Origin: Clostridiales bacterium
GTDB lineage: Bacteria > Bacillota > Clostridia > Christensenellales > Borkfalkiaceae
Reading direction: 5' to 3'
DNA length: 64,000 nt
Assembly (NCBI GenBank): GCA_015055655.1
Contig: SVHW01000001.1
Location: 141,465 to 205,464, forward strand
Shown: in pieces, positions 1 through 64,000 of the stretch
How positions within the stretch are numbered: the stretch's first letter is position 1
Layout of the letters: every line of letters begins with the position of its first letter
Program-made: the position numbers and the translations under genes
Notes under the pieces: model-generated
Told to the model about the DNA's origin: nothing
Seen by the model: only the letters and a program-made list of their open reading frames with translations
Databases searched by the model: none

Positions 1-11
1 TTACGTAGTTT

Positions 12-1166
12 TTATAACTTAATTTTTTCAATCGACGAGAAGGCTTCTGCAATCAGCCCTTCAACGTCTAATTTTGCTTCTTCTCTTTGAATCTCGTCAA
101 GTTTAGGGCGAATTGCAGGGAAATCGGGCAAGAATACCGTACAACAATCTTCAAACGGCAAAATAGAAGTTTCATACGCGCCCATTTTTACCGATTTATC
201 AATGATTTCATTTTTATCAAACCCTACGAGTGGACGAAGCACGGGCAACGTTTCCACAACCGAATTGGACGAAGTCATCCCCTCAATCGTTTGGCTGGCG
301 ACTTGTCCCAAGCTTTCACCTGTAATTAAGCATTGCGCGCCCATTTTCAACGCGTGTCTTTCGGCTATTCGATACATAAAACGGCGAAGAAGCGTAATCA
401 TCAGTTGCGGTTTGCATTTTTCGTGTATCGCCTCTTGAATATGCGTTACACTGATGGTGTACAAATGCGTTCCGCAGGTGTATTCCGCTAAAATTTTCGC
501 CAAATCCACCACTTTCTCTTTCGCTTGCATATTCGTATAGGGATAGCTGTGGAAATGTAAACAATCGATTTTCATGCCGCGTTTTGCCATCATATACCCT
601 GCCACGGGGCTGTCGATACCCCCTGAAAGGAGCAATAATCCTTTTCCTGCCGTGCCTACGGGCATACCGTTTGCCGCCTCAATATAATCCCCAAAAACAA
701 GGGCTTTTCCGTGTTCTCTTATATCCACGCGAACGGTAAAATCGGGCGTATGTACGTCCACTTTCAAGCCGTGGTATTGCGATAATATCATACCACCCAA
801 CGTTTTACTGATTTCCACGGAGGTAAGCGGATATTTTTTATCCCCTCTATGCGACTCCACCTTAAAAGTGCCGTTTTCACGGCATATATTTTTTGCCGCT
901 GCGAATATAGAATCTAAATCGGAATCCGTTTCATACGCCAAACTGATGGTGTGCGCGCCAAATACCTTTTTAAGCTTTTCAATAATCTCTTCTGCTTCGT
1001 AGTCTTCGAAATCAGTTACGAGATAGCGTCCGCTTTGTTTAATAAGCGTACAGGAAAAATCTTTAATCGCGCGCGCTAAATTCGTTTCAAAAGCGCGTTC
1101 GAAAAAGCCTCTATTTTTCCCTTTCAACCATATTTCCGCATATCGTATAATCAATACCTTTTTCAT
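12..1166 (-). CDS. thiI: tRNA 4-thiouridine synthase ThiI
   Basis: ThiI adenylates U8 of tRNA and transfers sulfur to make 4-thiouridine; in many bacteria it also feeds thiazole synthesis. The 384-residue product has the N-terminal ferredoxin-like/THUMP region (about residues 1-165) and then the PP-loop ATP pyrophosphatase motif SGGIDSPVAG near residue 180. It keeps the LPFEDCCTVFLP segment near the C-terminus with a candidate active cysteine. The rhodanese extension of the E. coli enzyme is absent, as is usual in Firmicutes. It lies 8 bp downstream of a cysteine desulfurase gene, the expected sulfur donor, as in the Bacillus nifZ-thiI pair. It is the last visible gene of the car operon. Confidence 0.95.
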   Translation of the reverse strand: MKKVLIIRYAEIWLKGKNRGFFERAFETNLARAIKDFSCTLIKQSGRYLVTDFEDYEAEEIIEKLKKVFGAHTISLAYETDSDLDSIFAAAKNICRENGTFKVESHRGDKKYPLTSVEISKTLGGMILSQYHGLKVDVHTPDFTVRVDIREHGKALVFGDYIEAANGMPVGTAGKGLLLLSGGIDSPVAGYMMAKRGMKIDCLHFHSYPYTNMQAKEKVVDLAKILAEYTCGTHLYTISVTHIQEAIHEKCKPQLMITLLRRFMYRIAERHALKMGAQCLITGESLGQVASQTIEGMTSSNSVVETLPVLRPLVGFDKNEIIDKSVKMGAYETSILPFEDCCTVFLPDFPAIRPKLDEIQREEAKLDVEGLIAEAFSSIEKIKL

Positions 1167-1174
1167 AATTCACC

Positions 1175-2308
1175 TTACTGCATACGGCGCTTTAATTCGC
1201 GCCCGGTTTCGTTTAATATTTCAACCGCTTTATCTATCTCTTCTTCCGTCGTTAAAGAAGAAAAACTCAAACGTAACACGCCGTCCGCTGTCTTTTCATC
1301 ATATCCGCACGCCAAAACCACCTTGCTATACCGCGTTTTTGCATTAGACGAACAAGCCGAACCCGTACCAACGATAAGCCCTTTATCGTCAAGCATATGC
1401 AACAACACTTCGCCACGCAACCCAACGGCCGATACGCTTAATATGTACGGCGTCCCGTCAAGCCCCGACAAACGAACGAAAATTTCTTTATCCAACCCTT
1501 GCCATAATTTTTCACGATAGATAGATAAGCGTTGATAATCCTCTTTTAACGCGGCAAACTTTTCCTCAGCCGCATATTGAAATTGTTTTATCCCAAAAAC
1601 GTTTTCCGTTCCGCTACGCTTACCTGATTCTTGTCCACCGCCAATTAAATAAGGCGGCAACACCAAAGACTTTCTTTTAATTAAACCGCCAACACCTTTC
1701 AATCCGCCGATTTTGTGCGCGCTTACCGAATACAAATCGATTTCTTTACACAATTTGAAAGGAATTTTTCCGTACGCTTGCACGCCGTCGCTATGAAAAA
1801 TAACGCGCGGATTTTTCGCCTTTACCTTTTTAGCAATCGCGTTGACGTCGTTTATCGCGCCAATTTCGTTATTCACGTGCATAACGGAAACGAAACTCGT
1901 TTTCTCGTCAATAAGCTCTAACAATTTCTCAACGTCCACCCTTCCGTCTTTTTGTAAAGGAGCAATCCGCGTTTGCACCACGCCGCGATTTTTTAATTCT
2001 GCAAAAGCCGCCAGCACCGCAGAGTGTTCCCCTGCCGTAGTCACCGCGTTACCACGTTTTGCAAATGAGAAAATGGCTTGATTATCCGCTTCCGTTCCAC
2101 AGGAAGTAAACACCCACTCGAACGCGTTTTCATCGGCAACCTTACAAAGCAAAGCGGAGCGTGCTTTTTTCAGCTCGCTCTGCAATGCATATCCCTCTTT
2201 ATATAAAGCAGACGGATTATAAAATTGTTCCATAGCAAACGATTCCGCTTTTCGAAAGGCCGCTTCGCTAGGCTTAGTCGTTGCCGCGTTATCCAAATAT
2301 ATCATCAT
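1175..2308 (-). CDS. Cysteine desulfurase (NifS/IscS family)
   Basis: A PLP enzyme that removes sulfur from cysteine to give alanine and an enzyme persulfide. The 377-residue sequence begins MIYLDNAATTKPSEAAF, typical of the family. It contains the PLP-lysine motif SVSAHKIGGLKG near residue 200 and the persulfide cysteine in TGSACSS near residue 320. The start codon overlaps the upstream stop as TAATG, so it is probably translationally coupled. The thiI gene follows 8 bp later, so its main job is probably sulfur supply for tRNA thiolation. No Fe-S scaffold gene is adjacent here; a NifU-like gene lies about 12 kb away. Confidence 0.93.
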   Translation of the reverse strand: MMIYLDNAATTKPSEAAFRKAESFAMEQFYNPSALYKEGYALQSELKKARSALLCKVADENAFEWVFTSCGTEADNQAIFSFAKRGNAVTTAGEHSAVLAAFAELKNRGVVQTRIAPLQKDGRVDVEKLLELIDEKTSFVSVMHVNNEIGAINDVNAIAKKVKAKNPRVIFHSDGVQAYGKIPFKLCKEIDLYSVSAHKIGGLKGVGGLIKRKSLVLPPYLIGGGQESGKRSGTENVFGIKQFQYAAEEKFAALKEDYQRLSIYREKLWQGLDKEIFVRLSGLDGTPYILSVSAVGLRGEVLLHMLDDKGLIVGTGSACSSNAKTRYSKVVLACGYDEKTADGVLRLSFSSLTTEEEIDKAVEILNETGRELKRRMQ

Positions 2309-2943
2309 TACGCTTTTTGTTTTTTCTCTTGCATTACGTAATCGTTTTCCAATACGTTACGGTTGGGTACAAATCTTAAAATATTCATTAACAATACTTC
2401 ACGCGCTTCTAATACGTATATCTTTTTACCACCGGCATTTAGCAAGATATACATAAAAAATTTACCTTCGTCGGGCACTTTATTCGGCGTAAGACGAACA
2501 ATTTTTGCGTCGGGAGAAGCGCTTAATCTGGCAAACGACGCATTATCCACGTCACCAATTTGTAAAATTTCGTCGCATTGAATACGGTCTATCAATTTTC
2601 TTTTATTTCCACCGATAATTTTTGCAATACGTAAATCACCGGAAACGAAAATATAATCGTAATTGACGTTCACCCTATTCTTCAACACCGTAAAGAATAC
2701 CCAAAACGCCGCGAATAATAACGCAATTCCTAAAAAGATTAAAAAATTCGACCAAATATACATAAATCCTTCTGCGTTTTCTTCACTTGGGTTACAACTA
2801 TTGGGAATCCATAAGATTGCGATAATGAAGCAAACCACCCAGATGAATAAAGCAACAAACGAAATTACGTTAAGAATTTTATAAATCTTTTGTCCTTTTT
2901 CGTCGTTATGATTGATTGCGCTTTCTTCGTATAAAACGTCCAT
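2308..2943 (-). CDS. Membrane protein of unknown function (DUF6106-like)
   Basis: The 211-residue protein has two hydrophobic helices, about residues 27-48 and 87-108. They are separated by a short acidic loop with NPSEENAEG, and a soluble C-terminal half of about 100 residues follows. The layout (short N-terminus, two membrane segments, cytoplasmic beta-rich tail) resembles the DUF6106 proteins of Clostridia, but I cannot confirm this without a profile search. The gene sits between carB-dapF (14 bp away) and the cysteine desulfurase (1-bp overlap), so it is co-transcribed with both. No catalytic motif is visible, and I give it no function. Confidence 0.8.
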   Translation of the reverse strand: MDVLYEESAINHNDEKGQKIYKILNVISFVALFIWVVCFIIAILWIPNSCNPSEENAEGFMYIWSNFLIFLGIALLFAAFWVFFTVLKNRVNVNYDYIFVSGDLRIAKIIGGNKRKLIDRIQCDEILQIGDVDNASFARLSASPDAKIVRLTPNKVPDEGKFFMYILLNAGGKKIYVLEAREVLLMNILRFVPNRNVLENDYVMQEKKQKA

Positions 2944-2957
2944 TAAGTTCTCCTATT

Positions 2958-5900
2958 TTAAATTTCCAAAGTCCCTTCGTAAACAGTTTTTACGCTACCC
3001 ATCAATTCAACGGTATCGTCAGAATGATAATTTACCGTTAAATCTCCACCGCGAAGTTTTACCGTTACGTTGGTATCTTTTTCACAATATCCAGCCAGCA
3101 CCGCTGCAACAACCGCCGCGCATGCACCCGTGCCGCACGCCCACGTTTCACCCGAACCGCGTTCCCATACGCGCATTTTTAACGTCACTTTATTGACGAC
3201 ACGCACGAATTCCGTGTTGATGCCTTCGGGGAAATATTCACAATTTTCAAATTCCGGCCCAATAGCAGCCACATTGACAGCGTCAACTTTATCGCTAAAA
3301 ATGACGCAATGCGGGTTGCCCACGTTGACAAGCGTAACTTTATAATCCAAACCGCCTACGTTTATCGTCTTACCAACGATTTGTTCTTCATCCCAAACGC
3401 AAGGAATTTTCTTGCCCGCAAGTTCCGCTTTGCCTAAAATCACACTCGCGGAATTTACTTTTCCGCTGAAAGGATACACTTTTACGTCGCAAACAACGCC
3501 GTTAGCCGTTTCAATACGCATATCGTTTTTGCGCACTATTCCCTTTTCGTAAAGGTATTTACCAACAAAACGCACAGCGTTGCCGCCCATAGGAGCTTCT
3601 TTACCGTCACAGTTGAAAATACGCATTTTCGCGTCAGCCACGGAAGAATTTTCAATCAAAACGATACCGTCACCGCCAATGCCGTAGTGTGGAATTACGT
3701 AGTTAACTGCAATCGATTCGGGACAGGTAATTTTGCCGTCACGATTATCAAATACAATATAATCGTTGCCGCAAGATTGCATTTTCGTAAAGTTTAATTT
3801 CAATTTTTCCGTACGGAGCGCGTTGATGTCAACGAGCTCGGTATTATTTTCCGTAAACTTACTTGCAATTATATCAGCAAGCGCGTTTGCCGTATCCAAC
3901 GCCGTAAGAACGGTTATGCCAAGCAAGATTGCGTGATGATGCAACTTGATAAAATCGTTAATCGATTCCATATCCGTTTTGCCTGTATATACGACGTAAT
4001 CGATTTTACCCTCGTCCATAAGCTTGATAACCGTATCAGTTGCGGAAAGTCTATCCACCACCGTGCAGTTAAAGCCAAGGTCGTTGATAACCTTTGCCGT
4101 ACCTTTCGTTGCGTACATGGTACAGCCCAAATCGCCGAATTTTTTGGCAATCGTAAGCAAATCCAACTTATCTTGGTCGTTTATCGTCATATACACGCCC
4201 ACGGGACGACGTTTAGACGGATGGCACATCTTAAAGCCCGCCGAAACAAGGCCTTTAAACATTGCCTCTTCTATTGTTTTACCGATACCAAGCACTTCGC
4301 CCGTCGATTTCATTTGCGGACCAAGTTGCGAGTTTACGTCGTTGAGCTTTTCAAAGCTGAACACGGGCACTTTTACCGCAACGTACGGCGAAGAAGGATA
4401 CAAGCCCGTGCCGTAACCGAGTTTCTTCAATTTTGCGCCGACGATAATCTTTGTAGCGAGTTCTACCATCGGCACGCCCGTTACTTTGGAAATATACGGA
4501 ACGGTACGCGAAGCACGAGGGTTCACCTCAATCACGTACAATTGTCCGCGGTAAATTAAATATTGAATATTGATAAGACCTTTCGTCTTTAATTCCAATG
4601 CGAGTTGCGTAGATACCTCGATAATCTTTTCGAGCATTGCGTCGTCAAGATTATACGGAGGATATACCGCAATCGAGTCGCCCGAGTGAATACCCGTACG
4701 TTCGATATGTTGCATAATCCCGGGGATAAGCACGTCTTTGCCGTCGGAAATTGCGTCAACTTCAAGCTCCGTACCCATCAAATACTTATCGCAAAGCACG
4801 GGGTTTTCGATACCTTGCGCCAAAATTACGTCCATATAACGGCATACGTCTTCTTGCGTAAACGCAATCGTCATATTTTGTCCGCCGATTACGTAGGAAG
4901 GACGGAGCAATACGGGATATTCGAGTTTTTCCGCCGCAGCAAGCGCTTCTTCCTTCGTCATAACCGTCAACGCGCGAGGACGAGGAATCGCGTATTTATC
5001 CAAAAGTGCCTCAAAACGTTCTCTATCTTCCGCCCTATCAACGCTGTCTGCCGACGTGCCGAGGATACGGATACCGTGCGTATCGAAATAGGAACAAAGA
5101 TTGATTGCAGTTTGACCACCGAACGTGATAATAACGCCGTAAGGCTTTTCCACGTCTAATACGTGTTGTACGTCTTCGGGAGTAAGCGGTTCGAAATACA
5201 ATCTGTCCGCCGTATCAAAGTCGGTGGAAACCGTTTCGGGGTTGTTATTGATAATCGCCACTTCATAGCCAAGTTCTTTCAACGTCCAAACGCAATGTAC
5301 GGACGAATAGTCGAATTCAATACCCTGACCGATACGAATAGGTCCAGAACCGATAACTACGATACGTTTTTTATTGCTCTTATCCACGAAAGGTTTCGCC
5401 TCATCGTGTTCGTGCGGGTCGAACGTGGAATAGAAATACGGCGTCTTGGCAGGGAATTCCGCTGCGCAGGTATCAACCATTTTATACGCCACTTTCTTGC
5501 GATACGGCACTTTTTGTCCGCTGATTGCCGTAATATCTTTATCAAGATACCCCAAACGTTTCCCTTCTTCGTATAAAGAACGGGTGAGCTTTTGCGTAGC
5601 CAACGCCTCTTCATAACGAATCAAGTTCATAAACTTGTTCAAGAACCATCTATCAATTTTCGTGATATTGAATACTTCGTCAACGGTCACGCCCTTTTTC
5701 AAAGCCGCATACACGGCAAAAATGCGTTCGTCCGTTTGTTCGGAAAGCTTTGCATACAATTCTTCCTTCGTCCAGTCCACAAACTTCTTATAATTCATCG
5801 TGCTGGTAGAAATTTCTGCGCCGCGCACCGCTTTCATTATCGCCATTTCAAACGACGTACCGATAGACATAACCTCGCCCGTCGCTTTCATACGCGTACC

Positions 5901-7016
5901 CAGCTCGCGTTTTGCATACAAGAACTTGTCAAACGGCCATTTGGGCATTTTTACAACCAAATAGTCGATAGTCGGTTCAAAGCAAGCATACGTATTGCCG
6001 GTAACGTCGTTTACAATTTCGTCAAGCGTATAGCCAAGCGCAATTTTCGACGTCACTTTCGCAATCGGGAAGCCCGTAGCCTTAGACGCAAGCGCGGAAG
6101 AACGGCTAACACGAGGGTTAACTTCAATAACCGAATATTCAAAAGAATCGGGGTTTAATGCGAATTGTACATTACATCCACCCTCGATACCGAGTTCGGT
6201 AATAATCGAAAGCGCTGCCGTACGAAGCATAGAATATTCTTTATTCGAAAGCGTCACCGCAGGGGCAACTACGATAGAGTCCCCCGTATGAATACCTACA
6301 GGGTCAACGTTTTCCATCGAGCAAACGGTAAGACAGTTACCCATACAATCGCGAATAACTTCAAACTCGATTTCCTTCCAGCCTGCAATATATTTTTCAA
6401 TCAAAACTTGCGTAATCGGCGAAAGCATCAAACCGTTATGCGAAATCAAACGGAGTTCCTCTTCGTTATAAGCAACGCCGCCACCTGCGCCGCCAAGCGT
6501 ATAGGCAGGACGAATAATTACGGGATACCCCAATCTATTGGCAATATCCACACACTCTTCAACCGTATAAGCGATATCGGAAGGAACGCAAGGCTGATTG
6601 ATTTTTTCCATCGTTTCCTTGAAAAGTTCTCTATCTTCCGAACGGTCGATTGCGGAAAGCGTCGTACCGATAAGTTTTACGCCGTGTTGGTCAAGGAAGC
6701 CCGATTTTGCAAGCTTGCAACCCATCGTAAGCCCAGTTTGCCCGCCAAGCGAAGCCAATAAGCTGTCAGGTTTTTCCTTGATGATGATACGTTTTAAACT
6801 CTCTTCCGTTAACGGTTCGAGATAAATCTCATCGGCAAGCGCCTTATCCGTCATTATCGTTGCGGGGTTAGAGTTACAAAGAACGACGTTAATCCCCTCG
6901 CTTTTCATAACGCGACAAGCTTGCGCGCCTGCATAGTCGAATTCAGCAGCTTGTCCAATAACAATAGGACCGGAACCGATTACAAGAACCTTTTTAATAT
7001 CACTTCTCTTAGGCAT
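2958..7016 (-). CDS. carB: CarB-DapF fusion: carbamoyl-phosphate synthase large chain with C-terminal diaminopimelate epimerase domain
   Basis: Residues 1 to about 1070 are a complete carbamoyl-phosphate synthase large subunit. There are two ATP-grasp halves (first with VLVIGSGPIVIGQAAEFDYA, second with VVIGSGPIRIGQGIEFDYSS) and an MGS-like allosteric domain at about 925-1070. The reading frame continues without a stop into a diaminopimelate epimerase domain at about 1072-1352 (start KMQSCGNDYIVFDN). That domain keeps the second catalytic cysteine, C1294 in WACGTGACA. The first position reads MGGNAVRF, with glycine 1144 where the family has MCGN, so two-base epimerisation is doubtful. The start overlaps carA by 8 bp. 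CarB makes carbamoyl phosphate for arginine and pyrimidines; DapF normally makes meso-DAP for peptidoglycan and lysine. The fusion is discussed in the findings. Confidence 0.93.
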   Translation of the reverse strand: MPKRSDIKKVLVIGSGPIVIGQAAEFDYAGAQACRVMKSEGINVVLCNSNPATIMTDKALADEIYLEPLTEESLKRIIIKEKPDSLLASLGGQTGLTMGCKLAKSGFLDQHGVKLIGTTLSAIDRSEDRELFKETMEKINQPCVPSDIAYTVEECVDIANRLGYPVIIRPAYTLGGAGGGVAYNEEELRLISHNGLMLSPITQVLIEKYIAGWKEIEFEVIRDCMGNCLTVCSMENVDPVGIHTGDSIVVAPAVTLSNKEYSMLRTAALSIITELGIEGGCNVQFALNPDSFEYSVIEVNPRVSRSSALASKATGFPIAKVTSKIALGYTLDEIVNDVTGNTYACFEPTIDYLVVKMPKWPFDKFLYAKRELGTRMKATGEVMSIGTSFEMAIMKAVRGAEISTSTMNYKKFVDWTKEELYAKLSEQTDERIFAVYAALKKGVTVDEVFNITKIDRWFLNKFMNLIRYEEALATQKLTRSLYEEGKRLGYLDKDITAISGQKVPYRKKVAYKMVDTCAAEFPAKTPYFYSTFDPHEHDEAKPFVDKSNKKRIVVIGSGPIRIGQGIEFDYSSVHCVWTLKELGYEVAIINNNPETVSTDFDTADRLYFEPLTPEDVQHVLDVEKPYGVIITFGGQTAINLCSYFDTHGIRILGTSADSVDRAEDRERFEALLDKYAIPRPRALTVMTKEEALAAAEKLEYPVLLRPSYVIGGQNMTIAFTQEDVCRYMDVILAQGIENPVLCDKYLMGTELEVDAISDGKDVLIPGIMQHIERTGIHSGDSIAVYPPYNLDDAMLEKIIEVSTQLALELKTKGLINIQYLIYRGQLYVIEVNPRASRTVPYISKVTGVPMVELATKIIVGAKLKKLGYGTGLYPSSPYVAVKVPVFSFEKLNDVNSQLGPQMKSTGEVLGIGKTIEEAMFKGLVSAGFKMCHPSKRRPVGVYMTINDQDKLDLLTIAKKFGDLGCTMYATKGTAKVINDLGFNCTVVDRLSATDTVIKLMDEGKIDYVVYTGKTDMESINDFIKLHHHAILLGITVLTALDTANALADIIASKFTENNTELVDINALRTEKLKLNFTKMQSCGNDYIVFDNRDGKITCPESIAVNYVIPHYGIGGDGIVLIENSSVADAKMRIFNCDGKEAPMGGNAVRFVGKYLYEKGIVRKNDMRIETANGVVCDVKVYPFSGKVNSASVILGKAELAGKKIPCVWDEEQIVGKTINVGGLDYKVTLVNVGNPHCVIFSDKVDAVNVAAIGPEFENCEYFPEGINTEFVRVVNKVTLKMRVWERGSGETWACGTGACAAVVAAVLAGYCEKDTNVTVKLRGGDLTVNYHSDDTVELMGSVKTVYEGTLEI

Positions 7017-8091
7017 TTTCGTTCTCCTTTTTCATAAGCGCAAAGAATTTTTTATACAAGGGATTTTCAGGATTGCCAATGCTGCACGCCTCTGGCGCAA
7101 ATTGCACCGTAAACGCGTTGTATTCGTCGTAATCAATACCCTCACAAGAGCCGTCGTTTACGTTAACGAATTTTACAAACCCTTCTTTTATCGTATCTTT
7201 CACCACTTCATAACCGTGGTTTTGCGTGGAAATATATACTTTACCGCATTTCGTACATTTTACGGGTTGATTTCCGCCACGATGTCCGTATTTTTGTTTC
7301 TTAACCGACGCACCCATAGCAAGCGCAAATAACTGATGCCCAAGCCCCAGCCCAAGCACGGGTACTTTCCCGATAATCTTCTTGATTTCTTCAATAACGG
7401 CCGTGTTTTCATTGGGATTGCCAGGGCCGTCCGAAAGAATTACGCCGTGCGCGCCCGTGGCTAAAACTTCTTCCGCGGAAGCATTGGCAGGCATAACGAT
7501 TACGTTCCAGTTTTGCGCAAGCAAATTGTTAATCGTGCTGCGTTTTGCCCCAAAATCCCAAAGAGCCACGCTACAAGTTGCGTTTTCCGCGACAAAAAAT
7601 GCCTTTTGACCATTGGAAACCGTCTTTACAGCGTCTTTCGTTTCGTATGCCGCTATCGCTTTTATACAATCTTCAGCGATAGGCTTTTGCGAGATTTTCG
7701 CGTTCATTGCGCCTTCTTCACGCAAAATTTTCGTAAGCTCGCGCGTGTCGACACCGTAAACCCCGATAACGCCTTGTTCTTTTAAATAGTCGTCCAGCGT
7801 ACCCTCACAACGGAAATTCGAAGGCGTTTCACACACTTCGCGTACGACGTATGCGGAAACCCAAGCCTTTTTGCTTTCCGCATCTTGAGGCATCACGCCG
7901 TAATTTCCTATCAACGGAAAGGTTTGTACGACGATTTGCCCAAAATTATTCGGGTCTGTAAGCGTCTCGACATATCCTACCATACCCGTCGAAAAAACCA
8001 ATTCCCCAACAACCTCTCCGTCTGCGCCAAAGCGATAACCTTCGAACACTTTACCGTTTGCCAACGTCAAATACACTTTCTTCTTTTTCAT
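7009..8091 (-). CDS. carA: Carbamoyl-phosphate synthase small chain with inactivated glutaminase site
   Basis: The 360-residue protein has the CarA N-terminal domain (YLTLANGKVFEGYRFG) and a class I glutamine amidotransferase fold from about residue 175. Normally this subunit hydrolyses glutamine and channels ammonia to CarB. Here the nucleophile motif GICLGHQ reads GLGLGHQ (Gly249, codon 7345-7347), and the HPE motif reads VQFAPEA (Ala332 in place of His, codon 7096-7098). Glu334 remains. Both essential residues are therefore missing while the fold is intact. A CTKC insertion sits before the usual QNHGY motif. I chose ATG at 8091 because AAGGGA lies 6 nt upstream; the TTG at 8097 would abut the ribosome binding site. 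Confidence 0.93.
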   Translation of the reverse strand: MKKKKVYLTLANGKVFEGYRFGADGEVVGELVFSTGMVGYVETLTDPNNFGQIVVQTFPLIGNYGVMPQDAESKKAWVSAYVVREVCETPSNFRCEGTLDDYLKEQGVIGVYGVDTRELTKILREEGAMNAKISQKPIAEDCIKAIAAYETKDAVKTVSNGQKAFFVAENATCSVALWDFGAKRSTINNLLAQNWNVIVMPANASAEEVLATGAHGVILSDGPGNPNENTAVIEEIKKIIGKVPVLGLGLGHQLFALAMGASVKKQKYGHRGGNQPVKCTKCGKVYISTQNHGYEVVKDTIKEGFVKFVNVNDGSCEGIDYDEYNAFTVQFAPEACSIGNPENPLYKKFFALMKKENENA

Positions 8092-8148
8092 AAGCAATCC
8101 CTTAATATAAAAATTTTTTATTTCCTAAAATTATTATCTAAAAGCTCG

Positions 8149-8176
8149 AAAAAAAAGACTGATTTTGAAATCAGTC
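8149..8176 (-). terminator. Intrinsic terminator in the carA leader (candidate attenuator)
   Basis: On the minus strand an inverted repeat, GACTGATT with AATCAGTC (8157-8176), is followed by eight U residues (8149-8156). It lies between the carA promoter (8315-8343) and the carA start (8091), with no plus-strand gene that could use it. It is therefore placed as a transcription attenuator for the whole car operon. Confidence 0.75.
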
Positions 8177-8287
8177 CCTTTTTAACGAAATCGATACAAT
8201 TTGAAAAATGGAAAAACGAACGCCCCCGTTCAAATCCATTGCCGATTGAGCGGGATTATACAATTTTACCTCGTTCTTTTTCAACAT
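8171..8287 (-). CDS. Possible 38-residue leader peptide upstream of carA
   Basis: An uninterrupted frame begins ATG at 8287, 7 nt after AGGTGA, a good ribosome binding site. It runs MLKKNEVKLYNPAQSAMDLN and onward to a TGA at 8171-8173. That stop lies inside the terminator stem at 8157-8176, so a ribosome reaching it would cover the stem. This geometry resembles translation-coupled attenuators such as E. coli pyrBI. There is no run of arginine codons. The peptide itself may have no function, and coding is an inference. Confidence 0.4.
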   Translation of the reverse strand: MLKKNEVKLYNPAQSAMDLNGGVRFSIFQIVSISLKRD

Positions 8288-8314
8288 TTTTTCGTTCACC
8301 TAACAATTTTTATT

Positions 8315-8343
8315 ATTATAGCACACCGAATTTTCCCTGTCAA
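8315..8343 (-). promoter_or_regulatory. Consensus promoter of the car operon
   Basis: The minus strand reads TTGACA (8338-8343), a 17-nt spacer, then TATAAT (8315-8320), a perfect sigma-A promoter. The predicted start near 8308 gives a leader of about 215 nt before carA. The 8098-8432 gap is thus filled by this promoter, a possible leader peptide and the terminator. Confidence 0.85.
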
Positions 8344-8432
8344 CCTTTCAACGGCTTTTTACGGGAACTTTTTTTGATTTTTTTCGTCAAATTTTTATAT
8401 CGGTTGTTTTACATATTGCTCGCGCGCGTTAA

Positions 8433-9629
8433 CTATGCAAAAAAACCGTACGCAGACGCGCAATAATTGCCGTTCGACAAACGGATAATTATCTCCAAAT
8501 CTCCGCCCAAAAGGACCTCTTTTTCCTTCTCCGCATTTACCGGCAAAAGCGTTTCTTCTTCAAATATTACCAACTCTCCCTTTCGAGATTGTAAGGTGAT
8601 ACGAATCCCTTCAAAGGAAACCGTATCTTCCGTCCCTAAAAGCGCATACAATAACCGCTGCGCATCCAATTTTTTTCCGTCGCTCGCATTTTTGATTCCA
8701 CCATAGGAAACCGTACGTAAAGCAAGACGTTTTGCCGCGTTTTTCGATTGCGCGCCAATAATCTTCACTAAAAAGCCCTTCCCGTTTTCTATTTCCACGG
8801 CTTTTTTACAAATCTTATCCGCGACCGACGAAAGCGCGTAAACGAATTTTTGATAATCGCTGTTGTTTTCAGCAATCGTCCAATTATTTGCCGTACCGCT
8901 AGCCAACATACATACGCAGTCATTGGGCGAAACCAATTTATCGCCAAGCATATTAAAATACTCGTTCGTCACGTTTTTTAACGCCTTTTGCAACATTTTA
9001 GGGGCAATACTAACGTCCGTCGTCAAAACGACGCAGTTTGTCCCTACGCCGCCTTTAAGCGAATTAAAGTGAAAATATGCGCCGATTGTACACACTATAT
9101 CGCCAAGTTGAAAGGAAAACGCCAAACCATTATTTTCAGGATTATTTTTAAAAACTTCCGCAAGAATTCTCGTTTCCTGCCGTTTTTCATTGGTAAATAA
9201 ATCCAATGTATCAATACCGCGTTGATAAGTCGCTAAATCCGCTTTTCCGCCCAAATCACCCGTACTGATATGTACAATTTCCTTACGGTCGATTTTTAAC
9301 TTATTTGCCAGCAATCTACTAACCTTTTCCGCCAAATCTGCCGCGTCTGCGCCGTAACCGTTTGCCACGCCGCCGTTGAATAAAATCGCACTAGACATAC
9401 TTGCGTCTACGTGTTTTTTTGATAAAGCAACGCAAGCGCCGACGTTTCCTCCGTCGTAACCGATATACGCCGTAGAATAACGCTTTGGCGCGTAAAGCAA
9501 AGCTAAATCCGCCGTTTCATTACCGTCACGCATAAAACCGCAACGCGCGGCGCATATTTGAAAGCCTTGCGGCGCGCATACGCCGCCGTCGATTGCAATC
9601 AGTTCTTTATTCACCCCGTTTTTGCGCAT
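8433..9629 (-). CDS. ArgJ-like glutamate N-acetyltransferase/ornithine acetyltransferase, divergent
   Basis: ArgJ enzymes make N-acetylglutamate and recycle acetyl groups from acetylornithine, and they self-cleave before a conserved threonine. The 398-residue protein aligns by eye over its whole length: GGVCAPQGFQICAARCG start, FNGGVANG near residue 90, HISTGDLGG near 125, and GVGTNCVVLTTDVSIAP near 185, where ATML is usual and the Thr is kept. The NDPNWGR motif is degenerate (SYGGIKNASDG), and the family C-terminus after ASAYG is missing, so activity is uncertain. ATG at 9629 is chosen because GGGAG lies 8 nt upstream. It follows the thioesterase gene by 21 bp. The nearby carAB genes fit an arginine role. 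Confidence 0.65.
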   Translation of the reverse strand: MRKNGVNKELIAIDGGVCAPQGFQICAARCGFMRDGNETADLALLYAPKRYSTAYIGYDGGNVGACVALSKKHVDASMSSAILFNGGVANGYGADAADLAEKVSRLLANKLKIDRKEIVHISTGDLGGKADLATYQRGIDTLDLFTNEKRQETRILAEVFKNNPENNGLAFSFQLGDIVCTIGAYFHFNSLKGGVGTNCVVLTTDVSIAPKMLQKALKNVTNEYFNMLGDKLVSPNDCVCMLASGTANNWTIAENNSDYQKFVYALSSVADKICKKAVEIENGKGFLVKIIGAQSKNAAKRLALRTVSYGGIKNASDGKKLDAQRLLYALLGTEDTVSFEGIRITLQSRKGELVIFEEETLLPVNAEKEKEVLLGGDLEIIIRLSNGNYCASAYGFFA

Positions 9630-9650
9630 CAATACGTCTCCCAAAATATA

Positions 9651-10394
9651 TTATGCAAATACAACTTCCGCTAAAATTACAGTTTCGTTTCGTTCGTTTT
9701 TGCCTTGTATTAAATACTCGTTTTCAGCAACGTCTTTACGATAAAAACGCAACGTTTCTCCCTCTTTGCATTGTTTTACGTAGGATATAGAAAATCTCGA
9801 AATCCTTTTATTTTTCAACGTTTCAATCGAGAATACGTTCATACAATAATCTGCGTATCGCGTATTGTTCACGTGCATATTGTGGTCGTATTCCGAGTAC
9901 GCAATCGTTATCGTAAACTGCGGCCGCAACCCCTCCGTTTCAAAAGAAGAAATCTTCCAGCGCACGTTCGGCAACACCTTGTCCGTATTATATGCGGCGT
10001 AATCCTGATTGTCTATTGTTTTCGAGGGCAATATTTTGCCCGTTTCTCTGTCCAATAAACACCATCTTGAAACTGCGTTTGCCGTAATTGCGTTTTGCGC
10101 GTCAAAAAATCTATATTGTCTTTCAAAGGTAACGAACCCTGGTTGCAACGGCCAAGTTTGTGCCTTAACGATTTCCCCAACTCGTATGGGACGTATAAAT
10201 TCGCAACACGTATTGGTAACGATAAAAGCGCAATTTTTTTCACGGACGTATTTATATCCAAAGCCAAGTTCTTCCGCGCTGGCACAAGCCACTTCTTCTA
10301 AGTACGCCAAAGCCGTGGAAACCTTTAATTCTTCCTTAAAATCCGCGTCGCAATATTTAATTTGAAACTCTTGAGTATAACGGTATTTTTCCAT
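9651..10394 (-). CDS. Acyl-ACP thioesterase
   Basis: The 247-residue protein (start MEKYRYTQEFQIKYCDAD) carries two hotdog halves. The first, about residues 1-135, contains VSTALAYLEEVACASAEELG. The second, from about residue 145, contains YSEYDHNMHVNNTRYADYCMN, the Asp/Asn/His-bearing active-site region of FatA/FatB-type thioesterases. It should release fatty acids from acyl-ACP. The ATG at 10394 follows the predicted transcription start by only about 3 nt and has no Shine-Dalgarno, so the message appears leaderless. An upstream in-frame ATG at 10445 lies before the promoter and cannot be used by this transcript. Confidence 0.85.
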   Translation of the reverse strand: MEKYRYTQEFQIKYCDADFKEELKVSTALAYLEEVACASAEELGFGYKYVREKNCAFIVTNTCCEFIRPIRVGEIVKAQTWPLQPGFVTFERQYRFFDAQNAITANAVSRWCLLDRETGKILPSKTIDNQDYAAYNTDKVLPNVRWKISSFETEGLRPQFTITIAYSEYDHNMHVNNTRYADYCMNVFSIETLKNKRISRFSISYVKQCKEGETLRFYRKDVAENEYLIQGKNERNETVILAEVVFA

Positions 10395-10403
10395 AACGAA
10401 AGT

Positions 10404-10432
10404 ATTATAAGACTTTTTTATAAAAAAGTCAA
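10404..10432 (-). promoter_or_regulatory. Thioesterase promoter with a perfect 20-bp palindrome in its spacer
   Basis: The minus strand reads TTGACT (10427-10432), 17 nt, then TATAAT (10404-10409). The spacer and part of the -35 box form the perfect palindrome GACTTTTTTATAAAAAAGTC (10411-10430). This is a likely operator for a dimeric regulator. The regulator is not identified, and the site does not match the FapR consensus as I remember it. Confidence 0.75.
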
Positions 10433-10492
10433 CTATGCCCGTCAAAAAAGCGAAAAAAAAGTAGGAAACCGCCTATTTTTTTATCCATACAG

Positions 10493-10521
10493 TTGACAGG
10501 ATTTTCTATTTGTGATATAAT
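10493..10521 (+). promoter_or_regulatory. Consensus promoter of the PadR-coiled-coil gene
   Basis: TTGACA (10493-10498), 17 nt, TATAAT (10516-10521): a perfect match to the sigma-A consensus. It is divergent from the thioesterase promoter about 60 bp away. Confidence 0.85.
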
Positions 10522-10526
10522 ACTAT

Positions 10527-10548
10527 GTGTACAAATGAAAACGTGTAC
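10527..10548 (+). promoter_or_regulatory. Candidate PadR operator (two GTGTAC half-sites)
   Basis: Immediately after the -10 box the sequence carries GTGTAC twice, at 10527-10532 and 10543-10548, spaced 16 nt start to start. GTGTAC is close to self-complementary. The position over the transcription start suits autorepression, which is common for PadR proteins. A second imperfect inverted repeat (ACACC-CCTTG with CAAGGTGT) follows at about 10547-10572. Confidence 0.45.
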
Positions 10549-10608
10549 ACCCCTTGAAAATACAAGGTGTTCTACCTGATATAACTCTACTAGACATAGG
10601 AGAAAACG

Positions 10609-13257
10609 ATGGACGAAAGAGAAAAAATGCTGGAAGCAAACAACACCATCACGGGCGGTGAAGAGCAAAATCTTGGCATCAGCGCCGACCTTATCCGTGG
10701 CCATATCAACACGATTATTTTACGCAGCCTTTACGACGGCGATAAATACGGCTACGATATTATCAGTGAAATCAAAAAGAAAAGCGGCGGTTTATACGTT
10801 ATTAAAGAGCCAACGTTATACAGCGCTTTAAAACGCTTGGAAAGCCTTAACTACGTCGAATCCTACTACGGCGATTATTCCAACGGCGGCAGAAGAAAAT
10901 ACTTCTCCCTCACCGACGACGGCAGACGTTTCACCGAAAAGAACCTTTCCGAGTGGGAATATTCCAGAACGATTATCGATAGCTTGATTTCCGACGGAAA
11001 CGCGCATTACGATTTCTCCTTTATCACCGATAAACAAACGGAGCTTACGGAATTAAAACGTGCGCTCGCCGCGCGTGAAAACGCTTTGGAAGAAGAAAAA
11101 ATCGCGTTAAACGGTTTGAAAAACGAGCTGCAACGTGAAAGAGCCTTGCTTGCAACGCAAAGCTCCTCTATCGTTTCGCAAAAGAACGACTTCTTGGAGT
11201 TAAAGGAAAAGGTAGAATCTCAAGCCCAAGAATTGCAAGAAAAAGAAGCGGCTCTTTTGGAAAAAGAAGCGGAAATCGCCGCAAAGGAATCGTTACTTGC
11301 CCAAAAAGAGGCAGAAATCGAACAAGCAAAAGCCTCGTTAGATTTGCAAAACAATGAAATTGTTACGTTAAAATCCTTACTGGAAGCACAAACCAACGCT
11401 TTTGCAGAAAAAGAATGTGAACTTGCCGACGCGCAAAACGTGCTTTCCGTATTACAAGACGAAAACGCACAATTAAAAGAATTGGCAACCACCGCCCAAG
11501 GCGTTGACGAAGCGCAGTTGGAAGAAGCGAAATCACAACTTGCAGCGGCGCAAGCGCAATTACAAGAAAAACAAACGCTAATCACCTCGTTAAACAACGC
11601 AATTTCTTCGCAAGAAAGCACCATTGCCTCGTTGAAAAACGAACAAGAAACGAAAGCTACTGAATTTTATAATCGTAACCTTGAACTTCGCGCTCAACAA
11701 GCGCAAATTGAAGCCAATAAAGAAAAATTGGAAATCGAAAAACGCAATATTGAAGAAAGCGCGACGCAATATCGTAACGAATATGAAACTTGGCAAGCGG
11801 AAAAAGCCGCTTTTGCTGAACAGAAAAACGCTTTGGACGCGGAACGTGCAGAGCTGAAAAATCAATTAGACATCGTCCAAGTTGAACGAGATACCCTTCG
11901 TGCGGATAACGCTGCCTTAGAAGAAAGCAAAGCGAAGCTTGAAGCGGAAAAAGCAGAATTGAACGCCCTGCGCGAAAATCTGCAAAACGCGCGCAGCGAA
12001 ATCGACAAGAAAACGTATGAAATCGCTCAATTAGAGTATCGTTTAGACGAACAACGTCAAAAAATCGACGACGAACAATCTGTTACCGCAGCGACGGAAG
12101 AAGAGATTGTTAAAAAGACGGAAGATTTAGAAAAACGAGAAGAAGAATTTATATCCAACACGCAAAAATTACAAGACGAATTAGCCCTTTTGCAACAGCA
12201 ACAAAAAGAATTGGCGGCAAGGCAATCCGTTTATAATCAACAACAATTAGATTATATCACGAGGAAAAACGCCCTCGCCGCGCAACAATTCGATTTTGCC
12301 GATAAATTAAGCGCCTACAATGCGCAAGTAAAACTGTTCAACGAAAATCTGGAAAAACTCGAAGCGGAAAAAACCGCTTTCCAAACGGAAGAACAACTTT
12401 ATAACGAACGCGTGCGCGCTTTTGAAACGGAAAAAGCAGAGTTCGAAAAAAAGAAAATCAAATTTGAGCAAGACCAAGAAAACGCGGAAAGAACGAGAAG
12501 AGAATTGCAACAACGCGCAGCAGACGAACAAGCGGCGTTGCAACGCAAAATCGGCGAATTGCAAGAACGTGAATTAGAACTCTCACAAAGAGAAAACAGC
12601 CTGAACGCTGCCGCAAGAGAATTACAAAACCGTCAATACGCATACCAAAATGCCCCTTACGGCTATTCCCAACCGCAGCAATCCGCGCCCGTATCCCCTA
12701 TTCTTTCAGCGGAAAACAATACCGTTGATTTGCGTGAAAGAGCGCAAGCCGAAGGTATTAAATTGAATATCGTCGGCAATATGAACGGCGTTACGAGCCT
12801 CGAAAATAAAGAAACAAAACAAACGTCTAATAGCGGTATTTATAACGTTGGTAAAACTTTATATAGAGCAGCCTTTATCATCTTTTGCATTATGACGTTT
12901 GAAAGCCTGCTCGTCTTCTTCTTAAAGGATAAACTTGGCATTTCTATTGCCTTTCCTATCGTTGGGTTTAGCGTAGGTTTCCTGCTCTTTATTTCTTGCG
13001 CCATTATGAACGCTTGTAATTTCCGTCCAAGAGTAAGACGTAAAAAACACGCGCCCTATCTATTGACAGCCGCCATTATCTTTGTAATCGGCGTCATTAT
13101 CACGACGATGATAGCAGTCTATTGTAAAGCGGAAATGTCCAACCCCGCCCACCTGTTATCCTATATCGTCTTCCCCATCGTCTATTTATTGAATATTTTC
13201 TTCTTTGCGGTATTCTTCCGCTTGCTTTCGATAAAAGACAGCAAGGAAAAACATTAA
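10609..13257 (+). CDS. PadR-family DNA-binding domain fused to a long coiled coil and four membrane segments
   Basis: The 882-residue protein starts 6 nt after AGGAG. Residues about 22-125 are a PadR winged helix (LIRGHINTIILRSLYDGDKY, then KEPTLYSALKRLES and GGRRKYFSLTDDGRR). Residues about 130-690 are an almost unbroken Glu/Lys/Gln/Ala-rich coiled coil. A short Pro/Gln/Tyr-rich linker follows. The last 134 residues hold four hydrophobic helices at about 753-773, 778-801, 817-838 and 848-871, with a basic RPRVRRKKH loop between the second and third. Ordinary PadR proteins are about 110-180 residues and soluble. The predicted product would tether a DNA-binding domain to the membrane on a stalk of some 80 nm if it were one continuous helix. 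Its function is unknown. Confidence 0.9.
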   Translation: MDEREKMLEANNTITGGEEQNLGISADLIRGHINTIILRSLYDGDKYGYDIISEIKKKSGGLYVIKEPTLYSALKRLESLNYVESYYGDYSNGGRRKYFSLTDDGRRFTEKNLSEWEYSRTIIDSLISDGNAHYDFSFITDKQTELTELKRALAARENALEEEKIALNGLKNELQRERALLATQSSSIVSQKNDFLELKEKVESQAQELQEKEAALLEKEAEIAAKESLLAQKEAEIEQAKASLDLQNNEIVTLKSLLEAQTNAFAEKECELADAQNVLSVLQDENAQLKELATTAQGVDEAQLEEAKSQLAAAQAQLQEKQTLITSLNNAISSQESTIASLKNEQETKATEFYNRNLELRAQQAQIEANKEKLEIEKRNIEESATQYRNEYETWQAEKAAFAEQKNALDAERAELKNQLDIVQVERDTLRADNAALEESKAKLEAEKAELNALRENLQNARSEIDKKTYEIAQLEYRLDEQRQKIDDEQSVTAATEEEIVKKTEDLEKREEEFISNTQKLQDELALLQQQQKELAARQSVYNQQQLDYITRKNALAAQQFDFADKLSAYNAQVKLFNENLEKLEAEKTAFQTEEQLYNERVRAFETEKAEFEKKKIKFEQDQENAERTRRELQQRAADEQAALQRKIGELQERELELSQRENSLNAAARELQNRQYAYQNAPYGYSQPQQSAPVSPILSAENNTVDLRERAQAEGIKLNIVGNMNGVTSLENKETKQTSNSGIYNVGKTLYRAAFIIFCIMTFESLLVFFLKDKLGISIAFPIVGFSVGFLLFISCAIMNACNFRPRVRRKKHAPYLLTAAIIFVIGVIITTMIAVYCKAEMSNPAHLLSYIVFPIVYLLNIFFFAVFFRLLSIKDSKEKH

Positions 13258-13270
13258 AGAAAACCAAAAT

Positions 13271-13533
13271 GCAAAAGCACCCCCTAAGGGGTGCTTTTTT
13301 GGTGGATGCGAGAGCGTTTTGATGCATAGCATCAAGGCAGCGCTACGCTCGCACGAACCGCGGAGGTTCTCGCCTATTTCGCGCAACGCAAAAGCACCCA
13401 TCGCGGGGTGCTTTTTTGGTGGACGCAAGAGCGTTTTGATGCATAGCATCAAGGCAGCGCTACGCTCGCACGAACCGCGGAGATTCTCGCCAATTTCGCG
13501 CAACGCAAAAGCACCCCTCGCGGGGTGCTTTTT
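13271..13533 (-). repeat. Tandem 117-bp tRNA-Val-associated terminator repeats
   Basis: Two complete 117-bp units (13271-13387 and 13388-13504) plus a third terminator (13505-13533) lie directly 3' of tRNA-Val. Read on the minus strand, each unit has a GCACCCC/GGGGTGC hairpin with a U-run, then GCGAGAA, then a T-arm-like GGTTCG followed by TGCGAGCG. Next come a fragment like the tRNA-Val anticodon arm (AGCGCTGCCTTGAT), a perfect hairpin TTGATGC-TAT-GCATCAA, and a copy of the tRNA 3' end with CCA. The hairpin at 13271-13301 also serves as plus-strand terminator for the PadR gene. No protein is encoded. Confidence 0.85.
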
Positions 13534-13610
<77 letters not shown>

Positions 13611-13626
13611 AAATACTTACCTTGAA

Positions 13627-13655
13627 ATTATAACAAATAAATATTTTTCCGTCAA
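13627..13655 (-). promoter_or_regulatory. tRNA-Val promoter
   Basis: On the minus strand TTGACG (13650-13655), 17 nt, TATAAT (13627-13632). It ends 16 bp before the tRNA 5' end. Confidence 0.7.
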
Positions 13656-13680
13656 TCATTTTTATCATAATTCAATAAAA

Positions 13681-13712
13681 AAATAAAGGTTTGCAAAAAT
13701 ATTTTGCAAACC
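13681..13712 (-). terminator. Terminator after the GGGtGRT gene
   Basis: The inverted repeat GGTTTGCAAAA/TTTTGCAAACC (13688-13712) lies 20 bp beyond the stop codon. A U-rich tract follows on the minus strand. Confidence 0.75.
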
Positions 13713-13731
13713 TTTATACTACTTGTTAATC

Positions 13732-14733
13732 TTACGCTTTCATTGCTTCTTCGATAGCAACCGCACAAGCAACCGTCATACCAACCATCGGGTTGTTACC
13801 AGCACCGATAAGACCCATCATTTCTACGTGCGCAGGAACGGAAGACGAACCAGCAAATTGCGCGTCAGAGTGCATTCTGCCCATCGTATCCGTCATGCCG
13901 TAGGAAGCAGGGCCTGCCGCCATATTGTCGGGGTGCAACGTTCTACCCGTACCGCCACCGGAAGCAACGGAGAAATATTTCACGCCGTTTTCGTTACACC
14001 ACTTTTTGTACGTGCCTGCAACGGGGTGTTGGAAACGCGTAGGGTTCGTGGAGTTACCCGTGATGGAAACGCCTACATTTTCAAGCTTCATAATAGCAAC
14101 GCCTTCGGATACGGAATCCGCGCCGTAGCATTTAACCTTCGCTCTATCGCCGTCAGAGAACGCTTTTTCGTAAACAACTTTCACCGTTTCGGTAGCGTGG
14201 TCGAATTCCGTTTCCACAAACGTGAAACCGTTGATTCTCGAAATGATATATGCTGCGTCTTTACCAAGACCGTTCAAAACAACGCGAAGCGGTTGTTTTC
14301 TTACTTTATTTGCGTTGAGCGCAATAGAAATAGCGCCTTCTGCCGCTGCGAACGATTCGTGACCGGCAAGGAAGCAGAAGCATTCCGTTTCATCGGACAA
14401 AAGCATTGCACCGAGGTTGCCGTGGCCAAGACCTACTTGACGGTTTTGCGCAACCGAACCGGGGATACAGAAAGCTTGCAAACCGATACCGATAGCAGCA
14501 GCTGCGTCGCTTGCTTTCGTACAACCTTTCTTGATAGCGATTGCCGAGCCTACGGTGTACGCCCAAACTGCGTTTTCGAAGCAAATGGGTTGTCCTGCAC
14601 GTACGATTTTATCGCAATCTACACCTTTGGCAAGGCAGATATCTCTACATTCTTCTACGGAGTTGATACCGTATTCTTTCAAAACAGCATTGATTTTATC
14701 AATTCTTCTTTCATAACCTTCGAATAAAGCCAT
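13732..14733 (-). CDS. GGGtGRT family protein
   Basis: The 333-residue protein carries the family signature ASGGGTGRTLHPDNMA near residue 265. It also has several conserved cysteines and histidines (GQPICFENA, GHGNLGAM, CFCFLAGHESF). The GGGtGRT family (named for this motif) is found in anaerobes and typically sits beside a NifU-like Fe-S scaffold gene, as here, where the scaffold lies 14 bp upstream. The biochemical role is not established to my knowledge. The partnership suggests Fe-S cluster handling or an oxygen-labile enzyme. The ribosome binding site AAGGAGGA precedes the ATG. A terminator follows, so the pair forms a two-gene operon. Confidence 0.9.
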   Translation of the reverse strand: MALFEGYERRIDKINAVLKEYGINSVEECRDICLAKGVDCDKIVRAGQPICFENAVWAYTVGSAIAIKKGCTKASDAAAAIGIGLQAFCIPGSVAQNRQVGLGHGNLGAMLLSDETECFCFLAGHESFAAAEGAISIALNANKVRKQPLRVVLNGLGKDAAYIISRINGFTFVETEFDHATETVKVVYEKAFSDGDRAKVKCYGADSVSEGVAIMKLENVGVSITGNSTNPTRFQHPVAGTYKKWCNENGVKYFSVASGGGTGRTLHPDNMAAGPASYGMTDTMGRMHSDAQFAGSSSVPAHVEMMGLIGAGNNPMVGMTVACAVAIEEAMKA

Positions 14734-14747
14734 TTTGTTTGTCCTCC

Positions 14748-15458
14748 TTACTCTTTACGAGGGTCGATGAACTTCACCGCGCCCTGTTCTGCGCTAAATC
14801 TACCGTAATGTCCCATAGATTTTGCGTAAGCTTCGTTAGGCTCCATACCTTTCTTAATAAAGTCCGTCATTTTGCCAAGCGAAACGAATTCGTAACCGAT
14901 AACTTCGTTATTTGCGTCGAGCGCAAGACGAGTAACGTAACCTTCCGCCATTTCGAGGTATCTAACGCCCTTTTGAAGCGTAGAGTACATCGTACCTACT
15001 TGCGAACGGTGACCTTTACCCAAGTCTTCCAACCCAGCACCGATAGAAAGACCGTCATCGGAGAAAGCGGATTGCGAACGGCCGTAAACGATTTGCAAGA
15101 AGAGTTCTCTCATTGCCGTATTGATAGCGTCGCAAACAAGGTCGGTATTCAGCGCTTCCAAAGGCGTTTTACCGGGCAAAATTTCCGCAGCCATTGCCGC
15201 AGAGTGCGTCATACCCGAACAACCAATCGTTTCAACGAGCGCCTCTTGAATAATACCTTGCTTAATATTCAAGCTAAGCTTACAAGCGCCTTGTTGAGGC
15301 GCGCACCAACCGATACCGTGCGTAAAGCCGCTGATATCTTTAATTTCTTTCGCGTGAATCCACTTGCCTTCTTCGGGAATAGCAGCGTTTTCGTGACGAG
15401 CAACGCCTGCGCCTTTCGCAACGCAGAACATTTGCGCAACATCTTGAGATATTGTCAT
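14748..15458 (-). CDS. NifU-like iron-sulfur cluster scaffold protein
   Basis: A 236-residue NifU/IscU-like protein of the type paired with GGGtGRT proteins. The likely cluster or metal ligands lie in GIGWCAPQQGAC near residue 55 and IGCSGMTHSAAMAAEILPG near residue 80. An NTDLVCDAINTAMRELF segment follows. The C-terminal 80 residues (RYLEMAEGYVTRLALDANNE) extend beyond classical IscU. GGAGG lies upstream of the ATG. It is first in its operon, behind a structured leader and a good promoter (15565-15593). Confidence 0.85.
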   Translation of the reverse strand: MTISQDVAQMFCVAKGAGVARHENAAIPEEGKWIHAKEIKDISGFTHGIGWCAPQQGACKLSLNIKQGIIQEALVETIGCSGMTHSAAMAAEILPGKTPLEALNTDLVCDAINTAMRELFLQIVYGRSQSAFSDDGLSIGAGLEDLGKGHRSQVGTMYSTLQKGVRYLEMAEGYVTRLALDANNEVIGYEFVSLGKMTDFIKKGMEPNEAYAKSMGHYGRFSAEQGAVKFIDPRKE

Positions 15459-15504
15459 TGTGAAATTCCTCCAAATTTTTTCCTAATTTAACCGTTTAAA
15501 CGAT

Positions 15505-15542
15505 TCGTTTACACGCGCGTAAACAATCGCGCGCATAAACGA
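15505..15542 (-). promoter_or_regulatory. Long stem-loop in the NifU-like/GGGtGRT leader
   Basis: The leader contains the arms TCGTTTA and TAAACGA enclosing CGCGC and GCGCG, with symmetric TG bulges and a 10-nt loop. The palindrome CGTTTAAACG (15493-15502) follows. No terminator U-run is present, so it may act as an operator, an mRNA-stability element or a translational control hairpin. Confidence 0.5.
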
Positions 15543-15564
15543 ATTTTCCGTATAAACTAAATAC

Positions 15565-15593
15565 AGTATAACATATTTTCAAAATTATTTCAA
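15565..15593 (-). promoter_or_regulatory. Promoter of the NifU-like/GGGtGRT operon
   Basis: On the minus strand TTGAAA (15588-15593), 17 nt, TATACT (15565-15570). The predicted leader is about 100 nt and holds the stem-loop at 15505-15542. Confidence 0.75.
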
Positions 15594-15682
15594 GTGCACA
15601 AAGGCTGTTTTTTCCCTTTTTTTCCTTTTTTCTATGAAAAATTCAATATAGAACGCATAATAGAACGCATAAAAAACACTCT

Positions 15683-16384
15683 TCAACCTAAAAAATCGTC
15701 CGCGGAAAGATTGCGCCTTAATTTTTCAATCGCGTGTTTTTCAATCCTCGATATATACGAACGGGAAATTTTCAACACTTTTGCCACCTCTCTTTGCGGC
15801 AATGGAATACCACCCTTTAATGCATATCGCAAACATATAATCATATACTCTCTTTCCGTTAAAACACGTTGAATTTCTTTTAAAAGCTTTTCACGTTGAA
15901 CGTTACGCTCCACTTCCTCAAATACGCAATCCTCTTTTTCAAACAGCAAATCCATCAACGTAAGCTCGTTTCCGTCCTTATCCATGCCGACAGGGTCGGA
16001 TAAAGAAAGCGTATTTTTATGTTTTTTATTGGCGCGTATCAACATCAAAATTTCGTTTTCAATACATCTTGCCGTATAAGTAGCCAACGTCGTTCCGTGT
16101 CCGGGTTGATAACTGCCAATCGCCTTTATCAACCCAATACTCCCCACCGATATTAAATCGTCCGTTTCCGCTGCGCCAGCGTATTTTTTTACGATATGCG
16201 CCACCAAACGCATATTATGTTTTACCAAAATCTCTTTCGCTTGTTTATCTCCTTTTTTAACCAAATCTAAATAATAATCTTCTTCCTCTTTCGATAACGG
16301 TTTCGCAAAAGAATTCTTTGCGCCAATTGCGCCCGTAAAAAAAACAATCTTGCCTAAAATTCGCCATAAAAATTCTAAAAGCAT
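15683..16384 (-). CDS. sigK: Sporulation sigma factor SigK
   Basis: The 233-residue sigma-70 family protein matches SigK, the late mother-cell sigma factor of endospore formers. It has a hydrophobic N-terminal stretch with the short pro-sequence style (LWRILGKIVFFTGAIGAKNSFAKPLS). Region 2 (HNMRLVAHIVKKYAG, DDLISVGSIGLIKAIGSY, ATYTARCIENEILM) and region 4 (LPQREVAKVLKISRSYISRIEKHAIEKL) follow. The frame is uninterrupted, so there is no skin element. GGAGG precedes the ATG. A sigma-E-like promoter lies 30 bp upstream, matching the known dependence of sigK on sigma-E. It implies that the organism can sporulate. Confidence 0.9.
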   Translation of the reverse strand: MLLEFLWRILGKIVFFTGAIGAKNSFAKPLSKEEEDYYLDLVKKGDKQAKEILVKHNMRLVAHIVKKYAGAAETDDLISVGSIGLIKAIGSYQPGHGTTLATYTARCIENEILMLIRANKKHKNTLSLSDPVGMDKDGNELTLMDLLFEKEDCVFEEVERNVQREKLLKEIQRVLTEREYMIICLRYALKGGIPLPQREVAKVLKISRSYISRIEKHAIEKLRRNLSADDFLG

Positions 16385-16414
16385 ACGCCACCCTCCATGT
16401 CACATCGTCTTTTT

Positions 16415-16444
16415 ATCGTATGAATTCTAGAGTTTGTACTATGC
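16415..16444 (-). promoter_or_regulatory. Sigma-E-type promoter of sigK
   Basis: On the minus strand GCATAGT (16438-16444), a 15-nt spacer, then CATACGAT (16415-16422). This is close to the Bacillus sigma-E consensus (KMATATT, 14-15 nt, CATACAHT). It sits 30 bp before the sigK start. Confidence 0.6.
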
Positions 16445-16472
16445 AAAAATCGAAACGAAAAATAAGTATGCC

Positions 16473-16582
16473 TAACATAATACCTATGTTAAACATAGCA
16501 AAAAGCCGAAAAAACAATCTTTTTTAACATTTTTTGGGCTATTTTTGGGTATTATGCGTGTCATAATACCTATGCGTGACAT
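16473..16582. repeat. Two copies of a CATA-N5-TATG element upstream of sigK
   Basis: CATAATACCTATG occurs at 16476-16488 and 16562-16574. The first is embedded in the perfect inverted repeat TAACATA-ATACC-TATGTTA (16473-16491). The second lies within TGTCA...TGACA arms. Identical centres 86 bp apart suggest paired binding sites or a small repeat. No gene lies between sigK and the rnpB terminator. Confidence 0.5.
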
Positions 16583-16630
16583 ACTATACGCGCAGTTTTG
16601 TAGTTTTTCTCGTGTATTTTATATAGTTGC

Positions 16631-16674
16631 AATAAAAAACAGCAAAAATCAGGCAAAATGCCTGATTTTTGCTG
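16631..16674 (-). terminator. Terminator of rnpB
   Basis: The 15-bp inverted repeat CAGCAAAAATCAGGC/GCCTGATTTTTGCTG (16640-16674) is followed on the minus strand by a U-run (16631-16639). It lies just beyond the 3' end of the RNase P RNA. Confidence 0.85.
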
Positions 16675-16688
16675 TAAATTAAACAATT

Positions 16689-17018
16689 TGAGCCTGTCTG
16701 TAAGCCGAGTTCTGTCGTGTACGGTCATTTATCTAGGCTTGCCGTCACCGACAAGCTCGAGCGATATTCACGGTATCCGTCGGACGGACAGCCCTATATG
16801 ACGGAAACCCAATCTTGCAGCGGGTGGGGTTTACATTGCATACCTTGTTACCAAGATATCGGTGAGCTCTTACCTCGCCTTTCCATCCTTACAACGCAAA
16901 GCGTTGCGGTTTATTTCTGTTGCACTTTCCTTAAAGTCACCTTCACCTGACGTTATCAGGCACCCTGTCCTGTGCTGCTCGGACTTTCCTCATCGTCTAA
17001 AAGACGCCGCGACCGTAT
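16689..17018 (-). ncRNA. rnpB: RNase P RNA (M1 RNA)
   Basis: The minus strand contains the universal core GAGGAAAGTCCGAGC near the 5' end and ACAGAACTCGGCTTACAG near the 3' end. These pair in the conserved P4 region, and the intervening length of about 330 nt is typical. It is the catalytic RNA that matures tRNA 5' ends. A TATAAT -10 box lies at 17041-17046, and a strong terminator follows at 16631-16674. End positions are approximate. Confidence 0.93.
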
Positions 17019-17159
17019 AACAAACTCAAATTGTATTTATATTATACCACTTAATTTCAAAAAAATCACGCATTTCTCTTGCTTTTTTATGAAAAATATA
17101 GTAAAATTTATGTTAGATTTTATTTTTTACACTTTGTGTAAAAAGCATCGGAGAAAAGT

Positions 17160-18566
17160 ATGAAAAGAACAAAAATTATTTGCACTATCGGCCCCGCCAG
17201 CTCCTCCAAGAAAACAATCGCTGCCATGACAGACGTTGGATGCGACGTAATCCGTCTTAATTTTTCCCACGGCACGCACGAGGACTACGCGGAAAAAATA
17301 AAGTTGATTAAGGAAGTCCGTGAAGAAAAGCACGTTCCACTTCCCATCTTATTAGATACCAAAGGCCCTGAATTCCGTATCAAAACATTTAAAGATGGTA
17401 AAATCACCTTAAACGAAGGCGACAAATTCACCTTTACCACGGACAACGTTGAAGGCGACAATACGCGCGTATCCGTTTCTTATGCCGATATATGCAAAGA
17501 AATGCTCGTTGGCGATAAAATCCTTTTAAACAACGGGCTTATCGTTTTTCGCGTTATTGACGTCGTTCCTCCCAACGTGCATTGCGTTGTAGAAATCGGC
17601 GGCGTTCTTTCCAATAGAAAATCTATGTATTTCCCCGATAAAGAATTACACCTCGACTTCTTGTCCGAGCAAGACAAAGCCGATATCCTTTTCGGTATTC
17701 AACAAGACGTTGATTTTATCGCCCTTTCCTTCGTTTCCAAGGCACAAGACGTATTGGATACCAAAGAATTTTTAACGGAAAACGGCGGCAAGCACATTGA
17801 CGTCATCGCAAAAATTGAAAACCGCGCAGGGGTTAATAATCTTTTGGAAATTATGAACGTTTGCGACGGCATTATGGTTGCTCGTGGCGATTTGGGCGTG
17901 GAAATCCCTTACGAGGAATTGCCTGATATTCAAAAGTACATCATCAATCAATGCCGTATTCACGGAAAACGAGTTATTACCGCCACGGAAATGTTAGAAT
18001 CTATGATTCATAACCCCCGTCCCACGCGTGCGGAAATTTCCGACGTAGCCAACGCCGTATACGACGGTACGTCTGCCGTTATGCTCTCTGGCGAAACTGC
18101 CGCCGGCGAATTCCCCGTTGAATCGGTGAGCGCAATGGCAAAAATACTTATGCGCGCAGAAACGCGTATGGATTATATCCAAACCATTGAAAATTTCGCC
18201 ATAAAAAACCCTTCCGAGGCGCTTTCCCACTCCGCGGCAACCCTTGCAAAAGATTTAGACGCCAAAGCTATCGTTGTTTGTACGCGTACGGGCGGTACGG
18301 CGCGTATGGTTTCTCGTTTTAGACCAAATATCAATATTTTAGGCTTGACGACGGATATTCACGCATATAGACAACTCGCTTTAAGTTGGGGCGTTTTACC
18401 CGCTATGGCGGACGAATATTCTTCCATTGATATCTTATTCTATTTCGCAAAGCAAGCGGCAATTAAAAGCGGCTTGGCGAAAAAAGGCGATACGATTGTT
18501 ATTACGGGCGGTACACCGAACGGCAAAAGCGGCAACTCAAATTTAATTAACGTAGAAACAATTTAA
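17160..18566 (+). CDS. pyk: Pyruvate kinase
   Basis: Converts phosphoenolpyruvate and ADP to pyruvate and ATP, the last step of glycolysis. The 468-residue protein begins MKRTKIICTIGPASSSKKTI. It carries the B-domain, the catalytic segment IDVIAKIENRAGVNN with the active-site Lys near residue 220, MVARGDLGVEIP, and ITATEMLESMIHNPRPTRAE. It ends after the C-domain without the extra PEP-utiliser domain found in some Bacilli. CGGAG lies 8 nt before the ATG. It is monocistronic, with its own terminator at 18577-18615. With nifJ it covers the PEP to acetyl-CoA route. Confidence 0.96.
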   Translation: MKRTKIICTIGPASSSKKTIAAMTDVGCDVIRLNFSHGTHEDYAEKIKLIKEVREEKHVPLPILLDTKGPEFRIKTFKDGKITLNEGDKFTFTTDNVEGDNTRVSVSYADICKEMLVGDKILLNNGLIVFRVIDVVPPNVHCVVEIGGVLSNRKSMYFPDKELHLDFLSEQDKADILFGIQQDVDFIALSFVSKAQDVLDTKEFLTENGGKHIDVIAKIENRAGVNNLLEIMNVCDGIMVARGDLGVEIPYEELPDIQKYIINQCRIHGKRVITATEMLESMIHNPRPTRAEISDVANAVYDGTSAVMLSGETAAGEFPVESVSAMAKILMRAETRMDYIQTIENFAIKNPSEALSHSAATLAKDLDAKAIVVCTRTGGTARMVSRFRPNINILGLTTDIHAYRQLALSWGVLPAMADEYSSIDILFYFAKQAAIKSGLAKKGDTIVITGGTPNGKSGNSNLINVETI

Positions 18567-18576
18567 TTTTATATCA

Positions 18577-18615
18577 AAAAGCACCCCGTTGGCATACCGC
18601 CAACGGGGTGCTTTT
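18577..18615 (+). terminator. Terminator after pyk
   Basis: The inverted repeat AAGCACCCCGTTGGC/GCCAACGGGGTGCTT with a TTTT tail begins 10 bp after the pyk stop. It may also stop minus-strand transcription from the small membrane protein genes. Confidence 0.88.
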
Positions 18616-18645
18616 ATTATACTCAGTTCAAAATATTATTCTTCG

Positions 18646-18741
18646 TTATTTGCAAGGGTTGTCGCCAACAAACACGCCAAATACCGTTGCAAAAATCAGT
18701 AATACACCCGCCGCGATATATAATAAACTCTTTTTACTCAT
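18646..18741 (-). CDS. 31-residue single-pass membrane protein
   Basis: A short frame reading MSKKSLLYIAAGVLLIFATV and ending FGVFVGDNPCK. It has a basic N-terminus, one hydrophobic helix of about 20 residues and a short tail with a cysteine. An AGGTAG ribosome binding site lies 5 nt before the ATG. It starts 30 bp after the 105-residue membrane protein gene and is probably co-transcribed with it. No family is recognised. Confidence 0.55.
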   Translation of the reverse strand: MSKKSLLYIAAGVLLIFATVFGVFVGDNPCK

Positions 18742-18771
18742 AAGCTACCTATTTATACGAAATTTGTGCCT

Positions 18772-19089
18772 TTACGGTTTCAGCCATATATAGGCAAGAA
18801 GAACAACAATGGCAAACGCAGAAATGATACAAAGAAACATCGGCAAATACGCAGCAAACGCACCGCGTACCATTGCCCAATATTCCTTTCTAGAAAGCTT
18901 TATTCGCTCTCCTTTTCCTTTCTTTTTGCGGGGATTATACCAGCTAAACCCCTCAACGTTCATATCCGCAAACGTCGTTTCCGTATCCAACGGTTGTTCC
19001 TCTCGATTTGCGTTTTCTTCCGTTTGAGGTTGTGCTTTTTGACAATCCTCGTCCGCTGTAACTTGCGATTTGTTTTCTTGTTCGTCCAT
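18772..19089 (-). CDS. Small tail-anchored membrane protein, unknown function
   Basis: The 105-residue protein has a long acidic, Glu/Gln/Asn-rich N-terminal region (residues 1-42) and a conserved-looking GFSWYNPRKKKGKGERIKLS segment. A single C-terminal hydrophobic helix follows at about residues 80-102. The FSWYNPRKK block followed by a membrane anchor may mark an interaction surface. It lies 87 bp downstream of oppF on the same strand and could be read through from that operon. A GGTGA ribosome binding site precedes the ATG. I do not recognise a family. Confidence 0.7.
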   Translation of the reverse strand: MDEQENKSQVTADEDCQKAQPQTEENANREEQPLDTETTFADMNVEGFSWYNPRKKKGKGERIKLSRKEYWAMVRGAFAAYLPMFLCIISAFAIVVLLAYIWLKP

Positions 19090-19176
19090 ATATCACCACA
19101 AAGCCTTTAAACCGCTTTATTTTGTGTTTTTTCGCATAACACGACGCAACGTGATTGTTGATTCAATAAATCAATC

Positions 19177-20277
19177 TTACGCTTCCTCAGCCGCGTCTAC
19201 CGCTTGCTCTGCCTTTGCAGCCTGCTCTGCGTCAAACTTTGCAAGTTCTTCCTCCGTATCATATAAATGACAAGCGCAGAAATGTCCTTCTTCCACCTCT
19301 CTATACGTAGGTACAACCGATTTGCAAATCTCCATACATTTTTCGCAGCGCGTATGGAATTTACAGCCCTTAGGCGGGTTAACGGGCGAAGGAATATCGC
19401 CTTTTAATACGACTCTGTTCATTTTCACGTGCGGATTGGGCACGGGAACTGCCGAGAAAAGCGCCTTTGTGTAAGGGTGCAACGTGTTATTAAAAATACG
19501 TTCTTTGGTGCCGTATTCTACCATACTACCCAAATACATTACACCAACTTCGTCCGAGATATGTTTAACCACCGACAAGTCGTGCGAAATGAATATGTAC
19601 GTTAACCCCAATTCCTTTTGCAAATCTTTCAACATATTGATAATTTGCGCTTGAATTGACACGTCGAGAGCCGAAACAGGTTCGTCACAAATAACAAGCT
19701 CGGGTTTAAGAGCCAACGCCCTTGCAATACATATACGTTGCCTTTGTCCGCCCGAAAACTCGTGAGGGTATCTGTCAAAATAATGGGGCTGTAAGCCGCA
19801 CATTTTCATTACGTCTAATACGTATTGACGATAATTCGATTTTGTAACCAAACCGTGTTCTAAGGCAGCCTCACCGATAATCTCACCCACCGTAAGACGG
19901 GGCGAAAGGCTTGCGTACGGGTCTTGGAATATCATTTGCATATTGGGACGAAGTTTATCAAACTCACGGTTCTTAATCTTAGAAACCTCTTGTCCGTTAA
20001 ACCAAATCTCACCGCCAGTTACGTCATAAAGACGTAAAATAGTGCGCCCCATCGTCGTTTTACCGCAACCGGATTCCCCAACGATACCCAACGTTTTTCC
20101 TTTCTTCACCTTAAAGGATACGTTATCAACCGCCTTTAACCACGCAGTAGGTTTCCCAAAAAAGGTTGTACCTACAACGAAATGTTTTTTAAGGTCACGT
20201 ACTTCCAAAAGCACGTCGTCATTAAAAGAAACCTGTTCTTCTTGTTCAAGGGAGATTTGCTTTATTTCTTCACTCAT
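19177..20277 (-). CDS. oppF: Oligopeptide/dipeptide ABC transporter ATP-binding protein OppF
   Basis: One of two ATPases powering peptide import. The 366-residue protein has Walker A GESGCGKTT near residue 70, the ABC signature HEFSGGQRQRICIARALAL, and Walker B LVICDEPVSALD. The C-terminal oligopeptide-transporter extension is present, with the cysteine-rich PPKGCKFHTRCEKCMEICK segment that binds an Fe-S cluster in related proteins. An Ala/Glu-rich tail follows. It overlaps oppD by 4 bp (ATGA). It is the last transporter gene of the opp operon. Confidence 0.93.
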   Translation of the reverse strand: MSEEIKQISLEQEEQVSFNDDVLLEVRDLKKHFVVGTTFFGKPTAWLKAVDNVSFKVKKGKTLGIVGESGCGKTTMGRTILRLYDVTGGEIWFNGQEVSKIKNREFDKLRPNMQMIFQDPYASLSPRLTVGEIIGEAALEHGLVTKSNYRQYVLDVMKMCGLQPHYFDRYPHEFSGGQRQRICIARALALKPELVICDEPVSALDVSIQAQIINMLKDLQKELGLTYIFISHDLSVVKHISDEVGVMYLGSMVEYGTKERIFNNTLHPYTKALFSAVPVPNPHVKMNRVVLKGDIPSPVNPPKGCKFHTRCEKCMEICKSVVPTYREVEEGHFCACHLYDTEEELAKFDAEQAAKAEQAVDAAEEA

Positions 20278-21557
20278 TGTTCATCCCCCTCCTTATATAA
20301 GTAGCAAGAAACGCTGTGCGTATCAGAAACTTTAACAAGTTTAGGATACTCGCCCGCGCATTCCTTCTTACAGCTTTCACAACGGTCACGGAAATAGCAA
20401 TAATTGGGCATATCGATAGGATTAGGCACGAAACCGGGGATACAATACAACGATTCCACATCCCCGTCTACCGTCGGTTTGCTCTTTTGTAAACCAATCG
20501 TATACGGATGCATAGGTCTATCGAAAATATCTTCCGCCGTACCCATTTCAATAATTTTACCCGCATACATTACTACGACGTAATCCGCCATCTCGGCAAC
20601 CACGCCTAAGTCGTGCGTAATAAGCATAATCGAGCCGTTGATTTTCCCTTTGATTTCACGCAACAAATCGAGAATTTGCGCCTGAATCGTAACGTCGAGC
20701 GCCGTCGTAGGCTCGTCTGCAATAATCAAACGGGGATTGCAAAGCAAAGACATAGCAATCATTACACGTTGACGCATACCGCCGGAAAGTTCGTGCGGAT
20801 ATTTCTTATACACGCCTACAGGGTCAGCAATACCAACGAGCTCCAACATTTCAATACTGCGCTGTTTTGCGGCTGCTTTAGAAATCCCTTTAATATGCAA
20901 AAACGCAACTTCATCTAATTGATTCCCAATCGTAAACACAGGGTTCAACGACGTCATCGGTTCTTGGAAAATCATTGCGATTTCGCGGCCACGAATAGAA
21001 CGCATAGCGTCGATAGGCATTTTTGCGATATCGTACACCTTTTCTTCCATTTCGTAAAGATATCCGCCAAGTTCGTTTCTCTTATGGATAGGTTTACCTT
21101 TGGCATCTTTCTTCAAAACCTCTTCGCCGTCAACCATCTCCGTTTCATAAACAGGAATTTTTCTACCGAGTTTATCCAAACGAAAAGCGTTCGTGCGAAA
21201 ACGGATAGAACCGCTAACAATTTGCCCACTCGGGCCTTGTACTAAACGCATCGTAGAAAGGGACGTAACGCTCTTCCCACAACCGGATTCCCCTACGACA
21301 GCCACAGTCGAGCCGGAAGGGATAGAAAACGTAACGCCGTTTACCGCTTTTACAACGCCCGTATCCGTAAAGAAGTAGGTATGTAAATCGTCAAATTCGA
21401 TAATATTATTATCGTCTTTCATTTCGGTAAGGTATTCCGCTTCGGGAATCTTACGTTTTTTTGCTTTTTCAAACTGTTTGGTTATTTTAATATTTTCTTT
21501 GGATATTCTACGCGATTCTTTCGCGCTAATATAATGCGATTTCTTTTCAGCAGACAT
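20274..21557 (-). CDS. oppD: Oligopeptide/dipeptide ABC transporter ATP-binding protein OppD
   Basis: The partner ATPase of OppF. The 427-residue protein contains GESGCGKSVTSLSTMRL (Walker A), HELSGGMRQRVMIAMSL (signature), LIIADEPTTALDVT (Walker B) and a C-terminal NYCYFRDRCESCKKEC cysteine cluster. It is longer than the usual 330 residues. It has a basic N-terminal extension of about 50 residues and an insertion between Walker A and the Q-loop (about residues 105-170), with RKIPVYETEMVDGEEVLKKD. Such insertions are seen in some clostridial OppD proteins. It is separated from oppC by 4 bp. Confidence 0.93.
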   Translation of the reverse strand: MSAEKKSHYISAKESRRISKENIKITKQFEKAKKRKIPEAEYLTEMKDDNNIIEFDDLHTYFFTDTGVVKAVNGVTFSIPSGSTVAVVGESGCGKSVTSLSTMRLVQGPSGQIVSGSIRFRTNAFRLDKLGRKIPVYETEMVDGEEVLKKDAKGKPIHKRNELGGYLYEMEEKVYDIAKMPIDAMRSIRGREIAMIFQEPMTSLNPVFTIGNQLDEVAFLHIKGISKAAAKQRSIEMLELVGIADPVGVYKKYPHELSGGMRQRVMIAMSLLCNPRLIIADEPTTALDVTIQAQILDLLREIKGKINGSIMLITHDLGVVAEMADYVVVMYAGKIIEMGTAEDIFDRPMHPYTIGLQKSKPTVDGDVESLYCIPGFVPNPIDMPNYCYFRDRCESCKKECAGEYPKLVKVSDTHSVSCYLYKEGDEQ

Positions 21558-21561
21558 GTTA

Positions 21562-22659
21562 TCACCTCTTCATCTTCGGGTCAAACGCGTCGCGAAGACC
21601 GTCGCCTACAAAGTTAAACGCCAAAATAGCCAACGTAATACATACACCGGCAGGAACCCAAACGTTCCAAGGCGCGTCGTTGTTTACCGTATTGATAAGC
21701 GCGCCCCACGTAGGCGTACCCAAAGGCGCACCTAAGTTCAAATAACCGAGCGTCGCTTCCGTAAGGATAATACTACCAAGCCCAAGCGTCATCGACACGA
21801 TAAGCTGCGGCAATACGTTCGGCAATAAATGTTTGAATAATTTTCGCCGTGTGGAAAGCCCAGAGCACTTGGCAGCCAACATGAATTCTTGCTCACGCAA
21901 GGATAAAATTTGTCCACGCACAAGCCGCGCCGTACCCGTCCAACCGATAAGCGATAAAATCGCCATCATTACGTATAGTTTGCCTAACCCGTTCAGCCAT
22001 TCCCAACCGGGATTGTTGGACGTTTCCGTCAAAAGCACGGATAAAATCAACATAATCGGCAAGGTAGGAATACAGCTTAATATATCAACGATACGCATTA
22101 TCAGGTTGTCCACCCAGCCGCCAAAATAGCCTGCCAAACCACCCAATAAAACGCCCAATATCGTCTCCAAAATAACTACTATAAAACCGATAGTCAAGGA
22201 AACTCTACCGCCAAGCATCAGTTGTGTAAATACGTCGTAGCCTTCGTCCGTCGTACCAAGTAAGTGCGACGTGGAAAAGCCCGTCCCTGCAAGCGTTTCA
22301 TTTACCTTTTCCGTGATAATGAAACCTTTAATCGTTTCCCCGTCTTCATTGATTGTTTCAAACGCCTCGGGATAATAGGTGACAACCGCTTTATTATCTA
22401 CCACCTGTCCCATATTATCCACGCCTTTATACGGCGAGAACATCGGCCCGAAGAAGGAGAAAAGGAACAACACTAAAAGCGTAATTAACCCCACCATTGA
22501 TAAACGGGAACGGAAAAATCGCTTCGCAACCATACGTCCGGGCGAAAGAACTTTTACTCTATCGCCAAGATTTTCGCCGCGCAAATCTTCCTGCGTTGTT
22601 TCCTCCATATTGGTGTTTTCGGGCAATTCCGTATCAAGATTTTTCACTTCTTTATCCAT
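21562..22659 (-). CDS. oppC: Oligopeptide ABC transporter permease OppC
   Basis: A 365-residue integral membrane permease. The N-terminal OppC domain has one membrane helix (LSMVGLITLLVLFLFSFFGP). A periplasmic insertion of about 60 residues follows, then the binding-protein-dependent transport domain with the EAA-type loop (EQEFMLAAKCSGLSTRRKLFKHLLPN). An acidic N-terminal tail of about 35 residues precedes the first helix. It forms the channel with OppB. It is 11 bp from oppB and 4 bp from oppD. Confidence 0.93.
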   Translation of the reverse strand: MDKEVKNLDTELPENTNMEETTQEDLRGENLGDRVKVLSPGRMVAKRFFRSRLSMVGLITLLVLFLFSFFGPMFSPYKGVDNMGQVVDNKAVVTYYPEAFETINEDGETIKGFIITEKVNETLAGTGFSTSHLLGTTDEGYDVFTQLMLGGRVSLTIGFIVVILETILGVLLGGLAGYFGGWVDNLIMRIVDILSCIPTLPIMLILSVLLTETSNNPGWEWLNGLGKLYVMMAILSLIGWTGTARLVRGQILSLREQEFMLAAKCSGLSTRRKLFKHLLPNVLPQLIVSMTLGLGSIILTEATLGYLNLGAPLGTPTWGALINTVNNDAPWNVWVPAGVCITLAILAFNFVGDGLRDAFDPKMKR

Positions 22660-22670
22660 AACTGCCCTCC

Positions 22671-23654
22671 TTATTTTAATTTGACGCGAGGGTCAACCAC
22701 AGCGTACATTAAATCAGTAAGCAAAATGCCTACTACGGTTAAAACGGCTATAAACATATTATACGTCATAATAAACGTAATATCGAGATTATTAAAAGCG
22801 TTCCACGCAGCCAAACCGATACCGGGCAAACCGAATACCTGTTCCGTAATCATTGAACCGCCAAAAAGCCCGGGCAAAATACCTGCAAGCGTCGTAACAA
22901 GAGGAATCATAGTATTACGGAAAACGTGTTTATAAACGACTTTCTTTTCAGAAAGACCTTTTGCACGCGCCGTACGGATGTAGTCTGCATTGAGCACTTC
23001 TAACGTGTTCGTACGCGTGTAACGCATCATCGAACCAACGCTGAGAATAACCAATACGAACAACGGCAATACCAAATGGTACGCATAGTCTAAAAATCTT
23101 TCAAAACCGAACAACGTTTTCGTTGCGCTCTTGATACCGCTTGCCTCAAACCAACCAAGTTTTACAGCAAAGACCTCAATCATAATATTGCCAAAGAAGA
23201 ACGACGGGAAGGATATACCTATCATCGTCAACACCGTTGCCGCATAGTCAAGTTTTCCATATTGATTGCACGCGCATTTGATACCAAGCGGAATCGCTAT
23301 TACCAGCTGCAAAATAAGCGACAAGAAAGATATGATGAAGGAAATACCCATATCTCTAAAAATAACGTCCGCTACGTTGTCGCCGGTAAGCGTTCTACCG
23401 AAATCGCCTTGTACAAATCTCCACAGCCAACCGAAATACCCTTTGATTATCCCCCCGAACGAATTATCGTCGAGCCCGTAATGCGCAAGCAATTGCACTT
23501 TCAGTCTCTCAGCTTCTTCGGCGGGGAGTTTAGGGTCGATTTGTCTATAAATAGCGTCTTGTGGCATTAAACGTACAAGGAAATACAAAATCAGTGATAC
23601 GCCGAATAATATCAATAATGAAATTAGCAATCTCTTTATTATGTATTTAACCAT
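22671..23654 (-). CDS. oppB: Oligopeptide ABC transporter permease OppB
   Basis: A 327-residue permease with the typical OppB start (MVKYIIKRLLISLLILFGVSLILYFLVRLMPQD), six predicted helices and the cytoplasmic coupling loop DYIRTARAKGLSEKKVVYKHVFRNTMIP. It pairs with OppC. It lies 44 bp downstream of the substrate-binding protein gene. The order binding protein-B-C-D-F is canonical for the family. Confidence 0.94.
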   Translation of the reverse strand: MVKYIIKRLLISLLILFGVSLILYFLVRLMPQDAIYRQIDPKLPAEEAERLKVQLLAHYGLDDNSFGGIIKGYFGWLWRFVQGDFGRTLTGDNVADVIFRDMGISFIISFLSLILQLVIAIPLGIKCACNQYGKLDYAATVLTMIGISFPSFFFGNIMIEVFAVKLGWFEASGIKSATKTLFGFERFLDYAYHLVLPLFVLVILSVGSMMRYTRTNTLEVLNADYIRTARAKGLSEKKVVYKHVFRNTMIPLVTTLAGILPGLFGGSMITEQVFGLPGIGLAAWNAFNNLDITFIMTYNMFIAVLTVVGILLTDLMYAVVDPRVKLK

Positions 23655-23698
23655 TTTACTTCTTCACTTTGTTTTATTTACAAATCAATTTTACGTTA

Positions 23699-26449
23699 TT
23701 AAAGGAAATTCACTTCCCAAATTCTATCTAACAAACCAGAGTTTGTCGAAGGATTTTGGTTAAGCGTTTTTTCGTCGATAAGATTCTTGTCGTATACGAA
23801 CAAGTCTTCTCTTTGATATACGGGAAGTTCTACCGCAAGTTCCATCAACAAATCCAACGCTTCCGTATAGATTTCAAAACGTTTGCTTTCTACAATCGTT
23901 TCTCTACCTTCGTCAATCTTTACACTCATTTCATCAATAATTTGACGTTCTTGGAAATATTTGCCGGAATTTATGTTGCTTTGTTTATAAATCTCGTCAT
24001 AGCCCCAGTTCTTCGTGCTGGTTGCCGTACTGTCTTTATGATATACTTGGTACATATCAGGGTCGATAGGCGAAGACCAAGCTGCCGCCCATACTTGCAA
24101 TTCACCATTGGAAAGCTTCGTCAACGCTTGAGGGTCCGTTCTTACCGTGATATCAAAACCGCAACGTCTTAAAATACTTGCCGACGCTTGGAACATTGCA
24201 TGTGCAGGGTGGTCGGACGAACCGCCAGCAATCGTGAACGTATAGTCCAACTTTTCGCCGTCGCTGTTCTCAAAAATGCCGTCGCCGTTTCTATCTGCAT
24301 AACCGCATCTCGTCAACTCCGTTTTAATCGCCGCAACCGCTGCATCTTCGTCGTCAATACCCGTTACGTCTACGTCGTTCAAATCGCCATAGTACGTCAA
24401 ATCACCGATTTTATCTTTACCGCCGTCGTAAGCCGTAAGTATCGGTTTCCCGTTCATATCAGGTTCGCCATCGTCATTGAGCGCAGGATAATATAAAGAC
24501 GTCAACGACATCGAACGGTAAATCTTGCTGGAAAGGTTACCGTAATACAATTCGGGTTTGCTCAAATCCATCGTCTTCATAATGATACGGCGAATATTGA
24601 TATCAGGCACGAATTTTGCGTTGATACCTACGTAACCGTAACCGTTCGTTCTATAGTGTTTTTGATTAAGTTTATTGGTGTAATCGTTAAGTTTTTCAAT
24701 GTTCTTCGCGGAAGCGTTGGGCGTACCGAAATGTACCGTACCTGCCGCAAGCGCGTTCATAAGTTGCGCCGAACCGATTACTTGATAACGAAGATATTTA
24801 ATTTTTGCGTTTTCAATTTCTTTGCCTACCGTTTCAAAATAAGGGTTACGCTTATAATATACGACGTTATGTTTCCAGAAGGTATTTTTCGTTACCGCGC
24901 CAGAATCGTATTCGTTACAAGCCATATACGCGCCTGCACCTACGGGCACACCCGTTTTTTCAGGCGTTTGTAATACGCTATCAAAGAAATCTTTTTCACC
25001 AAACGCTACGCCGAAATTCGTCTCGCGGTTCGCTTTTTTATAATAGTCGTCGTATTTACCGCCAACAACGTTGTCGCCGTCACCGTAATAATGCATAGGC
25101 GCTACTGCAAAGGAGAAGTTGTAAATCGCCTTCGGGTCAACGTTATCAATAACGATTTTTAATACGTCGTGGCCATTTGCGTCCAATTTGCTGCCCATCT
25201 TGCCGCCGCTGAAAGAGGTCGTATGATAGGTAGAAATACCGCTGATGTTCTTTACGGGCATACCGTCGGGAGAGTTTTTCAACTCTTCATAATACGCGTC
25301 CAAAAGTTGCGAAGCAATTTCTTCACGAAGCTTATCGCCCGTCGCCCAATATTTAAGCACGTCGTCGTCCATCAAAGACGTATCTTCGTTGACGTAGGAC
25401 TTGTACACCGTATCGATTGCCTTTTGACGCATCGCCTCAAAATATTCGTCCGAGCCTTTTTCAAGCCCCGTAAGCGCAGCTTCCATTTCTGCTTTATACG
25501 TTTCACCAAGGTCGTTATCGCTTGCGTCTTTCTTATCCAACGTCGTAATGTACTTACCGTTTTTGTCCTTCATCGCTTGGTATGTACCGTTGCTTGCCAT
25601 TTCGTATTCGATAGTTACAAGCCCTGCGTTGAAATAATACACCTGCCAATCTTCCGTAAAGGTATATTCGTTTTCATAGCTTTCCAAAGAGCCGAAGTTC
25701 GTCGTCCAATCCGATTCCACTTCTTCTTTGAAAAGTTTCTTTGCAAGCGCAAAGTCCGCGTCTATCATATCTTGGTCTTGCGATAAATAGCCGGAATTAT
25801 TATCCACGCCGCAGTATTTTTCCAATACGTATTGAATACGCATATCCGCAATAGGATAATAACCTTTCTTTTGGTTGGTATTATTATCAGAGCTTGCCGC
25901 AGGGTTTTGCGTACGGTATTGTTGAAGCCCTTGAATCTTCGTCGAATAAATCGTCGCAGAACCCAAATACAACGGGTCAAGATACACGTACAAATTGAAA
26001 AGTACGTCGTCAATCGTCAAATCGTTACCATCGCTGTATTTGATGCCGTTTTTAATAACGAATTCGTATTCCGTTCTCTTCGCTTTCGAACCGCTGGTGG
26101 TTACGTTGCCCGTGCCTTGTTCCGCAGTATCGTACATCGTCACTTTATAATCCAAAGCAACCGTAGCTTCGTTTTCACCGCAGGCAATTTCCCCTTTTTC
26201 GTTCAACGTGAGCATACTAAGCTGTGTTTGCGCCGCAATCGTTACGTCCGTTGCGCTCGTCGCATAAAAAGGATTAAATTTACCGTCCAACGCGTCCGTG
26301 CTTAATACCAACGGTTGCGTTTCAGGGTTGTTTTTTTGCGCGCCGTTTCCGCCGCCACCGCCACTAGGTTCGTCGCCACACGCCACGAGAGAAAGCGCCG
26401 TTAAGGACGCCAATGCAAGGCAAGTAGCTCGTCTAAACATTTTCTTCAT
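23699..26449 (-). CDS. oppA: Oligopeptide-binding lipoprotein OppA-like (SBP family 5)
   Basis: The extracellular solute-binding lipoprotein of the opp system. Residues 1-24 are a signal peptide ending in the lipobox LSLVAC, and a Gly-rich linker follows. SBP_bac_5 motifs include the typical C-terminal half (INIRRIIMKTMDLSKPELYYG, LQVWAAAWSSPIDPDMYQVYHKDS). At 916 residues it is much larger than the usual 530-600. The extra sequence is an Asp/Lys/Tyr-rich insertion at about residues 200-420, which may enlarge the binding pocket or shield it. GGAGG precedes the ATG. It follows a second lipoprotein gene by 35 bp. Confidence 0.9.
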   Translation of the reverse strand: MKKMFRRATCLALASLTALSLVACGDEPSGGGGGNGAQKNNPETQPLVLSTDALDGKFNPFYATSATDVTIAAQTQLSMLTLNEKGEIACGENEATVALDYKVTMYDTAEQGTGNVTTSGSKAKRTEYEFVIKNGIKYSDGNDLTIDDVLFNLYVYLDPLYLGSATIYSTKIQGLQQYRTQNPAASSDNNTNQKKGYYPIADMRIQYVLEKYCGVDNNSGYLSQDQDMIDADFALAKKLFKEEVESDWTTNFGSLESYENEYTFTEDWQVYYFNAGLVTIEYEMASNGTYQAMKDKNGKYITTLDKKDASDNDLGETYKAEMEAALTGLEKGSDEYFEAMRQKAIDTVYKSYVNEDTSLMDDDVLKYWATGDKLREEIASQLLDAYYEELKNSPDGMPVKNISGISTYHTTSFSGGKMGSKLDANGHDVLKIVIDNVDPKAIYNFSFAVAPMHYYGDGDNVVGGKYDDYYKKANRETNFGVAFGEKDFFDSVLQTPEKTGVPVGAGAYMACNEYDSGAVTKNTFWKHNVVYYKRNPYFETVGKEIENAKIKYLRYQVIGSAQLMNALAAGTVHFGTPNASAKNIEKLNDYTNKLNQKHYRTNGYGYVGINAKFVPDINIRRIIMKTMDLSKPELYYGNLSSKIYRSMSLTSLYYPALNDDGEPDMNGKPILTAYDGGKDKIGDLTYYGDLNDVDVTGIDDEDAAVAAIKTELTRCGYADRNGDGIFENSDGEKLDYTFTIAGGSSDHPAHAMFQASASILRRCGFDITVRTDPQALTKLSNGELQVWAAAWSSPIDPDMYQVYHKDSTATSTKNWGYDEIYKQSNINSGKYFQERQIIDEMSVKIDEGRETIVESKRFEIYTEALDLLMELAVELPVYQREDLFVYDKNLIDEKTLNQNPSTNSGLLDRIWEVNFL

Positions 26450-26484
26450 AATATATCCTCCGATTTTTTTCCTAAATTAATTGA

Positions 26485-27744
26485 TTATAACTGTTGTCCA
26501 TTTTTAAGCACGACAAGCGAAGCGTTTTGGTCTAAGGTTACGTCTAAACCGTTATCCCAATTTTCCTGGTCGGTTTCTCCCGTTCCAAAGAATACGTGCT
26601 CTTTATGCCACTCGTCAAACTTCAACATATTATTTACTTTTGCATTATCGTTGAGTGTTATATCCAACGTAACAGTTCCTTTAAAACGCACGTTATTTAA
26701 CTTTGCCCCGTCTGCGATAGACGAACTAAAGATATACGCCTCTACATACGAATTTTCAAGCGCTTCAAATTTGAACGTAAAATTTTCAAATATTACGTTT
26801 TCAATTTTTGCATCTTTGGAAATCTCACCAAGGAAGGCGCTCTTTCCGCTGTTCGTGCTTAACTTTCCACCGTTAATAGTAAGGTTTTTAATCGTATACC
26901 CGTTGCCTTGGAAATTAGCATAGAAATTAGACGTTGCCGTCATCGTCACGTTGGTACAATCAATATCGTTTGCCAAATAATACTGTCTGGTATCTTTAAA
27001 GGAAAGCATAGTTTGAATATCCGTCGCTTTCCGCAAAATCTGCCAATCGCCTTTGATGTATTTCAAATATATATCCGTATTAGCGTCCGTTTTTACAAGC
27101 GGCCATTCTACTTCCGTCGTGCACTCGGCATCCATATAATACGCAAAACCCGTATATCCCGTAGCCGTAGGCATATCGTCTTCATCTGCCTCGAATTCCC
27201 CTTCGCTGTCAAACGAGTGGATTTTCAAAACTTCGCCGTTTTGTATTACTTTATCTTCCTTTTTCTCTTCAATGATAAAAGGTGCGTCAGCGGTAATTTC
27301 ATCGCAAACCAAATGTACGTAGACGGAAATTTCACGTTCCCATTTCGCATATAAAACGATATCGACGTTGCTGAGTTGTTGCGAGAAATCAAACGGCTCT
27401 TCTTTCAAAACGACGTTGCCGTTTTCGTCAGGACCAGATTCCGCCTCGAACCAACCTATAAAATCGTAACCACCTCTTATCGGCATATCAATCGCATTGA
27501 TTTTAGGTTTATCCGGTGTAAGGTTTAACGCCTTGCTTCCGTTGGTGTAATACAGCGTTTGTTTTGTTTTACCCGTATTTTTTCCAAATTCGGCAGGATT
27601 TTCCAAACAATAAGTTACACTTACGTCCAAATTATGTTCCGCACGATGTTCGTCAAGCGTTTTAGGTCCACACCCCACCAATAAAAGCAGAGATGCTACC
27701 ACAGCCAAAAACGCGATTAATTTCCACTTAAAACGTTTTCTCAT
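26485..27744 (-). CDS. Surface lipoprotein with InlB-type repeats and a GLUG-like beta-solenoid region
   Basis: The 419-residue protein has a signal peptide and lipobox (SLLLLVGC at about residue 25). Next is an InlB/Listeria-Bacteroides repeat (GYDFIGWFEAE ... VLYAKWE) at about residues 85-135, and a second divergent copy at about 140-240. Residues about 245-400 have beta-helix rungs (NFQGNGYTIKNLTINGGKL, AKIENVIFENFTF, AKLNNVRFKGTV). It is likely an adhesin or an accessory capture protein, as it is the first gene of the opp operon. ATG at 27744 is preferred because AAAAGG lies 9 nt upstream; the ATG at 27753 abuts it. Confidence 0.8.
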   Translation of the reverse strand: MRKRFKWKLIAFLAVVASLLLLVGCGPKTLDEHRAEHNLDVSVTYCLENPAEFGKNTGKTKQTLYYTNGSKALNLTPDKPKINAIDMPIRGGYDFIGWFEAESGPDENGNVVLKEEPFDFSQQLSNVDIVLYAKWEREISVYVHLVCDEITADAPFIIEEKKEDKVIQNGEVLKIHSFDSEGEFEADEDDMPTATGYTGFAYYMDAECTTEVEWPLVKTDANTDIYLKYIKGDWQILRKATDIQTMLSFKDTRQYYLANDIDCTNVTMTATSNFYANFQGNGYTIKNLTINGGKLSTNSGKSAFLGEISKDAKIENVIFENFTFKFEALENSYVEAYIFSSSIADGAKLNNVRFKGTVTLDITLNDNAKVNNMLKFDEWHKEHVFFGTGETDQENWDNGLDVTLDQNASLVVLKNGQQL

Positions 27745-27778
27745 TACGTACATCCTTTTAAGTTAATCTTTTCGATTG

Positions 27779-27806
27779 GTCATAATCCCCCAATTTCGAT
27801 TATGAC
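27779..27806 (-). promoter_or_regulatory. Operator or leader hairpin of the opp operon
   Basis: A perfect 9-bp inverted repeat GTCATAATC/GATTATGAC around a 10-nt loop lies just after the predicted transcription start. No U-run follows. It could be a repressor site or a 5' stabilising hairpin. Confidence 0.55.
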
Positions 27807-27815
27807 ACAATTATT

Positions 27816-27844
27816 ATTGTATCGTAATTTCAAACTTTTGTCAA
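27816..27844 (-). promoter_or_regulatory. Promoter of the opp operon
   Basis: On the minus strand TTGACA (27839-27844), 17 nt, TACAAT (27816-27821). The same-strand genes downstream, from the lipoprotein to oppF, have short gaps and no terminator. Confidence 0.8.
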
Positions 27845-27908
27845 TCGTTCTTTTATCAAATCTATAAATTTATTACCTTATTTTATAAATTATTTCCTTA
27901 TAATATAT

Positions 27909-27937
27909 AAGCGTCCACGCCGACTGCGTGAACGCTT
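27909..27937. terminator. Weak hairpin after hisIE
   Basis: The inverted repeat AAGCGT..ACGC/GCGT..ACGCTT lies 14 bp past the hisIE stop. The minus-strand tail is A/U mixed rather than a clean U-run, so termination is plausible but not strong. Confidence 0.4.
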
Positions 27938-27950
27938 TTAATAAATTTCC

Positions 27951-28601
27951 TTATTTTGTCATTTTCTCTTGTTTGACTTTATGGTCGATTACGTGACGGG
28001 ACGCAAGTTCATCTCTTACCTCGTCAAGCGTAATTCCGTTTTCCACCATCATTACCATTACGTGATAAGCAAGGTCTGCAATCTCATATATCGTTTCCTT
28101 CTTATCTTGCGCTTTCGCCGCGATGATAACTTCCGTACACTCTTCGCCAATCTTTTTTAAGATTTTATCCAACCCCTTTTCAAAAAGATACGTCGTATAA
28201 GAGCCTTGCGGTTTTTCTTCTTTTCTGCCAATCAACAACTCGTACAACCCACGCAAACTAAATTCGTGTTTTTCTTCGTTGATATATACGGGTTGGAAAA
28301 AACAGCTTTCTGCGCCCGTATGGCACGCAGGTCCGTCCTTTTCCACCTTAATAACAAGCGCGTCTTTATCACAATCCGCAGTGATTGACGTAACGTGTTG
28401 ATAATTTCCACTCGTTTCCCCTTTCAACCAAAGCGTTTGACGGCTTCTGCTCCAAAAACAAGTACAACCCTTTTCCAAGGTGATTTGCAAACTTTCTCTG
28501 TTCATATACGCAAGCGTCAATACTTCCCCTGATTTTGCGTCTACTACAATTGCGGGAATAAGCCCGTTGACATCAAATTTTAATTCTTCTACGTTTACCA
28601 T
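27951..28601 (-). CDS. hisI: HisIE: phosphoribosyl-AMP cyclohydrolase / phosphoribosyl-ATP pyrophosphatase
   Basis: A bifunctional histidine enzyme for steps 2 and 3. Residues about 1-110 are HisI, with the zinc and active-site cysteines in [28 protein letters not shown] and [13 protein letters not shown]. Residues about 115-205 are HisE ([28 protein letters not shown]). The 216-residue length is normal for the fusion. It is the last gene of the ser-his operon, 17 bp after hisF, and follows the pathway gene order common in Clostridia. Confidence 0.96.
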
Positions 28602-28618
28602 CTTTTTTCTCCATATTC

Positions 28619-29377
28619 TTATAAGCGAACGGTGATACCGTTGGCTTTTAACGTTTGTTTTAAATCGGGAATTGCTATTTCACCGAAATGGAACACCGAC
28701 GCCGCCAAACCTGCGTCCACCGTCGGGACTTGCTGAAACAATTCAACAAAATGATTTTTTGAACCTGCACCACCCGAAGCGATGACAGGAACGTCAACTG
28801 CGTTGCACACAAGCTGTAAAAGTTCGATATCAAAACCGTTCTTTACCCCGTCGGTATCCATTGAATTGACAACGACTTCGCCAGCGCCTTCACCAACGCA
28901 GCGCACTATCCAGGGAATAGCGTCCATCCCCGTATCTTCTCTGCCACCTTTTGCAAAGACGTGGAATTTGCCGTTAACGCGCTTGATATCCGCAGAAATA
29001 ACTACGCATTGGTTCCCATATTTTTTCGCCGCTTCTTGAATTAACAACGGATTGGATATCGCGCCGGAATTTACGCTTACTTTATCAGCGCCACAAGAAA
29101 GCACCCTTTCAAAATCCGCCGTGGAACGGATACCACCGCCAACCGTCAGCGGAATAAATACGTTTTTTGCAACTTCCGTTAACACGTCGGTAAACAGTTT
29201 TCTCCCTTCTGCCGAAGCGGTAATATCGTAAAAAACCAGTTCGTCTGCGCCGTTGTCCGAATAAAATTTAGCCAAATCAATCGGCGAAGCAACGTCTTTT
29301 AATTTTTCAAAATTAACGCCCTTTACCACTTTGCCGTCTTTCACGTCTAAGCAAGGGATAATACGCTTGGTAATCAT
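28619..29377 (-). CDS. hisF: Imidazole glycerol phosphate synthase cyclase subunit HisF
   Basis: The 252-residue TIM-barrel synthase converts PRFAR and ammonia to IGP and AICAR. It begins [20 protein letters not shown] and holds the two phosphate-binding repeats ([18 protein letters not shown]). The catalytic aspartates are in PCLDV and VVNSMDTDG. It overlaps hisA by 4 bp. The AICAR produced is the substrate of PurH, encoded at 45517-47058. Confidence 0.97.
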
Positions 29378-30087
29378 CTCGCCACCTCTATCGCCTCTTT
29401 TAAGTTAATTGCGCCGATATAATACGCCTTGCCAATGATTGCGCCGTAAACACCGTTCGAGGCGAGTTTTTTAACGTCTTCCGTAGAAGATACCCCACCC
29501 GAAGCGATAATTTGCAAATCATACTTATCCGTCAACTCTTTATACAAGCCGTGGTTTGCGCCTTTCATCGCGCCGTCTTTAGAAACGTCCGTACAAATTA
29601 CGGTTTTAACGCCCAACGATTGCATCTTTTCCAAAAAAGAATACACGTCGTATTGCGATTTTTCCAACCAACCTTTTATAGCCACTTTGCCGTCTGCAAT
29701 ATCCGCGCCCACGGCTATCTTTTCCCCGTATTTAGAAACAGCTTCTTTTAAAAACGCCTCGTCGGTAACGGCAGCCGTGCCTAAAATAACGCGACTTGCC
29801 CCTGCAGCAACGTATTTTTCTATTGTATCCATCGTGCGGATACCACCGCCAATTTCTACAAACAAGCCCGTTTCGTCAACGATTTTACGCACGATATCCA
29901 TATGCGTAGGAATCCCCAATTTTGCGCCCGCCAAATCAACCACGTGGATTTGTTTGGCGCCTTCTTCCTTAAACGCGCGCGCAACCTCAACGGGATTTTC
30001 ATTGTATACCGTCATTTGCGCATAATCGCCTTTGTACAAGCGTACTGCCTTGTTGTCATACAAATCAATTGCAGGAAAAATCTTCAT
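29374..30087 (-). CDS. hisA: ProFAR isomerase HisA
   Basis: Catalyses the Amadori rearrangement of ProFAR to PRFAR. The 237-residue TIM barrel has the catalytic Asp in MKIFPAIDLYDNKAVRLYKGD, VEIGGGIRTMD, the second catalytic Asp in VICTDVSKDGAMKG, and IASGGVSS. It starts 3 bp after the hisH stop and overlaps hisF by 4 bp, so it is tightly coupled. Confidence 0.97.
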   Translation of the reverse strand: MKIFPAIDLYDNKAVRLYKGDYAQMTVYNENPVEVARAFKEEGAKQIHVVDLAGAKLGIPTHMDIVRKIVDETGLFVEIGGGIRTMDTIEKYVAAGASRVILGTAAVTDEAFLKEAVSKYGEKIAVGADIADGKVAIKGWLEKSQYDVYSFLEKMQSLGVKTVICTDVSKDGAMKGANHGLYKELTDKYDLQIIASGGVSSTEDVKKLASNGVYGAIIGKAYYIGAINLKEAIEVAR

Positions 30088-30090
30088 CTC

Positions 30091-30702
30091 TTAATCCTTT
30101 TGTTCTATAAACGCCCGTAAAATACGTAATCCCACTTCGCCGCTTTTTTCGGGATGGAATTGGCAGCCCAGCACGTTATCCTTTCCTATCGCCGCCGTTA
30201 ATTCCTTATCGTATTCCGTCGTGGCAATTACGTCTTGACAATCCGTCGCGTGGTACGAGTGCACAAAGTATGCGTGGTCGCCTTCCTTAAGATACTTAAA
30301 TAAAAAATGTTCTTTGGGAAAATGCAACCCGTTCCAACCAATATGCGGAATTTTCAAATCGGGCGCAACGTAACCTTTGATTGGCGTTACGTTACCTGCT
30401 ATTAAGCCAAGCCCTTCGTGACAGCCGTACTCAAAACTCTTATCCAACAGCAGTTGCATACCCAAACAAATGCCCATCATATATTTACCGGATTTTGCCT
30501 GCGCCTTTACAACGTCTCCCAAACCCGTTTCACGAAGTTTTTTCGCCGCATCCTCAAACGCGCCTACGCCGGGCAATATAATTTTCCGCGCATTTTCTAT
30601 TACGCTTTTTTCCGACGTGACCGTTACGTCCGCGCCTATTTTTTTGAAGGACGAGCAAAGAGAAAATAAATTCCCTACCCCGTAATCCACAATGGCAATC
30701 AT
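30091..30702 (-). CDS. hisH: Imidazole glycerol phosphate synthase glutaminase subunit HisH
   Basis: A class I glutamine amidotransferase supplying ammonia to HisF. The 203-residue protein keeps the full triad: nucleophile Cys in MGICLGMQLLLD, and His and Glu in GCQFHPEKSGEVG. The oxyanion motif PGVGAFEDA is present. This intact triad contrasts with the degraded CarA site in the same window and rules out a general loss of glutaminase chemistry in this genome. Confidence 0.97.
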   Translation of the reverse strand: MIAIVDYGVGNLFSLCSSFKKIGADVTVTSEKSVIENARKIILPGVGAFEDAAKKLRETGLGDVVKAQAKSGKYMMGICLGMQLLLDKSFEYGCHEGLGLIAGNVTPIKGYVAPDLKIPHIGWNGLHFPKEHFLFKYLKEGDHAYFVHSYHATDCQDVIATTEYDKELTAAIGKDNVLGCQFHPEKSGEVGLRILRAFIEQKD

Positions 30703-30711
30703 AAAAACTCC

Positions 30712-31302
30712 TTATAAAATCCCTTTCGTCGAGGGAATTTGATGCGCCCTATTCATATCGATAGCCGTCGCCATAGCCAACGCGCGCGCCACCGCTTTAA
30801 ACGTGCCTTCTATAATATGGTGCGCGTTTTTACCAGCGAGTTGTTTCACGTGCAACGTGATTTTAGCTTCACGAACAAACGCAAGCCAAAATTCTTCACA
30901 CAGCTCGCAATCAAAATCACCCACTTTTTCAAAGGCAAATTGCAAATCTATCGCCGCAAAATCTCTCCCAGACAAATCAACTGCTGCCATAATCAACGTT
31001 TCGTCCATAGGCAACACGATATCACCATAACGCGTAACGCCGCGTTTTTCGCCAACCGCCTCTGCAAAAGCCTTCCCTAACGCAATACCAATATCTTCCG
31101 TCGTATGGTGATAATCTACCTCCACGTCACCCTTGCAACGCACCGTTAAATCGTAATTGGCGTGTTTTGCAAATAACGTAAGCATATGGTCGAGAAAACC
31201 GCAACCGCTGTCAATCTCGCTCTTGCCCTCGCCATCTAAATTTAATCGTAATAAAATATCCGTTTCACCCGTTTTTCTAACGATTTCACTTACTCTTCTC
31301 AT
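30712..31302 (-). CDS. hisB: Imidazoleglycerol-phosphate dehydratase HisB
   Basis: The 196-residue monofunctional dehydratase has the metal-binding duplicated motifs (GFLDHMLTLFAKHANYDL, YHHTTEDIGIALGKA and later AGKNAHHIIEGTFKAVARAL). There is no histidinol phosphatase domain, so the phosphatase must be elsewhere. The predicted start overlaps the end of hisC by 17 bp. Confidence 0.96.
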   Translation of the reverse strand: MRRVSEIVRKTGETDILLRLNLDGEGKSEIDSGCGFLDHMLTLFAKHANYDLTVRCKGDVEVDYHHTTEDIGIALGKAFAEAVGEKRGVTRYGDIVLPMDETLIMAAVDLSGRDFAAIDLQFAFEKVGDFDCELCEEFWLAFVREAKITLHVKQLAGKNAHHIIEGTFKAVARALAMATAIDMNRAHQIPSTKGIL

Positions 31303-32365
31303 TTTCCTTCTCCTTTAATATCTGTTCCACACAGAAAAGAAACGCTTCCATTTGCTTCTTCGTACCAATCGTTACGCGGTTAAACTCACTAATACGTTCC
31401 CCGTTAAAATGTCTAACGAGCACGCCTTTTTCTTTCAATTTTTCGTATAACTCCTTTCCGCCAATCTTTCTCGATTTAATAAATAAGAAATTCGTTTTTG
31501 AGTTTAACACCGTAAACCCAAGCCTCGTCAATCTATCCGCAGTAAAAGCACGAGTGTTGCAAATTTCTTTGCATTTCTTATCGAAATACGCCTGCTGACA
31601 TAACGCTTCGCGCCCTGCTTCCATCGTCATACGATTGACGTTATACGGATTGGTAGAATACTTTATTGCGTTTAAATCGGCAAGCAATTGTTCGTTTGCA
31701 AAGCCAAACCCTAGCCGTGCCCCTGCCAAGCTTCTTGATTTTGAAAAAGTTTGCGTAACCAAAAGATTATCGTATTTTTCAATCAAATCTACGCAACTTT
31801 CCCCACCAAAATCTACGTACGCCTCGTCGATAACCACTACGTTATTGGGATTGGAACGAATTATTTCCTCAATTTCCGGCTTGGAAAGCGCCAAGCCAGT
31901 TGGCGCATTAGGGTTTGCAATAAATACCGTAGCGTTAACGCCGCAGTAATCGCGATAGTCTATCGAAAAATCGTCCTTTAACGGAATCGTCCTATAAGGA
32001 ACGCCGTGTAAATCCGCAAAAACGGAATAAAAACCGTAGGTAATATCCGCAAATACCGCAGGCGTATCTTTATCGCAAAACGCCATAAACGCGAAATTTA
32101 AAATCTCGTCCGAACCGTTCGTTGGCAGAATTTGCGTCTTTTTCACGCCGTAAATTTGCGCGGCTTTCTCCACGAGCGCGCCACACGTCGGGTCAGAATA
32201 CAAATTGCATTTCAACGACTGTTCACGCACCGCTTTTACAACCGATTTCGGCGGCGGAAAAGGCGATTCATTGGTATTCAGTTTTATATATCGCATATCC
32301 TTGGGTTGTTCCCCGGGTATGTATGGCTGAAGCGCCGTGTATTTTTTACTGAAAAAACGACTCAT
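31286..32365 (-). CDS. hisC: Histidinol-phosphate aminotransferase HisC
   Basis: The 359-residue class I/II PLP aminotransferase begins with LNTNESPFPPPKSV. It has NPNAPTGLALSKPEI, VIDEAYVDFGG and the PLP-binding lysine in TQTFSKSRSLAGARLGFG. It converts imidazole acetol phosphate to histidinol phosphate. The start abuts the hisD stop at 32365 (one-base overlap). Confidence 0.96.
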   Translation of the reverse strand: MSRFFSKKYTALQPYIPGEQPKDMRYIKLNTNESPFPPPKSVVKAVREQSLKCNLYSDPTCGALVEKAAQIYGVKKTQILPTNGSDEILNFAFMAFCDKDTPAVFADITYGFYSVFADLHGVPYRTIPLKDDFSIDYRDYCGVNATVFIANPNAPTGLALSKPEIEEIIRSNPNNVVVIDEAYVDFGGESCVDLIEKYDNLLVTQTFSKSRSLAGARLGFGFANEQLLADLNAIKYSTNPYNVNRMTMEAGREALCQQAYFDKKCKEICNTRAFTADRLTRLGFTVLNSKTNFLFIKSRKIGGKELYEKLKEKGVLVRHFNGERISEFNRVTIGTKKQMEAFLFCVEQILKEKENEKSK

Positions 32366-33642
32366 TATTTATCTTCCTTAAAACGTATCGTCGCGCTATT
32401 TGCGTGTGCCTGCAATCCTTCTCGGTTTGCGAACACCGAGATTTTATCCGCCACTTCGCAAAGCGCTTCTTTCGTGTAGTACGTAAATTGGGATTTCTTT
32501 ACAAAATCGTCCACCGATAACGGTGAAGAAAACCGTGCCGTTCCGCTAGTGGGCAAAGTGTGGTTAGGACCGGCAAAATAATCCCCCAACGCCTCGGGAC
32601 AATATTTACCCATAAAAATCGAACCGGCGTGTTTTACTTTATCCAAATAATCAAACGGGTTATCTACGCACAATTCTAAATGCTCCGGCGCAATTTCGTT
32701 TGCAATATCAATCGCGGCAAGCAAGTTATCCGCAACGATAATTTTGCCATTATCGTCTATAGATTTTCTCGCAATTTCGCTGCGCAATAACGTAGGGATT
32801 TGTTCTTCCAAAGCCTTGGATACGGCAACCGCAAAATCCATACTGTCCGTAACGAGTACCGCGCTTGCCATCTTATCGTGCTCTGCTTGCGAAAGTAAAT
32901 CTGCCGCAATATATTTAGGATTATTGGTAGCGTCTGCCACCACCAAAATTTCGCTTGGTCCTGCTATCATATCTATGGACACAGCGCCGAACACCTGTTT
33001 TTTCGCCTCAGCCACAAACGCATTGCCGGGGCCTACGATTTTATCAACTTTGGGCACGCTTTCCGTGCCGTACGCCAAAGCAGCAATCGCTTGCGCGCCA
33101 CCAATTTTAAAAATTCTATCCACGCCAGCCACTTTTGCCGCCGTTAAAATATCAGGATTGACGTCACCCGTTTTTGTGGGAGTTACCATTACGATTTCAC
33201 CACAACCCGCAATTTTTGCAGGAATCGCGTCCATCAGCACGGTAGAAGGATACGCTGCCGTACCGCCGGGAACGTATAACCCAACCTTCTCTATCGGCGT
33301 AATTTTTTGTCCAATAACCACGCCGTTCTTTTTTTCAATTTTAAAACCGTCGCGAACTTGTTTGGCGTGGAACGCACGGATATTGTCTGCCGCTTCTTCC
33401 AAAATAGCCACAAACGACGCATCCGCGTTTTTATACGCCTCTTCAATTTCCGTCTTTGATACTTCCAGCGAATTTAACGTGACGCCGTCAAATTTTTCAG
33501 CGTAAGCTTTTAACGCCTTATCACCATTGTTCTTTACGTCCGCCAAGATATCTGCAACGATGCCCTCTACGTTCACCGTAGGCGTAACTCTTGCAAAAAT
33601 CTCTTCGGGCGAAACTTCGCCGTATCTATAAATTTTAATCAT
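32365..33642 (-). CDS. hisD: Histidinol dehydrogenase HisD
   Basis: The 425-residue zinc enzyme oxidises histidinol to histidine in two NAD-linked steps. Signature segments include PGGTAAYPSTVLMDAIPAKIAG, KIVGPGNAFVAEAKKQVFG, DMIAGPSEILVVAD, and the zinc and catalytic residues in SQAEHDKMASAVL and EHLEL. It lies between hisG (11 bp) and hisC (one-base overlap). Confidence 0.97.
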   Translation of the reverse strand: MIKIYRYGEVSPEEIFARVTPTVNVEGIVADILADVKNNGDKALKAYAEKFDGVTLNSLEVSKTEIEEAYKNADASFVAILEEAADNIRAFHAKQVRDGFKIEKKNGVVIGQKITPIEKVGLYVPGGTAAYPSTVLMDAIPAKIAGCGEIVMVTPTKTGDVNPDILTAAKVAGVDRIFKIGGAQAIAALAYGTESVPKVDKIVGPGNAFVAEAKKQVFGAVSIDMIAGPSEILVVADATNNPKYIAADLLSQAEHDKMASAVLVTDSMDFAVAVSKALEEQIPTLLRSEIARKSIDDNGKIIVADNLLAAIDIANEIAPEHLELCVDNPFDYLDKVKHAGSIFMGKYCPEALGDYFAGPNHTLPTSGTARFSSPLSVDDFVKKSQFTYYTKEALCEVADKISVFANREGLQAHANSATIRFKEDK

Positions 33643-33653
33643 ATCAACACCTG

Positions 33654-34274
33654 TTAATCGATTAGTTTTTTAACTTCTTCCGCCAATTTTTCTATTTCTT
33701 TCGTCTTAAACTTAAAGCTCGATTTATTGGCAATCAGCCTTGCGCTGATAGGGAACACCTTTTCTACCACTTCCAAATCGTTTTCTTTTAACGTCGTGCC
33801 CGTTTCAACTATATCCACAATTACGTCGGAAAGCCCTAAAATCGGCGCGAGTTCTATTGAACCGTTCAATTTAATAACGTCAATATCTCTACCTTTTTTT
33901 GCATAAAACGCTTTTGCGCAACGCACGAACTTGGTTGCCACTTTCAACGTCGTTTCACCGTCGTCGTGAAAGCCTTTCTTTGCCGCAACCGCCATCGAAC
34001 ACACGCCCGTTTTTAAATCAAGCAACTCGTATACGTCGGGGGAATATTCGGTTAAAATATCTTTTCCACACACCCCGATATCCGCCGCGCCGCGTTCGAC
34101 GTAAATGGACACGTCGGAAGGCTTTACCCAAAAATAGCGCACCCCTTTTTCAGGGTTTTCAAAAATCAGTTTTCTATTATTCTCTTTAATGGAAGGACAG
34201 TCGTACCCCGCCTTTTCAAACGTTGCGTACACCTTTTCCCCTAATCTACCTTTGGGAAGGGCTATGTTTATCAT
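33654..34274 (-). CDS. hisG: ATP phosphoribosyltransferase catalytic subunit HisG (short form)
   Basis: The first enzyme of histidine synthesis. At 206 residues it is the short form lacking the C-terminal regulatory domain, so it needs HisZ, encoded immediately upstream with a 4-bp overlap. Motifs include MINIALPKGRLGEKV, ERGAADIGVCGKDIL and the PRPP loop DIVETGTTLKEN. The HisG-HisZ complex is feedback-inhibited by histidine in other bacteria. Confidence 0.96.
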   Translation of the reverse strand: MINIALPKGRLGEKVYATFEKAGYDCPSIKENNRKLIFENPEKGVRYFWVKPSDVSIYVERGAADIGVCGKDILTEYSPDVYELLDLKTGVCSMAVAAKKGFHDDGETTLKVATKFVRCAKAFYAKKGRDIDVIKLNGSIELAPILGLSDVIVDIVETGTTLKENDLEVVEKVFPISARLIANKSSFKFKTKEIEKLAEEVKKLID

Positions 34275-35371
34275 ACGTTCGCTCCTCCTTTACGTAAATC
34301 TAACAGCTTATCATAACGGACTTTATCCGCCGCTTTCCTTACGTTAACGCTTTTCCCGCTTTCCGTTATGGAAAGCACTTGTTTAGAAAGCGTTTCCATA
34401 TCCGTCTGCTCGTCGTATAAAACGAGCACGTCTACGTCGTACGCAGGTTTTTGTTTTTTAAACCCTTGTAATAAATCAAGGTAAACGGCAAAGCCGATTG
34501 CACCCGATTTTCTATGCATACGCGTCATCAATTTATTGTATTGACCACCGGAAAGCACACCCTCGCAAATACCGTCGACAAAACCTTTAAATACGATACC
34601 GTTATAGTATTTCATATCGTTGACAACGGAAAAATCCAAACGAATTTTATCGCCGTAGCCGCTACCGTTTAATAACGCGCAAAGCATTTTTAATTCTTCA
34701 AACGATTCCTTTGCTCGTTCACTCGTGCAAAGCGGCGCAAGCACAGAAAGCGTTTCGTTGATATTTCCATAAGCGCGAATAATCGTCAATAATTTTTCTT
34801 TATTTTGTCCGTCCACGCTGTATTTATCGCAAAGCGCAGCCGCTTCGTGTAAATTTTTCTCTGCGAGCAACGGCATTACTTCACGCTGAAACGCACTATC
34901 ACAAGCAAATTCTTCTAACGTAGCAGACAAAATACCCAAATGCGAGACGTCTAAGACAAACTCGGGAGAAATCTTCTCCAAACTCTTTGCCGCAAGAAGA
35001 AGCGTTTCAAAAACTTCGTAAACGCCGATTTCGCCAATGCACTCTAACCCCACCTGCGGAATCTCTTTAAATTGTTTCGTTTCCCCAGAAATGCGGTATA
35101 CGTTTTCGTGATAATATACCTTTTGTTTTCCGTTTTCGTCACTGCTGTTTTTAATAATAGACAGCGTAACGTCCGGTTTTAACGCGAGCAATTTTCCATC
35201 CGTATCATTAAAGGTGATAACGCCGTCGCCAACGAGAAAATCTTTATTTGCTACGTATAAATCATACGCTTCAAATTTGCTCATTTTATACGGCAAATAT
35301 CCGTATTGACGATACAAAGAGCGCAAAGCGTAAGCTATGCGTTCCTCTTCTTTTAAAATCGTTTCGGACAT
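34271..35371 (-). CDS. hisZ: ATP phosphoribosyltransferase regulatory subunit HisZ
   Basis: A 366-residue paralogue of histidyl-tRNA synthetase lacking the anticodon domain. It has class II synthetase motifs (FEAYDLYVANKDFLV, DVTLSIIKNSS, YYHENVYRISGE, GGQYNKLMTRM) and regulates short-form HisG. Its overlap with hisG supports the assignment over HisS. It follows DUF1015 by 20 bp with no terminator. Confidence 0.94.
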   Translation of the reverse strand: MSETILKEEERIAYALRSLYRQYGYLPYKMSKFEAYDLYVANKDFLVGDGVITFNDTDGKLLALKPDVTLSIIKNSSDENGKQKVYYHENVYRISGETKQFKEIPQVGLECIGEIGVYEVFETLLLAAKSLEKISPEFVLDVSHLGILSATLEEFACDSAFQREVMPLLAEKNLHEAAALCDKYSVDGQNKEKLLTIIRAYGNINETLSVLAPLCTSERAKESFEELKMLCALLNGSGYGDKIRLDFSVVNDMKYYNGIVFKGFVDGICEGVLSGGQYNKLMTRMHRKSGAIGFAVYLDLLQGFKKQKPAYDVDVLVLYDEQTDMETLSKQVLSITESGKSVNVRKAADKVRYDKLLDLRKGGANV

Positions 35372-35391
35372 TGTCTTTTCTCCTTTTTCAC

Positions 35392-36636
35392 TTAAATCTT
35401 ATGAATAAATATACCACTACGGAGCTTCGGTTCGAACCACGTAGATTTCGGCGGCATAATTTCACCGGCGTCTGCCACTGCAATCAACTCGTCAAGCGTC
35501 GTAGGATACATCGCAATCGCTGCCGCCATATCCTTCTTACAGCGTTCTTCCAAGTATTCTAAACCACGAATACCGCCCACGAAATCAATCCGCTTATCCG
35601 TACGAGGGTCGTGAATACCTAACACAGCCGATAAAAGTTCTTTTTGTAATATTGCGCAATCTAACCGCATAGACGGTTTATCCGCATTGCAAACGTCATT
35701 TTTAAATTCGACGCAATACCAATTTCCACCGACGTATAAACCTACCTCGTGCGTCTTTTGGGGACGATAAGCGCCCACCCCCGTATATTTGGTTACCTTT
35801 CCCAAAGCCTTTTCAACCGCTTGTAAAAATTCCGTTTCCGTTCTACCGCCCAAATCTTTTAAAAGACGGTTATAATCAAAAATCTTCAAGCTATCCGCAG
35901 GAAAAATAACCGAGAGGAAGAAATTAAATTCTTCCGTGCCGTCGTACTCGCCTTTTGCCTCTCTGCGTTTCACCCCGGCTTTTACGGCAGACGCCGCACG
36001 ATGATGTCCGTCGGCGATATATAACGCGTCGAGCGCGCTAAACGCAGTTTCGATTTTTTCATCCACGTCAACCCCGTCGCTGTCCCAAACGGTGTGTTGA
36101 ATACCGTCGTCGGCAACGAAATCGTACAACGGTTTTTTTGCCGTTTGTTCCGCGATAAGTTTATCCAACGTTTCACTTGCCTTATACGCCAGAAAAATAG
36201 GCCCTGTCTGCGCCGAACAAGTATCCACGTGGCGAATTCTATCCAACTCCTTATCAGCGCGCGTCAATTCGTGTTTCTTGATTCTGCCTTGCATATAATC
36301 GTCAATGGACGCGCAACCAACGATACCTGTTTGCGCTCTACCGTCCATAATTTGTCGATAGAAATAATATTTCTTTCTATCGTCCGTGATATACACGCCG
36401 TCATCCTCAAACTTTTTCAAATTTTCCGCTGCTTTCGCATATACTTGCGCGTCGTATAAGTCAATAGATTTATCCAAGTCGATTTCCGCTTTATCGATAT
36501 GCAAAAAGGAATAGGGTTTGCCTTGCACTTCTACCCTTGCCTCGTCGCTGGACATTACGTCATAGGGCAACGCGGCGCATTGCTTTGCATATTCGGTTGT
36601 CGGGCGAAGCGCCGCAAAAGGTTTTACCGTTATCAT
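35392..36636 (-). CDS. DUF1015 family protein
   Basis: A 414-residue member of DUF1015 (start MITVKPFAALRPTTEYA). Conserved blocks are AALPYDVMSSDEARV, RIKKHELTRADKELDRIRHVDTC, ALYIADGHHRAASAV and the C-terminal GGIRGLEYLEERC. The function is unproven. The gene is commonly linked to serA and serC, as here, which suggests a role around phosphoserine or serine. The ATG at 36636 follows GGAG by 6 nt and is preferred over the TTG at 36648. Confidence 0.92.
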   Translation of the reverse strand: MITVKPFAALRPTTEYAKQCAALPYDVMSSDEARVEVQGKPYSFLHIDKAEIDLDKSIDLYDAQVYAKAAENLKKFEDDGVYITDDRKKYYFYRQIMDGRAQTGIVGCASIDDYMQGRIKKHELTRADKELDRIRHVDTCSAQTGPIFLAYKASETLDKLIAEQTAKKPLYDFVADDGIQHTVWDSDGVDVDEKIETAFSALDALYIADGHHRAASAVKAGVKRREAKGEYDGTEEFNFFLSVIFPADSLKIFDYNRLLKDLGGRTETEFLQAVEKALGKVTKYTGVGAYRPQKTHEVGLYVGGNWYCVEFKNDVCNADKPSMRLDCAILQKELLSAVLGIHDPRTDKRIDFVGGIRGLEYLEERCKKDMAAAIAMYPTTLDELIAVADAGEIMPPKSTWFEPKLRSGIFIHKI

Positions 36637-36657
36637 AATTTTCTCCAAATCGTTCGC

Positions 36658-37824
36658 TTAGAACGTAAATTCTCTTACGCCGAATACCCCTTCAACCGCG
36701 CTAATTTTCGCAAGAGCCTCTTCACTCGCCACCGAATTTGCCTCGACAATCGTATATGCCACATCGCCTTTCGAGCCGCTAGCCATACTTTCAATGTTGA
36801 TGCCTTCCGCCGAGAACGCTGCCGTTACCTGCGTGAGAATATTAGGCACGTTGTCGTGCATAATGCACACGCGTGGGTACAAAGAGTGCGCAACGCTAAC
36901 CGAAGGGAAGTTAACGCTGTTACGAATATTACCGCACGTCAAGAATTCATCCAATTCCTGCGCAGCCATCACAGCGCAATGGTCTTCCGATTCCACCGTA
37001 GAAGCGCCCAAGTGAGGAATTGCAACAATTCCCTCTACGCCAACCGTTTCTTCCGTGGGGAAATCGGTTACGTAACGGGCAATCTTCTTATCCGCAATTG
37101 CTTTTTTCACGTCTTCCGCATTAACGAGGTCTGCTCTTGCAAGGTTGATGATACGTACGCCGTCTTTCATCGTTGCAATCGATTTTTCGCAAATCATATT
37201 TTTCGTTTGCGGCGTTGCAGGTACGTGCAACGTGATATAGTCGCAAGATTTAAAAATTTCCGCGTAATCTGCCGCTTGACGAACGGAAGGAGCAAGACTC
37301 CACGCCGCTTTCGCCGTAATATACGGGTCGTAACCAAGTACGTTCATACCCAGCGAAATAGCCGCGTTTGCCACCATACCGCCGATTGCGCCTAAGCCAA
37401 CAACACCGAGCGTTTTTCCAGCCAATTCGTGTCCGACAAATGCGCCCTTGCCTGCCTCTACCAGCTTTGCAACACCCGTTTCGCCAGCCAACGTTTCTGC
37501 CCATTTAATACCGCCTACGATATCACGAGAAGCTAAAATCAACGCAGCAATCGCAAGTTCTTTCACCGCGTTTGCATTTGCACCGGGCGTATTGAAAACG
37601 ACGATACCCTCTTTCGTGCATTTATCAACGGGGATATTATTTACCCCTGCGCCACAGCGCGCAATGGCACGTAAATTGGGGGAAAACGGCATATCGTGTA
37701 ACGCAGCCGAACGCACCATAATAGCGTCTTCGTTTTCCAATTTATCGCTCACTTCATATTTCGTCGTCGAAAGGACGTCCGTACCTACTTTGGCAATTTT
37801 ATTCATCAACTTGATTTTCAACAT
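36658..37824 (-). CDS. serA: D-3-phosphoglycerate dehydrogenase SerA with ACT domain
   Basis: Oxidises 3-phosphoglycerate to phosphohydroxypyruvate, the first step of serine synthesis. The 388-residue protein has the NAD motif GVVGLGAIGGMVANAA, catalytic Arg and Glu/His segments (INLARADLVNAEDV, IPHLGASTVESE) and a C-terminal ACT domain (about residues 320-388). The ACT domain probably senses serine. AGGTGA lies 6 nt before the ATG. It is 25 bp from serC. Confidence 0.95.
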   Translation of the reverse strand: MLKIKLMNKIAKVGTDVLSTTKYEVSDKLENEDAIMVRSAALHDMPFSPNLRAIARCGAGVNNIPVDKCTKEGIVVFNTPGANANAVKELAIAALILASRDIVGGIKWAETLAGETGVAKLVEAGKGAFVGHELAGKTLGVVGLGAIGGMVANAAISLGMNVLGYDPYITAKAAWSLAPSVRQAADYAEIFKSCDYITLHVPATPQTKNMICEKSIATMKDGVRIINLARADLVNAEDVKKAIADKKIARYVTDFPTEETVGVEGIVAIPHLGASTVESEDHCAVMAAQELDEFLTCGNIRNSVNFPSVSVAHSLYPRVCIMHDNVPNILTQVTAAFSAEGINIESMASGSKGDVAYTIVEANSVASEEALAKISAVEGVFGVREFTF

Positions 37825-37849
37825 AATACTTCACCTGTTTATTGATTTT

Positions 37850-38938
37850 TTATTTTTTAGGATTGTTTTCCGCAAATTCTTTCATAAACGCCACGAGTTT
37901 TTCAACGCCTTCTTTGGGCATTGCGTTATAAATCGAAGCGCGCATACCGCCAACCGAACGGTGACCTTTTAAGTTTACAAGCCCACATTTCGCAGCTTCG
38001 CTTGCAAATTTCTTATCCAAATCCGCGTCACCCGTCACAAACGTTACGTTCATCATCGAACGGCTCTCTTTCTCAACGGGCGCTTGATAATACTCTTGCG
38101 AATCCAAATAGTCATACAAAAGCTTTGCCTTCGCCTCGTTCATTTCCTTCATTTTTTGCAAACCGCCAAGTTCCAAAATCCACTCGTAAACAAGTTTTGC
38201 AATATAAATACACCAACAAGGGGGCGTATTGTACATCGAATCGTTATCCGCCATCAATTTATAATCGAGCATCGAGGGCGTTTGTTCCTTAGCGTTACCA
38301 AGCAAATCCTCTCTCACTATTACAACCGTCAAACCGGCCGCCGACATATTCTTTTGCGCACCTGCGTAAATAACGCCGAATTTGGAAACGTCAAAAGGTT
38401 CGCTTAAAATGCAAGAAGACATATCCGCAATCAAAGGGATATCCCCCGTATCGGGAATATACGAGAACTTCGTACCGTAAATCGTGTTGTTAAAACAAAT
38501 ATGTACGTAATCCGCGTCAGGACGGAAAGAAGCTTTATCCGTTTTAGGCACGAACGTGAAATTCGCGTCCTTGCTAGACGCCGCCGCAACCACGTCGCCG
38601 TATTTTTGCGCCTCTTTATACGCTTTCGTAGAGAATTGCCCAGAAAGAATATAATCCGCTTTACCACTCTTGGCAAGGAAGTTCAAAGGCACGGCTGCAA
38701 ACTGCGTAGAAGCGCCGCCTTGCAAAAACAACACTTTATAGTTGTCGGGAATTTCCATAACTTTACGAAGAAGCGTTTCCGCCTCGCCGATAATCTTTTC
38801 ATACACGGGCGAACGATGGCTCATTTCCATAACGGACATACCGCTATCTTGATAATTAAGCATTTCTGCCGCCGCTTTCTCAAGCACCGAAACGGGTAAC
38901 ATCGAAGGCCCTGCCGAAAAATTGTAAACTCTTTCCAT
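37850..38938 (-). CDS. serC: Phosphoserine aminotransferase SerC
   Basis: The 362-residue PLP enzyme converts phosphohydroxypyruvate to phosphoserine. It starts MERVYNFSAGPSMLPVSVLEKAAAEM and has the PLP-lysine in VIYAGAQKNMSAAGLTVVIV. GGASTQFAAVP and the C-terminal GHRSVGGMRASIYNAMP are typical. It is the first gene of the ser-his operon, about 70 nt after the predicted transcription start. No phosphoserine phosphatase is in the window. Confidence 0.96.
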   Translation of the reverse strand: MERVYNFSAGPSMLPVSVLEKAAAEMLNYQDSGMSVMEMSHRSPVYEKIIGEAETLLRKVMEIPDNYKVLFLQGGASTQFAAVPLNFLAKSGKADYILSGQFSTKAYKEAQKYGDVVAAASSKDANFTFVPKTDKASFRPDADYVHICFNNTIYGTKFSYIPDTGDIPLIADMSSCILSEPFDVSKFGVIYAGAQKNMSAAGLTVVIVREDLLGNAKEQTPSMLDYKLMADNDSMYNTPPCWCIYIAKLVYEWILELGGLQKMKEMNEAKAKLLYDYLDSQEYYQAPVEKESRSMMNVTFVTGDADLDKKFASEAAKCGLVNLKGHRSVGGMRASIYNAMPKEGVEKLVAFMKEFAENNPKK

Positions 38939-39007
38939 TTTTACTTACTCCTTAAACAAAAAAATCGAATTGAATTACTATTTTAATCAAAAAAATTGAT
39001 TATACCT

Positions 39008-39037
39008 ATTGTATCACAATTTTTATAAAAATTGCAA
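39008..39037 (-). promoter_or_regulatory. Promoter of the ser-his operon with a palindromic spacer
   Basis: On the minus strand TTGCAA (39032-39037), 18 nt, TACAAT (39008-39013). The spacer forms the perfect palindrome CAATTTTTATAAAAATTG (39017-39034). It resembles, but does not match, the CodY box AATTTTCWGAAAATT. A further leader hairpin TAATCAA-TTTTT-TTGATTA lies at about 38984-39002. Confidence 0.7.
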
Positions 39038-39114
39038 GGATTTTAAGGGTGATTATTTCATTATTTATAAATAAAATTACACTTTTCGACGTATTTTTCC
39101 GTAAAAACAACGTC

Positions 39115-39149
39115 TGCGAAAAAAAACAGGACGGCTTTCTCAGCCGTCC
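39115..39149 (-). terminator. Terminator after the cysteine desulfidase gene
   Basis: GGACGGC/GCCGTCC (39129-39149) is followed on the minus strand by a U-rich run, 20 bp beyond the stop codon. Confidence 0.8.
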
Positions 39150-39167
39150 AATAAATATCTATCCGCT

Positions 39168-40439
39168 TTATTCCACTTCCAACATAATCCGTATAATTTC
39201 TTTATCCGTTTCTCGCATACCTTTATGCGCCAAGCGCGAAACGGAATTTATCGTCTTTTCAACCCCCGATTTTACAATGCCGTCACCGGCGTAAAATTCA
39301 TTGCCGTTGTAATACATATTCAGCCCAAGAAGTCCACTTTCCACAGCCGTGGCAATCTTTGCCGCGCAACTCGCTTTTGCCCCGTCGCAAATTATCCCGG
39401 AATCTATCGCGAGCGCATTGACGAGCGTATGCTCAATTTCATCCTTTCCACCGCCAAGTAAATACGCAACGCCACAAGCCGCGCCTGCGCCCGCTGACAC
39501 AACGCCGCAGTACGCCGACAACGTGCCGATACCCGATTTCAAATGAATCGTAATCAAATTCGACACGCAAAGCGCGCGATACAATTTTTCCTTGGACATA
39601 TGTAACCCTTTCGCGTAAACGATTACGGGAACGGAAGCCGTGATACCTTGATTGCCGCTTCCAGAATTGATAATAACGGGCAACTCGCAACCGTTCATAC
39701 GGGCGTCGCTTGCTGCCGCCGCGTACGCTTTCGCCGTGATTTTTATATCCGGTTGATACGAGCGAAGAAGTACTTTCCCTACGTTCGCGCCGTAATTATT
39801 TTTTAAGCCTTCTTCTGCGATTGCCATATTGTACTGAATTTGTCTTTCCAACGTTTCTTTAACGTCTTCGACGTTAACCATATTGGCAAAAGCCACGATA
39901 TCTTCCACGTTTAACACGCTTCTATCCGTCTTTTTCCCTTCGTCAGCAAGCTCTTTTTGAAATAAAGTAACGCCGTCTTTTTGTACGCATACCACGTTCG
40001 TATGCGTGTCTGCAATACGCACGTAAACCGTATGATTTTTTGAAAAAAGCGTTACGCCAATGTCAAAAATACGCGCATCGTCAGGCGTAACCACTTCCAA
40101 CGGAAACGAATCGCGAAATGCGGCTATTTTTTCGTTATCCTCGCCCGCCACGTTAGACAAAACCTCTAAACGCGCGTCAGCGTCACCTACCGCCATACCC
40201 GCCGCAAAAGCCGACTTGATACCACGCATACCACCCGTATGCGGCACAACGACGCTTTTTGCGTTTTTTACAATATTACCGCTAACTTCCAGCTTGCCTT
40301 TCAACGGCGTTTCCCCCAGCGTTGCGCGCGCTTTTGCCGCCGCGTACGCAATAGAAATCGGCTCGGTACACCCCATCGCTGGCACAAGTTCTTCTTTTAA
40401 TATCGCAATAAATTGTTCGTATTTTTCTTTTGTCAACAT
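39168..40439 (-). CDS. L-cysteine desulfidase (CyuA/UPF0597 family)
   Basis: Breaks cysteine down to pyruvate, ammonia and sulfide using a [4Fe-4S] cluster. The 423-residue protein has the family marks VPAMGCTEPISIAYAAA near the start and the likely cluster cysteines in DARMNGCELPVIINSGSGNQG, GAGAACGVAYLLGG and SGIICDGAKASCAAKIA. The family also resembles the serine dehydratase alpha subunit, so serine use cannot be excluded. ATG at 40439 is chosen because AAGGG lies 8 nt upstream; the track-long start at 40463 lacks a site. It lies downstream of hom. Confidence 0.88.
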   Translation of the reverse strand: MLTKEKYEQFIAILKEELVPAMGCTEPISIAYAAAKARATLGETPLKGKLEVSGNIVKNAKSVVVPHTGGMRGIKSAFAAGMAVGDADARLEVLSNVAGEDNEKIAAFRDSFPLEVVTPDDARIFDIGVTLFSKNHTVYVRIADTHTNVVCVQKDGVTLFQKELADEGKKTDRSVLNVEDIVAFANMVNVEDVKETLERQIQYNMAIAEEGLKNNYGANVGKVLLRSYQPDIKITAKAYAAAASDARMNGCELPVIINSGSGNQGITASVPVIVYAKGLHMSKEKLYRALCVSNLITIHLKSGIGTLSAYCGVVSAGAGAACGVAYLLGGGKDEIEHTLVNALAIDSGIICDGAKASCAAKIATAVESGLLGLNMYYNGNEFYAGDGIVKSGVEKTINSVSRLAHKGMRETDKEIIRIMLEVE

Positions 40440-40469
40440 ATCGTTTCCCTTTGCGTTTCTCAATCAAAA

Positions 40470-40498
40470 TGGAAAGAAAGGCGCAAACGCCTCTCTTT
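40470..40498 (-). terminator. Hairpin between hom and the cysteine desulfidase gene
   Basis: An imperfect inverted repeat, GAAAGAGAGGCG/CGCCTTTCTTTC, with a short U-containing tail on the minus strand. It may give partial termination or act as an mRNA processing boundary. Confidence 0.45.
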
Positions 40499-40517
40499 CG
40501 TGTTGTTGTAATGCTTT

Positions 40518-41804
40518 TTATTCTTCTACGCGGATAACTGCTTCCACCGTACCAATCCCCGACGCGTTAATCTTCGACGCCGCGTTTTTCGCCGCGTTTT
40601 CTTTCGTTTTATGCGTAATGACTACTAAAGGCACTCTTTCGCCGTCTTCCGCGCCACTCTTTTGTGTGATTTGTACGATAGAAATACCGCATTTGCCGAA
40701 AATACCCGTAATTTTCGCCAACACACCCGCCTTATCTTCCACGGAAAGACGAATATAATACGCGCTTTCGAAATCGGAAACAAATTTCACGTTATTTTCA
40801 GCCGTTGCGTTATTTTTAAACGTAGAATATTTTATATCCGTATGCGTAGCCGCATAAATTACGTCGCTGACAACCGCGCTTGCCGTAGGCAACGCGCCTG
40901 CGCCGCGGCCGTAGAGCATAACGTCGTCCACCGCGTCTCCCGTTAAATAGACAGCGTTAAACGAATCGTTCACACTTGCCAAAGGATGTGTGCTGGGAAT
41001 AAACGTGGGATGCACGCGCACCTCAATCCCCTTATCGGTATTTTTGCCGATGGCAAGAAGTTTGAGCGTATAACCAAATTCTCTACCGTAAGCAATATCC
41101 TTCACGTTAACCGCAGAAATACCTTCGCGGAAAATTTTCGTGTACGGAATTTTCGTATGGAACGCCATCGACGATAAAATAGAAAGCTTGTACATCGAAT
41201 CGTAACCGTCTACGTCTGCCGTCGGGTTTGCTTCCGCATAACCGAGCTTTTGCGCTTCTTTTAACACTTCGGCATAATCCGCACCCTCGTACGTCATCTT
41301 CGTCAAAATATAGTTCGTCGTACCGTTCACTATACCCATCATACTTTGAATATGGTTTGCCTGTACGCCGTCCAAAAGCGTACGAATAATAGGCACGCCG
41401 CCAACGCAGCTTGCTTCGTAATACAATCCGCAATGATTGTGTTTTGCAATTTTTTCAAGTTCGTGCGAGAACTTACAAATCAATTCCTTATTCGACGTAA
41501 CTACCGTCTTCGCCGCACGGAGCGCCGCCGTAACGAACGTCTTCGCTACACCGATACCGCCTATCGTTTCCACAACGATGTCTACGTTAGGGTCAGCCAA
41601 AACTTCTTCAATATTTTTAGCAATCGCTTCTTGCGGCACACCCAACGCTTTTAATCTTTCCAAATTAAGGTCAAGGACCTTCTCCACGGAAATATCAACC
41701 TGCTGCGTTTTTAAATAAAAATCGCGATGTTCTACAAGCGTTTGATACGTACCGCCACCAACTACGCCAAGTCCTAAAATCGCAACGCCAACTCTCTTAA
41801 CCAT
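40518..41804 (-). CDS. hom: Homoserine dehydrogenase
   Basis: Reduces aspartate semialdehyde to homoserine for the Thr/Met branch. The 428-residue protein has the NAD(P) motif VAILGLGVVGGGTYQ, the catalytic domain with GIVNGTTNYILTKM and PTADVDGYDSMYKLSILSS, and a C-terminal ACT domain (SVEDKAGVLAKITGIFGKCGISI). The ATG at 41804 lies 6 nt after AAGGAG. An upstream in-frame ATG at 41822 overlaps that site and is not used. It lies 64 bp after coaX. Confidence 0.95.
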   Translation of the reverse strand: MVKRVGVAILGLGVVGGGTYQTLVEHRDFYLKTQQVDISVEKVLDLNLERLKALGVPQEAIAKNIEEVLADPNVDIVVETIGGIGVAKTFVTAALRAAKTVVTSNKELICKFSHELEKIAKHNHCGLYYEASCVGGVPIIRTLLDGVQANHIQSMMGIVNGTTNYILTKMTYEGADYAEVLKEAQKLGYAEANPTADVDGYDSMYKLSILSSMAFHTKIPYTKIFREGISAVNVKDIAYGREFGYTLKLLAIGKNTDKGIEVRVHPTFIPSTHPLASVNDSFNAVYLTGDAVDDVMLYGRGAGALPTASAVVSDVIYAATHTDIKYSTFKNNATAENNVKFVSDFESAYYIRLSVEDKAGVLAKITGIFGKCGISIVQITQKSGAEDGERVPLVVITHKTKENAAKNAASKINASGIGTVEAVIRVEE

Positions 41805-41868
41805 TTTACTCTCCTTATGCAAATTTCTTGCTTTCTATTAAAATGTTCAACGCATACACGGTATCCCG

Positions 41869-42651
41869 TTATTTATCCTGCGTATTTAATTGATATAAAT
41901 ATTTTAACCCTTTCAAGGTAAGCAATTTATCCACGACGTCAATGCACTCGATTTCTTTGGAAATAATCGTGCTAAATCCGCCCGTTGCTATTGTTTTTAC
42001 CTTGGAAGTTTTTAATTCTTTCTTTATCTTTTTGACGATATACTCAACCAAACCGGCAAAGCCAAACACAATCCCTGCCTGCATATTCGTCACCGTATTT
42101 TTTGCAATCACAGACGGCGGCGCTTCTATTTCCACGCGAGGCAGCTTCGCCGTACCGTTAACCAGCGAATCTAACGACCCTTTAATCCCCGGCGCAATAA
42201 CTCCGCCGATAAATTCGTTTTTCTCGCTGATAATATTAAACGTCGTTGCCGTACCGAAATCAATCACAATCATTGGAGTATTTTCGCCGTACTCTACGAT
42301 GGCGGAAACGCAATTGACAATTCTATCCGCGCCCACCTCTCTGGCGTCGTCACAACGGATATTTAGCCCCGATTTTAATCCAGGAGCAATATGCAACGGC
42401 TGGATATTTAAATACAGCGCGCACATTTTCTCCACCGTGTAATCCAGCGAAGGCACTACCGACGACATAATTCCGCCCGTAATGTCTTTAGGTTCTACCC
42501 CTTGCGAAACGAGCATGCCCGTAAGCTGTTCCCCGTACTCGTCCGAAGTCTTTTTCAAATCGGTTGCCACACGGAAAGAGAATTTTAAATCGTCTTTCTC
42601 ATAGATAGCGTATTTAATATTCGTATTGCCGATATCTATACAAATAATCAT
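41869..42651 (-). CDS. coaX: Type III pantothenate kinase CoaX
   Basis: The first committed step of CoA synthesis, in the acetate-kinase-fold class that does not respond to CoA feedback. The 260-residue protein has MIICIDIGNTNIKYAIYE (phosphate 1 loop), GADRIVNCVSAI, MIVIDFGTATTFNIIS and the APGIKGSLDSLVNGTAKLP region. It starts on the base after the stop of an ECF S-component gene, which points to a pantothenate uptake and phosphorylation unit. Confidence 0.95.
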   Translation of the reverse strand: MIICIDIGNTNIKYAIYEKDDLKFSFRVATDLKKTSDEYGEQLTGMLVSQGVEPKDITGGIMSSVVPSLDYTVEKMCALYLNIQPLHIAPGLKSGLNIRCDDAREVGADRIVNCVSAIVEYGENTPMIVIDFGTATTFNIISEKNEFIGGVIAPGIKGSLDSLVNGTAKLPRVEIEAPPSVIAKNTVTNMQAGIVFGFAGLVEYIVKKIKKELKTSKVKTIATGGFSTIISKEIECIDVVDKLLTLKGLKYLYQLNTQDK

Positions 42652-43242
42652 TTACTTTCTCCCTTTTATCGCCTTTCGAACGGCAATCGCCAAAATCGGC
42701 GTCAAAATCACCGCGCAAACCAATTCAATCGGGAAATTGATTGTTATACACATTTTTATCCAATCCGCAACGCCAAAACCGCCGTCTTTACTTGCAGGGA
42801 AAAACAACGAAAGACACGCGATAACCAATATCGTATTGGTCAATATCCCAACCGCAGCGCCCGTTGCAAGTGGTAAGGTATTATTAACGAACGTCTTGCT
42901 GGATTGCGACGTCCATCTCTTAACGAGTTTATAAACGCCATAAGCCGCAGGCCCAACGAATAATCGAGGCAAAATGGAAATCCACGGCATTAAAAAATAC
43001 GGATTACCTATAAACAAAGCGCACAACAAAGACGTAACGCCAAAAATTGCCGAAAACAAAAACGAACGTTTAAAATCCCAAGAAAGACACAACGTCATCA
43101 ATATCCCAAGAGATAAAAACGCAGGTGGCGTATAAGCAAAAATCTTAAAAATCGCCGACTCAATAAACAAAACCACTACCATCACGGCAGCCATCACACC
43201 CAATAACGCAACGGTGTGCGCAGAAGAATTTTTTCTTCCCAT
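42652..43242 (-). CDS. ECF transporter S component, probably pantothenate-specific
   Basis: The 196-residue protein has about six hydrophobic helices and no ATPase domain, the size and pattern of an energy-coupling-factor substrate-binding subunit. The early loop with FAYTPPAFLSLGILMTLCLSWDFKRS and the helix MPWISILPRLFVGPAAYGVYKLV fit S components. Direct abutment with coaX suggests pantothenate as substrate; this is inference from context. GGAGG precedes the ATG. The EcfA/EcfT module is not in the window. Confidence 0.75.
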   Translation of the reverse strand: MGRKNSSAHTVALLGVMAAVMVVVLFIESAIFKIFAYTPPAFLSLGILMTLCLSWDFKRSFLFSAIFGVTSLLCALFIGNPYFLMPWISILPRLFVGPAAYGVYKLVKRWTSQSSKTFVNNTLPLATGAAVGILTNTILVIACLSLFFPASKDGGFGVADWIKMCITINFPIELVCAVILTPILAIAVRKAIKGRK

Positions 43243-43262
43243 AATAAACCTCCATCGAGTTC

Positions 43263-43350
43263 TTTTTAAGATACCCGTAGATTAAAAATAAGTATTTACG
43301 CCCATTTACGGTAGAATCGGCAAAGCCGTATTCTCCAAGCGCATACAGTT
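43263..43350 (-). promoter_or_regulatory. Structured leader of the ECF-coaX operon
   Basis: The roughly 100-nt leader folds into GAAT-A-CGGC/GCCG-ATTC and a longer imperfect arm pair TACCGTA/TACGGGTA. No terminator is evident. It does not match a riboswitch I recognise. It could be an undescribed pantothenate/CoA-linked control element or simple leader structure. Confidence 0.35.
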
Positions 43351-43379
43351 ATTATATCGCATTTTTATAATTTAATCAA
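43351..43379 (-). promoter_or_regulatory. Promoter of the ECF-coaX-hom operon
   Basis: On the minus strand TTGATT (43374-43379), 17 nt, TATAAT (43351-43356), about 110 bp before the ECF gene start. Confidence 0.75.
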
Positions 43380-43476
43380 CAAAATGGACGCCGCTTTTCG
43401 TCATTTTCTTGTTTTTTCATCAGCTTTTTCACACAAAAGCCGTAAAAATAGAATATTATGTATTATAAAGATAAAA

Positions 43477-43521
43477 CCGCAGGCATTTACGATATAAAAT
43501 CGATTTACATATCCCCTGCGG
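43477..43521 (+). promoter_or_regulatory. Stem-loop upstream of the Cys-rich small protein gene
   Basis: CCGCAGG (43477-43483) pairs with CCTGCGG (43515-43521), ending 8 nt before the AGGAGG of the next gene. There is no U-run. It may stabilise the message or influence ribosome entry. Confidence 0.45.
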
Positions 43522-43540
43522 CATAACACAGGAGGTTTTT

Positions 43541-43759
43541 ATGAATTGTTGTTTATCGGGGAACACCACCCTTTGGATTCTCATTGCGTTGCTCGTCCTT
43601 GGTTCGAAGGACGGCATCTTCTGCTCGAACGTATTTAGCGGCTGCGGTTTACCTATCCTTATTGCGCTCCTCTTCTGTTTGTACAAAAACGGAACGCTTT
43701 CCGCGATTTTAACGCCGCCTTGCAACTGTAGCTGCGGTTGCTCGAACGGCTGTCGTTAA
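43541..43759 (+). CDS. Small cysteine-rich membrane protein
   Basis: The 72-residue protein follows a perfect AGGAGG 5 nt upstream. It has two hydrophobic segments (about residues 10-22 and 37-48) and nine cysteines, six of them in the C-terminal CNCSCGCSNGC tail. The pattern resembles small clostridial proteins annotated as chorion-class high-cysteine HCB protein, some thought to be spore-coat-related, but the match is by style only. A hairpin terminator follows at 43802-43838. Metal binding or disulfide cross-linking are possible. Confidence 0.75.
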   Translation: MNCCLSGNTTLWILIALLVLGSKDGIFCSNVFSGCGLPILIALLFCLYKNGTLSAILTPPCNCSCGCSNGCR

Positions 43760-43801
43760 TCTTCTTTTTCTCCTTTACTTTTATCTCTTGCCCATATAGG
43801 C

Positions 43802-43838
43802 AAAACGGGGAGTCGTTTACACGATTTCCCCGTTTTTA
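43802..43838. terminator. Bidirectional terminator between convergent genes
   Basis: AAACGGGGA/TCCCCGTTT with an A-run before and a T-run after lies between the Cys-rich gene (plus) and the Nudix gene (minus). It suits termination on both strands. Confidence 0.8.
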
Positions 43839-43840
43839 TT

Positions 43841-44368
43841 TTATTCGTTTAAAAAATACGCCTGCAACGCTATTATCGTTTTTGCATCCTTTATTTCGCC
43901 GTTTTTAAGCATTTCTTTTACTTTGGTTAAAGGTATCCAAACCGTGTCTACAAATTCTCCCTCGTCGGGATGCGTCTGCGTTTTTACGCCGTTATACGCG
44001 CGATAAACGTATATTTTTTCGTTCGTATACCCAGGGGTGGGATAAGCCACGTATAATAATTCTAATTTCTCAACTTTTATCCCCGTTTCCTCTTCCAATT
44101 CCCTTTGCGCCGCCAACATCGGGTTTTCCCCGTCGTTTAATTTGCCTGCAGGAATTTCGTAGATACTCTCCCCGTAAGCATAGCGATATTGCCGTACAAA
44201 AAGCGCTTTCCCGTCTTCCACGTATAACGCGCAAGCGCCACCGCTGTGTTCGATAATTTCTCTAATGCAAGGCTTTCCATCGGGAAGAAGAGCGTCGTCT
44301 TTACGCAACGTGAGTATTTTCCCTTTATAAATATAATTCTTTTTCACCGTCTTTTCAATATAATCCAT
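43841..44368 (-). CDS. Nudix hydrolase, ADP-ribose pyrophosphatase type
   Basis: A 175-residue enzyme of the NudF/YffH type that hydrolyses ADP-ribose to AMP and ribose 5-phosphate. The Nudix box GKLNDGENPMLAAQRELEEETGI is complete, preceded by FVRQYRYAYGESIYEIPAG, which fixes the ADP-ribose subclass. ATG at 44368 follows AAAGGAG by 7 nt; the longer frame to 44434 has no ribosome binding site. It appears monocistronic. Confidence 0.9.
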   Translation of the reverse strand: MDYIEKTVKKNYIYKGKILTLRKDDALLPDGKPCIREIIEHSGGACALYVEDGKALFVRQYRYAYGESIYEIPAGKLNDGENPMLAAQRELEEETGIKVEKLELLYVAYPTPGYTNEKIYVYRAYNGVKTQTHPDEGEFVDTVWIPLTKVKEMLKNGEIKDAKTIIALQAYFLNE

Positions 44369-44469
44369 TTTTCGCTCCTTTAAAAAGGACAAAATCAACA
44401 AGGTTTTGACAAATTTGTTATCATTATAACACAAAAATTAAAAAAGGTAAATTTTTTTCGCAAAACATC

Positions 44470-44498
44470 TTGCTTTTTTCTAAAATATTATGTATAAT
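44470..44498 (+). promoter_or_regulatory. Promoter of the DUF4364 gene
   Basis: TTGCTT (44470-44475), 17 nt, TATAAT (44493-44498). The predicted start near 44505 leaves a leader of about 128 nt. Confidence 0.75.
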
Positions 44499-44550
44499 AT
44501 ACCCACTCTCGAAAATTCGATAAGAATTTCGACAACTATAACCCGATTGA

Positions 44551-44580
44551 AAGTCGCACGGGGAATTATGCGACTTTTTT
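44551..44580 (+). terminator. Terminator-like hairpin in the DUF4364 leader
   Basis: AAGTCGCA (44551-44558) pairs with TGCGACTT (44569-44576), followed by a T-run, between the promoter and the start codon. The loop GGGGA (44560-44564) is complementary to TCCCC (44589-44593), giving a competing fold. This is the architecture of an attenuator. Confidence 0.55.
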
Positions 44581-44632
44581 CCGTCTTATCCCCCTTTTTT
44601 CGGGTATCACGACGTAAAAGGAGCTTCTACAA

Positions 44633-45160
44633 ATGCAAATTCAAGGTGAAACGTCCGTCAATAAGTTAATCGTGCTTTTCGTTTTCGATAAAATGGAAAG
44701 CGCGCTTTCTCAACGTACGATTATAGAAATGTGTACGGCGGGCAATAATTGGTTAAATTATATGGATTGCATAGAACTCCTTCCCCGCCTTTTGGACGAT
44801 GGTTTCCTTTGCAGAATTTCTTCCCCCGACGAAGAACCCTTGTACACCATCACCAGCGACGGTAGAGAAAGTTTAAGCAATTTCTACATCAATATTCCTA
44901 AAAGTATTCGCGAAGAGATTTCATCTTTTATTAAAAAGAACAGCGGTAAATTGCGTAACCGTCAAGAGTGTAAAGCCGATTATTATCAAAACGTAGACGG
45001 TACGTACACGGTATATTTAAAAATACTTGCCCCCGTGCAACCGATGGTAGAACTCAAATTCGTCGTTCCCGATAAAAAAACGGCACAAAATATCTATAAA
45101 AACTGGGAATGCAAAGCATCTGAACTCTATTCCGCTATATACGACACGCTAGTGGATTGA
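44633..45160 (+). CDS. DUF4364 family protein
   Basis: The 175-residue protein matches DUF4364 of Clostridia. It has an N-terminal winged-helix-like region (KLIVLFVFDKMESALSQRTIIEMC, then LLPRLLDDGFLCRISSPDEEPLYTITSDGRESL) and a beta-rich C-terminal half. The family has no established function; the N-terminus suggests DNA binding. AAAGGAG lies 9 nt before the ATG. The TSCPD gene follows 40 bp later. Confidence 0.88.
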   Translation: MQIQGETSVNKLIVLFVFDKMESALSQRTIIEMCTAGNNWLNYMDCIELLPRLLDDGFLCRISSPDEEPLYTITSDGRESLSNFYINIPKSIREEISSFIKKNSGKLRNRQECKADYYQNVDGTYTVYLKILAPVQPMVELKFVVPDKKTAQNIYKNWECKASELYSAIYDTLVD

Positions 45161-45200
45161 TTTCAATAAACACAATAACATAGTATAGGAGGTTTTTATT

Positions 45201-45458
45201 ATGTTTACTTACTCCCCTACGGGCACTTGTTCCAGACAAATTCTTTTCGACGTAGATAGCGAAAATAAAATACACAACGTACGTTTTATCGGTGGTTGCA
45301 GCGGTAACCTTCAAGGTATCGCACGCCTCGTCGAAGGAAAAGATATCAATGAAATTGAAGCACTTTTGCAAGGCGTTCGTTGCAAAGGCAACACGTCTTG
45401 TCCCGACCAGCTTTCTAAAGCGATTGCCGCATACAAGGCGCAAAAATCGGGGAATTAA
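45201..45458 (+). CDS. TIGR03905 family TSCPD domain protein
   Basis: The 85-residue protein corresponds to a stand-alone TSCPD domain, the domain found at the C-terminus of some class II ribonucleotide reductases. Four cysteines sit in TGTCSRQI, GGCSGN, VRCKGN and TSCPDQL. A metal or Fe-S role is likely but unproven. AGGAGG precedes the ATG, and a strong terminator follows. It is probably co-transcribed with DUF4364. Confidence 0.9.
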   Translation: MFTYSPTGTCSRQILFDVDSENKIHNVRFIGGCSGNLQGIARLVEGKDINEIEALLQGVRCKGNTSCPDQLSKAIAAYKAQKSGN

Positions 45459-45474
45459 ATACTTTTAATGAAAC

Positions 45475-45507
45475 AAGCCTCGCGGAATACCCCGCGAGGC
45501 TTGTTTT
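45475..45507. terminator. Bidirectional terminator between the TSCPD gene and purH
   Basis: The 11-bp inverted repeat AAGCCTCGCGG/CCGCGAGGCTT is followed by a T-run on the plus strand. It also lies 10 bp beyond the purH stop on the minus strand. Confidence 0.85.
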
Positions 45508-45516
45508 TTATTGTAT

Positions 45517-47058
45517 TTAGTGTTTGAAATGTCTTTCCCCAACGAAAATCATCGCAATGCCTGCCGCATCGCAAGCATCAATGGAAAGTTGGTCTTTAAT
45601 GCTGCCGCCAGGTTGCACGATAGCCGTGATACCTGCCTTAACACACTCTTCTACGCAATCAGGGAACGGGAAGAACGCGTCGCTTGCCATTACCGAACCC
45701 TTCACTTCTTCGCCAGCGTGTTCAATCGCTTGTTGAGCCGCCCAAATACGGTTGGTTTGTCCCATACCGATACCCGTCGTTCTATCCGCTTTGCCGACAA
45801 CGATAGCGTTAGATTTCGTATGTTTTACAACCTTCCAGTTGAAAAGCAACGCCTTCATTTCTTCTTCCGTCGGCGCGCGTTTCGTCACCACTTTAAGGTT
45901 TTCTTCCGCAAACAACGTATTGTCGTAATCTTGGATAAGCAAACCGCCGTACACTTTCTTCATATCGTACGCCGTATCTTCTCTATGCGCTTTAATATCG
46001 GGCAATTCCAAAAGACGAATATTCTTTTTCGCTTTCAAAATTTCCAATGCGCCGTCGGCATATCCTTCCGCAATAACGATTTCAATGAAAATTTTATTGA
46101 TTTCCGTAGCCGTAGCCTCGTCAACAATGCCGTTGATAGCTAAAATACCGCCGAATACGGATACAGGGTCGCTTTCATACGCTTTTACGTACGCTTCGTG
46201 AATCGTTGCGCCCGTACCAACGCCGCAAGGATTTGCGTGTTTGCAAGCCACTACGCACGGTTGGTCTCCAAATTCTTTTACGAGTTCAAGAGCGCCGTTT
46301 GCGTCGTTGATGTTGTTATAAGAAAGTTCTTTACCCCAGAGCTGTTTCGCCTTGGAAAGCGAACCTGCACGGATAAATTCTTCGCTGTAATAGGACGCAC
46401 CTTGGTGAGGGTTTTCGCCGTAACGCATATCTTGCGCCTTTTCGTATGCAAACGTAATGCTGTCAGGATAACGGATACCAAGCTGTTGCGCCAAATAGTT
46501 GGAAATCATGCTGTCGTACACCGCCGTATGCGCAAATACTTTATATTGCAAATATTTCTTCGTGTCAAGCGTAATTTCCCCCGCTTCGAGTTCGGAAAGG
46601 ACTCTTTCATAATCTTTGGGGTCAACGACAACGGCTACGTCTTGATAGTTCTTTGCTGCAGCACGAATCATCGTAGGGCCACCGATATCGATGTTTTCCA
46701 CCGCGTCTTCAAAAAGCACGCCGGGTTTGGAAATCGTCGCTTTAAACGGATAAAGGTTTACCGCAACGATATCAATCGTATTGATATTCAATTTATCAAG
46801 TTGCGCCATATGTTCAGGATTGGAACGCATAGCCAAAAGCCCCGCGTGTACGATGGGGTGCAACGTTTTAACACGTCCGTCCAAACATTCGGGGAAACCC
46901 GTCAATTCGCTGATACCGATTACGGGAAGACCGGCGTCTTTTAACGCTTTTGCCGTGCCGCCCGTCGAAATAATTTCGAAATCACACGCAATCAAACGTT
47001 TGCAAAAATCCACAATGCCCGTTTTATCGGATACGCTTACAAGTGCTCTTTTCTTCAT
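45517..47058 (-). CDS. purH: Bifunctional AICAR transformylase/IMP cyclohydrolase PurH
   Basis: Catalyses the last two steps of IMP synthesis. The 513-residue protein has the N-terminal MGS-like cyclohydrolase domain (MKKRALVSVSDKTGIVDF, STGGTAKALKDAG, GRVKTLHP) and the transformylase domain (MRYGENPHQGASYYSE, VACKHANPCGVGTG, KHTKSNAIVV). It ends GMAMIF-like with VGERHFKH. The ATG at 47058 has AGAGG upstream; the ATG at 47100 lacks a site. It stands alone, without the rest of a pur operon, and also recycles AICAR from histidine synthesis. Confidence 0.96.
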   Translation of the reverse strand: MKKRALVSVSDKTGIVDFCKRLIACDFEIISTGGTAKALKDAGLPVIGISELTGFPECLDGRVKTLHPIVHAGLLAMRSNPEHMAQLDKLNINTIDIVAVNLYPFKATISKPGVLFEDAVENIDIGGPTMIRAAAKNYQDVAVVVDPKDYERVLSELEAGEITLDTKKYLQYKVFAHTAVYDSMISNYLAQQLGIRYPDSITFAYEKAQDMRYGENPHQGASYYSEEFIRAGSLSKAKQLWGKELSYNNINDANGALELVKEFGDQPCVVACKHANPCGVGTGATIHEAYVKAYESDPVSVFGGILAINGIVDEATATEINKIFIEIVIAEGYADGALEILKAKKNIRLLELPDIKAHREDTAYDMKKVYGGLLIQDYDNTLFAEENLKVVTKRAPTEEEMKALLFNWKVVKHTKSNAIVVGKADRTTGIGMGQTNRIWAAQQAIEHAGEEVKGSVMASDAFFPFPDCVEECVKAGITAIVQPGGSIKDQLSIDACDAAGIAMIFVGERHFKH

Positions 47059-47109
47059 AATGTATATACCTCTGTTATTTTTTTGCCGTTTTTGAATCAA
47101 ACTGTTATT

Positions 47110-47460
47110 ATGATTATATTATACGTTTTATTAGTAGCTTATATTTTATCCATCAACTTCTACGCCTTTTTATTGGTAAAAACGTTACGCGATAAAGACC
47201 GCGAAAACGAAATAACCAAGCAGGCAGCACCCCTTTCCACCCAAGCGGAAAGTCCTAAAAAAGAAGAGCGTAACCTTGGGAAATTGATAATTGCAGGGTT
47301 ATTAGGAGGCGCAATCACAATATACGTTTGTATGTTTATCTTTAAATGGCGTCGAAGCGAAATGCTTCTTATGATACTGATGCCGTTGTTAGGAGTGTTA
47401 AACGTATATTTGTGGATACTACTCTTTCGCTCTGGTTTTCATTTCTTTATTATAAGATAA
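47110..47460 (+). CDS. Hypothetical membrane protein
   Basis: A 116-residue protein with an N-terminal helix (MIILYVLLVAYILSINFYAF), a charged cytoplasmic segment of about 40 residues and two further helices near the C-terminus. It is divergent from purH with only 51 bp between starts. No strong ribosome binding site is visible, and no family is recognised. The segment KLIIAGLLGGAITIYVCMFI followed by FKWRRSEMLLMILMPLLGVLNVYLW looks like a conserved helical hairpin. Confidence 0.65.
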   Translation: MIILYVLLVAYILSINFYAFLLVKTLRDKDRENEITKQAAPLSTQAESPKKEERNLGKLIIAGLLGGAITIYVCMFIFKWRRSEMLLMILMPLLGVLNVYLWILLFRSGFHFFIIR

Positions 47461-47622
47461 TAATATTATAGCATATATAATTAAAATATGGAAACAAATT
47501 AAGGCAAGATGTTAAAATTTTTTTTATCGCGTGAAAAAATAACATTTTTTTGTGATTTTTTTTAAAAATAAAAATAAATGAAAATTTTTGCGAAAATTTT
47601 GGAAAAAGTTGCGAAAAGTGTT

Positions 47623-47650
47623 TGACAATTTAATTTAATAATGCTATTAT
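47623..47650 (+). promoter_or_regulatory. Promoter of the six-tRNA operon
   Basis: TTGACA (47623-47628), 16 nt, TATTAT (47645-47650), about 40 bp before tRNA-Gly. The 47461-47622 stretch before it is A/T-rich, and I see no other feature in it. Confidence 0.7.
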
Positions 47651-47689
47651 ATACAAGCGTTGTCGCAACGGCGCCGAAGTTAGGTAACT

Positions 47690-47763
<74 letters not shown>

Positions 47764-47786
47764 ATTTCTACCATGGCGTATCGTAT

Positions 47787-47863
47787 GCGCCTGTAGCTCA
47801 GTTGGATAGAGCAACGGCCTTCTAAGCCGTGTGTCAGGAGTTCGAATCTCTTCAGGCGCACCA
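47787..47863 (+). tRNA. tRNA-Arg (TCT)
   Basis: A 77-nt cloverleaf with CCA. The acceptor GCGCCTG/CAGGCGC is fully paired. The anticodon loop CTTCTAA gives TCT. Confidence 0.95.
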
Positions 47864-47870
47864 ATTAAAT

Positions 47871-47948
47871 GGCGGGTGTAGCTCAGTTGGTTAGAGCGCC
47901 AGATTGTGGCCCTGGAGGTCGTGAGTTCGATTCTCGTCGCCCGCCCCA
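47871..47948 (+). tRNA. tRNA-His (GTG)
   Basis: A cloverleaf with the extra G-1 opposite discriminator C73, diagnostic for tRNA-His. The anticodon loop TTGTGGC gives GTG. The anticodon stem has an A-C mismatch next to the loop. Confidence 0.93.
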
Positions 47949-47964
47949 CCATTTTTTATCACAT

Positions 47965-48040
47965 TGGGGTGTCGCCAAGTGGTTAAGGCACCGGATTTTG
48001 ATTCCGGCATTCGTAGGTTCAAATCCTGCCACCCCAGCCA
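47965..48040 (+). tRNA. tRNA-Gln (TTG)
   Basis: A 76-nt cloverleaf starting with U1, as usual for tRNA-Gln. The acceptor TGGGGTG/CACCCCA is paired. The anticodon loop TTTTGAT gives TTG. Confidence 0.95.
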
Positions 48041-48071
48041 ATTTTTTGGCACAAAACTTCATAGGTCACGT

Positions 48072-48147
48072 GGCCCATTAGCTCAGTCGGTAGAGCACCT
48101 GATTTTTAATCAGGGTGTCCGGAGTTCGAGTCTCCGATGGACCACCA
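48072..48147 (+). tRNA. tRNA-Lys (TTT)
   Basis: A 76-nt cloverleaf with CCA. The anticodon loop TTTTTAA gives TTT. The acceptor GGCCCAT/ATGGACC has a C3-A70 mismatch. Confidence 0.92.
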
Positions 48148-48151
48148 ACGT

Positions 48152-48227
48152 GGATGATTAGCTCAGTTGGTAGAGCAACTGACTCTTAATCAGTGGGCCC
48201 AGGGTTCGAGTCCCTGATCGTCCACCA
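48152..48227 (+). tRNA. tRNA-Lys (CTT)
   Basis: A 76-nt cloverleaf with CCA. The acceptor GGATGAT/ATCGTCC pairs with one T-G wobble. The anticodon loop CTCTTAA gives CTT. Its T-arm and 3' end are the source of the fragments repeated downstream. Confidence 0.94.
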
Positions 48228-48916
48228 GCAAAAGAACACCCCTTGTGGGTGTTCTTTTGCTGTGGAAACATCATAGCGAGAAACCTGCGAATTATCCAGG
48301 GTTCGCGCGAGCGAGCAATAACGATAATTTTCATTTTTTACGTTATAGTTGGTTGCGAGCGAAGCTTTGAGCGTAGCGAAAGCCCCCTGATCGTCCACCA
48401 GCAAAAGAACACCCCTTGTGGGTGTTCTTTTGCTGTGGAAACATCATAGCGAGAAACCTGTGAATTATCCAGGGTTCGCGCGAGCGAGCAATAACGATAA
48501 TGTACATTTTTTACGTTATAGTTGGTTGCGAGCGAAGCTTTGAGCGCAGCGAAAGCCCCCTGATCGTCCACCAGCAAAAGAACACCCCTTGTGGGTGTTC
48601 TTTTGCTGTGGAAACATCATAGCGAGAAACCTGCGAATTATCCAGGGTTCGCGCGAGCGAGCAATAACGATAATGTCCATTTTTACGTTATAGTTGGTTG
48701 CGAGCGAAGCTTTGAGCGTAGCGAAAGCCCCCTATCGTCCACCAGCAAAAGAACACCCCTTGTGGGTGTTCTTTTGCTGTGGAAACATCATAGCGAGAAA
48801 CCTGCGAATTATCCAGGGTTCGCGCGAGGGAGCAATAACGACAACATCCATTTTTTACGTTATAGTTGGTTGCGAGCGAAGCTTTGAGCGTAGCGAAAGC
48901 CCCCTATCGTCCACCA
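48228..48916 (+). repeat. Four tandem ~173-bp tRNA-Lys-associated terminator modules
   Basis: Units lie at 48228-48400, 48401-48573, 48574-48744 and 48745-48916 (173, 173, 171, 172 bp). Each starts with the hairpin GCAAAAGAACACCCC/GGGTGTTCTTTTGC and carries GCGAGAA. Each then has CCAGGGTTCG, identical to the 5' half of the tRNA-Lys(CTT) T-arm, followed by an insert of about 79 nt opening with CGCGAGCG and closing with GAGCGTAGCGAAAGC. Each ends with CCCTGATCGTCCACCA (G missing in the last two), a copy of the tRNA 3' end. Periods are not multiples of three, so the spurious frames seen here are not genes. Confidence 0.9.
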
Positions 48917-48957
48917 AGAAAAAAAGAGTATGGATGCGCTCCATACTCTTTTTTTTA
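48917..48957. terminator. Bidirectional terminator between the tRNA modules and upp
   Basis: AAGAGTATGGA/TCCATACTCTT is flanked by an A-run on the left and a T-run on the right. It ends the tRNA operon on the plus strand and upp on the minus strand. Confidence 0.88.
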
Positions 48958-49596
48958 TTATTTTGTGCCAAAAATTCTATCGCCGGCATCGCCAAGCCCA
49001 GGCAAGATATAACCGTGTTCGTTCAAACATCTATCCAACATAGAAACGAAGACGCTTACGTCGGGATGCGCCTTGGCAAGTTTTTCAACCCCTTCTGGCG
49101 CGGCAATAATCGCCAAGAACTTAATGTTTTTGCAACCACGTTTTTTCAACTGCGCAACCGCGTCGCAAGCGCTACCGCCCGTTGCAAGCATGGGGTCTAC
49201 CACCATAACAACTTTTTCATCGATATTGGCAGGTAATTTGCAATAATATTCCTCAGGCTCTAACGTTTCTTCGTTGCGGCACATACCGATATGTCCTACT
49301 TTTGCCGCAGGGAATAAGGATAAAATTCCGTCTACCATGCCAAGCCCCGCACGCAAAATCGGCACGATTGCAATAGAATTTTCTTTTACTATCGTTTGTT
49401 TCGTCTTTTCCAAAGGCGTTTCCACCTCAATTTCTTGCGTAGGTACATCCTTGAAACTTTCATACGCCATTAACATAGCGATTTCTTTAATTACGTCACG
49501 GAAAGTTTTCGTATCCGTGTTTTTGTCGCGAATAATCGCCAGCTTATGTCTAATAAGCGGATGATCTAAAATATGAACGTTTTTAAATTGATTCAT
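48958..49596 (-). CDS. upp: Uracil phosphoribosyltransferase
   Basis: Converts uracil and PRPP to UMP. The 212-residue protein has the PRPP loop [21 protein letters not shown] and the uracil-binding C-terminus [17 protein letters not shown]. It lies 15 bp downstream of a uracil permease gene, forming a salvage operon. It offers a pyrimidine route independent of the unusual carbamoyl-phosphate synthase in this genome. Confidence 0.97.
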
Positions 49597-49611
49597 TACA
49601 ACGTCCCCTTT

Positions 49612-51036
49612 TTATTTTTCTTCTACTTCAGCTACAGCAGCTTCTTCTTCCACGTCTTTCGACACTTCCGCCTTTTCTTCCGTTTTTGTTGCTTCTGCTT
49701 TCACCGATTTTTTCGTCATAAGATTAACCAAGATTCCTAAAATCAACGCGCACGCAATGGAAGTAATGGTTACTTTACCAATCTCAACAACCATACCGCC
49801 AACACCTGCAATCAAAATGACGGACACCGTAAACAAGTTTGCATTTTCGTTCAAATCCACCTTTTGAATCATCTTCAAGCCAGATACCGCTATAAAGCCA
49901 TAAAGGGAAATGCATACGCCACCCATTACACAGGAAGGAATCGTAGCAAGGAAGGTTACAAAAGGAGCGAAGAATGCTGCAATGATGCAAATAATTGCAG
50001 CATAGACAATGGTAATAACGGAAGCATTACGAGAAATCGCCACGCAACCAACAGATTCGCCATACGTTGTATTAGGGCAACCACCAAAGAACGCCCCTAC
50101 CATAGAGCCGATTCCATCGCCAAGCAACGTTCTATGCAAACCAGGATCTTTCGTAAGATCTTGACCGATAATAGACGAAATATTCTTATGGTCAGCAAGA
50201 TGTTCTGCAAATACAACGAACGCCACGGGTACGTACGCCACAAGCACTGTCACAAAATACGAACCAAAATCTTTTGCGTCACTAAAGCCCTTAAAGGCTT
50301 CAATAAACGTAAATTGGGGCACCCACTGCATATCTTTGAACAAACCAAAATTGATAAGTTGAAGCGCGGGTTTATCCGCCAATAAACCAATAACGGTAAA
50401 GAAGGTAGCCGCCAAATAACCAGCCAAAATACCAATAATGAACGGAATCATTTTCATCATCTTCTTACCGTAAACCGAGCAGAAGATAACCGTAGCAAGC
50501 GTAATCAAACCACAAAGCATTGCCAAATACGGGCTAGCTACGGGCACGTCGTTTACAAGAACGCTACCTTTAAAAAGGTCCCCGATTGCATTTCCCGAAA
50601 GCGAAAGACCTATAATTGCAACAGTCGGCCCAATAACCGATGCAGGCATGATTTTATCAATCCATTTAACGCCTGCATATTTTACGATAACCGCAATAAC
50701 CACGTAAACAAGACCAGCCAAGATAGCGCCGATAAGAATGCCAAGATAACCTACCGATGCGCTAGCCGCGCCACCAAACGCCGCAAACATGGAACCAATA
50801 AACGCGAACGAAGAACCAAGGAAAACAGGGCTCTTAAATTTTGTAAACAACAAGTAAACAATAGTGCCTACCCCAGCGCCCAAAAGAGCTGCTGATTGAC
50901 TCATCCCATTGCCAATAATTGCAGGCACTGCAATCGTCGCCGCAAGGATAGCGAGCACTTGTTGGAAGGCCAATACCAACGTTTTCCAAACGCCGGGATT
51001 GTCTTTTACCCCATAAACAAGGTTTGTGTTTTTCAT
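49612..51036 (-). CDS. uraA: Uracil/xanthine permease family transporter (NCS2), probably uracil
   Basis: A 474-residue NCS2 transporter with about 14 hydrophobic helices. Family segments include the first-helix FQQVLAILAATIAVPAIIG, VFAEHLADHKNISSIIGQDL (conserved Glu/His of UraA) and GGCPNTTYGESVGCVAISRNAS. The last 35 residues are a charged Glu/Val/Ala tail, EEKAEVSKDVEEEAAVAEVEEK at the end, unusual for the family. GGAGG precedes the ATG. Linkage to upp favours uracil over xanthine. Confidence 0.93.
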   Translation of the reverse strand: MKNTNLVYGVKDNPGVWKTLVLAFQQVLAILAATIAVPAIIGNGMSQSAALLGAGVGTIVYLLFTKFKSPVFLGSSFAFIGSMFAAFGGAASASVGYLGILIGAILAGLVYVVIAVIVKYAGVKWIDKIMPASVIGPTVAIIGLSLSGNAIGDLFKGSVLVNDVPVASPYLAMLCGLITLATVIFCSVYGKKMMKMIPFIIGILAGYLAATFFTVIGLLADKPALQLINFGLFKDMQWVPQFTFIEAFKGFSDAKDFGSYFVTVLVAYVPVAFVVFAEHLADHKNISSIIGQDLTKDPGLHRTLLGDGIGSMVGAFFGGCPNTTYGESVGCVAISRNASVITIVYAAIICIIAAFFAPFVTFLATIPSCVMGGVCISLYGFIAVSGLKMIQKVDLNENANLFTVSVILIAGVGGMVVEIGKVTITSIACALILGILVNLMTKKSVKAEATKTEEKAEVSKDVEEEAAVAEVEEK

Positions 51037-51088
51037 TTGTATTCCTCCAATACAATTTTATTATAAAGAAAACTTCTTTATTTTCATA

Positions 51089-51117
51089 ATTATATCACAC
51101 AAAAACTAAAATTGCAA
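51089..51117 (-). promoter_or_regulatory. Promoter of the uraA-upp operon
   Basis: On the minus strand TTGCAA (51112-51117), 17 nt, TATAAT (51089-51094). The leader of about 45 nt shows no PyrR-type attenuator. Confidence 0.75.
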
Positions 51118-51151
51118 TATCCTTTTTTATTTTTATAAATTTTTTGCAACC

Positions 51152-51394
51152 TCAACAATATAGTTTCCCCGACAATTTTGCCTGCAACCAATCCTCCCAC
51201 GACATTACGCGTGTACCACACATTGCCGCCGCTGCAAAACACGTTACGTTCCCCTCGAAATAGATTCCCCAATCAATAATAATTTCGTGATACGGATAAT
51301 CATCTCTTATATTGCCTGTATAGCCGTGTTCTTCCAACCATTTCAACTTCTCTTTTCTTTCCTCTTTGTTGCCTACGTTTACCAAATACTGCAT
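51152..51394 (-). CDS. 80-residue protein of unknown function under riboswitch control
   Basis: The protein reads MQYLVNVGNKEERKEKLKWL, then HGYTGN, DYPYHEIIIDWGIYFEGN, TCFAAAAMCGTRVMSWEDWL. The pattern of an aromatic beta segment followed by an SWEDWL helix resembles small phage-type hypothetical proteins, but I recognise no named family. AGAGGTG lies 5 nt before the ATG, so translation is likely. It is the only gene between the SAM-type riboswitch terminator and the uraA promoter, so methionine or SAM status should control it. Confidence 0.7.
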   Translation of the reverse strand: MQYLVNVGNKEERKEKLKWLEEHGYTGNIRDDYPYHEIIIDWGIYFEGNVTCFAAAAMCGTRVMSWEDWLQAKLSGKLYC

Positions 51395-51430
51395 AAAAAC
51401 ACCTCTTTATTTTTTATTCCACAAAGAGGC

Positions 51431-51462
51431 AAAAAAGAAAACCCATCGAAAAGACGGGTTTT
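51431..51462 (-). terminator. Riboswitch expression-platform terminator
   Basis: AAAACCCGTC/GATGGGTTTT with a UUUUUU tail on the minus strand. The 5' arm ACCCGTC can instead pair with GATGGGT (51474-51480) at the end of the aptamer, giving an antiterminator. This predicts an OFF switch. Confidence 0.8.
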
Positions 51463-51469
51463 GCGCGCG

Positions 51470-51560
51470 TATTACCCATCCTCCAAGCTTTAGCACCTTG
51501 CCCAACGGGTAGGTTGCTGTGTAGTCAACGGGCTTGTCCCTCGTACACTCTTTATGGTGT
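51470..51560 (-). ncRNA. SAM-family riboswitch (SAM-I/IV-like variant)
   Basis: The minus-strand leader carries the S-box-type core in order: GAGGGACAAGCCCGTTGA, then CAGCAACCT, then AAGGTGCTAAAGC. These match GAGGGA..GCCC..TGA, GCAACC and AGGTGCTAA of SAM-I and SAM-I/IV riboswitches. The terminator and alternative antiterminator follow directly. The closing P1 stem is short and imperfect, as in variant classes. It controls the 80-residue gene at 51152-51394. Confidence 0.8.
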
Positions 51561-51564
51561 CTTA

Positions 51565-51593
51565 ATTATAACCGAATACAATTCATTTGTCAA
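51565..51593 (-). promoter_or_regulatory. Consensus promoter of the riboswitch transcript
   Basis: On the minus strand TTGACA (51588-51593), 17 nt, TATAAT (51565-51570), a perfect sigma-A promoter placed just before the aptamer. Confidence 0.87.
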
Positions 51594-51599
51594 GCATTT

Positions 51600-51929
51600 T
51601 TACTGTTGCGGCACAACTGCGTAAAAACACAAATCTTCCTCGCCAACGTTGATAAGAGTGTGTTCGCTACCCTTAGGGCAATGATGACAATCGCCCGCCG
51701 ATAAATATTCTTCCACGCCGTCACAAACCGCTTTGCCTGTGCCGGATAAAATAAAAATCGTTTCCGACGTAGGCACGTGTCTATGCAAACCGATAGACGA
51801 GCCTTTTGCAAGTTTCCCACGCAAAATCTTATTCTTTTCATCTACGAACATATTGGCAATTAACGCGCCGTCGCCGCCGTAGAAATTTTGCAGCTCCTTT
51901 TCCTGTATTGCATCAAATTTTATAAGCAT
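51600..51929 (-). CDS. Cupin-domain protein
   Basis: A 109-residue single-domain cupin. The two motifs are visible: GLHRHVPTSETIFILSGTG (metal-binding His/His/Glu) and GDCHHCPKGSEHTLINVGEEDL. Such proteins bind metal and may be small-molecule sensors, isomerases or dioxygenases; no substrate can be inferred. The ATG at 51929 lies about 8 nt after AAGGAG and overlaps the end of the preceding gene by 10 bp. It is last in a three-gene cluster. Confidence 0.85.
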   Translation of the reverse strand: MLIKFDAIQEKELQNFYGGDGALIANMFVDEKNKILRGKLAKGSSIGLHRHVPTSETIFILSGTGKAVCDGVEEYLSAGDCHHCPKGSEHTLINVGEEDLCFYAVVPQQ

Positions 51930-52663
51930 TTTTCTCTCTCCTTTTCCAACGACTGTTTCCAATCCTTCACTTCTTCTTCCGTCGCCTTACACAAAATCCT
52001 CTTCGTATTATTCGTATCACAAGGCGCATCGTCATCGCCGCAAAAACGAACGCTATCTACGTACACGATTTGTCTGGTGTTTCTTCTACCCATATATACC
52101 CAAACGTAATCGCCCGCCTTTGTCGTCTTGGAAACGTCCACGTACCAATAATTGCAGCCTTTATATCCTTGTGGACTGACACCGACGCATAAATACTTTC
52201 CCTTCTTCTTTTCAAAACGCGCAAACGCTGCGTAATATTCTTCCCGTAAGCTTGCCGCAAAACGCGCAATTTCTTCACGATGTAATATTATGGAATACAC
52301 ACCGCCTAAAAAAGAAGTAGCCGAACGCATTAAAATCCGCAAGACCATTGCGCAATCGTGTCTGCGACGTTCTTCACGAGAAACTTCTTTGCCATTTTCC
52401 GTATACGGATAAAAATCTACGGCAAGCCCCACGTTTTCAAACGATAAACTTCTTTCTTTTCCATAACCGCCTGCTAGGAAACGAAACATTGAAAATATCC
52501 AATTTTCCAATTCTTCACGTAAAAATTTTTTATCAGTGTTTTGATAAGAAACGTATTCGTTATGAATCCGTATTTCCGTTTGAGCGTACGTATCTTTCGC
52601 AAAAACGCCTAAAGGCAACACGGAAAAGGAGAATTCCGTCCCATTTTGTTCTAACGCCGCCAT
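51920..52663 (-). CDS. Two-domain hypothetical protein, WapI-like N-terminus possible
   Basis: The 247-residue protein has a beta-rich N-terminal part (about residues 1-150), with alternating strands and a NYVSYQNTDKKF-like surface region. A C-terminal domain (about 155-240) contains YLCVGVSPQGYKGCNYWYVD, GDYVWVYMGRRNTRQIVYVD and TNNTKRILCKATEEE. The second domain resembles a module at the end of several Firmicutes hypothetical proteins, where a positively charged strand is followed by KTKRIIRK. The N-terminal part may be WapI-like, but this is weak. No catalytic residues are evident. It is 1 bp from the TIGR04076 gene. Confidence 0.7.
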   Translation of the reverse strand: MAALEQNGTEFSFSVLPLGVFAKDTYAQTEIRIHNEYVSYQNTDKKFLREELENWIFSMFRFLAGGYGKERSLSFENVGLAVDFYPYTENGKEVSREERRRHDCAMVLRILMRSATSFLGGVYSIILHREEIARFAASLREEYYAAFARFEKKKGKYLCVGVSPQGYKGCNYWYVDVSKTTKAGDYVWVYMGRRNTRQIVYVDSVRFCGDDDAPCDTNNTKRILCKATEEEVKDWKQSLEKEREKCL

Positions 52664-52664
52664 A

Positions 52665-52973
52665 TTACATATTCTCCTCTACTCGTTCAAGATAAAAACT
52701 AACGGGACGAAACCCATCGTTACAAGAAATCATTGCCGAATAGGGATTTTTCATCCAACCGTCGAAGAAATTACCCTCGCCGTGCGCAAGCTTTTTCACG
52801 AACGGTGCAACGCTATCCCACGCGCTTTCGCAAAATCCTTCAGGGCGTTCCCCAAAAGAGAAAAAAGTCTGCCCAATACGAATATCACAGGTATGTTCTA
52901 TCGGGTTTTCAAATTTTTCCATCAATTCTTTATATTCTGTTTGCATCATTGCCGTAATCTTAATTTTATACAT
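52665..52973 (-). CDS. TIGR04076 family protein
   Basis: The 102-residue protein fits TIGR04076: MYKIKITAM start, a CDIRIGQTFFSFG strand pair, the hallmark PEGFCESAWDSVAPFVKKLAHG, and SCNDGFRPVSFYLERV at the end. The function is unknown. The TATAAT box ends only 6 nt before the ATG, so the transcript should begin at the start codon; no Shine-Dalgarno is present. It leads a three-gene set with the two-domain protein and the cupin. Confidence 0.85.
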   Translation of the reverse strand: MYKIKITAMMQTEYKELMEKFENPIEHTCDIRIGQTFFSFGERPEGFCESAWDSVAPFVKKLAHGEGNFFDGWMKNPYSAMISCNDGFRPVSFYLERVEENM

Positions 52974-52979
52974 ACGTTC

Positions 52980-53008
52980 ATTATAGTATATAAGCTATTT
53001 ATTGTCAA
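52980..53008 (-). promoter_or_regulatory. Consensus promoter giving a leaderless TIGR04076 message
   Basis: On the minus strand TTGACA (53003-53008), 17 nt, TATAAT (52980-52985), then six bases and ATG (52973). Confidence 0.85.
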
Positions 53009-53068
53009 GATTTCATTGAATTTTTTTCTTGTAAAAGTGGAATACTTTTGAAAAAAGGAGCAATGATA

Positions 53069-56000
53069 ATGAAAACAACAATGGACGGAAACGCGGCGGC
53101 AAGTTACGTGTCATACGCCTTTTCAGAATTGGCAATTATTTACCCGATAACCCCTTCCACTCCTATGGCGGAACTCGCCGACGAGCAAGCAACAAAAAAC
53201 GCGCCCAACCTCTTTGGGGGCGTACCGAAAGTGGTACAAATGCAATCGGAAAGCGGCGTTGCCGGGGCTTTACACGGCGCGCTTACCTGCGGCGCGCTTG
53301 CCACCACCTATACGTGTAGCCAAGGCTTGCTGCTGATGCAACCGAATATGTATAAAATTGCGGGCGAATTATTGCCCACGGTAATCCACGTCAGCGCAAG
53401 AGCGCTCTCCACACACGCACTTAGCATCTTCGGCGACCACCAAGACGTGATGGCTTGCAGACAAACGGGATTTGCCTTTCTTTGTTCATCTTCCGTGCAA
53501 GAAGTAATGGACTTCGCGCTTATCGCGCATTTAGCCACCTTGCGCTCCAGCGTACCTTTCGTTCATTTTTTTGACGGTTTTCGAACCTCGCACGAAATAA
53601 CGAGCATTGATAAAATAGAATACGATGAAATGCGCTCTTTATTAAACGAAGACGATATCTCCCGTTTCCGTTCTCGCGCGCTCAGTTCAAAGCAGCCGAC
53701 ACAACGCGGTACGGCGCAAAACGGAGATATCTATTTCCAAAACAGAGAGGCCTCCAATCCGTACTATCTCGCCACCCCAAGCATCGTACAAGATACGATG
53801 GATAAGGTCGCTACCGTTACGGGAAGAACGTACCGTTTATTTGATTACGTTGGCGCGCCCGACGCCGAACGCGTCGTCGTTATTATGGGCAGCGGCGCGT
53901 CCGTTATGGAAGAAACGGCAGAACGTATGCAAGCAAACGACGAAAAGGTAGGCGTGATTAAAGTACGTTTATACCGACCTTTTTGCGTCAATGCCTTTAT
54001 CGAGGCTCTACCCAAAAGCTGTAAAAAAATCGCCGTTTTGGATAGAACAAAAGAAAGCGGCAGCGTAGGTGAACCATTATACGTAGACGTGTGCGCCGCC
54101 TTAGCGGAAAAAGGACGCTCCGATATCCGCGTTGTTGGAGGAAGATACGGATTAAGCTCTAAAGATTTCACCCCTTCAATGTGTTACGCCGTTTTTGAAA
54201 ATTTGAAACAAGCACAACCTAAAAATCATTTTACGGTTGGCATTGACGACGACGTAACGCATACTTCTTTGGATTGTTCTAAAAGAATCCACTTGGATTT
54301 TCAAAACGGAATCGCCTGTAAATTTTACGGATTAGGCTCTGACGGAACGGTAGGTTCAAATAAAAATTCGATAAAAATCATCGGCAATCACACCGAACTT
54401 TTCGTGCAAGGATACTTTTGCTACGATTCACGAAAATCCGGCGGTTCAACCGTATCCCATGTTCGTTTTTCAAACAAACCGATACGCGCGTCCTATCTCA
54501 TAGACAACGCCGATTTCGTCGCGTGTCATAACCCCTCTTATCTTTCCCGATTTGATATGCTATCCGATTGTAAAGACAACGGCGTTTTCTTATTAAATTG
54601 CCCGTGTAAAAATCAAGAGGAGTTAGAAAACTTTTTACCTAACAAGGTCAAAAGACAAATCGCAAAAAAACGTTTACGCTGTTTTATTATAGACGCTACA
54701 AAAATCGCCAACGACGTGGGATTAAACGGTAGAACGGGCACGATTATGCAAGCAGCGTTCTTTCTATTAAACCCCACTTTGTTGCCTTATGCGCTCGCAA
54801 AAAAATATTTAATTGAAGAAGTGACTAAATTATTTGCCAAAAAAGGCGACAGCGTGGTACAGATGAACGTTTGCGCAATTGAACGTACGGAAAACGCTGT
54901 GTGGGAAACGTGCTATCCTGCCACTTGGAGAAATTTGTCCGATGAAAAATCGACGTCTACAAAAACGACAAACTATTTCGACGATTTTATTCAACCCGTC
55001 TTATCTTTGCGTGGCGATACGTTACCCGTTTCCGCTTTTTCGCCTGACGGTCACGTAAAAACCGGGACGACAAAATTAGAAAAACACGGCGTCCCTTTCG
55101 AGTTACCGCGTTGGATTGGCGAAAATTGTATTCAATGCAATCAATGTTCCTTTTCCTGTCCTCACGCCTGCATCCGTCCTATCCTTATTAACGATAACGC
55201 TCTTTCTCCGCAATCCTTTATAACCGTTCCCGCAAAAGGCATAGAAAACACCCGTTTCCGCATCCAAGTCTCCCCACGAGATTGTATGGGTTGCGGCGTT
55301 TGCGCCAACGTATGTCCAGCAAAAGAAAAAGCGCTGATAATGCAGCCCAACAATGAACTACTGCCCCAAGAAGACGAAAATTGGAACTACGCGCAAAACG
55401 TTCCTCAAAGACTTACCCTGCCCTTTTCACGAAACAGCGTTAAAGGAAGCCAATTTTATCCGCCGTTATTCGAATTCTCTTACGCTTGTTCGGGTTGCGG
55501 TGAAACGGCGTATATTAAACTGTTAACGCAGCTGTTTGGCGAACGGATGCTCATCGCCAACGCCACGGGTTGTTCCTCTATTTACGGCGGTTCTGCCCCC
55601 ACTTGCCCTTATACGACAAATAGCGACGGACACGGACCTGCTTGGGCAAATTCATTATTTGAAGACAACGCAGAATTCGGCTTAGGTATGCGTCTTGCCC
55701 ACGACGTTAAAAAAGACGAATCTCAATCCGTATGGATAATTGGCGGAGACGGCTGGGCGTACGATATAGGTTTTGGCGGCTTGGACCACGTACTTTCTAC
55801 GTCTTCTAATGTCAACGTACTCGTCCTTGACTCGGAAGTATATTCCAACACGGGCGGACAACGTTCCAAAGCCACCCCACTTGGCGCTGTTACGCGGTTT
55901 GCAAGTAGCGGAAAAAGAAACAAGAAAAAAGATTTGGGATTAATGGCAATGACCTACGGCCACGTTTACGTCGCGCAAGTCGCTTTAGGCGCGAATCGAC

Positions 56001-56374
56001 AACACTTGATAAACGCATTTACGGAAGCGGAAGCGTACGACGGGCCATCGCTTATTATTGCTTATTCACCTTGTATTTCACACGGCTTTACTATGCGTAA
56101 AAGTGTTGAAGAAGAAAAACTCGCCGTTGATACGGGGCATTGGTTATTATATCGATATAATCCTTTGCTAAAAAAAGAAAATAAAAATCCGTTTCATTTA
56201 GACAGCCCTGCACCAAAGAAAAAATTGATAGAATTATACGAACGCGAAGGCCGTTTTTCCCTTTTACAAAAAACGAATCCTATCGCGGCACAAAAATTAT
56301 TGCAAGACGCTGAAAACGCAATAAAAGAAAAATACGAGTTTTATCAAAAATTATCCAGCTTATTACAACCATAA
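53069..56374 (+). CDS. nifJ: Pyruvate:ferredoxin (flavodoxin) oxidoreductase
   Basis: Oxidises pyruvate to acetyl-CoA and CO2 and reduces ferredoxin. The 1101-residue single-chain enzyme has all domains: I (MKTTMDGNAAASYVSYAFSELA, YPITPSTPMAE), II, III, the EKR linker, and a domain with two 4Fe-4S motifs (CIQCNQCSFSCPHACIRP, CMGCGVCANVCPAKEKAL). The TPP domain has CSGCGETAY, GGDGWAYDIGFGGLDH and SNTGGQRSKATPLG. ATG at 53069 is 8 nt after AAGGAG, better spaced than 53048 or 53063. It has its own terminator. It marks an anaerobe. Confidence 0.96.
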   Translation: MKTTMDGNAAASYVSYAFSELAIIYPITPSTPMAELADEQATKNAPNLFGGVPKVVQMQSESGVAGALHGALTCGALATTYTCSQGLLLMQPNMYKIAGELLPTVIHVSARALSTHALSIFGDHQDVMACRQTGFAFLCSSSVQEVMDFALIAHLATLRSSVPFVHFFDGFRTSHEITSIDKIEYDEMRSLLNEDDISRFRSRALSSKQPTQRGTAQNGDIYFQNREASNPYYLATPSIVQDTMDKVATVTGRTYRLFDYVGAPDAERVVVIMGSGASVMEETAERMQANDEKVGVIKVRLYRPFCVNAFIEALPKSCKKIAVLDRTKESGSVGEPLYVDVCAALAEKGRSDIRVVGGRYGLSSKDFTPSMCYAVFENLKQAQPKNHFTVGIDDDVTHTSLDCSKRIHLDFQNGIACKFYGLGSDGTVGSNKNSIKIIGNHTELFVQGYFCYDSRKSGGSTVSHVRFSNKPIRASYLIDNADFVACHNPSYLSRFDMLSDCKDNGVFLLNCPCKNQEELENFLPNKVKRQIAKKRLRCFIIDATKIANDVGLNGRTGTIMQAAFFLLNPTLLPYALAKKYLIEEVTKLFAKKGDSVVQMNVCAIERTENAVWETCYPATWRNLSDEKSTSTKTTNYFDDFIQPVLSLRGDTLPVSAFSPDGHVKTGTTKLEKHGVPFELPRWIGENCIQCNQCSFSCPHACIRPILINDNALSPQSFITVPAKGIENTRFRIQVSPRDCMGCGVCANVCPAKEKALIMQPNNELLPQEDENWNYAQNVPQRLTLPFSRNSVKGSQFYPPLFEFSYACSGCGETAYIKLLTQLFGERMLIANATGCSSIYGGSAPTCPYTTNSDGHGPAWANSLFEDNAEFGLGMRLAHDVKKDESQSVWIIGGDGWAYDIGFGGLDHVLSTSSNVNVLVLDSEVYSNTGGQRSKATPLGAVTRFASSGKRNKKKDLGLMAMTYGHVYVAQVALGANRQHLINAFTEAEAYDGPSLIIAYSPCISHGFTMRKSVEEEKLAVDTGHWLLYRYNPLLKKENKNPFHLDSPAPKKKLIELYEREGRFSLLQKTNPIAAQKLLQDAENAIKEKYEFYQKLSSLLQP

Positions 56375-56380
56375 CGAAAA

Positions 56381-56407
56381 AACAGCCGCATTTAACGGCT
56401 GTTTTTT
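56381..56407. terminator. Terminator after nifJ
   Basis: AACAGCCG/CGGCTGTT is followed by a T-run on the plus strand, 6 bp after the nifJ stop. It also lies just downstream of the minus-strand AlbA_2 gene. Confidence 0.85.
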
Positions 56408-57815
56408 ATTGTATTTTATAGTTATTTCTATCCTCTAATTTGTATTTATTCCCGTCAGCCGTCACGATGCCAGATTGCATCAACAACGCCAAAATCTCCT
56501 TTACGTCTATCGAAGGCAAACGGAGCGCCGAAGAAATCTCTCCTACCGTCGCGTTTATACGATTGGTTAGAAATTCAATGATTGCGCGGTGTTCTTCTTC
56601 TCCCAAGCTTGCTTTTCCCGCTTTAGATTTTATGGAATTTTTCTTTCGAATATTATATTCAAACGGTAAAATTACGCTAACACGATTCAAGCGCGCGTTT
56701 TCCCGTATGACGGGTACTCCACGCCCGTTTCTGCCCCATAACGACAAGATGTTTGGAATACCGCTACCAATACCGTTTCCATGCCCCACGTATTGAAACA
56801 ACCGCAATATTCCAACGTTTCTGGGATTAGAAACACCGCCAATTTTTGCCTTTTCAACCTGCACACGAAACCCACCCGGGTTGGAAAATTCTATTTCCGT
56901 TTTTTTGCAAGTTATATATACGCCGCTTTTTGCTTGATAATCCGCGTTCACCAAACAATTGATTAACGCTTCCGTAGCCGCCTCCACCGCCTTTTCGTCC
57001 AAATCGTTTAATCGCTGCGCGAGACGAGAGTTCGTGATTGTAAAAAAGGAAAATACGTTTTTGTTCGTTTCTTTATCAACGTTTGATTTTGCTCGTTCAT
57101 CAAAACGTAAATGAAAATTGGGATAATATTCTTTAATTTTATCCACTTTGCCAAACATCAATAACCCTGCGCCCGTCGGCCGCAATATCCCTTGCGCGTC
57201 TTTCGCTATTATCCCCAATTTCTCTAAAAACGTTTGCTTGTCAAAGGATGCAAGCGCGCTATAAGGTTTGTTATTAAATAATTCCAATCGATACGCCTCC
57301 ACGGAAGCCTCGTCCAAAAAATCAAACGTCGCGCTTGCAAGCGGTTGCATATCACGCGTCTTAGCTTTCGATTGCGTTATCATTTCCCGAACGGTAGTCT
57401 CCGGGCATCGATAATCCCCTTCGCCGTTACGTTGATAACTACCCAGATACGGGTCTGTACCAATATATATTGGTCTATCTTGTTTCGATGCGCGCGGCAC
57501 GGTAATCGCAATAAATCGGCTGTCGTCTTCTCCAATAATTTTAACGTGTTTTTTTGTTAAAATATTTGCGCTTACCTTATTCGTATCGTTAATAATCTTC
57601 CAAAATTCTTCCAATAGCTGTTCTGGATTTTGCAATTTTACTGGATGTAGGCTTTTGTCTTTTTCTTCCCGAACGCCCAATAAGATAATACCGCCAAGCG
57701 TATTTGCAAAAGCCGAATACGTTTCCCAAATGCTTTTCGGCAATCCACCCAGCGCCTTTTTGGCTTCTATACGATTGTTTTCACGGTAGTTTTCCACCTT
57801 TTTTAAATCAATCAT
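56406..57815 (-). CDS. AlbA_2 (Schlafen-type) domain transcriptional regulator / ATP-binding protein
   Basis: The 469-residue protein has an N-terminal AlbA_2 domain (ENNRIEAKKALGGLPKSIWETYSAFANTLGGIILLGVRE) and a central region ending in a GHKL-like ATP-binding module (AATEALINCLVNADY, FSNPGGFRVQVEKAKIGGVSNPRN, GHGNGIGSGIPNI). A C-terminal winged helix lies at about residues 410-460 (EEEHRAIIEFLTNRINATVGEISSALRL). Such proteins are widespread and often sit in variable genome regions; a role in stress or defence regulation is possible but unproven. AGGTGAT precedes the ATG. It appears monocistronic. Confidence 0.88.
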   Translation of the reverse strand: MIDLKKVENYRENNRIEAKKALGGLPKSIWETYSAFANTLGGIILLGVREEKDKSLHPVKLQNPEQLLEEFWKIINDTNKVSANILTKKHVKIIGEDDSRFIAITVPRASKQDRPIYIGTDPYLGSYQRNGEGDYRCPETTVREMITQSKAKTRDMQPLASATFDFLDEASVEAYRLELFNNKPYSALASFDKQTFLEKLGIIAKDAQGILRPTGAGLLMFGKVDKIKEYYPNFHLRFDERAKSNVDKETNKNVFSFFTITNSRLAQRLNDLDEKAVEAATEALINCLVNADYQAKSGVYITCKKTEIEFSNPGGFRVQVEKAKIGGVSNPRNVGILRLFQYVGHGNGIGSGIPNILSLWGRNGRGVPVIRENARLNRVSVILPFEYNIRKKNSIKSKAGKASLGEEEHRAIIEFLTNRINATVGEISSALRLPSIDVKEILALLMQSGIVTADGNKYKLEDRNNYKIQ

Positions 57816-57910
57816 TATATCACCTCTTATACATATTATAACGAAAATTCAAATTTTGTCAATAGGCAAAAACGCAACCTTGCTACACGAACGTTTAATT
57901 CTTCCGCGCG

Positions 57911-57975
57911 ATGCACGTATCTCGTTCGTCGCGCGCACACCCGATAACACGGGAACTCTCGCTCTTGCGCTCATA
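57911..57975 (-). repeat. Degenerate tRNA-downstream module after tRNA-Gln
   Basis: Beyond the tRNA-Gln terminator the minus strand carries GCGAGAG, then TATCGGGTGT, which matches the tRNA-Gln T-arm 5' half TTCGGGTGT, then GCGCGCGACGAACGAG. The order matches the tRNA-Val and tRNA-Lys modules. No copy of the tRNA 3' end follows, and there is no tandem repeat. The rest of 57816-58012 shows nothing else. Confidence 0.4.
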
Positions 57976-57976
57976 C

Positions 57977-58013
57977 AAAAACACAGCACACCGTTTTGAT
58001 GTGCTGTGTTTTT
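57977..58013 (-). terminator. Terminator of tRNA-Gln (CTG)
   Basis: The 14-bp arms AAAAACACAGCACA and TGTGCTGTGTTTTT directly adjoin the tRNA 3' end on the minus strand. Confidence 0.82.
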
Positions 58014-58087
58014 GGCTGGGGCGAAGTGATTCGAACACCCGAATGACGGAGTCAGAGTCCGTTGCCTTACCGCTTGGCGACGCCCCA
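58013..58087 (-). tRNA. tRNA-Gln (CTG)
   Basis: A 75-nt cloverleaf with encoded CCA. The acceptor TGGGGCG/CGCCCCA is paired. The anticodon stem ACGGA/TCCGT encloses CTCTGAC, giving CTG. Confidence 0.94.
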
Positions 58088-58247
58088 AAATAATATATTT
58101 ACTTGCGTTATTTTATCAAACTTTCCACCTTTTGGCAAGCGTTTTTATGCGCATTTTTCAAAATTCGAAAAAAAAAGCAAACAACCTCTTTTTTTCGACG
58201 CGGAGAACCTTTTATTATTAAATCAATCAATTTACGGAGAATAACGT

Positions 58248-58787
58248 ATGCTTCTTTCTCAATTGGTAGGGAAAACACTCATTATGGAAAAAACGCCGCG
58301 CGGCGTATGCCGTGGCGTAAGCATTTCTCAAAAAAACAAAACCCTTAAATATCTATTATGTTCAAGCGAAAAAGACGCCTTTAACCACACGAATTTCGTA
58401 TTACCTATCGATGCGTTAGCGTCTTTTTCCGAAAGCGCATTATTTTTATCAAAGTTACGCCCTGTTTTACCAAAATCAAGCATACAAATATCCACGGGTA
58501 TGCCTATTTATAACGCCTCAGGCGATTTTTTAGGCACATTAAAAGACGTGGAATTTCAAAACCAAACAGCTATCCGTCTAATTACCGACTCTGATATTTC
58601 ACACCCGTTTACTGAGGTTGGCGCGCTTTCCGACGCTATTATTTTGCGAAAAGCACAACCGTATCCGTTAGGACAAATTATTCCACATAAAAACGTTTTA
58701 ATAACGAGAAAAATTTTACGCGGCGCGGTTGAAAAACAATCTTTAATAAAACTTACGTTATCCTTACCCCCCTTTTCTATGCGTTAA
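58248..58787 (+). CDS. PRC-barrel-like protein
   Basis: The 179-residue protein reads as two PRC-barrel-type repeats. The first is LLSQLVGKTLIMEKTPRGVCRGVSIS...VLPIDALASF and the second TGMPIYNASGDFLGTLKDVEFQ. A third barrel-like strand set lies in QPYPLGQIIPHKNVLITRKIL. YlmC/YmxH-type proteins of sporulating Firmicutes have one such domain, so this is a longer relative at best. The function is unknown. GGAG lies 8 nt before the ATG. Its stop overlaps the stop of the convergent membrane-protein gene. Confidence 0.75.
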   Translation: MLLSQLVGKTLIMEKTPRGVCRGVSISQKNKTLKYLLCSSEKDAFNHTNFVLPIDALASFSESALFLSKLRPVLPKSSIQISTGMPIYNASGDFLGTLKDVEFQNQTAIRLITDSDISHPFTEVGALSDAIILRKAQPYPLGQIIPHKNVLITRKILRGAVEKQSLIKLTLSLPPFSMR

Positions 58788-59434
58788 ACACCGTATTTTG
58801 CCGCCAATTTTAAAACGCGAGAAAATGCTTCACTTATCAACCGTACGTCTTCGTTGATAAACGTATCTCTCTTTATAAACAACGCAAAAATATTAGATAA
58901 TTCGTCCACCTCAGCGCGTTCGGTAACCGATAAATTTTCTCCACGTAATTTTGCCAAAAGTCTACGCGCGTAAGTAAAACGTAACGTTATCTCCTCCCCG
59001 TTTTCTTGTTCCGCCAATTGCGGTTCGTCGTTTATTGCAGTATGCAATCTTGCCCGAATAAACGTGTTATCCTTTTGAGGCAACGTATATTGCATTTGCC
59101 TAGCCTGATTTTCTTTACGAAGCCTTTTGCGTTTTATGCGCTGCGCCAAACGCCACGCAAAATAGAAAACCGATTGCAAACAACCAAACGTTACGATTAA
59201 CAAAGATATAAACGGAATACTATCTATTGCAATATTGTTCGTATACGCTAAAAAAGACAACACGCCGCCTGCAATTATCAACGCAAACGAAACGGAAACA
59301 GTCCCGCTTTTTAATAAACAAGACAAAACGCAACCAATTATCATTAACGCAATAGAAGACAAAAGAACAATCAGCAACCGTTTATCCTCTAACAAAACCC
59401 AAGAATAAATAAAACAAACGTATTTTTGCAACAT
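58784..59434 (-). CDS. Hypothetical membrane protein
   Basis: A 216-residue protein with about three hydrophobic helices in its first 95 residues (LLIVLLSSIALMIIGCVLS, VSFALIIAGGVLSFLAY, FISLLIVTFGCLQSVFYFAW). A very basic RIKRKRLRKENQAR stretch and a soluble, mostly helical C-terminal domain of about 100 residues follow. The basic stretch after the last helix predicts a cytoplasmic C-terminal domain. No family is recognised. The Shine-Dalgarno AAAGGAGG is itself part of a long hairpin (59435-59480). It lies downstream of addA on the same strand. Confidence 0.75.
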   Translation of the reverse strand: MLQKYVCFIYSWVLLEDKRLLIVLLSSIALMIIGCVLSCLLKSGTVSVSFALIIAGGVLSFLAYTNNIAIDSIPFISLLIVTFGCLQSVFYFAWRLAQRIKRKRLRKENQARQMQYTLPQKDNTFIRARLHTAINDEPQLAEQENGEEITLRFTYARRLLAKLRGENLSVTERAEVDELSNIFALFIKRDTFINEDVRLISEAFSRVLKLAAKYGV

Positions 59435-59480
59435 AAAAACCTCCTTTGCGCATTAACTATGCCCTAAAAGGAGGTTTTTA
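59435..59480 (-). promoter_or_regulatory. Hairpin that contains the Shine-Dalgarno of the next gene
   Basis: On the minus strand AAAAACCTCCTTT pairs perfectly with AAAGGAGGTTTTT, with an inner GCAT/ATGC pair in the loop. The 3' arm is the ribosome binding site of the gene starting at 59434 and also supplies a terminal U-run. It can serve as terminator for addA, as a translational lock, or both. Confidence 0.7.
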
Positions 59481-59519
59481 TTTTTTCTTTTCGTGTCGAA
59501 ATGTCGGCGTTTTTGACCG

Positions 59520-62500
59520 TTAATCAAAATCGACCTGAAATCCCTTATAAATATTAACGATGCTACAACGGATTTTTTCCATAGGCATTTTCAAAATTTT
59601 AGCCGTCGCTTGTCTATATAAATCAAGTTGCAATGCGTAACGTTCTTTTAAGGCTTCCGCGTCTTTTTTGGAATATTTGTAATCAATAATCCACGCCCCG
59701 TCGTCGTCAATCGCAAGTAAGTCGATTGCCCCTTGGAAAATCATCTCCTCCTCGTTATCAAGCGATAACAACTCTTTATCCGCGCTCTTTTTACGCGCAT
59801 ACGTATCACTTATCGGCAACGCAACCAAAAACTGTCTTTCTTTGTACAGCCTTTTTCCAGCCAAACGGTAAAACACCGGGTTAGATAAAATATTCACCAA
59901 GCTATCCGCAGATAAATACTCTGTTTCTATCGGCAAACGTTTTTCCTTAAACAACTGCAACGCCTTTTCAACCACGCCGACGAGCTCTTCTTTTGAAATA
60001 GGTTCACCACGCTCATTAAAAAGCAAGGCAAAATCGAAATTCTCTAAAAAAGCGTGATACGCAATGCCTGCCTCAACGCCGGTTTTCCCGCCGTCTTCCT
60101 CTATTATTTCCAAAACGCGCTCTTCCGCCGTTTCTGCCGTATAATCACCGTCGTCCATCAATTGCGTTGCGGAACTTTTCACCGATAGATTTTCACAACC
60201 TTTGTGCGTATATTGCCAAGTAAACGCCTTGATGATTTTTTGCGCCAGCGCCTCGTTAGGACGAAATGCAAAAGCCTGCCTATCCGCCTTAGGAACGTCA
60301 AAAATCTCGTCCGTCACCAAATACTTGTCCCAAACGGAAAAATCGGTAAAATCCGCAAAAGAACGGGCATAGCATACGTCTTGCGCAACGGAAGGTTTAC
60401 TGCAAAGCAAATGCAACCCGTATTTCGCACGAGTTAACGCCACGTAATACAAGTTCAATTCATCCGCGACGCTGTTTTTCTCTTGTTTATTTTCGCATAA
60501 ACGCCGTAATAACGTACCCCGTTTCGTCATTTTTTCTTCGTCGAATGCCCTAGGCGCAATGCCATACTTCTCGTCGATTAAAAACTCGTCGTGGTCCGCC
60601 CCGTGGAAGAGCACGTTTAAATCGTCAATAATAACGACGGGATATTCTAATCCCTTAGAAGAGTGCATTGTCAGCACCTTTACCGAGTCTTCCCCACCGT
60701 TTTCACTATATTCAATGCAATACTCCAAATCGCGCAAACGAAGCAAAAATGCGTGTACCGAAAGCGGCTCCGTATCGTTCGTTTCTTCGATAAAACGATG
60801 AATTCGTCGAATACTTGCCGCGCCGTTTTCTCTTGTCAGCAACCGCGCTTCCATACTCGTATCCGTTAAAATCTTCGTAATAATTTCCCCTGCGTTCATT
60901 ACGCAAGCCAAAACGCGCAATTCCCGCAAATATTGGTAAAAACGACGCAATCTATGCGAAAGTTCTTCTTCCCGTTCGTTCGCGTATCGCAAACACGCAT
61001 TTCTAAAATATCTCTCTTCGGGATACGCCAAGCGAATTTGCGCCAAATCGTCCGCCGTTAAATTGCCCATCGTAGACAGCAACGCGCTGCAAAGCGGTAT
61101 ATCTTGACGCGAATTATCAATTAAAGAAAGAATATCTATCAGCGTCTTAATTTCGCTAAAATCGCAAATATTGACGGCAGAAGACGCCGTTATTGGTATT
61201 CCTTCTGCAGCAAGAGCAGCAACCGTTTTGCCAATTCCACCGTTCTTTTTTCGTGCCAAAACGGCAATATCCGAATAACGAACAGGCACGTATTCCTCTT
61301 TGTCCGCGTCATACCATTTTTGCGTACGTTCCCAATCGATAATATGCCGAATCGTTTTCGCGAGCGAACTGTCTTCTTCCTCTTTACGCTTTGCATTGGC
61401 TTTTACAGAATAAACGCCCCGCGCGCTTTTTGCTTCTTTCTCTTCCTTTGCAAGAAGATGTATTTGCACTCTACCATCACCCAACGCATACCTACCGCCA
61501 CGATTCATATAGGAATCGCGCGCATAATCTACGCTGGAAGTACGTGGCGTCATTGCCAAAGAAAATTGTGTATTCACAGCATCGAGCACCGCGTCACAAC
61601 TACGGAAATTACTGCTCATATACAGGCTTTCCCCTTCCCCATTTGCAAACAGCCGTTGTTTTTCTACAAAGAAGCGAGAATTACTGCCACGGAAGCCGTA
61701 AATGGATTGTTTAACGTCACCTACGAGAAAGAGATTTTCTCCACCGATACGAGAAATGAGTTCTTCTTGGACGGGGTTGACGTCTTGATATTCGTCCACG
61801 AATACGTAACGATATTTTTCCCGTAATTCTTTTCTTATTTCCTCGTCCGTAAGAAGGTTCAACGAAATATGTTCCAAATCGTTATAATCGAGAACCCCGT
61901 GTTCCCGTTTTAATTCGGTGTATTTTTCGTCAAAAGCCAACAGCAATTTTGCAATCGCGCACGCCGTTTTTCCCGAGCGTATCAACGCATTTAATTCTTC
62001 CTCTTTCGAAGCGGTTTTTGAAAATTCGTCGTCGTATATTTTCGCCGTCTTGTCCTTTAAATCCGCCAAACGTTCGATATGCGCTTTCTTTTCCGGCGAA
62101 TCCTTTTTGCTGGACGATTTTTTAGGAAAAACGGGTTTTTGTAACGCGCAAGCGGAAAAATACGTTTCCGCATTGATTATTGCCTCCAACGCTTTACCAA
62201 GTTCGGTACATAAAGCCAATTGCGGCGGTGATTGTATCGTTTCAAAATACGCCCGTTCTTCTTCTACTCTCTCCAAATAATACGCTGCTTTCTCTTTTAC
62301 AAACGCAAGTAAATCAGCGCTGATTTGATTAAACAACGTTTCGTCGTAATCACCCGCGTTTTCTAAAAAGAAACGATAATCCGCCCGATTACGTAATTTA
62401 TCATATACGGAAAGCAAATTTTTCCGCAAGGTGTTATCGCTCTTTTTCCGCCAATATACAGATAGAAGGTGTGTAAAAGCCTCGTCTTTTTCTGCGTAAC

Positions 62501-62957
62501 CTTGTTCGAAGACGTCATCAATCGCCTCGTTTTTCAACGCCGTTCCGTCAGCGTCGTCGCTTCCAATGACTCGGAAGGCGTTATCCACCCCCGCCTTATA
62601 AAAATGGGTACGAATCAGCCTTGCGCAAAAGGAGTGTATCGTAGAAATATCCGCCGTGGATACTTCGTCTAATTGTTGTTTCAACTCCGCGCGGCGGTTG
62701 GCACTCACGTTCGGCTCGTTAATCGCCGAAACAAGCGCCTTCCTTAATTTTTCTTTCATCTGCGAGGCAGCTTTTTTTGTAAAAGTTACGGCAAGAATTT
62801 CGTTTACCCGTCCTCCCGAACGAATAAAACGAATAATTTTTTCTATCATTACCGTCGTCTTCCCGCTGCCTGCCGATGCAGACACTATCGTCTTCCCGTC
62901 CGTTTCTATTGCGCGAAGTTGTTCGGCGGTGAATTTGCCTTGTTTCTTTTCTTCCAC
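59520..62957 (-). CDS. addA: ATP-dependent helicase/nuclease subunit A
   Basis: The helicase-nuclease subunit of AddAB, which resects double-strand breaks for recombination and degrades foreign DNA. The 1145-residue protein has UvrD-type motifs: FTAEQLRAIETDGKTIVSAS, ASAGSGKTTVMIEKI (Walker A), VFVDEYQDVNPVQEELI (Walker B), VKVLTMHSSKGLEYPVVIIDDL. A C-terminal PD-(D/E)XK nuclease domain has GIAYHAFLENFDF, GAIDLLAIDDDGAWIIDYKYSKKD and LQLDLYRQA. It starts just after the addB stop (3 bp). addB-addA is the usual order. Confidence 0.95.
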   Translation of the reverse strand: MEEKKQGKFTAEQLRAIETDGKTIVSASAGSGKTTVMIEKIIRFIRSGGRVNEILAVTFTKKAASQMKEKLRKALVSAINEPNVSANRRAELKQQLDEVSTADISTIHSFCARLIRTHFYKAGVDNAFRVIGSDDADGTALKNEAIDDVFEQGYAEKDEAFTHLLSVYWRKKSDNTLRKNLLSVYDKLRNRADYRFFLENAGDYDETLFNQISADLLAFVKEKAAYYLERVEEERAYFETIQSPPQLALCTELGKALEAIINAETYFSACALQKPVFPKKSSSKKDSPEKKAHIERLADLKDKTAKIYDDEFSKTASKEEELNALIRSGKTACAIAKLLLAFDEKYTELKREHGVLDYNDLEHISLNLLTDEEIRKELREKYRYVFVDEYQDVNPVQEELISRIGGENLFLVGDVKQSIYGFRGSNSRFFVEKQRLFANGEGESLYMSSNFRSCDAVLDAVNTQFSLAMTPRTSSVDYARDSYMNRGGRYALGDGRVQIHLLAKEEKEAKSARGVYSVKANAKRKEEEDSSLAKTIRHIIDWERTQKWYDADKEEYVPVRYSDIAVLARKKNGGIGKTVAALAAEGIPITASSAVNICDFSEIKTLIDILSLIDNSRQDIPLCSALLSTMGNLTADDLAQIRLAYPEERYFRNACLRYANEREEELSHRLRRFYQYLRELRVLACVMNAGEIITKILTDTSMEARLLTRENGAASIRRIHRFIEETNDTEPLSVHAFLLRLRDLEYCIEYSENGGEDSVKVLTMHSSKGLEYPVVIIDDLNVLFHGADHDEFLIDEKYGIAPRAFDEEKMTKRGTLLRRLCENKQEKNSVADELNLYYVALTRAKYGLHLLCSKPSVAQDVCYARSFADFTDFSVWDKYLVTDEIFDVPKADRQAFAFRPNEALAQKIIKAFTWQYTHKGCENLSVKSSATQLMDDGDYTAETAEERVLEIIEEDGGKTGVEAGIAYHAFLENFDFALLFNERGEPISKEELVGVVEKALQLFKEKRLPIETEYLSADSLVNILSNPVFYRLAGKRLYKERQFLVALPISDTYARKKSADKELLSLDNEEEMIFQGAIDLLAIDDDGAWIIDYKYSKKDAEALKERYALQLDLYRQATAKILKMPMEKIRCSIVNIYKGFQVDFD

Positions 62958-62960
62958 GAC

Positions 62961-64000
62961 TTATTCCCCCTCCTTGATAACTCTTGCTATTTCCGCAATA
63001 GATTTCGGCTCGATACTATCTTCCGTTCTTTGTGCGCCTTGGCCACGGTTAAAACCGCACAACCCACCGTACTTACAATAATCACAGCTACCTTTATACG
63101 GCGTGGGCGCAATAAACCCTTCCTTCAATTCTTTACAGCCCTGTCTTGCAACCAATACGGAATAATCCAAAAAGTCGCGGAAGGTTTGTTCGTCCATTAC
63201 GCGTTTACTTCTGTTATTATTAAGCGACGCAGGGAAATATTCGCTTTGTTCTCCTTCCTGCAACGTCTTATCCCCACAAAGCAACGCTTCCGTTTCCCCG
63301 TTGAGAAAACCTTTCATTTGAAAACGTTTTTCCGTCGTTTCCGTATAATCAATGGACGCAGGGAAATAAAAGACGCCGGCAGGTATGCGTTCACCTTGAA
63401 TTGCAGACATATACAGTTGCATTTGCAGTTTTCTGCCCGTATAATACGACACCGCTTTATCGTCAATAGAACCTGTTTTGTAATCGATAACGCGAACGTA
63501 TTTTTCCGTAGAATCCACCCTATCCACCTTTCCGTGATAATCGGGCGTGGAAATATCCATTTCCGTTTGTTCTACGACGTACGCAGAATTTTTAATTTGT
63601 CGAAATGCCGCCACGGCAACGTCCGTGGCTTCTTTTAATAATTTTTCAGAGAAAACCGCACCGGAAGCCCTCTCCTCTTGCATTGCGTATAACGGGCTTT
63701 GCAATAATTTACGCGCTTCTTGCATCGCAAACGAACGCATCTCTTCTTCCGTAGCAATTTCTTTGGACGCCTTCGCCGTAGCTTCTAAAAGCGCGTGTAC
63801 AAAATTGCCCGTATCCAACGCCAATACAGCCGTTTCTTCACGCTGTTTAAGTTTTAATCCTCTTTCCACGAAATTACGGAACGGGCAAGCAAAATACCCT
63901 TCCAACGCCGTAGGCGAGATTTTGCCGTTGCGGAAAAATAACGCTTCGCCGCATTTTACGTCCACAACTTCTTTATTCTCCGCCAAATAATCGTCCTTTT
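62961..64000 (-). CDS. addB: ATP-dependent helicase/nuclease subunit B, C-terminal part
   Basis: The frame is open to the window edge and continues beyond it, so only the last roughly 346 residues are visible. They form the AddB nuclease domain: SPTALEGYFACPFRNFVERGL with the first cluster cysteine, GNFVHALLEA, GKVDRVDSTEKYVRVIDYKTG (PD-(D/E)XK core), and the terminal GSCDYCKYGGLCGFNRG with the remaining Fe-S ligands. AddB's 4Fe-4S staple is conserved. The TTG at 63984-63986 is an internal codon, not a start. Confidence 0.93.
   Translation of the reverse strand, partial: KDDYLAENKEVVDVKCGEALFFRNGKISPTALEGYFACPFRNFVERGLKLKQREETAVLALDTGNFVHALLEATAKASKEIATEEEMRSFAMQEARKLLQSPLYAMQEERASGAVFSEKLLKEATDVAVAAFRQIKNSAYVVEQTEMDISTPDYHGKVDRVDSTEKYVRVIDYKTGSIDDKAVSYYTGRKLQMQLYMSAIQGERIPAGVFYFPASIDYTETTEKRFQMKGFLNGETEALLCGDKTLQEGEQSEYFPASLNNNRSKRVMDEQTFRDFLDYSVLVARQGCKELKEGFIAPTPYKGSCDYCKYGGLCGFNRGQGAQRTEDSIEPKSIAEIARVIKEGE

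Follow-up and report, generated by a model that had tools for sequence, protein, structure and literature searches.

Tandem units behind tRNA genes of a Clostridial genus copy the 3' end of their own tRNA and are laid out like the E. coli RtT repeats

Why should an intact tRNA gene be followed by four tandem repeats, each carrying pieces of that same tRNA? The question arises in a 64,000-nucleotide stretch of a Clostridiales genome (the window, by which we mean the whole of the DNA analysed). A first-pass annotation of this DNA had described four tandem tRNA-Lys modules with a split T-arm, spaced at periods of 173/173/171/172, each with an insert of about 79 nt that interrupts the T-loop and is followed by the tRNA 3' end with CCA, and had concluded that the array is not a protein repeat. 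All of this was upheld when we mapped the locus, and the unit coordinates agree with the periods. The features are as follows:

47622..47650, + strand: promoter-like site TTGACA-17 nt-TATTAT with TG before the second hexamer; 11/12 consensus matches, a consensus match only
48152..48227, + strand: intact tRNA-Lys (CTT), last gene of the cluster tRNA-Gly, Arg, His, Gln, Lys(TTT), Lys(CTT)
48228..48400, + strand: unit 1, 173 bp, by sequence comparison
48401..48573, + strand: unit 2, 173 bp, by sequence comparison
48574..48744, + strand: unit 3, 171 bp, by sequence comparison
48745..48916, + strand: unit 4, 172 bp, by sequence comparison
48228-48260, + strand: hairpin of unit 1, which folds as a perfect 14-bp stem
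from 48261, + strand: antisense-like stretch of unit 1, imperfect and not significant
48281-48287, + strand: AAACCTG of unit 1, a partial complement of the 5' T-stem strand, by eye
48296-48305, + strand: T-arm copy CCAGGGTTCG of unit 1
48306-48384, + strand: core of unit 1, 79 nt, between TTCG and the regenerated 3' T-stem strand
48385-48400, + strand: 3' T-stem strand, acceptor strand and CCA of unit 1
48918..48956, + strand: intrinsic-terminator-like hairpin with eight T at the array end, by a terminator rule

The sequence CCAGGGTTCG occurs at 48199, within the intact tRNA-Lys, and again at 48296, 48469, 48642 and 48813, while ATCGTCCACCA occurs at 48217, 48390, 48563, 48734 and 48906. Each unit runs from the 14-bp hairpin (units 2-4 begin with the same letters as the hairpin of unit 1) through the antisense-like stretch, an AATTATC turn and CCAGGGTTCG to a 79-nt core that opens with CGCGAG, and closes with the regenerated 3' end and its CCA. 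In the intact tRNA-Lys the rest of the T-loop comes directly after TTCG, so the core of a unit sits inside the T-loop, after tRNA position 57. The four units are 95.4-97.7% identical in pairwise comparison, and Tandem Repeats Finder reported the array with a score of 1326, a period of 173 and 4.1 copies. An assembly artefact is an unlikely source of the array, since the copies differ by substitutions, the flanks of the array are unique, and the same design is found in sister genomes and in E. coli K-12.

The earlier annotation had also given each unit its own terminator. When the terminator rule was applied to the + strand of the array, the last hairpin (48918-48956), whose sequence is unlike that of the four unit hairpins, alone qualified; none of the four internal hairpins did (0/4), almost no free T following their stems. 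The term is thus supported for the last hairpin and is doubtful for the four internal ones. This pattern suggests that the six-tRNA cluster, upstream of which the promoter-like site at 47622-47650 lies, and the four units may share one transcript. A promoter search of the opposite strand of the array returned four 9/12 matches, repeated because the array itself repeats.

By eye, the Lys units also contain an imperfect antisense version of the tRNA 3' end (TGTGGAAACATCA), although it was not significant in an ungapped test, and in a gapped comparison 14/71 control tRNAs scored as high. Folding of the four units was only weakly better than that of shuffled sequences (z -1.27, -2.65, -1.55 and -1.52); a further stretch, L231, was offset from its element and is left out of this comparison. 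We refer to the form found in the window, in which the core follows the TTCG of the T-arm copy, as type A. Since type-A units fold only weakly better than shuffles, the structural case made below rests on a second core, type B, and on the common layout rather than on the window's own core.

Two further loci in the window, neither of which had been annotated before, contain units behind other tRNAs:

13534..13610, - strand: intact tRNA-Val (GAC), host of the second array
13300..13533, - strand: two 117-bp units behind tRNA-Val, same design
58013..58087, - strand: intact tRNA-Gln (CTG)
57862..57976, - strand: degenerate unit behind tRNA-Gln, by eye, extent approximate

The tRNA-Val unit consists of a hairpin, GGCGAGAATCTCCGCGGTTCG, a core (TGCGAGCGTAGCG...) and the regenerated end GCGTCCACCA, with GCATCCACCA as the end of the second unit; its antisense copy is significant (0/70 controls as high in the gapped comparison). 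The degenerate tRNA-Gln unit has a T-arm-like GGGTGTGCGCGCGACGAACGAG and no regenerated 3' end. It was not significant in the ungapped test, and in the gapped comparison its sense score was reached by 3/71 controls and its antisense score by 43/71.

The same design recurs behind further tRNAs of the source genome (G000; 1.38 Mb, 96.7% complete, 18 contigs), whose upp protein has its best relatives in MAGs named Clostridiales or Clostridia, several of them from ruminant gut. At tRNA-Glu of this genome the array lies upstream of the tRNA and consists of longer tRNA copies interrupted by a core: the start of contig C16 (L054) carries, behind a TTGATA-17-TATACT promoter-like site seen by eye, three copies at a spacing of about 139 bp, all with the interruption in the T-loop. 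Contig C1 starts with a similar tRNA-Glu piece followed by an intact tRNA-Glu, and C1 and C16 may adjoin. Upstream arrays with the core in the T-loop are also present at tRNA-Arg in one sister genome (G027) and, by eye, in another genome (G007). A further core, type C (L199, L216 and L035), interrupts copies of tRNA-Glu and tRNA-Arg between the D-arm and the anticodon arm and has the loop TTGATAA in common with core B, both by eye. Counted by eye, there are at least three core types in the genus.

To measure how common own-tRNA copies are, we searched the 400 nt downstream of every terminal tRNA for matches to its final 40 nt; stretches behind tRNAs for other amino acids served as the control. 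The sample comprised three genomes of the genus, the source genome and the sisters G027 and G035, with 74 terminal tRNAs among 117 tRNAs. A significant sense copy of the tRNA's own 3' end was found downstream of 42 of the 74 terminal tRNAs at the 5% level, where about four were expected (15/23 in the source genome, 11/26 in G035 and 16/25 in G027); the remaining 32 of the 74 in these three genomes had no significant sense copy. Significant antisense copies lay downstream of 29/74, again with about four expected at the 5% level. Exact copies of the last 12 nt were present downstream of 22/74 terminal tRNAs and in 2/1640 control pairs, which excludes chance as the origin of the sense copies; in one of the 22 cases, tRNA-Glu of G035, the copy belongs to a further complete tRNA gene. 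Which tRNAs host units, and how many, varies between species. For tRNA-Lys there are four units in the source genome and at least one full unit in G027, and the array of G035 lies about 2.6 kb from the gene, behind inserted DNA.

The synteny of tRNA-Lys and upp is not kept in relatives: 80 upp loci yielded 13 tRNAs in 12 loci, one of which had a copy of its last 14 nt downstream with 2 mismatches and the others none. A distant search of a plasmid collection with the Lys array gave no match. The short pattern GKTTCRYGCGASNR proved a weak tool, with 147 matches against 92 for the reversed control in 36 relatives of the same genus, 16 against 58 in 24 genomes of other families, and 20 against 6 in the source genome. 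A class-wide sample of 391 genomes contained the longer pattern GGTTCGCGCGAGGAGCGA, with 1 mismatch allowed, in a single member, the source genome itself. Among open-licence papers screened by title and the start of the abstract, we found no description of these Clostridial arrays.

The closest parallel that we found is the RtT RNA (RF00391) of E. coli. We examined these 178-bp repeats of the E. coli tyrT operon in K-12. Behind tyrV there are three of them. In every one, 19 nt of the tRNA-Tyr 3' end are copied exactly, and there is an antisense stretch matching the tRNA 3' arm, and a T-arm copy with the core after it. The Rfam RtT hits in K-12 cover one unit each, and a fourth unit lies between tyrT and tyrV. 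In the plasmid collection, units of the RtT type number one to five per record among the matches listed (8 of 24 records). Like the Clostridial units, RtT stands behind a tRNA gene, in tandem, and regenerates an exact 3' end with CCA (19 nt, three times); its antisense stretch (GGGGAAGGAT...CTTCGA) and T-arm copy AAGGTTCG are arranged as in the Clostridial layout, and its core occupies the same place in the T-loop, give or take a base. The E. coli unit folds better than shuffles with a z of -2.02. The Clostridial units thus show the whole RtT layout of antisense 3' end, T-arm copy, core in the T-loop and regenerated CCA end, with the antisense part significant at the 29 terminal tRNAs counted above and at tRNA-Val of the window, and not at the Lys array.

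The likeness is nevertheless one of layout. The Clostridial units differ from RtT in having tRNA genes of many kinds as hosts and at least three core types, and in that a terminator-like hairpin stands between the tRNA and the unit at most of the loci read (by eye). Since an intrinsic-terminator-like hairpin precedes many of the units, these could be transcribed only by read-through. No Clostridial unit in the window reached the RtT gathering threshold (45 bits), a search of the loci L219, L220, L225 and L241 up to E 5 gave no match on a Clostridial unit, and none of four genomes (0/4) had a match over the cut-off. The only sub-threshold match in those genomes up to E 1 (G031; 20.1 bits, E 0.17, not significant) falls on a unit behind tRNA-Val. 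Judged from their sequences, the Clostridial units are built like RtT and are not classed as RtT.

For RtT itself, one study reports Northern-blot detection of RtT RNAs at Asn and Lys tRNA genes of Actinobacillus and links them to amino-acid limitation (PMC4986893), and another describes an E. coli mutant that lost RtT together with one tRNA gene of the tyrT operon (PMC12584984). The alternative that the first-pass annotation had offered for the Lys modules, a family of tRNA-derived small RNAs, appears to fit best. Our preferred reading is that they are RtT-like RNA units tethered to tRNA genes, amplified by recombination and matched to their own tRNA, with the Lys array as one locus of a genome-wide class; we regard this reading as about evenly balanced between right and wrong.

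Could such arrays instead arise without any function? Fold-back template switching at the hairpin behind the tRNA might produce both the antisense and the sense copies of the tRNA end, slippage or unequal crossing-over might multiply them, and template-switch repair might keep the inverted repeats perfect. Many loci do show the order sense, hairpin, antisense, sense that such events would leave, and at tRNA-Ser(CGA) of the source genome there is an extended inverted repeat (TGGCGCAGAGAAAG). A truncated antisense stretch seen by eye after the last hairpin of several loci fits this view as well, as do the variation of unit copy number between species and the weak folding of the window units. We nonetheless consider a functionless by-product rather unlikely, given what it leaves unexplained in the type-B cores: conserved loops and covariation over the genus, retention at the same tRNA kind in different genomes, and an excess of G-T over A-C.

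The evidence on these points comes from a type-B model built from ten hand-picked elements of the source genome, G027 and G035, with 39 pairs. Of 57 genomes of the genus, including the three that had supplied the model, 48 contained 1 to 8 matches each at E 0.001 and 9 contained none; with stricter filters, this model (R1) matched only 3 of the 391 class-drawn genomes, all of the same family. We aligned 32 matches from the 30 best loci, an alignment that is fitted to the model and hence leans towards the structure. In it, 97.1% of cells are paired, 18 of the 39 pairs changed on both sides, and the loops are conserved. The covariation of 0.247 exceeds that of shuffles (0.095; 0/500 as high) and also that of slid controls. 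Outside helix 2 we counted 10 G-T cells, 1 A-C and 26 A-G (non-pairing), and one pair of helix 2 is U-G in 30/32 sequences. The G-T over A-C excess points to an RNA of the tRNA strand, although the relatedness of the sequences weakens this argument. Type B had no Rfam match over threshold. An RNA nature appears likely for type B and plausible for type A.

Position ties the type-B elements to tRNA genes. Within 1.5 kb upstream, 22 of the 32 matches have a tRNA on the same strand, and 19 of these 22 begin 50-57 nt after its CCA. The other 10/32 have no tRNA in the stretch examined, of which 6 still end in a regenerated 3' end with CCA; one of the tRNA-less matches, in G031, lies behind a copy of the tRNA-Pro end in which unrelated sequence gives way to the tRNA at TTCAAG, as at an insertion's far junction. 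In type B, the T-loop and 3' T-stem strand of the host tRNA are present both as an antisense and as a sense copy, and these two form the outer helix. At sites that differ between orthologous tRNAs, the sense copy follows its own tRNA in 8/8 comparisons and the antisense copy in 10/12, these being ordered pairs of few sequences and not independent. This agreement suggests that the flanks are kept in step with the tRNA, either by selection on pairing or by conversion.

The cores carry a signal of descent. For the 28 of 32 cores that could be assigned to a tRNA (4 were dropped), cores from different genomes were 81.5% identical when they belonged to the same tRNA (27 pairs) and 68.0% when they belonged to different tRNAs (324 pairs), cores of different tRNAs within one genome were 66.7% identical (24 pairs), and 0/1000 label permutations gave a difference as high. 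Because cores at the same tRNA are more alike than cores in the same genome, type-B elements appear to descend with their tRNA, with no sign of recent hopping.

We compared the units with several other known systems. The start of the type-B core, GAGGGTGGGAGCCG, resembles the T-box antiterminator motif AGGGUGGNACCGCG. Unlike in a T-box, the base after UGG in the B core does not track the discriminator base of the tRNA (by eye), and the core lies after tRNAs and not before genes; an Rfam search of five loci up to E 5 gave no T-box match, and we rejected an identity with T-box leaders. The intergenic mosaic repeats (BIMEs) of enterobacteria are likewise short, structured and non-coding, and one study includes rtT-like members among them (PMC2965389). 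The BIMEs treated there stand upstream of various protein genes, in contrast to the 22/32 type-B matches behind a tRNA gene. A REP/RAYT system was also considered and rejected: the Y1 transposase (PF01797) had no match in the source genome or G035, one in G027 and two in G031.

The first-pass annotation had also suggested a tiny element moved by an integrase. In this reading the units would be non-autonomous integrative cassettes: a tyrosine recombinase would place each one in the T-loop, which would restore the tRNA 3' end, and tandem integration would build the arrays. A junction in the T-loop, a known position of tyrosine recombinase integration, and a regenerated 3' end are indeed shared with tRNA-targeting integrative elements. 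The last hairpin, moreover, is unlike the unit hairpins at tRNA-Lys, Thr-CGT and Thr-GGT, as if an original terminator had been displaced. The units here, however, are gene-free, measure about 100-300 bp and in many cases contain an antisense copy, and neither antisense nor T-arm copies are expected of an att site. A search of the source genome for the tyrosine recombinase that such an element would use returned one PF00589 protein (open frame 365 aa) and no cognate enzyme. This protein is probably Xer, judging from its Xer-like size; similar recombinases of 371 aa and 370 aa are present in G027 and G035, and PF00589 counts are one, one and 8 in the source genome, G027 and G035, respectively. 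Across 57 genomes, the number of type-B elements did not correlate with the number of tyrosine recombinases (Spearman 0.10, p 0.47), nor did it in the 13 genomes at least 90% complete (-0.29, p 0.34). The lack of correlation argues against an integrase by-product, as does the inheritance of B cores with their tRNA.

At two tRNA genes, tRNA-Lys of G035 and tRNA-Pro of G031, foreign DNA has apparently entered. What is repeated at the far junction is the intact tRNA, beginning at the T-loop, rather than an interrupted unit. Taken together, these observations leave the cassette explanation improbable in our view. In the G035 locus (L206, contig C11), an insert of about 2.6 kb separates tRNA-Lys from the unit array and carries a second copy, TTCGAGTCCCTGATCGTCCACCA, at its far end. 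By eye, a gene in this insert reads like an IS3-family transposase, and the contig has no PF00589 match.

Apparent insertions in tRNA genes of the genus also raise the idea of genome defence, in which copies of tRNA ends would protect against mobile elements with target sites in tRNA genes, either as decoys or as partners in recombination. The source genome and G027, both rich in units, do have one tyrosine recombinase each, and G035 has 8. Type-A units, however, lack an intact T-loop, and both junctions seen repeat the intact tRNA. The correlations given above, neither of them significantly negative, argue against defence too, and we give this explanation almost no weight.

Under our preferred reading of tRNA-tethered, RtT-like RNA units, a complete unit would have three parts: a reverse-complement copy of a portion of the 3' arm of its host tRNA, then a core, then the same 3' arm copied in direct orientation with CCA. 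In RNA the two copies could pair into an outer helix that carries the core. The units would be read in the tRNA direction by transcription past the tRNA, as their position and orientation and the failure of the Lys hairpins under the terminator rule suggest, and by analogy with E. coli they might be cut out as small RNAs during tRNA 3'-end processing. Direct repeats of the 3' end and the hairpin would allow arrays to grow and shrink by unequal recombination, consistent with the differing copy numbers, and concerted evolution would keep both copies matched to their own tRNA, as seen for type B at a few informative sites. We speculate that the units act as mimics of the tRNA end, with a part either in the processing of tRNAs or in how the cell responds when amino acids run short.

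More broadly, RtT and the Clostridial arrays might represent one general bacterial strategy, in which a transcribed, tRNA-specific mimic of the 3' arm, kept matched by concerted evolution, feeds back on the processing, charging or stability of that tRNA. We offer this idea tentatively and think it more doubtful than the reading on which it builds. If it is correct, the strategy would be in use at over half of the terminal tRNA genes of the three genomes compared, with several exchangeable structured cores. So far the E. coli tyrT repeats have seemed a peculiarity of a single operon, and their role has been uncertain; here the RtT layout is found again at many tRNA genes in a distant genus, with each unit copying the local tRNA. 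This recurrence provides many natural replicates for asking what the units do and suggests that arrays of this kind may lie hidden in other genomes, in part at contig breaks. If expressed, the units would amount to a large RNA set in which every member matches one tRNA.

Several contigs of the source genome (C1, C3, C11, C12, C15 and C16) have an end within or close to an array of tRNA units, which may make such arrays a recurrent cause of breaks in assembly. A tandem repeat of another kind (CGTCAGGGCAAGGCTATTTCGTCCACCGTTGC..., with CAAGTCCGCCA or CAAGCCCACCA at its end) is present at tRNA-Ala GGC (L027) and at positions 46500-50075 of contig C3 (L292); in the latter stretch, in which we found no tRNA, it is mixed with type-B elements. 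Elsewhere in the window, Rfam recognises an ordinary SAM riboswitch (51440-51560, - strand) and an ordinary class A RNase P RNA (16685-17028, - strand).
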